Shown here: positions 1 through 28,866 of the stretch, piece by piece
Layout: each line of letters starts with the position of its first letter
Numbering within the stretch: the first letter of the stretch is position 1
Source: a virus
DNA length: 28,866 nt
Strand: one strand, 5' to 3'
Virus record (IMG/VR): IMGVR_UViG_3300020394_000339
Location: 1 to 28,866 of that record
Translations under genes and position numbers: made by a program
Notes under the pieces: model-generated
Told to the model about the DNA's origin: nothing
Databases searched by the model: none
Seen by the model: the letters and a program-made list of their open reading frames with translations, nothing else

Positions 1-838
1 TTCTTAATTTAGATGCATTGATAAGTGTATTTGTTGAACCTAAAAATTCACATTCAAACTCTGTGGCAAATTGTTGTTCACTTGTATTAGCAATAGTTTC
101 TTTTTTCCATTTTTCATCACGACCTGGTACCTCTGTCCAATGCACCTCAATTGGAATATAACTATTTCTTTTATATTGAGCATCATTCCATATTTTGTAG
201 AACATGTTCATACCGTGTGGTGTAGAAACAATAATAACCTTTGTTGATTTACCAGATGATATTGTAGGATATACTGAACTAAAAAATTGCTCTGCAACAC
301 TAGCAGGTACATATGCAAACTCATCAAGAAAAATAATATTAAATGAACTACCTCGAACTGTTGAGGCAGATGTAGAAGCTGCGAGTATTTTACTTCCGTT
401 TTCTAATTCAAGACTTCCTTTGTTCCATGACATTACTCCTTGTTGTAACCACTTAGGTAAGTTCTCATATGCAAGTTGTAATCTACCTAATAAGTCTCTA
501 GAAGTTGCAGCTTTGTTAGCAAGTATTGCTATGTTTGTATTTGGATTAAACAATGCATAGTGTAATAGATATGCAATCATAGTGGTTGATTTACCAGACT
601 GTCTAGGAAGTTTACAAATAGTAAATCTATTATTATGAAAAGTACCAATCATATCTTTTTGAAAGTTATATGGTTTAAAAGGAACTAGACCCTCATCTAG
701 AGAAACAATTTTAATATAAGTTTGTATAAAGTATAATGGGTCTTCCATACACTTTTGATATTCTTCTATTTCTTTTTGAGTCCACTCTTTAGGTTGATTA
801 ACCTTTTTAAGATTAGGATTCCCTAGATAACTTTCCAT
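1..838 (-). CDS. 17: Terminase large subunit gp17, N-terminal ATPase part (cut by window edge)
   Basis: Motor ATPase that pumps DNA into the prohead. The frame runs from the ATG at 838 to the window edge without a stop, giving 279 codons; T4 gp17 is about 610 residues, so the C-terminal nuclease domain lies outside. Visible motifs are a Walker A loop, LPRQSGKST, near residues 76-84, a Walker B segment, IIFLDEFAY, near 164-172, and the coupling motif STPHG near 205. The partial chain ends in FECEFLGSTNTLI, which resembles the linker just before the nuclease domain in T4-type proteins. The first 26 bases overlap the end of the upstream radical SAM gene, and the Shine-Dalgarno (AGAAAG) is weak, so translation is probably coupled. 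Family assignment is certain; the start is fairly secure. Confidence 0.95.
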   Translation of the reverse strand, partial: MESYLGNPNLKKVNQPKEWTQKEIEEYQKCMEDPLYFIQTYIKIVSLDEGLVPFKPYNFQKDMIGTFHNNRFTICKLPRQSGKSTTMIAYLLHYALFNPNTNIAILANKAATSRDLLGRLQLAYENLPKWLQQGVMSWNKGSLELENGSKILAASTSASTVRGSSFNIIFLDEFAYVPASVAEQFFSSVYPTISSGKSTKVIIVSTPHGMNMFYKIWNDAQYKRNSYIPIEVHWTEVPGRDEKWKKETIANTSEQQFATEFECEFLGSTNTLINASKLR

Positions 839-1763
839 TTACGTAATACTTTCTTTTTCTATATAAACTTTTTCTTTTAGTAGAACATTTTTTCTTACAT
901 AGTTCAGGTACATCACCATTTGTAATTTTATCAAAAAAATATATCCATGATTTACTATTTACTATATCTTTTATTTTATTATTATTTAGATTGTTACTTT
1001 TATCTAATAGTGGTTCAAATCTTTTATCTATATTATCTTTGTGTTGAACATGAGCATCTAACCAACAACATGGTAACACTTGTTTATTTGTTGCAACAAA
1101 AGGTAATCTTTCTTGGGTATCTGTTAAACACTTAGGTCTAAATTCTTCTTTATCTTCTTCAATGTCAAAAGTCTTTGTTGGTTTTAAAAATTCTGTATAT
1201 CTACCAGAATAATTAATTTCTAAATCAACTCCAATATCTTTTGCCATTTGTATTGCTTCATCTATCTTGTCTTCATTGTATTTAAAAACTATGTATTGCC
1301 AAATACATTTAATATCCATTTTACTAGCAGTTTTCATTACCTCATATAGATGTTCACCATCTTGATTTATTCTATGTGCAAAACTTTGATAAGGCAATCC
1401 ATCAATACCAAAACGCCATTCTGCATTTGGATGAGCTCTAAATGCATCAATATACCATTCCATAGGTTTTTGAGAAGCTGCGTTACTAATAGATACGTGA
1501 ACATTTTTAGAACACGCAATACGTAACATTTGAATTAAATGAGGATTAAAAACAGGGTCACCATATGTTCCATTAAGAGTTAATGAAGAAAAATAATCTG
1601 TTAAGTCTTGCCACTCTTCAATTGTTAGATCACTACCAGGTATGTCGTTAGATTTATAATTAAAGTTTCCTCTAGCACACGTAGGACATTGTAGGGTACA
1701 CTTATTTGTTATATCTAAATCGCCACCTTTATTTTCAAATCCATTATTTTTATAATCAATCAT
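813..1763 (-). CDS. Radical SAM protein with SPASM-like C-terminus, between gp16 and gp17
   Basis: A 316-residue radical SAM enzyme. The cluster-binding motif is C22-x3-C26-x2-C29 (CTLQCPTC), followed by NGTYGDP at 64-70, which stands where the SAM-binding GGE motif is expected. Later cysteines C212, C232-C233 (LPCC), C289 and C293 look like ligands of an auxiliary iron-sulfur cluster, as in SPASM or twitch proteins, which often modify peptides. The last residues are Lys/Arg-rich. The gene overlaps the small terminase upstream by 8 bases and the large terminase downstream by 26, so it is embedded in the packaging operon. The ATG directly abuts an AAAGG, which is poor spacing for ribosome binding; re-initiation after gp16 is likely. 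Substrate unknown. It is not closely similar by eye to the other radical SAM gene in this window. Confidence 0.85.
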   Translation of the reverse strand: MIDYKNNGFENKGGDLDITNKCTLQCPTCARGNFNYKSNDIPGSDLTIEEWQDLTDYFSSLTLNGTYGDPVFNPHLIQMLRIACSKNVHVSISNAASQKPMEWYIDAFRAHPNAEWRFGIDGLPYQSFAHRINQDGEHLYEVMKTASKMDIKCIWQYIVFKYNEDKIDEAIQMAKDIGVDLEINYSGRYTEFLKPTKTFDIEEDKEEFRPKCLTDTQERLPFVATNKQVLPCCWLDAHVQHKDNIDKRFEPLLDKSNNLNNNKIKDIVNSKSWIYFFDKITNGDVPELCKKKCSTKRKSLYRKRKYYVNGKLSRES

Positions 1764-2166
1764 CCTTTTTCTTTTTTAACATTTTTTGTAATTCAGTTGT
1801 TGAACCTACAAATAATGCATTAGTCACATTTTTAGGAGCTTTGTTGGGAACATCTTTTAATTTTTTCATCTTCTCTTGTAGATCACCAAGTTTTTCTGTT
1901 ACCTCTGCAACATTTTTAATTAAGTTACCAGCAACTTCATATGCTCTTGGATGATCTGATTGTTGAGCAACATCTAAAATACCTTGTATTGCATCTTGAC
2001 CTCTTTCAACGAGATTATAAAAATTTTCTCTTTGATATTTGTAATCAGAGTCAATATCTTCGTTTTCTTTTGGTCTAGGAATAATTGGTTGAGATTCTTT
2101 TTTTATTATCTCTTTAGGTTTAACACCTAAAGCATCATTAATAATTTCATCAACTTTGTCTGTCAT
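1756..2166 (-). CDS. 16: Terminase small subunit gp16
   Basis: Small packaging subunit of 136 residues that forms the ring regulating gp17 and recognising DNA. The central helical region, residues about 44-100, carries the family signature: YQRENFYNL followed by QSDHPRAYEVAGNLIKNVAE, matching the T4-type gp16 core. The N-terminal 40 residues are acidic and Pro-rich; the C-terminus is Lys-rich and ends KKKKDD. T4 gp16 is 164 residues, so this is slightly short, as in other marine relatives. It follows gp15 by 22 bases and overlaps the start of the radical SAM gene by 8 bases. TAGG precedes the ATG by about 6 bases. Confidence 0.9.
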   Translation of the reverse strand: MTDKVDEIINDALGVKPKEIIKKESQPIIPRPKENEDIDSDYKYQRENFYNLVERGQDAIQGILDVAQQSDHPRAYEVAGNLIKNVAEVTEKLGDLQEKMKKLKDVPNKAPKNVTNALFVGSTTELQKMLKKKKDD

Positions 2167-2188
2167 AGTGTACCTAGTAAGTTATTAA

Positions 2189-2965
2189 TTAATCGTTTTT
2201 TGCGTCTTCAAAAAAAGATGTTGTTTCACTAAATCCAAAATCATCATCAGCATCAGCAGTAGCTGGTTTAGGTGTAACAGTATATCTTTGTTCTCTAGTT
2301 GGTGACTTATCAGGTAAGTCTGTGAATTGGTCAACTGTAACTTGTTTGATAACTTTACTATCTGTTACTGGTCCGTATAGATAAAACTTAGAAGTAAATT
2401 GAAGAGTATAAATGATTGCTCTTCTTTCTGTAAACTCACCTCTATAACTATCTTCGTATCCAATAGAATTTAAAACAATAGGTACATCTCTTTTAATACC
2501 CATATCTGCCATGTCATTAATTGTTACTGTATAGTCTGGTTGAAAATATGGTAATATTTGTTCTATGATTTGTAACGCATCATCTGATTGCTTTGCCATA
2601 ATAAACAATTCAAAATCTAAATTATATGGAACTGGCATAAACTGACTTTCTATTTGGTCAGTCTTACCACTTTTTACTTTTTTAAACTTTTGAACTCTAT
2701 TTAATTTTCTTGCAGTATCATATGCCATGTTTTGAATTTCAAAACCAATACGAGGCAAAGTGATTGCTACTTTACTTGTTAGATCAGCATCTTGATCTAA
2801 TCTTGCTAAAAATTTTTGTTTTGGCCCATATGCTAGAGGAACTTTCATTTTTTGAATGATCGTGCCATTGTTGTCTTTTCTAACTATATTGATATTATTA
2901 AATATCGTACCAAATGAGACAACCATCTTTCTGATTGTTTCGTGATAAAATTGTGTTCCTAACAT
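2189..2965 (-). CDS. 15: Tail sheath stabilizer and completion protein gp15
   Basis: A 258-residue relative of T4 gp15 (272 residues), which caps the finished tail and joins it to the neck. The family N-terminus MLGTQFYHETIRKMVVSFGT is present, followed by VPLAYGPKQKFLARL (about 43-57) and the LPRIGFEI segment typical of gp15. The last 40 residues are polar and acidic and probably variable. The ATG lies 3 bases after the gp14 stop, with TGGAG about 8 bases upstream, so the two are co-translated in the 13-14-15-16 unit. Confidence 0.92.
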   Translation of the reverse strand: MLGTQFYHETIRKMVVSFGTIFNNINIVRKDNNGTIIQKMKVPLAYGPKQKFLARLDQDADLTSKVAITLPRIGFEIQNMAYDTARKLNRVQKFKKVKSGKTDQIESQFMPVPYNLDFELFIMAKQSDDALQIIEQILPYFQPDYTVTINDMADMGIKRDVPIVLNSIGYEDSYRGEFTERRAIIYTLQFTSKFYLYGPVTDSKVIKQVTVDQFTDLPDKSPTREQRYTVTPKPATADADDDFGFSETTSFFEDAKND

Positions 2966-2968
2966 TTT

Positions 2969-3973
2969 CTATTCTCCAGCATCACCGAAAGGATTTCTTT
3001 CAGAGAAGTCTAATATCGAGTCATCTGCTTTATCAAATAACTCATTTTGACTTGTTACATCTATTGTACCGTCACCAACTATATATGTCTCTTGAATTAG
3101 ATAACTTGTAACTGATGGGTCAGAACCTTCAAGAAGAATATTAGTACCAATTGATCTACTATCATCTTCGTGTACAACCACATCATTGTCTTCCATTAAT
3201 AACGTGTCTGTTTGTGACAAGTCAGTAAAGAATTCAAGAGCAATACTTTCGTTATATGCACTTTCAGCCTCAAGTGTAAATTGATGACCTAAAGTATCAC
3301 CTGTTAATGCATCTTCAATAGCATCAACATCTGTAACGCCAGTATTTAGTTCCTCGCTAGAGTATTCAAACTGTCTGCATCTTAATTTATAAACAGGGTT
3401 ATTATCTAATTGATGAAATGGTTCGTCATGATCTACAAAAGATATTTCAAATAATTTTTTAAGTATTGGATGAAAAACTAAATCACCCTCTAGTGGTCTT
3501 GTTGCGAACTCACCAAGTGTGTCATCTTCTTTTCTTAGATACGCACTTTCAAAAGATTGTGAGGCGTTGTTTGTGGTATTCGCTGTGATTGTTCCACTTT
3601 CTAAAAGTATCGAACCTTCAGTAGTATCTGTACCACTTTCAATATCTATTTGACGAGCAACATCATCAAATCTTTTTCTATGAACAACAAAAGTAATCTC
3701 GTTTCTATTTTCTAGACCAAATTGTTGCATGACTTCTTTCTCACCTTGATACCCACCAGATGAGTCTTCGACATACATTTCAATCGTTTGTGCTTTGTTG
3801 AACTGAGATAAACTATCTTCGCCAAAAATATTATCTCTGGCTTGTAAAGTTCTATCAATATAATTTACGTCATGTCCATAAATTTGAATAGACTCTTTTA
3901 TCAAGTCTGAATACAAATTTTTTTCTGTGGTATTAGTAGTACCAGAAGTTTTGAACAAGCTGTTTACAGCCAT
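2969..3973 (-). CDS. 14: Neck protein gp14, enlarged
   Basis: Head completion and neck protein. The N-terminal region (NYIDRTLQARDNIFGED, about 37-53), the VVHRKRF segment (96-102) and LRCRQFEYSSEELNTG (197-212) are hallmarks of gp14 in T4-like phages, as is the ending LDFSERNPFGD (321-331). T4 gp14 is 256 residues and this one is 334. The excess sits in two places: an insert near 112-150 holding GSILLESGTI, and a Ser/Asp-rich stretch at about 252-306 holding DTLLMEDNDVVVHEDD and GTNILLEGSD. Both inserts resemble acidic repeats in the gp7-like and gp10-like baseplate proteins of this window. The gene starts 4 bases after the gp13 stop with a good AAGGG site. Confidence 0.9.
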   Translation of the reverse strand: MAVNSLFKTSGTTNTTEKNLYSDLIKESIQIYGHDVNYIDRTLQARDNIFGEDSLSQFNKAQTIEMYVEDSSGGYQGEKEVMQQFGLENRNEITFVVHRKRFDDVARQIDIESGTDTTEGSILLESGTITANTTNNASQSFESAYLRKEDDTLGEFATRPLEGDLVFHPILKKLFEISFVDHDEPFHQLDNNPVYKLRCRQFEYSSEELNTGVTDVDAIEDALTGDTLGHQFTLEAESAYNESIALEFFTDLSQTDTLLMEDNDVVVHEDDSRSIGTNILLEGSDPSVTSYLIQETYIVGDGTIDVTSQNELFDKADDSILDFSERNPFGDAGE

Positions 3974-3977
3974 TGTA

Positions 3978-4790
3978 TTATCCCTTAATTATCATATCGG
4001 GGTATTGCATGTTTTGTATTTGTTCTTCTAGTCTAGTGATGTCCTCTTGAGCTTGTGTATAAATTTGTTCACCATTCATAGTTACACCACCTAGTAATTG
4101 AACCTCATTAAACTTAGACAAGTTTTGCCCCCATTGTTTTTTAATCAAAGCAGTTGCATATCTTTTTAAATTCATGTCGTTGTATATGTCGGTATATGTA
4201 TTAGGGTCAAGTTTTCTGTAACACTCAATAATTAAATAATCATTTTCTTTAATATCGTTTGACCAGTCCATGTCAATATACAATCTTCTTTGATGTTCAT
4301 AAAATCTAATTGGACTTTCACCTACCAATAAATGTGACAAGTAATCAAGATGTTGCATTGTCATTTCATAATGTATAATACTTGTTGAAGAAAAATCATA
4401 CAGGTCATTTAATCTTAATTGATATCTAATATCAAACATATTGTTTGTAGCAGAATTATCAAAGCTAAATATTTTTAAAACGGATACTACTGAGTCTGGC
4501 ATAGGAATAAAACCTTTGCCTTCTTCAAATGATGCTGTGACTGAGGTGTCTGCAATATCTGTCGCTGTCGTAGTTGCGTTTGCAGCTCCTCTTGTAATAT
4601 CGTCTGCTGTAATTTTGTATTTGAGATACATCTTCTCAATACCATCGTAATAGTAATGAGCAAAGTATTGTAATGCTTCGTCTAATCTATCGTCTGCTTG
4701 ATCGTCTGTAACGTTAATATCTACGGCACCCTTACCTAAATTTCTTAGGCAATATTCCTTTAATGTACTCTTTGAATTTGGATTGGCCAT
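3978..4790 (-). CDS. 13: Neck protein gp13
   Basis: A 270-residue neck protein; T4 gp13 has 309 residues and works with gp14 to close the packaged head. Family features are LKEYCLRNLGKGAVDINV near residues 10-27 and the following DDRLDEALQYFAHYYYDG helix. The ATG at 4790 has GGA at a sound distance and an upstream GATAAATA octamer, both within the end of the epimerase gene, whose last 59 bases overlap this gene in another frame. It is the first gene of the 13-14-15-16-radical SAM-17 unit. Confidence 0.92.
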   Translation of the reverse strand: MANPNSKSTLKEYCLRNLGKGAVDINVTDDQADDRLDEALQYFAHYYYDGIEKMYLKYKITADDITRGAANATTTATDIADTSVTASFEEGKGFIPMPDSVVSVLKIFSFDNSATNNMFDIRYQLRLNDLYDFSSTSIIHYEMTMQHLDYLSHLLVGESPIRFYEHQRRLYIDMDWSNDIKENDYLIIECYRKLDPNTYTDIYNDMNLKRYATALIKKQWGQNLSKFNEVQLLGGVTMNGEQIYTQAQEDITRLEEQIQNMQYPDMIIKG

Positions 4791-5568
4791 GTATTTTTCC
4801 TTTTAAGTATTTATCTAAATCCCTTTTTGGCTGCCACCCCAATGATAAAATGTCTTCGATATTTGCAGTATTATCAAGACTTTCCCCACTATGACCATCC
4901 TTTACGGGTATGTTTTGATAGTATTTATCTACCAATTCATTTACTTTTACTCCTTTTCCACTACCTATTTCATATGTGTGTTGTGTCCAATTCATATAAA
5001 AATCTTTTCTATTAATGAATATTTTTATCGCATCGCAGACATCTAATACATGTATAAAGTCTCTAGTATGTGTTGTTTTGTATTTAAGGTCTTTATCAAT
5101 TAATTTTTGTGTTAACATACTAGGTCTGCATCCGTCACCAAATACATTTGTAAATCTAAGTCCTATATGTTTACCTGTTGCTTTTGCCACTGCCTCCATT
5201 GCTTTTTTAGAACTTGCATATGGATTTTTCCACCAGTTGTGAACATTTGAAGACGATGCATATATCATTGGTATTTCTAACTTAGAACACAATTTAAATA
5301 AATTAGTAGACCAATCAACGTTAGTCTCAAACCATTTATGTGGATTACTAAAAGATGCTCTTACATCTGCTAGAGCTGCTAAATGTACAACCCTATCAAA
5401 TGATTTTAGATAGTCCTCAGTTAAGTCTCTAAAGTTTCTGGGTGCTGGTTGACCGTGTGAGTTTCTACCGTGTAAATCCCAACCATCAACTTCATGATTA
5501 TCACACTCTAGTTCTTCAACCAAGTGTCTTCCAATAAATCCAGCAGAACCTGTTACTAATATTTTCAT
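4732..5568 (-). CDS. NAD-dependent nucleotide-sugar epimerase/dehydratase (extended SDR)
   Basis: An extended short-chain dehydrogenase/reductase of 278 residues, of the type that epimerises or dehydrates NDP-sugars. Visible features: the NAD-binding glycine motif G7-x2-G10-x2-G13 at the N-terminus, D31 at the end of the second strand (NAD rather than NADP preference), HLAA at 63-66, the Ser-rich strand YASSS at 103-107 and the catalytic Y117-x3-K121. RDFIHVLDVCDA (169-180) is the usual substrate-domain motif. I chose the ATG at 5568 because AGAGG sits 7-8 bases before it; an in-frame TTG at 5574 is too close to that site. The 3' end overlaps gp13 by 59 bases. It is divergent from a glycosyltransferase operon, so a joint role in sugar synthesis and transfer is inferred. 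The exact sugar is unknown. Confidence 0.88.
   Translation of the reverse strand: MKILVTGSAGFIGRHLVEELECDNHEVDGWDLHGRNSHGQPAPRNFRDLTEDYLKSFDRVVHLAALADVRASFSNPHKWFETNVDWSTNLFKLCSKLEIPMIYASSSNVHNWWKNPYASSKKAMEAVAKATGKHIGLRFTNVFGDGCRPSMLTQKLIDKDLKYKTTHTRDFIHVLDVCDAIKIFINRKDFYMNWTQHTYEIGSGKGVKVNELVDKYYQNIPVKDGHSGESLDNTANIEDILSLGWQPKRDLDKYLKGKIHGQSKFKEYIKGILPKKFR
4808..4815 (-). promoter_or_regulatory. Probable T4-type late promoter for gp13
   Basis: GATAAATA on the minus strand, 18 bases before the gp13 ATG and inside the 3' end of the epimerase gene. It fits the NATAAATA late promoter form known in marine T4-like phages. A second GATAAATA at 4922-4929, deeper in the gene, weakens the specificity of this call. 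Confidence 0.45.
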
Positions 5569-5580
5569 TGACAAATCCTC

Positions 5581-5588
5581 TATAAATA
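5581..5588 (+). promoter_or_regulatory. T4-type late promoter for the plus-strand operon
   Basis: Exact TATAAATA octamer, 40 bases upstream of the first plus-strand glycosyltransferase, in the 60-base divergent gap between it and the epimerase gene. T4 late transcription by gp55 sigma uses this octamer alone, without a -35 box. The operon is therefore probably expressed late, together with virion genes. Confidence 0.65.
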
Positions 5589-5628
5589 GTTATAATATTT
5601 TGATTTATTATAAACAATTGAGGTTACA

Positions 5629-6504
5629 ATGTCAAGGGTTATTTATTCGTTATATATTGATGTTCCCAAAGATAAACTAGATATATTCGACAAACATATT
5701 CTCAAAGAAAATCAAACGCCAATGAATTTAAAAATGAAACAGGCGTTTATCGATCACTATGATAAACTCATAGAGAGTAAAAAACGCTATGCAGATAAGA
5801 TTGGTGCAGAGTTTCAGATGTATGAATATGATGAAGACTATATTAAATTTCACGAAGAGTATTCTAAAAAATATCCTTTTCTTACAGACTATAATATAAT
5901 AAACAAATATAAGTTACACATTCTAGATAGACTTGTTAATTATTTTGATGAAGTTTTATATCTAGACTTTGATGCTGTACCTCTTACAAATGAAAATTTT
6001 TTTGATGTATGGGATTTAGAAAAAGGAATTGCAATCTTACACAATAATGATAAAATAAGACCAACCGCTGGTAGTGTATATAATATACAAGGTACAATTC
6101 GATCTCCGTCAGCAAAATATTTTAATGCGATGGCCATGTTAGAATACAGAGGTTATAGTCCTCAATGTGATGTGGTAAATACAGCAATAGTTGGTGCAAA
6201 TAAAAAACATTGGTCAAAACTAAAATATTTTTATAGTTTAAAAGAAGACTTTGAGTTGATGACTTATCTAAAAGATAATTCTGAAATGTATCCACCAAAT
6301 ATAGTAAAAACTTTTGGATATGATAATGAAACTATTTTTTCTTATAAGATTGTGGCTAATAAAGTTCCAATACAATGGTTAGATAGTAAGTGGCATTTCT
6401 TTTATGATGATAATAGAGGAATACCTGAAGACACAAAAATATGTCATGCGATAAACAAAGAGTTTGATAGAGTTTGGAAATATTATGACAAGATTAACTT
6501 GTAA
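5629..6504 (+). CDS. Glycosyltransferase, GT-A fold with DxD (first copy)
   Basis: A 291-residue sugar transferase. YLDFDAVPL at 111-119 contains the metal-binding D113-x-D115 of GT-A enzymes; NTAIVGA at 184-190 matches the acceptor/donor-site segment of glycogenin-like (GT8-type) proteins, and H273 in CHAINK may be the late metal-binding His. No signal peptide or membrane segment is seen, so it should act in the cytoplasm. GAGG lies 5 bases before the ATG. It begins a three-gene plus-strand operon and its end overlaps the radical SAM gene. It appears paralogous to the third gene of the operon: both have DxD, NTxxxG and a C-terminal H...NxxFDR stretch. Donor sugar and acceptor are unknown. 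Confidence 0.82.
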   Translation: MSRVIYSLYIDVPKDKLDIFDKHILKENQTPMNLKMKQAFIDHYDKLIESKKRYADKIGAEFQMYEYDEDYIKFHEEYSKKYPFLTDYNIINKYKLHILDRLVNYFDEVLYLDFDAVPLTNENFFDVWDLEKGIAILHNNDKIRPTAGSVYNIQGTIRSPSAKYFNAMAMLEYRGYSPQCDVVNTAIVGANKKHWSKLKYFYSLKEDFELMTYLKDNSEMYPPNIVKTFGYDNETIFSYKIVANKVPIQWLDSKWHFFYDDNRGIPEDTKICHAINKEFDRVWKYYDKINL

Positions 6505-7597
6505 AGCACCATTAGTAACACTTAATATATCACCTCAAGGTTATATTAATTTGTGTTGTGAATATCGTAAACTCAAAATATCTCACATTGATGAAATAGA
6601 TAACTTAGAAGAATTTTTTAATTCTAGTGTTATGGATTATTACAGAAAAGAAATATCTGAAAAAGGTAATACAAAAAATTTGGAGTCATGTAAAGTATGT
6701 TATAAAAATACCATGATGGGTATGGAAACTTTTAGAACTAGATTAGAAAAATATCATACATTTCCAAATGAAGAACTTGATAAAAAAGCAAGAGAAGTAG
6801 GTATAAATGTTCCTATTCGTTATTTAGAATTTACGTTATCAAATATATGTAATCAAGTATGTGCTATGTGTTCTAGTTTTTCTAGTAATAAATGGCAAGA
6901 ACTAGATAAAAAATTTGAAAGAAAAGTTTATCCGTTAATGAAATTATCTGATAACGCAATTTCTAAGATAGAAAAAATTTTATATGGATTAGATTATATT
7001 GAAATAAAAGGTGGTGAGCCATTTGCAGATATAAGAAATTTAAGAATATTAAAAAAACTTGCTGAAGTAAATTCTAAATGTAATATTAAAATTATGTCTA
7101 ACATGCATCATATAACACCAGAGGCAATGGAAATACTTAAAAAATTTCCAAATACAAAAATATTTGCTAGTGTTGATGGTACTGATAAAATCTATGATTG
7201 GATAAGAGGTGGAAACTTTAAAAAGACAGTTAATACAATGGAAAAATATTATAATGAAACAGGTAATAAAGTACACATAGCAACAACAATTAGTTTATAT
7301 AATTTTTTTAATTTATTAGATATACAAAATTATTTTGAAGATAAAGAATATATTAGTAACATTGTATTTAATAATTGGTGTCGATATACTAAAGATGGTT
7401 CAGCTGATATTATTGGAAGTGATATTTACAATAAACAAATTGAAAAATATAAAACAACTCTTAAAAATTTTGAATCTAAGGAATATGAAGACAAAGGTAA
7501 TTATAATCATAAACCATTTTTTGATAAATTAAATAATCATAGAGGATTTAACTTAATGGATTATGTGCCAGAATTAAAGGAATGGTATAATAAATGA
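6485..7597 (+). CDS. Radical SAM protein with N-terminal twitch-like domain
   Basis: A 370-residue protein. The N-terminal part has cysteines C6, C24-C25, C69 and C72, like the auxiliary-cluster (twitch) domain that in some families precedes the radical SAM barrel. The barrel motif is C122-x3-C126-x2-C129 (CNQVCAMC), followed by KGGEPF at 175-180, the GGE SAM-binding motif, and ASVDGT at 228-233. This order fits the 'N-twitch' radical SAM group, known from phage and bacterial glycosylation islands. I prefer the ATG at 6485 (GGA about 7 bases upstream) to an in-frame TTG at 6464; it overlaps the preceding gene by 20 bases. The stop overlaps the next start as ATGA. Reaction and substrate are unknown. 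The gene looks more AT-rich than the structural genes. Confidence 0.85.
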   Translation: MTRLTCKAPLVTLNISPQGYINLCCEYRKLKISHIDEIDNLEEFFNSSVMDYYRKEISEKGNTKNLESCKVCYKNTMMGMETFRTRLEKYHTFPNEELDKKAREVGINVPIRYLEFTLSNICNQVCAMCSSFSSNKWQELDKKFERKVYPLMKLSDNAISKIEKILYGLDYIEIKGGEPFADIRNLRILKKLAEVNSKCNIKIMSNMHHITPEAMEILKKFPNTKIFASVDGTDKIYDWIRGGNFKKTVNTMEKYYNETGNKVHIATTISLYNFFNLLDIQNYFEDKEYISNIVFNNWCRYTKDGSADIIGSDIYNKQIEKYKTTLKNFESKEYEDKGNYNHKPFFDKLNNHRGFNLMDYVPELKEWYNK

Positions 7598-8520
7598 AAA
7601 ATTTAGTTTATACAATTTGGGAAGAAATTAGAATAGACCCTAATTTTACAGACAAACAAATTAACACTCTTAATCAATTTAAAAAATATAAAGATAGATT
7701 AACAGCGTTACAAAAAGAATATGCAGAAAAATATTGTAATGCAGAGTATAAAATAATTTATACAAATTGTAAAGATATGAATACAATGAAAGCACCATGT
7801 TATATTCAATCAGATTATGATACAATTAACTTTGAGAAAGTTTTTCTTTTAGAGGACTTTGCTAAAAGTGGTAAGTATGAAAATATTCTTTACATGGATT
7901 TAGATATGATACCTTCTACCACTAAAAGTTTTTTTGAAAAATTTGATATGAGTAAAATAGTTATTAGACACGAACCATCACATAGATATGACAAACTAGG
8001 ATTACAAGCTTTATTAGATACACTAATAAGAGAAAACGAAGAACACAAAAAATATTTTGAGTCTCTTAAAAAAAGTGGCAAATGGATTGAGTATGCTAGA
8101 GAATTTATTGACAAAAATTTTGATGAGGCATTTCAAAAACTAGACAAGTATCATTGGTTAGTAAAGAGTGAATGTGTTGATAGAATGTTAGATCAGTTCG
8201 AGGTAATACCTAGATACAATACACTTAATACAGGTACGATAGGTGGTAGTTCAAAAGCGATTAATTCACTAAAAATTAGTGAAAGATTTCCTCAATATGT
8301 AAAAGAGTTTGAACAACTAAAAAAGAAAGAACCAAAATTTCAAATGAATAATGAGATATTTTTGTGTTGGTTAATAAACAAATACAATTGTCGATATGAA
8401 CAAATGCCAGAACATTGGCATAGTCTTTGTTTAAATACTGAGGATGTTAGACACGCTTGTATGTGGCAAGTTATAGATAAAAACTTTGATAGAGCTCTTA
8501 CTCTTCAGAGCTTTTCTTAA
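7594..8520 (+). CDS. Glycosyltransferase, GT-A fold with DxD (second copy)
   Basis: A 308-residue transferase. YMDLDMIPS at 100-108 carries the D102-x-D104 metal site; NTGTIGGS at 212-219 parallels the NTAIVGA of the first copy, and HACMWQVIDKNFDR near 287-300 parallels CHAINKEFDR there. Hence the two enzymes share a fold and probably an origin, but they differ enough to suggest different sugars or acceptors. Between DxD and NTG lies a long charged helical insert (about 130-200) that the first copy lacks. Start overlaps the preceding stop (ATGA), with AAGGAA about 10 bases upstream. The end overlaps the convergent late gene by 23 bases. Confidence 0.8.
   Translation: MKNLVYTIWEEIRIDPNFTDKQINTLNQFKKYKDRLTALQKEYAEKYCNAEYKIIYTNCKDMNTMKAPCYIQSDYDTINFEKVFLLEDFAKSGKYENILYMDLDMIPSTTKSFFEKFDMSKIVIRHEPSHRYDKLGLQALLDTLIRENEEHKKYFESLKKSGKWIEYAREFIDKNFDEAFQKLDKYHWLVKSECVDRMLDQFEVIPRYNTLNTGTIGGSSKAINSLKISERFPQYVKEFEQLKKKEPKFQMNNEIFLCWLINKYNCRYEQMPEHWHSLCLNTEDVRHACMWQVIDKNFDRALTLQSFS
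8491..8516 (+). terminator. Possible terminator of the plus-strand operon
   Basis: Inverted repeat AGCTCT / AGAGCT (8493-8498 and 8507-8512) with an 8-base loop, extendable by one G-T and one A-T pair, followed by a short TTTTC run. It lies inside the last codons of the second glycosyltransferase, exactly where the operon meets the opposing gene. The stem is short, so this is tentative. Confidence 0.3.
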
Positions 8521-9181
8521 TCTCAATTAATGTTTCAATTACTTCTAAAGGAGTCTTTACTTTTCTTAGTTTAGATTTTAATTCTTTATCAACACAATTT
8601 TTAACAACATCTAATTCAAAAGCTGCAAGTTTACAAATAAACAAATCCTCTTTTTGTTTTTCTTCATTGAAAGGTCCAAAAAATAATTTGATTGCATGTG
8701 TATAAAACTTAGTATCTACTTTAGCTGAGTTAGAGTCTGAATCATAGTACGCAATAGGGTCAATTAAATATCCCTCTGCTTTTCCCTCTTTTATAGCAAA
8801 CTCTTTAAATGCAGCTTCTTCGGCAACAATTCTTTGATAAGTATTTTCCATGATTGTATCTTTATCTGTTAAAGCATAAATCTGGTCAACTAACCATTTT
8901 CTAGATGGGTCACCTTCTAATAATGTAAATTCTTTTTCACCATTATCCTCATAGAATATTCTTAAGGTTGTTCTTTCTGTATCTGTATATTCAACTCTAT
9001 CCATAATGAATATACCAAATCCTAAATCTATTTCTTTTTTAGAATGATCTGGTTTTCTTTTAGGTTTTAAGTTTGTTGGTCTTGACTCATCTGGTGGTAG
9101 GGGAACTGCATTAACTGGTAAGACTTCACCAGTTTGTGGATTAACATAACCTATTACTTCACTTGTTACTTTTTCACTCAT
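8498..9181 (-). CDS. Unrecognised late protein, 227 residues
   Basis: I do not recognise a family. The N-terminal 60 residues are Pro- and Lys-rich (GYVNPQTGEVLPV, then LPPDESRP and KPKRKPDHSKKE); the remainder looks like a compact alpha/beta protein with a helical, strongly charged C-terminus. There is no signal peptide or membrane segment. The ATG at 9181 is chosen because AGGAG ends 5 bases before it; the in-frame GTG at 9187 overlaps that site. It lies last in the minus-strand run before the island and is convergent with the glycosyltransferase operon, overlapping it by 23 bases. Position among tail genes suggests a virion or assembly role, but this is only inference. Confidence 0.75.
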   Translation of the reverse strand: MSEKVTSEVIGYVNPQTGEVLPVNAVPLPPDESRPTNLKPKRKPDHSKKEIDLGFGIFIMDRVEYTDTERTTLRIFYEDNGEKEFTLLEGDPSRKWLVDQIYALTDKDTIMENTYQRIVAEEAAFKEFAIKEGKAEGYLIDPIAYYDSDSNSAKVDTKFYTHAIKLFFGPFNEEKQKEDLFICKLAAFELDVVKNCVDKELKSKLRKVKTPLEVIETLIEIKKSSEE

Positions 9182-9194
9182 TTTCACTCCTAAT

Positions 9195-9215
9195 TATATA
9201 ATGTATTATTATATA
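9195..9215. repeat. AT-only inverted repeat between two late genes
   Basis: Perfect 8-base inverted repeat TATATAAT / ATTATATA with a 5-base loop, in the gap between the 320-residue gene and the 227-residue gene. It could fold in RNA but is weak; it may reflect AT richness only. Confidence 0.25.
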
Positions 9216-10178
9216 TTATTCTCTGTTAATTTTAAAGTTATATGTATTAATTGTCGTTGCTGATCCGTTAGGGAATCTTTGTGATCTATAATCGTTACCA
9301 CCAACAAATCTGTTAGTTTGAGAACCTGAACCATTTAGTTTAGTATCAGTCATTGCTGTTCCTCTAGTTTGACCTGAACCATTAATATTATATCTAATGT
9401 TATGGTCAGACGCTGAGTCATCACTAGCTGCAAGGTCTCTAATAAATTGTTCTAATACATCTAAAATATCAGCTGCATCATCGCCAGATGTTGCATATTC
9501 TTTTAAGTTGTTATCACCATCAATGTATAATAAATTTTGAGATGGTGTTATTGCATCACCATTATCTTTATTCATAAAGAAACTGTTTACAGTTGATGAG
9601 TGATCTTGCGTTGAACCACTTCCACCAATCTGACCAGAAGTAAAAGAACCAGTGTTTGCTCTTGTATCTATGAATACTGCTGTGGATGATACATTGGTAA
9701 AACCAGATGCGGCACTTGATGATGTACTAATAGCATATGTTCCACCAAAGTCACCTGCGTTTGCTTCTGAGGAAGCAGTCATTAAGACAATCGCTGGTTT
9801 AATAAAAGTATCTAAGAAGTCTGCAAGAGACATCGCTTGTACTGAACCAGTTGAAGAATCATAATAGACAGGAAACGATTTACCTGTATCTGATAATACA
9901 GATGGGTTAGTTATTGTTTGTACAATCTTGTTAAAGGTTGTTGTAACAGTACCAAGAGAACCTGCGGTTGCAAAAGATGATGCTTGTTGTGTGGCTGTAC
10001 TAGACCTAAATCTAGTATCACTCATTGTTGTACCAATGTTACCAGAACCTACTGTAATTACAACTGATGGGTTAGCTGCATATTGTTGAATAGCTGCTCT
10101 TTGCCATTCAAGCAATTGTGCTGAGGACATCTCTATTAAGTTACCGCTATCGTGATATAAAGGGTTTCTTGCTGTCAT
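9216..10178 (-). CDS. Virion structural protein of marine T4-like phages, probable fibre/appendage component
   Basis: A 320-residue protein rich in Ser, Thr, Gly and Asn. It opens with MTARNPLYHDSGNLIEMSS, a start of a kind I associate with conserved structural proteins of marine T4-like phages. The middle has beta-type low-complexity stretches (ISTSSSAASGF near 151-161) and the end is Arg/Asn-rich (RFVGGNDYRSQRFPNGSA). No enzyme motif is seen. AAGGA precedes the ATG by 5 bases. It stands where T4 has gp11, gp12 and wac, so it may replace one of them. The exact role is unknown. Confidence 0.75.
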   Translation of the reverse strand: MTARNPLYHDSGNLIEMSSAQLLEWQRAAIQQYAANPSVVITVGSGNIGTTMSDTRFRSSTATQQASSFATAGSLGTVTTTFNKIVQTITNPSVLSDTGKSFPVYYDSSTGSVQAMSLADFLDTFIKPAIVLMTASSEANAGDFGGTYAISTSSSAASGFTNVSSTAVFIDTRANTGSFTSGQIGGSGSTQDHSSTVNSFFMNKDNGDAITPSQNLLYIDGDNNLKEYATSGDDAADILDVLEQFIRDLAASDDSASDHNIRYNINGSGQTRGTAMTDTKLNGSGSQTNRFVGGNDYRSQRFPNGSATTINTYNFKINRE

Positions 10179-10194
10179 TATATTCCTTATACTA

Positions 10195-10202
10195 TACTTA
10201 TA
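10195..10202 (-). promoter_or_regulatory. Possible late promoter variant for the 320-residue gene
   Basis: TATAAGTA on the minus strand, one base away from the TATAAATA octamer, 17 bases before the ATG at 10178 and in the 40-base intergenic gap. Weak on its own; supported by placement like the other late octamers here. Confidence 0.35.
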
Positions 10203-10218
10203 TACCTTTTGTCAACTA

Positions 10219-11412
10219 TTATATAGCTGCGTGTCCGTTTACAGTTTTCAAAGTAGAACCAGAAGAGTCTTTAATCAATAGAATACTATCTGGTGTTGCG
10301 TGAAACTTACCAGTTGAACCTACGATTTTTGCTTTCTCTGTAGCTGTTTCTGAGTTACCACATCTAAACGAAATTTTAGTTGCGTTATTTGATGCAGAGA
10401 AGTCACCTTCAGAGACACACTCAACAGCACCTGCAACTAAAATTGCATCTGTGCCTGTGGCTTCATCGGGAGCTTGGAACTGTATAGAACCTAATACGTT
10501 GTTAGCTGCAACATCTGTATCACCTGTCGATAATGTAAGAACAGCACCAACACCAGAGTTACCTGTAGTTGAAATGTTTTTCATAGTAAGACCTGTGTCT
10601 GCAACGTGTGTTACTGTAATATCATCATTAGCACCAAAAGATAGAACAGCACCATCGTGTTGTAATTCTAAATCTTGTGTTAATGTGACATCACCATCTG
10701 AACCTATAGCGATGGCATCTGTATCACCCGCAGAACCTATAGTTCCAGCATTAGGGATTACAAGTGAACCTGAACTACCGTTAAGTGTAAGTACACCAAC
10801 TGACGATAGTTTCATTGTTTCAGCAGCTGCAGCTGATGCCGCAGTTTTGAAACTTAATTTTGTTGCATTGTTTGATGTACTAAAGTCACCTTCTGAAACC
10901 GCTTCGATTCCAGCTGCAGTTAAGATTGCATCTGTACCTTGAGCTTCGTCTGGTGCTTGGAAATCTAATTTTCCGATAACATCATCTGCTTGAATATCTG
11001 TCTCACCTGTTTGTAAGGTTAAAGCAATTGTGCTGTCATCACCTGTTGCTGTGTGTTTTAAAATTAAACCTGAATCTGCAACGTGAGTTAAAGTTATTTC
11101 TTGGTCATTTCCAAATTGAATTGTTGAACCGTCTGCTAAAAACAAGTCTGAAAATTCTTTTGATGCACTACCAATCGTTGCTCCATCGGCGCTTGTAGGA
11201 ACGATTGACGTTGTGATATTTGGACTTGTTAATGTTTTGTTTGTAAGTGTTGCTGTACTACCTGCAGAGACCATGCTAAAGCCACCAGCTGTACTACCAT
11301 CGTGGACACGTAACACATCGGTAGTTGTGTCATACGTAATCTCTCCAATGGCGCCGGTAAATGCATTGTTCTGAGAAGTAGTACCTCGTCTAAATTGTAG
11401 TACTGTTGGCAT
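10219..11412 (-). CDS. Tail fibre-like protein with Mtd-type N-terminus and internal duplication
   Basis: A 397-residue fibre-like protein. The N-terminus, LQFRRGTTSQNN followed by GEITYDTTTDVLRVHDGS (residues 5-40), is the short beta-hairpin module found at the start of many phage fibre proteins and of the Bordetella phage tropism determinant. TLTNKTLTSPNI at 55-66 is a common fibre linker. Two copies of a module of about 105 residues follow (about 97-201 and 257-361), each with THVADxGL, FQAPDEAxGTDAIL and SEGDFSxSNNATK. No chaperone or peptidase end domain is visible. AGGAG lies about 8 bases before the ATG and a TATAAATA octamer 26 bases before it, so it has its own late promoter. Receptor binding is inferred. 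Confidence 0.78.
   Translation of the reverse strand: MPTVLQFRRGTTSQNNAFTGAIGEITYDTTTDVLRVHDGSTAGGFSMVSAGSTATLTNKTLTSPNITTSIVPTSADGATIGSASKEFSDLFLADGSTIQFGNDQEITLTHVADSGLILKHTATGDDSTIALTLQTGETDIQADDVIGKLDFQAPDEAQGTDAILTAAGIEAVSEGDFSTSNNATKLSFKTAASAAAAETMKLSSVGVLTLNGSSGSLVIPNAGTIGSAGDTDAIAIGSDGDVTLTQDLELQHDGAVLSFGANDDITVTHVADTGLTMKNISTTGNSGVGAVLTLSTGDTDVAANNVLGSIQFQAPDEATGTDAILVAGAVECVSEGDFSASNNATKISFRCGNSETATEKAKIVGSTGKFHATPDSILLIKDSSGSTLKTVNGHAAI
10330..10644 (-). repeat. Second copy of the internal fibre module
   Basis: Codes for residues about 257-361 of the 397-residue fibre protein. It aligns with the copy at 10810-11124 at an offset of 159-161 residues, sharing THVADTGL, FQAPDEA and GDFSASNNATK. 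Confidence 0.75.
10810..11124 (-). repeat. First copy of the internal fibre module
   Basis: Codes for residues about 97-201 of the 397-residue fibre protein. The key shared segments are THVADSGL, FQAPDEA and GDFSTSNNATK; the end of this copy is Ala-rich (AASAAAAETM), unlike the second copy. Confidence 0.75.
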
Positions 11413-11437
11413 TTTAAGATTCTCCTAGTTTTATCTT

Positions 11438-11445
11438 TATTTATA
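11438..11445 (-). promoter_or_regulatory. T4-type late promoter for the 397-residue fibre gene
   Basis: Exact TATAAATA on the minus strand, 26 bases upstream of the ATG at 11412 and within the 49-base gap after the preceding gene. Confidence 0.65.
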
Positions 11446-11461
11446 TTTATTATTTATCATA

Positions 11462-11995
11462 TTAAATACCCGTTGATTGGCCTAAATCTTGCGTACTTGT
11501 TGTTCCTTTTGGTTCATTCATATCATATAAATTTGATGATAATGCAAATCCAAAGGCATCAGCAGCAGTAGTATCAAAGGGTGTTTCCCCACCTGCGAGA
11601 TCAGCATTCCCCTCAGCTGTAGGTAATTGTGTTAACGTAGAGTTCGCAAATCCTAAATCGGCAGTAAATGCGACTGTACCAGTCTCATTTTTGAACGTGA
11701 TTGTTCTATCTGCTGTGGGTTCTGAGAATACAACAATTGTTTCAAAGTTATCGTCTGTTTGACCCTCTACTGTAAATCTGTCGTTATTAAGTGTAAATGT
11801 AGTAGGTGATATTGCATCTAGCAAAAAAGACCCCGTTACAGTTAAATCTCCTACTGATATTGTAGTGGCTGCAACGTTTGTTAAGTTTAAAGTACCTGAT
11901 TCAATAGCAGTAACATCCGTAATTAGATTATTGAACTGAATACGTAATTGTTCTATCGTACTATTGTTATCTATCGATGTTGCTCTAATTGCCAT
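11462..11995 (-). CDS. Small fibre/whisker-like structural protein, 177 residues
   Basis: No named family recognised with certainty. The N-terminal 35 residues (MAIRATSIDNNSTIEQLRIQ, then FNNLITDVTAIES) look like a short coiled coil, and the following region (NLTNVAATTISVGDLTVTGS) is a beta-repeat segment typical of phage fibres. The C-terminus is Asp/Thr/Gly-rich. This layout, helix then beta prism, suits an attachment domain plus short fibre. The start overlaps the end of the 78-residue gene by 11 bases; the Shine-Dalgarno is poor (AAGGTG about 10 bases away), so coupling is likely. Its position corresponds to the T4 wac/gp12 region. Confidence 0.72.
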   Translation of the reverse strand: MAIRATSIDNNSTIEQLRIQFNNLITDVTAIESGTLNLTNVAATTISVGDLTVTGSFLLDAISPTTFTLNNDRFTVEGQTDDNFETIVVFSEPTADRTITFKNETGTVAFTADLGFANSTLTQLPTAEGNADLAGGETPFDTTAADAFGFALSSNLYDMNEPKGTTSTQDLGQSTGI

Positions 11996-12221
11996 TTTTT
12001 TCTAACACCTTTTTTAACATATCTTTTATTTCATGCATTTCGCACTTTAAATTATTTATCTCTCTTGCGTTATTTCTAATTTCGTCTCTTTCTTTTGCAG
12101 CTGCTTTTGCTCTTGCGACTGCTCTTTGATATGCAGACTTGTCAGTATTAATAATAGCGTGACTATTATTATCTCTAACTAAATTATCATAACCCTCTAC
12201 TTTTAAATATTCTTTACTCAT
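11985..12221 (-). CDS. Small helical protein, 78 residues
   Basis: Begins MSKEYLKVEGYDNLVRDNNS and continues as a long charged helix, Ala/Arg/Lys-rich at 30-46, then INNLKCEMHEIKDMLKKVLE (55-74) with hydrophobic heptad spacing, so a coiled coil is likely. Small proteins with a similar LKVEGxxNLVRD opening occur beside baseplate genes in marine T4-like phages; the function is unknown to me. Its ATG overlaps the stop of the 2123-residue gene (TAATG), so translation is coupled. Confidence 0.78.
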   Translation of the reverse strand: MSKEYLKVEGYDNLVRDNNSHAIINTDKSAYQRAVARAKAAAKERDEIRNNAREINNLKCEMHEIKDMLKKVLEKNGN

Positions 12222-15200
12222 TATGTTGCCAATGCTAATGCTCTAAAATCTTTTATTCTGATTGGTTCAGCTGCATTAGTTCCTTGTCCTACTATTTTAA
12301 TTGCAAATTGAATAAACTCTGGTAGTGGTGTTCCTATACCATCATCCGTAACACCAGCAGTAAATACATATTCTTGGAAGTCATCATCTTCAAGTGATGA
12401 ACCAACTTCAACATCTGTTGTACCAGTTGTGTTAAAGAAAGTGTAACCTAGTTCATCAAAATCAGAAGCATCATCTGATCTTAAAGTTTTAAATAAACAT
12501 TTAATATCTGCACTATTATGTTTGTGTGCTGAAAATATAACTTTAATTGCTGTTGCTGGTGATTCTAACGCAACTTTTTTAGTAATATAGATAAATGCAT
12601 TTTGGTCACCATCTGGTGCTTCGTTTGTTACGTAATCAGTTGTAGGGAATACTCCACTAGAACCTGTAATAGAATTCATTTTGTTTGCGATTAATACAGC
12701 AGATAATCTATCTGCATCAATCACAGGTGATAAGTTTGCGTTATTAGAACCTAACGTTAATGGTATGAATAAAGAGTTAGCACCTGCAAGTTCATTTGTT
12801 TCATTTATTTGTGATGCAACCATATTTGATATAGACTGTTTGTTGTTTTCGTTTAACGTTAAAGTTGTTGCGTCTGCCAAAGATGTAGTTTGGAAAGAAC
12901 TTTCACTACCACTTGGCGATGTTGCTGTTGTATTTCTTATTTTAGCTGAAACAGTTGTTGTTGGTAATTCCAAAACAGACAATGCAGTTTTAATTGTTTC
13001 ATATCTATAATTCTCAGAAGCATAAACAGCTGTTCCACCAACTTCAGCAGTTGTTGAACCACCAGTAATTGTTGGTGCAGTTGTTAAAGCAATTGTATAG
13101 TAATCTGTACCAATATTTGCTATTGATGTATGTTCTTTATTTATTTCTGTTAATGGTGTTCCTAATATCTGATATAATTCTATTTTGTCTGAAGCAGTAT
13201 GACCTACCGCAGTAGAACCACCAGCACCTCTAGTTAAAGATGATAATGTTGTACCAGATAATGAACCAGTAATAATTTCATTTCCTATTTTAACAGTTAT
13301 GTTACCTGTTGGAAAGTTTGTAGCAGCTGAAAGTGTTAATGAAGTTGCACTAGCACTTATTGTTGCACCTAGAGTTGTTTCAATACCAGAATTGACACCT
13401 GTTATAACAACATTATTAGATGTAGAATACATACCATGATCGTCATGTTTAACTTTCATTGTAGTAGAACCATTTGTCATAATTAAAGGATTTGTTTTAA
13501 GTCTGTTTACATATACAGTATTTCCTATTTCATTTGTAATAGCTTCTCCAATAGGATTATTAACTAATGTAACATTACCTGCAGCTGTAGTATTAAAAGA
13601 TGCTTTTCTTAAAGTAAATTTTAAATCCTCTGAGTCTGATGGTGTCCATGTTCTATTATTTTGTGATTTAAATAATACACCAAGATGTGGTTGTTTAGAT
13701 ACAATTCTTAATCCACCAATATCTGTTTCACCCATTCTAGATATCCAAACTTTATAATCTAATGAATTTGATCTTAATACAAAACAATATTCAGCACCTT
13801 GTTTTAAATATACAGGTGCATCAAAAGTAAATGTTGTTGCAGTTGCAGCTGTAGATGATGTATTGATCTCACTAGATTGTAATAGTTTTCTACCAAAAGG
13901 TAATATCTTGGCACCAGGATAACCATTAACTACGTTTCTCAGTTCAACCCACATTGGTAAATCGTTATCTTTTGTTTCTACATAAACATCAAGCTCTGTT
14001 ACGAAACATCCACCCTCTTCTTCTACTAAGAAAGTTTGTGCTAGTGGGTCTGGGTTACCATTTCCTCTATCTCCACCTCCTCGTTCGGTGTCTCGACTAG
14101 AAATAACTCTTGTTGATGTATCCAATCTACTTGTAGTTTCAGATACATCTGTTTGTACCACTCTAGCGTTTCTAGTTGCAACAATAGTTTCTTGTTCAGT
14201 TTCTAAAATACCTTTTGCAACATATGTTGTTTGACCTGCAGTTTTTGGTAACGGTGTTCTAAGGTTAGTTGAACTAGAGGTAATTCTAAATTCTACTTCA
14301 CCAGTTTTAAATTTAGGTACAGCCTGTTGACCAGCAAATCTATACTCAGGTATTCTCATAGTACCCTCAACATCACCTTTACCATCTGAAACTAATTGTA
14401 CAGCTTCAGCAACAGTATCATCTGAGGTATAAGTTGTATTTTTTGGTGTTACATATGGAGCCATCGCTGTTCCATCAAAGAATACATAAAGTTTTGTATT
14501 TGGTAAAAATCCTTGACCTTTGAAAGTTATGTTTCTTGGTCTAACCCAAGGTATTAATGCTCTTGATATAACTCTTGTACCTTGAGACTCTTCATCTATT
14601 TGTTCAACAACATCTGTACGAATACCTGTTCGTCTTAAATCTGATCTTACAGTTTGAATTGCTCTGGTAATAATTGTGTTACCTGATGTTCTTGTTTCAG
14701 TACGAGTAGCAACTGTGCCTGACCATTGTGTCTCCCATGAATTCCAAACAGTACCTAATCTATTTCCAACCGAAGCTTTTACAGCATCAAAATTACCATC
14801 AACATTAATTATTAAATCTGGTGCTGTTTCTGTTTCAAACCATTCATCGCCTGTTGGTGTTAAGTCAACGTTACCAACCCATTGAGCAGTAATAACTGGT
14901 TGTACTTTTTCAGTTCTAGTTGCATAAGGATTTTCTGATAATGTAACACTTGTATAAGGAAGTGTAATTAGATCACCAGTTCTTTGATAACCAGCAGCTG
15001 TTCTAGTTGCATCTGAAGTAGCTTCTTCTTTTAACGATGCATTTCTCATAACACACTTAGGTCTTAATTCTTTCTTTTCCATGTCCATTGCATTTTGATA
15101 ATCTTTATTTTTAACATCACCTACTCTGTGACCTGCAAAGTTATCAACTACGAAACCTGATTTAAATCTGTTTAAACCATTCGCATCTGTAACTTCAAAA

Positions 15201-18200
15201 GACTCTGCGTTTCTTTCTAGTAAAGATAAATTAGTATAGTATTCAATGTTTTGAATTCTTTTTTGTAGTTTACCAATATCTCTCATAGTAAATCTCTGAG
15301 TTCTAAATCTTTCGATTTGAACATCTGTAGGTCTAAAAGTGTAAGCAGGTATAAACAATGACGCAAGTTTCATTGCGTTTTCCAATTCTTTAGGTTCTTC
15401 AGGCACTTCAGCTGAAGTACCTTCTACAACTTTTATATCACCTTCTTGCGTTATGAATACTAATGCTTTTCTTGATAAGAAAAATTCAAAATCAGCTGTT
15501 CCTAAAGTGTTTGGTTTTGGTGTATCTACTGTCGAAGCACCTGTGCCATCAAATTGTCTATGGAAGAAATCAAAAGAATTACCTGTAATAGTATCTACTG
15601 TTGCAACACTTTCACTAGCACCAACAGTATTTTCACACGTTGGTCTAAAGTCAACAATATCTGTTAATGGAAACTCACCAGTTGGTTCTGGTTCATCTGG
15701 GTCAACTCTTGTAGCTGTGTATGTTGGAATATCATCGTATCCCATTTGACCAGCAACATCTGAGTATGAGTCTACTGTAAAGAAAGAACCAGAAGAGTGA
15801 CTAAAGAAATCAAATACAACTAACAATCTTCCTCTTGGTTTTGAGAAAGTTGGTTTTAATTGTATTCTTGCTATGTCATAAAGATTATCTCTTTGACCTG
15901 TATCTAAAGTATAATGTGAAGTAATAACTTTTGAACCAGCAGTTACGCTTGATACTACAGCAGTTGCACCTGAAGATGCACCTGTAATAGTTTCATTTGC
16001 CACAAAGTCTGTAGCGCCTACACCATTTTGTAAATAATATGTTACTGGTGTTGTTGGTGTAATAACTCTTGCAACAGCGCCAGAAGTTCCACCTGTAATT
16101 TTTTCTCCTCTTAGGAATGTGCCTTGAACAGCAGTTAATGCTATTTGTGGTGCTGATGCATCTGAACTTGTATCCTCTGAGTCAAACACAGCACCTAAAG
16201 CAAATGCGTCTGCTCTTCCTAATGATATTGTATCATCTGTAGGTCTTGTTCCAAAAGCACCTGTTGTTCCACCAATAACTTTAACTTGTTTAGATAAGTT
16301 AGTTGTTTTAATTCTTTGTGTAATATTTGTTTTTAAAAGTGTAGCAGTTAATTTAACTTTAGCACTATTTCCAAAATTTGTATTATCTGATATAGTAATC
16401 GTAGCTGTACCCACACCAGACAAAGTTGACTCAATATCAACCACGTCACCTTGATTTGCAGCACCACCTGCACCAGCAGTTAATACTGTTAAAGTATAAT
16501 CTTGATCTGTATATGCTAAAAATGTTTCGTTTGCACCAGCAGTAAATGATACAGCACCAGAAGAGTTTGTCGTTGCGATAAACTGTCTTCTAATTGTCAT
16601 TGTAGTATCAGACGCACCATTATTAGCCTCTGTTAATAATGTTTTAATAGTTGGTTTAGGTAATCTGTATAATGCGATATTTTTTTCTGCTTGATTTAGT
16701 TTAGCAATTTTTTCAGATTCAAGAGCAACTGTTGTTGAGTTATCTTCTTCAAGAACTATATTATCGTTTGAATCTGTACCAGAACTATCTGTACCATCAA
16801 TTACTATTTGACCTGCATCACCTGTTGTTGTAGATATTAATACAGCATCAGCTGTAAAATCTTGACCACCGTCTGGGTCATCCATAAAGAAACTTCTAGT
16901 TTCTGAAAATATGTGTGTTACAATATTTGATACAGTTAAATCTGCGTTAGATGAATTTTCTACTATTTGATCTGTCTCTGCACTATCAGATACTATAAGT
17001 TTTTCACCAAGTGTAAAAGTACCAGATACATTTGTAAGTACAACTGTTGTACCACTTGTTAATGCACCAAACACAAAACCTGTTGCGTTTGATGAAGCAC
17101 CTTTGACTCTAACTCCACCATTACTATGATTAGCAGTTAATGATGTGCTTGGGTTATCGTTTAATGTTAAGTATGTAAATGGTCTAATATCAAAAAGATA
17201 TAATCTAAACACGGCATCTGTATTTCCCATAGTACCAGAGTCGTATTGTATTGTTCTTGCTCTTGCGACCCCTATTTGTGTACCTGCCGCGGTTCCTCTC
17301 GTTGATGTAACATCATCGAATAGTCCAATTGTTTTATATGCTGTTGTTTCACCAGATATATCTGTAACATCTGGTTGACCGTACATGTTTGTTATCTTAA
17401 CAAAGTTACCTAATTCTGCGTTTATTGAACCTGTGTTTACATTTTCAAATTGTCTAGATTTGTTTACATCTTTAAATGTAACTGTTGGTTTTTCAATTTC
17501 AAATCCTTTGACGTATGCCTTACCTGGTGACACAGCTAAAACAAATTTACCTTCACTAGCAGTTCCGCCATCTTGCGTTGCCACACCATCAGTATAAACT
17601 CCTCTAAAGTCTGTACCTTGATGTCTGTTATCAATCATTTCTCTAGCATCAAATTGGAAAGGTCTTACAGTATAGTCACCAGACTCGTCAAAAGTTCTTC
17701 TTGCTAGTGTTTCTCCTAATACAGAATATTGAGTTGGTCTAGCATCTGATTTTAATTTACCATCTTCTACTCTACCTATTTCTATGAAGTCACTATCTGC
17801 TGTTGATGTTAAGTCTAAACTTTTTAAATCTAAACTTATTTTTAATCTATGAGCACCTTTGGCTGCAAAGTTTGAAGCACCTGTTGCATTATCTGTTAAA
17901 GATTCATCTACTTCAGGTGTTACCAATTCTTCGTTTAATGTTACACCAATTCTAGCTGATGGAGTTTGTGAATTATCTGATAATACAATTGTTTGTTCAT
18001 TTAATTGTACAAAAGTTCCTCTGATAAAATACACACCAGAATTTGATGTTATGGCTGTACCTTTTTGAGAAGCAGTAGTATGTGTTGTAGCAGAATTCGT
18101 GTTTATTGCATAAGTTGTAGTATGTGTAATACTAGTATCTGCAAAGATTTGCTCTGAGTTTTGAAACTCAGTTGTTTCTAAATCTGAACCAGAAGAAATA

Positions 18201-18592
18201 TAATGTACGTATAATAATGGTTGTGTTGATGATGTTGCATCTTTATATCCAATTACTTTTGCTCTTACACCAGAAGTCGCACCTACGATTGTTACTGGCG
18301 AAGTTGCATTATAATATTGTGATGGGTCAACTGACTCACCAGCAAAAGCTGTAGCAAGTTGTACTGAATAGTATTCGTTATTAATAGAAAATCCACCAGG
18401 TATAACCACACTACCTTCTTGAAATACATGTGAACCAAATCTTTCGATTTGATTTTGTAAGATTGATTGTAGCTGTGTTAACTCTCTTGCTTGAACAGCA
18501 TACCCTGGTCGAAAGAGTATTCTATGAAAATTTTTATTTTCTGCAAAATCATCATAATATGGTGCTACGTTTAAGTCGATTTTCTGTGCCAT
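12221..18592 (-). CDS. Giant baseplate wedge/virion protein at the gp10 position, DUF4815-type N-terminus
   Basis: A 2123-residue structural protein. The N-terminus (IDLNVAPYYDDFAENKNFHR at 5-24, RPGYAVQARELTQLQSILQNQ at about 28-48, FGSHVFQEGSVVIPGG at 52-67) is the DUF4815-type domain found in large virion proteins of marine myoviruses. A string of beta modules follows, including KITGGTSGAVARV, TITGASSGATAVV and, at about 596-617, IVIDGTDSSGTDSNDNIVLE. DPLAQTF near residue 1514 starts a jelly-roll-like module with ELDVYVETKD. A later segment has VKIGNEIITGSLSGTTL. T4 gp10 is only 602 residues, so equivalence rests on order after gp8 and is uncertain. AAGGA precedes the ATG by about 6 bases, 8 bases after the gp8 stop. 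It probably forms the outer baseplate and fibre attachment. Confidence 0.85.
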   Translation of the reverse strand: MAQKIDLNVAPYYDDFAENKNFHRILFRPGYAVQARELTQLQSILQNQIERFGSHVFQEGSVVIPGGFSINNEYYSVQLATAFAGESVDPSQYYNATSPVTIVGATSGVRAKVIGYKDATSSTQPLLYVHYISSGSDLETTEFQNSEQIFADTSITHTTTYAINTNSATTHTTASQKGTAITSNSGVYFIRGTFVQLNEQTIVLSDNSQTPSARIGVTLNEELVTPEVDESLTDNATGASNFAAKGAHRLKISLDLKSLDLTSTADSDFIEIGRVEDGKLKSDARPTQYSVLGETLARRTFDESGDYTVRPFQFDAREMIDNRHQGTDFRGVYTDGVATQDGGTASEGKFVLAVSPGKAYVKGFEIEKPTVTFKDVNKSRQFENVNTGSINAELGNFVKITNMYGQPDVTDISGETTAYKTIGLFDDVTSTRGTAAGTQIGVARARTIQYDSGTMGNTDAVFRLYLFDIRPFTYLTLNDNPSTSLTANHSNGGVRVKGASSNATGFVFGALTSGTTVVLTNVSGTFTLGEKLIVSDSAETDQIVENSSNADLTVSNIVTHIFSETRSFFMDDPDGGQDFTADAVLISTTTGDAGQIVIDGTDSSGTDSNDNIVLEEDNSTTVALESEKIAKLNQAEKNIALYRLPKPTIKTLLTEANNGASDTTMTIRRQFIATTNSSGAVSFTAGANETFLAYTDQDYTLTVLTAGAGGAANQGDVVDIESTLSGVGTATITISDNTNFGNSAKVKLTATLLKTNITQRIKTTNLSKQVKVIGGTTGAFGTRPTDDTISLGRADAFALGAVFDSEDTSSDASAPQIALTAVQGTFLRGEKITGGTSGAVARVITPTTPVTYYLQNGVGATDFVANETITGASSGATAVVSSVTAGSKVITSHYTLDTGQRDNLYDIARIQLKPTFSKPRGRLLVVFDFFSHSSGSFFTVDSYSDVAGQMGYDDIPTYTATRVDPDEPEPTGEFPLTDIVDFRPTCENTVGASESVATVDTITGNSFDFFHRQFDGTGASTVDTPKPNTLGTADFEFFLSRKALVFITQEGDIKVVEGTSAEVPEEPKELENAMKLASLFIPAYTFRPTDVQIERFRTQRFTMRDIGKLQKRIQNIEYYTNLSLLERNAESFEVTDANGLNRFKSGFVVDNFAGHRVGDVKNKDYQNAMDMEKKELRPKCVMRNASLKEEATSDATRTAAGYQRTGDLITLPYTSVTLSENPYATRTEKVQPVITAQWVGNVDLTPTGDEWFETETAPDLIINVDGNFDAVKASVGNRLGTVWNSWETQWSGTVATRTETRTSGNTIITRAIQTVRSDLRRTGIRTDVVEQIDEESQGTRVISRALIPWVRPRNITFKGQGFLPNTKLYVFFDGTAMAPYVTPKNTTYTSDDTVAEAVQLVSDGKGDVEGTMRIPEYRFAGQQAVPKFKTGEVEFRITSSSTNLRTPLPKTAGQTTYVAKGILETEQETIVATRNARVVQTDVSETTSRLDTSTRVISSRDTERGGGDRGNGNPDPLAQTFLVEEEGGCFVTELDVYVETKDNDLPMWVELRNVVNGYPGAKILPFGRKLLQSSEINTSSTAATATTFTFDAPVYLKQGAEYCFVLRSNSLDYKVWISRMGETDIGGLRIVSKQPHLGVLFKSQNNRTWTPSDSEDLKFTLRKASFNTTAAGNVTLVNNPIGEAITNEIGNTVYVNRLKTNPLIMTNGSTTMKVKHDDHGMYSTSNNVVITGVNSGIETTLGATISASATSLTLSAATNFPTGNITVKIGNEIITGSLSGTTLSSLTRGAGGSTAVGHTASDKIELYQILGTPLTEINKEHTSIANIGTDYYTIALTTAPTITGGSTTAEVGGTAVYASENYRYETIKTALSVLELPTTTVSAKIRNTTATSPSGSESSFQTTSLADATTLTLNENNKQSISNMVASQINETNELAGANSLFIPLTLGSNNANLSPVIDADRLSAVLIANKMNSITGSSGVFPTTDYVTNEAPDGDQNAFIYITKKVALESPATAIKVIFSAHKHNSADIKCLFKTLRSDDASDFDELGYTFFNTTGTTDVEVGSSLEDDDFQEYVFTAGVTDDGIGTPLPEFIQFAIKIVGQGTNAAEPIRIKDFRALALAT

Positions 18593-18600
18593 ATTAATCC

Positions 18601-20094
18601 TTAAAACTCAATAATTATCTTAACGTCTTCCGTCTGATCTGATACCCTCTGAATTGGTTTTCTGTTTTCAATATAAACTATATTACCACTATCTGGTTGC
18701 AACTCTGGGTTTGCATATCCACTTGTTAGTGTTACAGTATTTCCATTTGCAAGTGTAACTGTATCTGAACCTGTTGACGATGGTGTACCCACAGCATTTG
18801 TTGTTGCACCTGTTATTGTATTGGTGCCACTAAACGCTGTAAAACTTTGTGTAGTTGTTGCTGTACCATATGTGCTAAATCTTTCTTGTTGATAGTACAA
18901 TAATTTTCGTGTGGCATCCCACTCAACAACACGACCTACAGCACCTGTCGTTGCTTGAGTGATTTGCTCATCAACATCAAAAGTACCCGTGGCAGAAGAG
19001 AACTTAACAACATAGGTTTGTCTTGCAGTTGTAGATGATGCCACGGTCGATGTTCCAAACGTTGTTGGGTCAACGACTATGCCAACTTGTCTAAAGTCAT
19101 TTGCAACTGTAAAGTCATCACCCTCTGCCTGAGTGATTGTTGTATTTGCAATTACAAAGTGACCACCTAATTCTTCTACCGCATTTTTACCATGGCCATC
19201 TTTAGGTGATATGATAACTCTTACATCACCACCTGTACCTGAACCCATGTTTGCTGAACTTGATAAACCTGTGTCTGAGAATACGTTTGTTAAAGAAACT
19301 TTTCCAAAAGTATAACCAGCTCCACCTGCGTGTATTGTTGTGTCTGTACCAGCAGTTAATCCAAATGATTGAATTGTGCCACCTGATACTGTAATTCTTA
19401 TGATCGCACCACTTGATGTACCTTGCGATGTTCCATCACCAAAGACTGGTGCGTAGTATGTTCCGTTTGTATAACCAGAACCACCTGTAACTTTAACTGA
19501 TTCTATTTTACCATCTACCGCAGCTGCTGAAACAGTTGTATCTGTTGATACAGGTATGTAATCTGTTGTAATAAATTTAACAGCTTCAGACGCTGTAATT
19601 GTGTACATATATTTTAAAATATATCCACCAGAAGCAAAAGGTGATGTAGATGTAGATGTAGGTTCTGAACCAGAAAATGCAGCTCCACCATTGTTGTCTA
19701 ATACTTTATATACATCTTTGTTAGATGTCATAAAATAAAAATTAGAACCATATAAAGAAGATGAACCTGACGCAGTTGTATTTGAAGATGAAACTGTGTC
19801 ATCGTACATATCAAATACTGTACTGTTAGCCCAGTTAACTCTAGGAAGTGCAAACGAGATATCTGAACTTGTAATTTTTTTAGCACCTAACATAGAGTCC
19901 CATAGATAGAACTCATTGGAAACGCTATCCGCTGGTGTAGGTGGAGAAGTGTCGGTACCACCTGATGTACCAGATGTGAAAGGCATTGATTTTCCTAAAA
20001 ATAAGTAATAAGTTGATGCCGAAGCTTCTGAGAAAGATTCGCTAAATTGATTTGCGTTATGTTGTCTAAATTTTTCTGTTATAATTGCTGTCAT
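18601..20094 (-). CDS. 8: Baseplate wedge protein gp8
   Basis: A 497-residue relative of the gp8 wedge protein; T4 gp8 has 334. The opening (MTAIITEKFRQHNANQFSES, then YYLFLGKSMPF) and the segment KKITSSDISFALPRVNW near 74-90 are what marine T4-like gp8 proteins show. Gly/Ser/Thr-rich beta stretches fill the middle, with one module of the repeat type shared with neighbours (QATTGAVGRVVEWD). The C-terminus ends in KPIQRVSDQTEDVKIIIEF. AAGGAAG lies about 9 bases before the ATG, and two tandem late octamers lie just upstream, so this gene starts a late unit with the giant gp10-position gene. Confidence 0.82.
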   Translation of the reverse strand: MTAIITEKFRQHNANQFSESFSEASASTYYLFLGKSMPFTSGTSGGTDTSPPTPADSVSNEFYLWDSMLGAKKITSSDISFALPRVNWANSTVFDMYDDTVSSSNTTASGSSSLYGSNFYFMTSNKDVYKVLDNNGGAAFSGSEPTSTSTSPFASGGYILKYMYTITASEAVKFITTDYIPVSTDTTVSAAAVDGKIESVKVTGGSGYTNGTYYAPVFGDGTSQGTSSGAIIRITVSGGTIQSFGLTAGTDTTIHAGGAGYTFGKVSLTNVFSDTGLSSSANMGSGTGGDVRVIISPKDGHGKNAVEELGGHFVIANTTITQAEGDDFTVANDFRQVGIVVDPTTFGTSTVASSTTARQTYVVKFSSATGTFDVDEQITQATTGAVGRVVEWDATRKLLYYQQERFSTYGTATTTQSFTAFSGTNTITGATTNAVGTPSSTGSDTVTLANGNTVTLTSGYANPELQPDSGNIVYIENRKPIQRVSDQTEDVKIIIEF

Positions 20095-20113
20095 TGATAT
20101 ACACTTCCTTTTG

Positions 20114-20121
20114 TATTTATA
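20114..20121 (-). promoter_or_regulatory. T4-type late promoter, proximal of a tandem pair, for gp8
   Basis: Exact TATAAATA on the minus strand, 20 bases before the gp8 ATG. A second copy begins 1 base upstream. Confidence 0.6.
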
Positions 20122-20122
20122 T

Positions 20123-20130
20123 TATTTATA
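20123..20130 (-). promoter_or_regulatory. T4-type late promoter, distal of a tandem pair, for gp8
   Basis: Exact TATAAATA on the minus strand, spaced 9 bases from the proximal octamer, in the 41-base gap between gp7-like and gp8. Only one of the pair need be active. Confidence 0.6.
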
Positions 20131-20135
20131 CGATA

Positions 20136-23100
20136 TTAAGCACTCCTTACTTCAATTACTGAAGATTTAACAATGGGTTGACTTCCTAATGTAATCACTA
20201 ATAGAGGTATGTCTTTATTGAATTTCTTAGGACCACCAGATAATTCTAATGTATCGTGAGGTATCTGACCTTCGTCTGCAAATATAGTTGAACTTTCTAA
20301 TAATATATTCTCTACTAGTATTGCTGCATCGTCAATATCTTGTTCACTTAATACTTTAAAACCTGCATCCGAACCAGAACCATCTGTTCCATCTAATACT
20401 AAACTGTCTGTTGCAACTTCTTGGGCTGCATCTTCAAGTAGAAATGCGTCAGCAAAGTTTTTCTGAGTAGTCTTTTCTGCTTTCATTTTTGTACCTGGTA
20501 CCATAGTTGCATCTTCCATGAGTAAATGTTCTTGTACAGAGTTTGTTGAAAAGTCTTCAACAATAATAACTCCATCCTCTTCTAAGATAAATCTTTCATT
20601 AGCAGAACCAGTTTTTTCAGATATAATAAATTCGTCAGAGTCAATTACTTGACCTGTAAGAGGACCAGATGTAACTAAATGTCCATCTAGTTTTAAGAAA
20701 CCATCTATCTCTAACTTAATACCATCAGAGTCATCTACACCTGCTTGATTTATATCTGAGGTACCATTGTCTAATCCTCTATTAGATAATAGTTCAGGTG
20801 TAACTAAACCATCTTCTAAATTAAAGAACCCAGAGTTATCTTCTAATTCTAATGGGGATACTCCATCAAACTCTTCTATAATTTTACTTGTAAAATGTCT
20901 ATTGTTTTCTGTTAGTATATCAGATGGTTGTCCTAATAATATTTTTGATGGTCTGAGTATATCGACTAATCTTAATCCCTCAAATTCTGATAAAGGAATT
21001 GAGTCATAAGTTTTTAAAGAGTCTTCTATTAATATTTTTGAATTAACAGATAACACTTGAGCTGAATCAAATGTAAATGAACTTGTTTCTAATAACATTC
21101 TAGAAGTATCACCTTCACCAGTAGAACTTTCTAATATTATATTATCACCTGCGTTTGTACCACTTACAGCTGTACCATCTAATACAAGAAAAGCAACTTG
21201 TGGTAATGGGTCAATACCATCTAATCTTAAAGTATCTAATTCTGAACCTTCTAATTGAATACCTTCACTATCAGGAAATATTTCATCTGAAATTGTTCTT
21301 AAAAAGTTTTGTGGTGCTCTTGGTGTAGCTTTAGATAATATATTCATATTGTATGTTGGTATGAAATGATTTTGTGCTTTACCACCAGGTGTCAAAGAAG
21401 TCTCTGCCATAACTCTTCCACCTTTACCAAACTGATCTATTGTACCATCTTCAAATAAGAAGTTATCTCCAGCATCCGTAGAGGAACCAGCAGTAGAGTT
21501 AATTAATATTGCATCTCCTCTATTACCAATTCTATTTTCTGAGTCTGGTATAATATGTGTTCTTCTAAATTTCTCATCAAACAATGTTGTAAGAACAGAA
21601 CCAAGAATAGGTGAGAACGTATCGCCACCAGAAGTTTGCACACCTAAATTAATAAATGATGCAATACTAACTTTACCAAAAGGTGCAAACCCAGATGGGT
21701 GAACAGCTTTTCTTAACTCATTAATATATGTTGATACTGATTGACCTACTTGTACTTCGTAAGAGAATTGTTGATAGTAGTAAGAGTCTTGTACACGTAT
21801 TAGGTCTTCACCAATTAATGAGTCGATTGTGTTATAAGCACCTTCGGTAGTTTGTTGTACTCCAGCATTAATAGTACCAGTAGCAATATCTGATAATAAT
21901 ACTTTACCGCTTGCTGTTGCTGTGGTTATTTCTACGTTCCCACCAGTTAAGAAATCTATTTTTTCATTTAGTATTAAACTATCAGCTGCATTTTTAGAAT
22001 CAGAGTTTGTACCATCTAATACAATAAAGTCTGCAGCTGAAACATCTGTTTCATCTAATATTTTTCCAGCATCTAAACTATCTTCAAGAGTAATTAAATT
22101 ACCATGATCTTCATTCTTCATACGAGCACCATTCTCATCAAGAATGAAAGTAGTTTGTACATCTATGTCATTATCAATTAATAATTTAGAACCAGCGTTT
22201 GCAACAAGTAAAGGACTGTCAATAGATTGTTCAGTTATGATATTACCTGAGTTATCTTCAAGTGCTATTTTTAATAATGGATTAGCACCATTAACAGGTT
22301 CTGCAAGTATGTGATTTATTTTTTCACTTGTACCATTTAGTAATATGTTACCACCAGCATCTGTTACAAAACTTTGTGGTGTGTTTGTTTCTACAATTCC
22401 ACCCATACCAGAATGGTTAACACAATAATAATAAAGGGTAGGAGCATTAGATGCTATTGTAATTTGTATATACGCACCTTCAGTACCAGTTGCTATTGTT
22501 ATACCACTTTCAGTTACACCCGTTGTATAAGCTGTTCCACTCGCATGTGTGCCATCTGGTGTTTCAGAAAATCTTAGTCTATGTCTGTTTGTCTCAACAA
22601 CATCATATAAAGAACTATCTGATAAATCAAAGTAATAAGTATTACCTTCAACTAGTTTTAAACTTTTTTGTCTTACGTTATCTATTTCAAAAACGTTTGC
22701 TGTATCATCTGCGTTTCTAACCTTTTTAACTTTTACTTCAATAAATCTGGTTGGTGGTGAGACAATAGATGTACCATTTAATACAATATTATCATCTGGT
22801 CCACCTGGTAAATCTTTGACATCTTCCATAAGAACATGATGACCAGCAAGACCTTCATTACTTTCTTGAACAAAAGGTGCGTTGTAAACAACTGCTTGTT
22901 CATGTCTTATTTTAACAATGTCCTCTAGTGTAACATCTAATTGTTGAGTGTCAGCATTAAAAGATTTAACCACACCAGTATGTGAAGTTAATTGATCTCC
23001 AGCTACAAACGAACCAGTAATATCTTTTAATACAAAGTGAGCTCTAAAACGCATGTCTGGTAAATCATTAGCATCGTAATCAAAACCAGAGTCATTAATT

Positions 23101-24974
23101 TTTAAAGATTCAATTCCACCAATATCATTTGTAAGTGCTAATATTTTTGCACCACTACCATCAGCAGTTTCTACTGTAACGGTTGGTAAAGATACGTATC
23201 CTTGTCCTTTATCAGTTAAAAATATTTTTCTTATTGATGATGCTGTGCCTGTATCAAAAGTACCTGGTTCTAAAAATATTTGATCGTTATCGTCACCAAA
23301 AGTATCTAACGTTACTTGTGTTTCATCTGATATAATTCTTCCACCAGCATTTGCACCAGACCCATCAGTTCTATCTAAAATAATTTTATCGTTTTCTAAT
23401 ACAGGGTATGAGATATAATCCTCTGAGTTAAACTGACCTGTAGGTGCTGATGATAATGCATAGTTTCTTTCTGCCGCTGGCATATAAAAAGTAATACCAG
23501 GAAACTCCACAAATTTAAATGGGTTAGAATTATCGGCACCACCTGCACCAGCTTGAGTTAAAAATAAAGGATAGTAATAACCTTTGGCACCACCAGATAA
23601 TTGTTGTTTTCCATTTACTTTTGTTTCACCAGTGGCAAAAACATAATATGGTCCATCCAATACTGTATTTGATTCTAACTGTATATTAAATTCTTCAGCA
23701 GTTCTTGTTGTACCTATCTCTTTTAATAGTAAACCAGATGTTGTATCTGTGGCAGTTTCTAATTCTATACCACCACCTAAAATAGTAATAATACCTGATG
23801 CTTCATTTTCTCCACCAGCTGATGAAAATAAAACCTTTTCACCAAGACGATAACCTGTACCAGCAGTTTGTATAAAAGTGTCAGATACAGAACCTCTTTT
23901 TAAACTATTAACTAATACATCTGCAAAACCATTTCCTTTGTCTGTATCAATAACAGCAGCTTCAGAAGCAGAGTGTAAAATACCAGGGTTATCTAAATTT
24001 GTTTGATTAATAATACTTTTAATAGTAAATGATATTTCTAAGTCTAGAGAGTTTGATATACATTTAATTTCTTCACCAGTTACAAAAGGGTCACCTTGAG
24101 ATAAGTCTTCAATTGCTAATTCAATAACTGAAGTTGTTCCTTGTTGAAACGTAGATGCTGACGCAACAACAGCTGTTGCACCAGAAGTCTGACCTGTAAT
24201 AACTTGGTTAACAGTTTCTTGACCTGAACCAGAACCATTGGTTGAAACTCTAATTAGTTTTCTTGCTCTCCATTTACCATCTGATACTCGTAACATGTTT
24301 TCATTTGGATAAAATATTTCAGCAGACTCATCAAGAAGTAAACGCATGAATACTTTATGACCTTCAGACGTTCCTTTGGCTGCATATAAATCACGTATGG
24401 ATTTTACTAGATTCCTTTTAGATACATTTGATGCTAAACTATTTGGAATAGTTGCCATAAATGATTCTTTGATTTGGTCAAAGAATTCAAATAAAGAATT
24501 ATCTACATCAGCATAATCTAATAGTTGTTGAATATTTTGTACAGGATTTGCTTTGTATGTTACAATCTTAGCAGTTGCACCAGAAGTTTGTCCTACTATA
24601 TTTTCACCAATTTCAAATCTATTATTTGCACCAATGTAAAGTGAAACATTTCTAACATCTTCAACAATTACTTTTGCCTCTGCACCAGACCTTGAACCTT
24701 TTACAATTTCACCAGGTGTATATTCTGTACTAGACTCTAAAACTATTCTATCTACAGCTGCACCAAGTATTCCATTTTCAGATAACAAGTAACCTTTTGT
24801 TTCTGGTTCTAAAATTAAGTAATCAGTTGTAAAATCTAAAGTAACTTTAGCAGACTCTAGAAACTGAAAATAGTCCTCAACAAAACTAGCAAATAGTTGA
24901 TGATCTGCTCTAACAAAGTCAGGCAGTTGAGTTTCTATTTGATGTGATACTTTGTTTACGAGTTTAGTTGTCAT
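20136..24974 (-). CDS. 7: Baseplate wedge protein gp7-like, with cupredoxin-like module
   Basis: A 1612-residue protein between gp6 and gp8, the place of T4 gp7 (1032 residues). The N-terminus (QIETQLPDFVRADHQLFASF, then VEDYFQFLESAK) is the conserved start of marine gp7-like proteins. Beta repeats of GxTSGAxAxV type occur early (VGQTSGATAKIV, TGQTSGATAVVA). Residues about 775-862 form a cupredoxin-like module with H798, C851, H854 and M857. The C-terminal half carries at least four acidic repeats of the LDGTxxSGxxAGDxxxLE kind (about 981, 1153, 1261 and 1523), with one further copy near 528. It sits 11 bases after the gp6 stop, with AAGAGAG before the ATG. Role inferred from position: wedge initiation and link to the periphery. 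The gp7 label rests mainly on order. Confidence 0.82.
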   Translation of the reverse strand: MTTKLVNKVSHQIETQLPDFVRADHQLFASFVEDYFQFLESAKVTLDFTTDYLILEPETKGYLLSENGILGAAVDRIVLESSTEYTPGEIVKGSRSGAEAKVIVEDVRNVSLYIGANNRFEIGENIVGQTSGATAKIVTYKANPVQNIQQLLDYADVDNSLFEFFDQIKESFMATIPNSLASNVSKRNLVKSIRDLYAAKGTSEGHKVFMRLLLDESAEIFYPNENMLRVSDGKWRARKLIRVSTNGSGSGQETVNQVITGQTSGATAVVASASTFQQGTTSVIELAIEDLSQGDPFVTGEEIKCISNSLDLEISFTIKSIINQTNLDNPGILHSASEAAVIDTDKGNGFADVLVNSLKRGSVSDTFIQTAGTGYRLGEKVLFSSAGGENEASGIITILGGGIELETATDTTSGLLLKEIGTTRTAEEFNIQLESNTVLDGPYYVFATGETKVNGKQQLSGGAKGYYYPLFLTQAGAGGADNSNPFKFVEFPGITFYMPAAERNYALSSAPTGQFNSEDYISYPVLENDKIILDRTDGSGANAGGRIISDETQVTLDTFGDDNDQIFLEPGTFDTGTASSIRKIFLTDKGQGYVSLPTVTVETADGSGAKILALTNDIGGIESLKINDSGFDYDANDLPDMRFRAHFVLKDITGSFVAGDQLTSHTGVVKSFNADTQQLDVTLEDIVKIRHEQAVVYNAPFVQESNEGLAGHHVLMEDVKDLPGGPDDNIVLNGTSIVSPPTRFIEVKVKKVRNADDTANVFEIDNVRQKSLKLVEGNTYYFDLSDSSLYDVVETNRHRLRFSETPDGTHASGTAYTTGVTESGITIATGTEGAYIQITIASNAPTLYYYCVNHSGMGGIVETNTPQSFVTDAGGNILLNGTSEKINHILAEPVNGANPLLKIALEDNSGNIITEQSIDSPLLVANAGSKLLIDNDIDVQTTFILDENGARMKNEDHGNLITLEDSLDAGKILDETDVSAADFIVLDGTNSDSKNAADSLILNEKIDFLTGGNVEITTATASGKVLLSDIATGTINAGVQQTTEGAYNTIDSLIGEDLIRVQDSYYYQQFSYEVQVGQSVSTYINELRKAVHPSGFAPFGKVSIASFINLGVQTSGGDTFSPILGSVLTTLFDEKFRRTHIIPDSENRIGNRGDAILINSTAGSSTDAGDNFLFEDGTIDQFGKGGRVMAETSLTPGGKAQNHFIPTYNMNILSKATPRAPQNFLRTISDEIFPDSEGIQLEGSELDTLRLDGIDPLPQVAFLVLDGTAVSGTNAGDNIILESSTGEGDTSRMLLETSSFTFDSAQVLSVNSKILIEDSLKTYDSIPLSEFEGLRLVDILRPSKILLGQPSDILTENNRHFTSKIIEEFDGVSPLELEDNSGFFNLEDGLVTPELLSNRGLDNGTSDINQAGVDDSDGIKLEIDGFLKLDGHLVTSGPLTGQVIDSDEFIISEKTGSANERFILEEDGVIIVEDFSTNSVQEHLLMEDATMVPGTKMKAEKTTQKNFADAFLLEDAAQEVATDSLVLDGTDGSGSDAGFKVLSEQDIDDAAILVENILLESSTIFADEGQIPHDTLELSGGPKKFNKDIPLLVITLGSQPIVKSSVIEVRSA
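22395..22653 (-). other. Cupredoxin-like domain coding region within the gp7-like gene
   Basis: Encodes residues about 775-860. The pattern is YYFDLSD, then NRHRLRFSETPDG with H798, then YTTGV, then APTLYYYCVNHSGMGG with C851-x2-H854-x2-M857. This matches the order His ... Cys-x2-His-x2-Met of amicyanin-type blue copper proteins, and the flanking strands match the fold's pattern. Copper binding is inferred, not shown. Confidence 0.6.
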
Positions 24975-24985
24975 CTCTCTTCATT

Positions 24986-26914
24986 CTAATAACTTGACGT
25001 ACCACCAGATGTCGTAGTGGTTGTAGTCGTAGAGCTACCAGAACCAGATGTGCTGTATGACGAACCAGAAGACGTTGCTGTATCTATTGAAGCAGAAATC
25101 GATGTATTAGTAAAATCAATTTCCAATAATTGATTTCTGACTGGTACTATATCATTTGTTGCTGGTGTAATAACTAATCGTATTGCTGTTGAAGTTTCAC
25201 CATCAACATTAGATATGGCAGTTATGTTGATATTGTTAATTGATATATAACCTGAAGCATAATCAATACTACCTGCTACATTATCTGCATATGATCTAGT
25301 TGTACCAATCAAAGCATAACGTCTTAAATTTCCGTTACCATCGTCATCAAAAAAGAATTCAGTTGTTGTATCAGTACCAACTTTAAAACCTGAAGAGAAA
25401 AGAACTCCACCAGTTGATGCAAGGTAACCATCCTCTGGGTGTAACAATGCATTATTAAATGCTATGTTATAAGATTTAGTTGTACCTAACGTTGGTACAA
25501 AGTCTTTAGATAATTTAACAGTTGTTGTGTTATTTAATATTGCAGTATCAGCTTCGTCAATTAATTTAGAAACTGCTGATGCTCTGTATTGTCCATTGAA
25601 AGTTTGTAGAGTAGAAGTATTATAGTCAGTCAATACAGTTGTTACAGCAGTTACTAATTCGGAAGCTAATTTTGTTGTTGCGCTTGCATTATAAACAATA
25701 CTAGAAGTCAATCTTAATTTTGTAGTTTCTGGGTCAACAATAACTGGCGATATAGATGCAACAGTAAATTTAGATAAGTCAGAAACTAATTGTGTTTTTT
25801 GTGATGTAGTTAAGTTTGCACCTGTTGTTGATTTAACAGATATAAAAACTTTACCATACTCTGGTGTTGATGTTACACCAGTTGATGAATTGTAAGAACC
25901 TTGTTCTCCACCAAATACATTTACTGCTTGAGTTTGTGGAAATAATTTTCTAACAAAAACTTCATAGTCACCTGTGGTTACACATCTACCTTGCGATGCA
26001 TAATCTAAAGGTGCATTTAATTTTATTGATTGAATACTTTCTGGTTCACTACCACCTGTTGCTCTTTCAACTGTTGTTAAAGTAATATCAGTTACACCAT
26101 CAATAGATGCTGGTGGTGTAAATACAAAAGCACCATTGGCTTCTGTTTTATTTGTAACAACGTATTGTAAGATAACAATATTTCCATCATCCACAGCTTT
26201 AGATACAACACTATCACCAAAGTAAACTTCGTGTCTTCCGTTTTCTATTTCTTGTAAATAATAAACTGTACTTGTTTTTTCTAGTTGTGTAATATCAGTT
26301 GCTTTTGTATAAGTTACAGTTGTTGAGTCAGAAGCAGAGTTTTGTACTTTAACTGTAAGTGTAGAAGTGTCTGCTCTGTTATCTCTTAAAATAAATCTTT
26401 GTTCTAGATCAGATGTATCAACTGTATATCTTGTTGTAACGTAAGTACCTTCATAAACTTTTTGAGCATCAAAGTTAACAGAGTTACCAAACTTGGTACC
26501 TGTAATATCAGCGATAGTAACAAACTGATAATTAACACCATCAAGTGTGGTAGTAAATGCTGTACCTGCCGGCATAGTTTTTGTATTTGAATCTGTTTTA
26601 AGTGAAATGTTTATTGTAGCAAAAGGAGCTCTTGCTGATGTAATTTCATATCCTAATGTTTTTGCATGTGATACAGCTGATGATCTTAGAGATGATGTAT
26701 CTAAAAACATTTCGTTTGCTAACATATTAGCATTGAAACCTAGATAGTGTGTGTTGTATGAAAGAGAGTCAAGTAATATATCAAAACCAGAACCATCAAA
26801 GTCATAGTCTGTAAATTCTTTTTGTGCTTTTAAATATATTTTTAAATTTTCTTTTATCTGGTCAAAGTCTAATTCTGTAACTCTTAAATTTTTTTTATTT
26901 GTTGTAGTAGCCAT
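24986..26914 (-). CDS. 6: Baseplate wedge protein gp6
   Basis: A 642-residue baseplate wedge protein, close to T4 gp6 (660). The N-terminal region DYDFDGSGFDILLDSLSYNT (37-56) and ANMLANEMFLDTSSLRSSAV (62-81) are the classic gp6/baseplate J-like sequence; in T4, gp6 dimers form the inner iris ring of the baseplate. The last 28 residues are almost wholly Ser, Thr and Gly with a run of Thr, an unusual flexible tail. The ATG overlaps the gp25 stop (TAATG), so the two are coupled. Confidence 0.92.
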   Translation of the reverse strand: MATTTNKKNLRVTELDFDQIKENLKIYLKAQKEFTDYDFDGSGFDILLDSLSYNTHYLGFNANMLANEMFLDTSSLRSSAVSHAKTLGYEITSARAPFATINISLKTDSNTKTMPAGTAFTTTLDGVNYQFVTIADITGTKFGNSVNFDAQKVYEGTYVTTRYTVDTSDLEQRFILRDNRADTSTLTVKVQNSASDSTTVTYTKATDITQLEKTSTVYYLQEIENGRHEVYFGDSVVSKAVDDGNIVILQYVVTNKTEANGAFVFTPPASIDGVTDITLTTVERATGGSEPESIQSIKLNAPLDYASQGRCVTTGDYEVFVRKLFPQTQAVNVFGGEQGSYNSSTGVTSTPEYGKVFISVKSTTGANLTTSQKTQLVSDLSKFTVASISPVIVDPETTKLRLTSSIVYNASATTKLASELVTAVTTVLTDYNTSTLQTFNGQYRASAVSKLIDEADTAILNNTTTVKLSKDFVPTLGTTKSYNIAFNNALLHPEDGYLASTGGVLFSSGFKVGTDTTTEFFFDDDGNGNLRRYALIGTTRSYADNVAGSIDYASGYISINNINITAISNVDGETSTAIRLVITPATNDIVPVRNQLLEIDFTNTSISASIDTATSSGSSYSTSGSGSSTTTTTTTSGGTSSY

Positions 26915-27360
26915 TATCGTATTCTCTCTAACATTAGTGACATATCAACTAATTCTGTTGGTGCGTTAACTACAAAAAATTCTATGGATACTTCATAAGC
27001 ATTCTTATCAAACTGAGGTATTGCTCTAACAGTTTGTAATCTTGCTCTTGGTTCAAAGTTAACAATCACATCTTCTATTTTTCTTGCAAGAATATTTGAA
27101 ACCACTGGTGTCATGTTTTCAAATAACATATCTCTTACACCAGAGTGTATCTCTGGGTGAAAAGGTTTCTCATGTTCGTTTAGTAGTACGAGATTTCTTA
27201 TAGATCGTTTGACTGCTTGTATATCTTCGACCTTATTGACATCTGAGTTTGTTCCTTTTTTCTTAAAGAACAAGTCTAAGTCTCTGTAAATCCTACTTGA
27301 TTTATCAGATAAATTTGATGCTTGTGCGTCTGCACCTGCTCTGCCTGGTCTTGATGCCAT
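26914..27360 (-). CDS. 25: Baseplate wedge protein gp25 (GPW/gp25 family)
   Basis: A 148-residue protein of the gp25 family (T4 gp25 has 132), the sheath-nucleating wedge subunit shared with type VI secretion and R-type pyocins. The family core is clear: AVKRSIRNLVLLNEHEKPFH at 49-68, then PEIHSGVRDMLFENMTP at 69-85. FEPRARL near residue 118 is also conserved. AGGAG lies about 6 bases before the ATG, and a TATAAATA octamer 22 bases before it. In T4 gene 25 lies elsewhere; the 25-6-7 order is that of marine T4-like phages. Confidence 0.95.
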   Translation of the reverse strand: MASRPGRAGADAQASNLSDKSSRIYRDLDLFFKKKGTNSDVNKVEDIQAVKRSIRNLVLLNEHEKPFHPEIHSGVRDMLFENMTPVVSNILARKIEDVIVNFEPRARLQTVRAIPQFDKNAYEVSIEFFVVNAPTELVDMSLMLERIR

Positions 27361-27381
27361 TAAAAACTCCTACTATTATAT

Positions 27382-27389
27382 TATTTATA
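27382..27389 (-). promoter_or_regulatory. T4-type late promoter for gp25-gp6-gp7
   Basis: Exact TATAAATA on the minus strand, 22 bases before the gp25 ATG, in the 43-base gap after gp5. Confidence 0.65.
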
Positions 27390-27403
27390 CAAAAGTTAAG
27401 AGA

Positions 27404-28519
27404 TTAATCACCAATGATTACTGATTTAGAAGCAGTTTCTATTTTGTTTGAACCATCAGAACCTGAGATTCCAGCAGGGTCATCGCCTGTATCAACTGTA
27501 TCGTCTAGACGAGCTGCACCTTTAGTTCCGTTATTAAGATTGATTGTTTTTGCGTCCATTGTCGCATCGCCGGTTACGTTTTGATCGTATGTTCCTTTAA
27601 TATTTTCCACAACATTACCATCTACTTGTATATTCCAATTACCTTTAACGTAAGTATTACAGTTAGAATCTATTGTAAGATTAACATCACCTTTAACATT
27701 TACAAAATCACTACCTGCGATTACTTCATAGTTGTCGCCAGTTATTCTAGTTACTTTATTTCCTTTGTGGTCTATCTCATAAAAGGTACCAGACTCACCA
27801 TGTATCTCATGAATTCTAGAAGCACCATCTGTATCATCATATTCTTTTATGTTTTTACCATAAGTTTCTCTTACATTATTATTAGGATAAACAGCTGCAT
27901 AAGTTGATGCTGGTTCATCCCATTTACCATCTGCTTCTATATACATTCCACCAATACTTTTTTCTTCATTTGCGATTGGTACTTCTTTTGTTCTTGCATC
28001 TTCTTTAGTTTGTAGAATACTATGTTGTAAGCCTTCATCATTTCTTGCAAGTCTATTGATATCACTCTCAATAAATTGTGTCTCGGTGGTCATATTGAAG
28101 TCGTTATCTGTAAGTGGGTCTTCGAGTGTACCGTGACCAGACCATTTTTTTCTTTGTGGATTTATTTCACTTGGGTCATTAAAACCTAAATTTTTATTTG
28201 GAGCAGCACCAGGTTTACCTCTGAGTGTACCCATAACAACAGGTTGTTGTTTTTCTTCAGCGTCTAAAAAGAATCCTACTACCCATGTGCCAGGTTTTAT
28301 TGTACTAAAATCGCCAACTCCTTGCATTGAGGTATCATTTGTTGGCGCCATGACTGTTGCCCATGGCAAATATTCTAATGGAATATCAGAGAGATCATTT
28401 GTGTGGTGTCCGTATGCACGAACTTTGACTCGTCCTAATTTATCAGGGTCGTTATTGTCTTCAACAACTCCAATAAACCAAACGAATCCATCTAGACCTG
28501 AGAAATGTGTGGTGTTCAT
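27404..28519 (-). CDS. 5: Baseplate central spike/hub protein gp5, without lysozyme domain
   Basis: A 371-residue spike protein; T4 gp5 has 575. The N-terminal OB-fold domain is clear (GFVWFIGVVEDNNDPDKLGR at 11-30, LPWATVMAPT at 51-60, KPGTWVVGFFLD at 75-86). STYAAVYPNNNVRETYG (205-221) and SGTFYEIDHKGNKVTRITGD (243-262) open the C-terminal part, followed by valine-glycine octads (VKGDVNLTI, VKGNWNIQVDGN) of the triple beta-helix. The T4 lysozyme domain, about 160 residues with its Glu/Asp/Thr triad, is replaced by only about 90 polar residues (110-200). No clear Shine-Dalgarno precedes the ATG; the stop of the 41-codon gene is 8 bases away, so coupling is likely. Confidence 0.9.
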   Translation of the reverse strand: MNTTHFSGLDGFVWFIGVVEDNNDPDKLGRVKVRAYGHHTNDLSDIPLEYLPWATVMAPTNDTSMQGVGDFSTIKPGTWVVGFFLDAEEKQQPVVMGTLRGKPGAAPNKNLGFNDPSEINPQRKKWSGHGTLEDPLTDNDFNMTTETQFIESDINRLARNDEGLQHSILQTKEDARTKEVPIANEEKSIGGMYIEADGKWDEPASTYAAVYPNNNVRETYGKNIKEYDDTDGASRIHEIHGESGTFYEIDHKGNKVTRITGDNYEVIAGSDFVNVKGDVNLTIDSNCNTYVKGNWNIQVDGNVVENIKGTYDQNVTGDATMDAKTINLNNGTKGAARLDDTVDTGDDPAGISGSDGSNKIETASKSVIIGD

Positions 28520-28527
28520 TCATATAT

Positions 28528-28653
28528 TTAGTACACCAAAACGTAATATTTTATGCCAAGGTCTTTTACAATTTGCATTACATCGTTCAATTCTTCTTTG
28601 TCAAAGTCATGAACTAGATATTTTTGTGGTGTTTTATACAGTATTATTCTCAC
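28528..28653 (-). CDS. Small GTG-start gene, 41 residues
   Basis: Fills the gap between the partial gene at the right edge and gp5. Starting at GTG 28653 it codes for 41 residues beginning MRIILYKTPQKYLVHDFDKE and ending GIKYYVLVY, with a balanced beta-alpha-beta-like pattern and no low complexity. A second in-frame GTG at 28659 adds two residues. The start overlaps the end of the upstream gene by 20 bases and the stop is 8 bases from gp5, so no non-coding gap is left. Neither GTG has a good Shine-Dalgarno. Function unknown; coding status is inferred from fit and composition. Confidence 0.5.
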   Translation of the reverse strand: MRIILYKTPQKYLVHDFDKEELNDVMQIVKDLGIKYYVLVY

Positions 28654-28866
28654 GTTCACGCCATTGTTTTCTTAATGTAATATAGAATTCATCATTTGTA
28701 ACTAAATCTCTATACTCTTTGAAGATACGAGCAGACTTTGCTTTATCATTTGTCAATGCATCTTTGGCTTGTGGAATACGTTCAAACTTTTCATTATAGA
28801 TACGACCATCTTTGTGATTTGCATATCTTCTTGCTCTTGTAAATCCCATCTCTAGAAACTTACGAC
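28634..28866 (-). CDS. C-terminal part of a DUF4385-like protein (cut by window edge)
   Basis: The frame is open through the right edge, so the ATG at 28849 is probably internal: the codons before it read RKFLE, continuing smoothly into MGFTRARRYANHKDGRIY. This segment, then a Pro-containing linker and a KSARIFKEYRDLVTNDEFY helix, resembles my memory of DUF4385 proteins, small proteins of unknown function known in phages and bacteria. About 76 residues are visible, with a basic end (LRKQWRERENNTV). It sits upstream of gp5, where T4 has gene 53, but it does not resemble gp53. The family name is tentative. Confidence 0.6.
   Translation of the reverse strand, partial: RKFLEMGFTRARRYANHKDGRIYNEKFERIPQAKDALTNDKAKSARIFKEYRDLVTNDEFYITLRKQWRERENNTV

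Follow-up and report, generated by a model that had tools for sequence, protein, structure and literature searches.

In cupredoxins with an amicyanin-type arrangement, a His lies near one strand, a Cys at a strand end, and a second His and a Met in the next loop. The His-Cys distance is 39 in amicyanin and 53 in rusticyanin. As to metal on phages, the tail fibres of T4 (gp37) and of Alteromonas phage R22Y have been proposed to bind iron through HxH motifs (PMC11705849), and such iron is the nearest parallel to a metal carried by the structures with which phages adsorb. A literature search, mostly outside subscription journals, turned up no paper on cupredoxins in phage tails. The domain described here, predicted to be a cupredoxin within a baseplate protein, belongs to a large structural module that is covered by no curated family.

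The window, that is, the whole stretch of DNA that was analysed, is a 28866-base fragment of a marine phage (IMG/VR IMGVR_UViG_3300020394_000339), in which a profile search located the cupredoxin-like domain once. Since the 1612-aa protein that carries it is flanked by T4-type baseplate genes, with gp5, gp25 and gp6 upstream and gp8 downstream, it was placed in the gp7 position; this assignment is made by position between gp6 and gp8 and by wedge-family matches (PHROG baseplate wedge subunits phrog_17744 and phrog_2885, and a match below the cut-off to Pfam PF23786 Baseplate_wedge), and it bears out the baseplate location given in an earlier note on this DNA. Elsewhere in the window, five genes within the structural gene block (813-1763 (-), 4732-5574 (-), 5629-6504 (+), 6464-7597 (+) and 7594-8520 (+), three of the five on the opposite strand) include two radical SAM proteins, one with a SPASM domain, an NAD-dependent epimerase and a sugar-transferase-like gene. 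The product of the gene at 10219-11412 (-) matches PF18454, the major tropism determinant N-terminal domain (1.3e-11).

Table 1. Coordinates in the window of the wedge protein, its predicted cupredoxin domain, the candidate ligand residues and the neighbouring baseplate genes
Feature	Position	Strand	Basis or remark
Baseplate wedge protein, 1612 aa	20136..24974	(-)	gp7 position; ORF, wedge family matches and flanking genes
Block holding the domain, about aa 715-999, absent in Melnitz-3 and Mosig homologues	21978..22832	(-)	BLASTP
Cupredoxin-fold domain (predicted), about aa 747-866	22377..22736	(-)	Profile match, AF2 model, Foldseek PDB matches
H798, predicted first metal ligand, just before strand	22581..22583	(-)	Kept in 91% of ligand-agnostic relatives
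H810 in DGTH loop, conserved, outside the ligand set	22545..22547	(-)	Varies apart from the set
C851, predicted thiolate ligand, strand end	22422..22424	(-)	Kept in 94% of ligand-agnostic relatives
H854, predicted second His ligand, in loop	22413..22415	(-)	Kept in 90% of ligand-agnostic relatives
M857, predicted axial ligand, in loop	22404..22406	(-)	Kept in 90% of ligand-agnostic relatives
gp5 hub	27404-28519		T4-type baseplate gene, upstream of wedge protein
gp25	26914-27360		T4-type baseplate gene, upstream of wedge protein
gp6	24986-26914		T4-type baseplate gene, upstream of wedge protein
gp8	18601-20094		T4-type baseplate gene, downstream of wedge protein

Translation of the wedge gene (20136-24974, minus strand) placed H798 in HRLRF and C851, H854 and M857 in YYYCVNHSGMGG, with 52 residues between H798 and C851 and the spacing C851-x2-H854-x2-M857, exactly as the earlier note had read them, so that a His-Cys-His-Met type-1 set is present in canonical order and with the canonical loop. 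Besides C851, the 1612 residues include a single other Cys. C-x2-H-x2-M alone was not above chance in the window (3 DNA-level matches, one of them in the wedge gene, vs 1.64 expected); the full C-H-H-M set rises above chance because most unique relatives retrieved without regard to the ligands keep all four (see below). H810 was considered as a further ligand and rejected, since two domains with none of the four ligands (L067, L069) still have it and others with the full set lack it (L273, first domain, L287, L288 and L302); its covariation with loss of the ligand set was weak.

For fold prediction, an AlphaFold2 (AF2) model of aa 740-868 was produced from an alignment of 37 window and locus sequences, giving nine strands at pLDDT 88.6 and pTM 0.84; the window domain matched the domain profile at 1.8e-64, being itself a member of that profile. 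In a Foldseek search of this model against the PDB, all of the 50 matches listed were cupredoxins or cupredoxin-domain enzymes except SO1698 entries, with 6ttd (8.8e-4), 2dv6 (1.7e-3) and 2ux6 (pseudoazurin with an amicyanin loop, 4.2e-3) as the best, and with McoA, Hyphomicrobium nitrite reductase, rusticyanin, AcoP and plastocyanin also among them. Since TM-scores were only about 0.4-0.6, with large rmsd, the likeness to PDB cupredoxins is at the level of the fold. In the model, strand 61-64 begins two residues after H798, strand 108-112 finishes with C851, and the loop leading to strand 120-126 contains H854 and M857, positions that support the amicyanin-type ligand placement proposed in the earlier note. 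A cupredoxin fold (Greek-key beta-sandwich, 7-8 strands, as in plastocyanin or azurin) is thus well supported for the window domain by this confident prediction and its best PDB matches, and the module may be called cupredoxin-like, as it had been from the sequence. Fold matches were also obtained to predicted 'beta-sandwich proteins' of Pithovirus LCPAC302 and LCPAC304 and Marseillevirus LCMAC201 (1.9e-6 to 6.6e-5).

Conservation was assessed by ligand-agnostic retrieval, using two alignments as queries, one covering the residues that precede H798 and the other those lying between H798 and the Tyr strand. All four ligands were kept in 112 of 125 unique domains, none kept exactly three, and the other 13 kept two (1), one (8) or none (4). 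Loss of at least three ligands was observed in 12 domains, compared with at most 4 in 20000 column shuffles, in a test that ignores kinship among the 125 domains. Among 45 conserved-but-variable columns, H854, M857 and H798 topped the list and C851 was sixth. On a tree built without the ligand columns, parsimony required six changes, of which the well-supported branches force only one, and the loss types seen were KAAA, RNNE, RNSF, HNYA, HNFA, YCYY, NCYL and YAGM. In the RNNE type (L086, L087), H798 is replaced by Arg and M857 by Glu, a pair that might form a salt bridge instead of holding a metal.

Judged from these alignments, the four ligands stand or fall together, which is the behaviour expected of a metal site. 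The earlier note had taken homologues that keep the fold without the four residues to speak against a site, and such relatives do exist (about 10%), but their losses are joint, which argues for a dispensable metal site rather than for no site; we read this minority as members in which the metal was dispensable and the domain was retained. Ligand-less members were modelled at pLDDT 62.2 and gave weak cupredoxin matches (best E 2.1e-3), and since the confidence of this model is low, its agreement with a fold kept after ligand loss is only suggestive. H, Y, C, H and M were invariant in 21 diverse members, which is not independent evidence because all of these members were picked for having the ligands.

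Among phages, the domain was found in 79 annotated records, covering Kyanoviridae of Synechococcus and Prochlorococcus, pelagiphages (Baldr and HTVC028P, in podovirus tail fibres, and Mosig) and methylophages (Melnitz). In S-CAM22 and P-SSM7 its carrier is annotated as a wedge initiator or wedge subunit, and in these two and in Syn19 the C-terminus of a gp9-like connector is a related H...C-x2-H-x2-M domain; the module also occurs in podovirus tail fibres and in long tail fibres, and in PSS2 it forms a stand-alone small gene with most ligands lost.

Near relatives of the window protein with frames long enough all carry the domain, at about aa 742-871, and at the corresponding site of this protein some members have the domain without ligands (L171, L177 and the L334/L340 type). 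In BLASTP against the Melnitz-3 and Mosig homologues, alignments stop near aa 714 (Mosig 675) and restart near aa 1000 (Mosig 1015), a domain profile search of these two wedge homologues gave no match, and both phages carry the domain instead in a tail-fibre gene. Since these homologues lack the block, the wedge protein can do without the domain. Placement varies between relatives, wedge in some and tail fibre in others, which makes the domain a mobile module of cyano-, pelagi- and methylophage tail proteins.

A genome scan, run with two search patterns of which one contained the ligands, located 62 loci with the domain on cellular-genome contigs, and the four residues were kept in 62 of 63 domains from such contigs, a count from a partly ligand-based search. 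The carriers include lipobox lipoproteins of SAR86, SAR92, OM182, related Gammaproteobacteria and Marine Group II archaea; Bacteroidetes and SAR86 also have it in giant surface-type proteins, and on MAG and SAG contigs it occurs in phage-like tail proteins. On three SAR86 contigs (L293:5866-9400, L268:5815-9256 and L301:5881-9360), the gene after that of a small cupredoxin-like lipoprotein encodes a secreted protein of about 970-1000 aa, a candidate partner; the neighbours of the SAR86 lipoprotein genes that were examined gave no clear functional clue.

Searches of Pfam, NCBIfam and PDB sequences with the window domain gave no direct match, neither to PF00127 Copper-bind nor to PF13473 Cupredoxin_1. 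In the same test, distant cellular relatives reached 0.0043 and 0.016, below cut-off, and L310, a Bacteroidetes domain, alone exceeded that of PF00127 Copper-bind. L310 matched the family profile (E 8.5e-7) with all four ligands in register and plastocyanins at 7.9e-4, and the ligand set of the window domain was also in register with C-H-M of amicyanin. After its four ligands were changed to Ala, the score dropped from 40.1 to 18.7 (best of 40 shuffles, 17.8); because the score depends largely on the ligand motif, L310 was used as support only, and the sequence link to plastocyanins rests mostly on that motif. No conclusion was based on the amicyanin, plastocyanin and pseudoazurin comparison sequences alone. 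A cupredoxin-family search of ten domain-carrying genomes returned ordinary plastocyanin-like proteins and L310. Seven of the 21 diverse members weakly matched PF25489, a plant At5g54830-like domain (best 0.0022), a possible eukaryotic link.

Taken together, the reading that we consider probable is a cupredoxin module with a type-1-like metal site, serving as a structural or host-contact surface domain on the virion, in which the metal is conserved but dispensable. The module, inserted into the baseplate wedge protein with its site intact, would form an exposed beta-sandwich on the virion tail, where one metal ion, copper by ligand type, would tie the His-bearing strand to the C-H-M loop and so stiffen the ligand-bearing face, and this face or the whole domain may meet the host envelope or neighbouring tail proteins. 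A metal site in the domain is likely; copper would be the likeliest metal by ligand type, the virion would carry it, and the role would be structural or adhesive rather than electron transfer. The predicted fold with its full ligand set, together with recurrence of the module in many ocean phages and in surface proteins of ocean bacteria and archaea, suggests that phage tails carry copper. That virion cupredoxins of marine phages, shared with surface lipoproteins, bind tail copper for attachment or baseplate triggering is a more doubtful proposition.

The same module could instead be a generic exposed cupredoxin-like sandwich, used as Ig-like domains are in other phages, with the four residues packing a loop and having no bound metal in nature. 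Its placement in many unrelated tail proteins, the persistence of ligand-less members at the same protein position, the cupredoxin matches, weak as they are, of the ligand-less model, and assembly in the cytosol, which is poor in free copper, all agree with this, but packing residues would be expected to decay singly, and domains with exactly three ligands are missing from the 125; moreover, Cys with two His and Met is unusual for packing and classic as a type-1 set, and the exported lipoproteins keep the same set, so that we regard packing as unlikely. That an Ig-like domain, rich in beta strands and with a YYYC motif like that of antibody VH domains, resembles cupredoxins by chance is scarcely credible: PDB sequence searches did rank antibody chains first, but on the YYC motif and at E 0.035 or worse, and these matches were set aside as motif noise, while the 50 fold matches listed contain cupredoxins and no antibody, and the ligands covary.

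Two further alternatives accept the metal and give it another task. Displayed to the host as a nutrient or carrier mimic and bound by an uptake receptor, it would be a copper version of the iron Trojan-horse proposed for T4 gp37 and Alteromonas phage R22Y (PMC11705849), and the domain's occurrence on wedges, tail fibres and gp9-like connectors of phages that infect several marine hosts is consistent with this; no receptor is known, however, and some members are without the site. In type-1 sites, moreover, the metal is largely buried, and we hold such a display to be quite improbable. Even less probable is a redox-active site that senses or joins electron transfer at the host envelope, for example by triggering a baseplate change. 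The ligand set and fold are those of electron-transfer proteins, and the ligand set is the sole support for electron transfer on the virion, but no partner is visible within the window, and the domain's spread over fibres, connectors and wedges, in phages whose hosts are dissimilar, together with repeated loss, fits a module better than a trigger.

If the preferred reading holds and the site binds copper, it would be a type-1-like copper site on phage tails, unreported in the literature searched, with a bearing on the stability of marine phages or their encounter with hosts, and on trace-metal accounting in the sea. With the ligand-less relatives as natural controls, what the metal does can be tested directly. 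Should copper be absent, the family would still be a large uncurated structural module common to phage tails and to cell-surface lipoproteins of dominant ocean microbes.

Compared with amicyanin, pseudoazurin and plastocyanin (PF00127), the window domain has the same predicted fold, a His before a strand, Cys-x2-His-x2-Met (the amicyanin spacing) after a long strand, and an aromatic strand before the Cys; it differs in a longer His-Cys stretch (53 positions, against 39 in amicyanin), in having no direct Pfam match, in sitting in virion proteins and in that its copper is only predicted. Rusticyanin, AcoP and the cupredoxin domain of Hyphomicrobium denitrificans nitrite reductase (2dv6), which are among the best fold matches at about 10-16% identity, are, unlike the window domain, established copper proteins of cellular redox chains. 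The Ig-like and accessory beta-sandwich domains of tailed phages resemble the module in occurring on many surface proteins and in being dispensable between relatives, but such domains of phage structural proteins are not known to have a conserved metal-ligand set. With the HxH sites of tail fibres (PMC11705849), the predicted site shares its place on the phage adsorption apparatus; those sites hold octahedral iron in a tail fibre, whereas here a Cys-His-His-Met site within a single domain is predicted.
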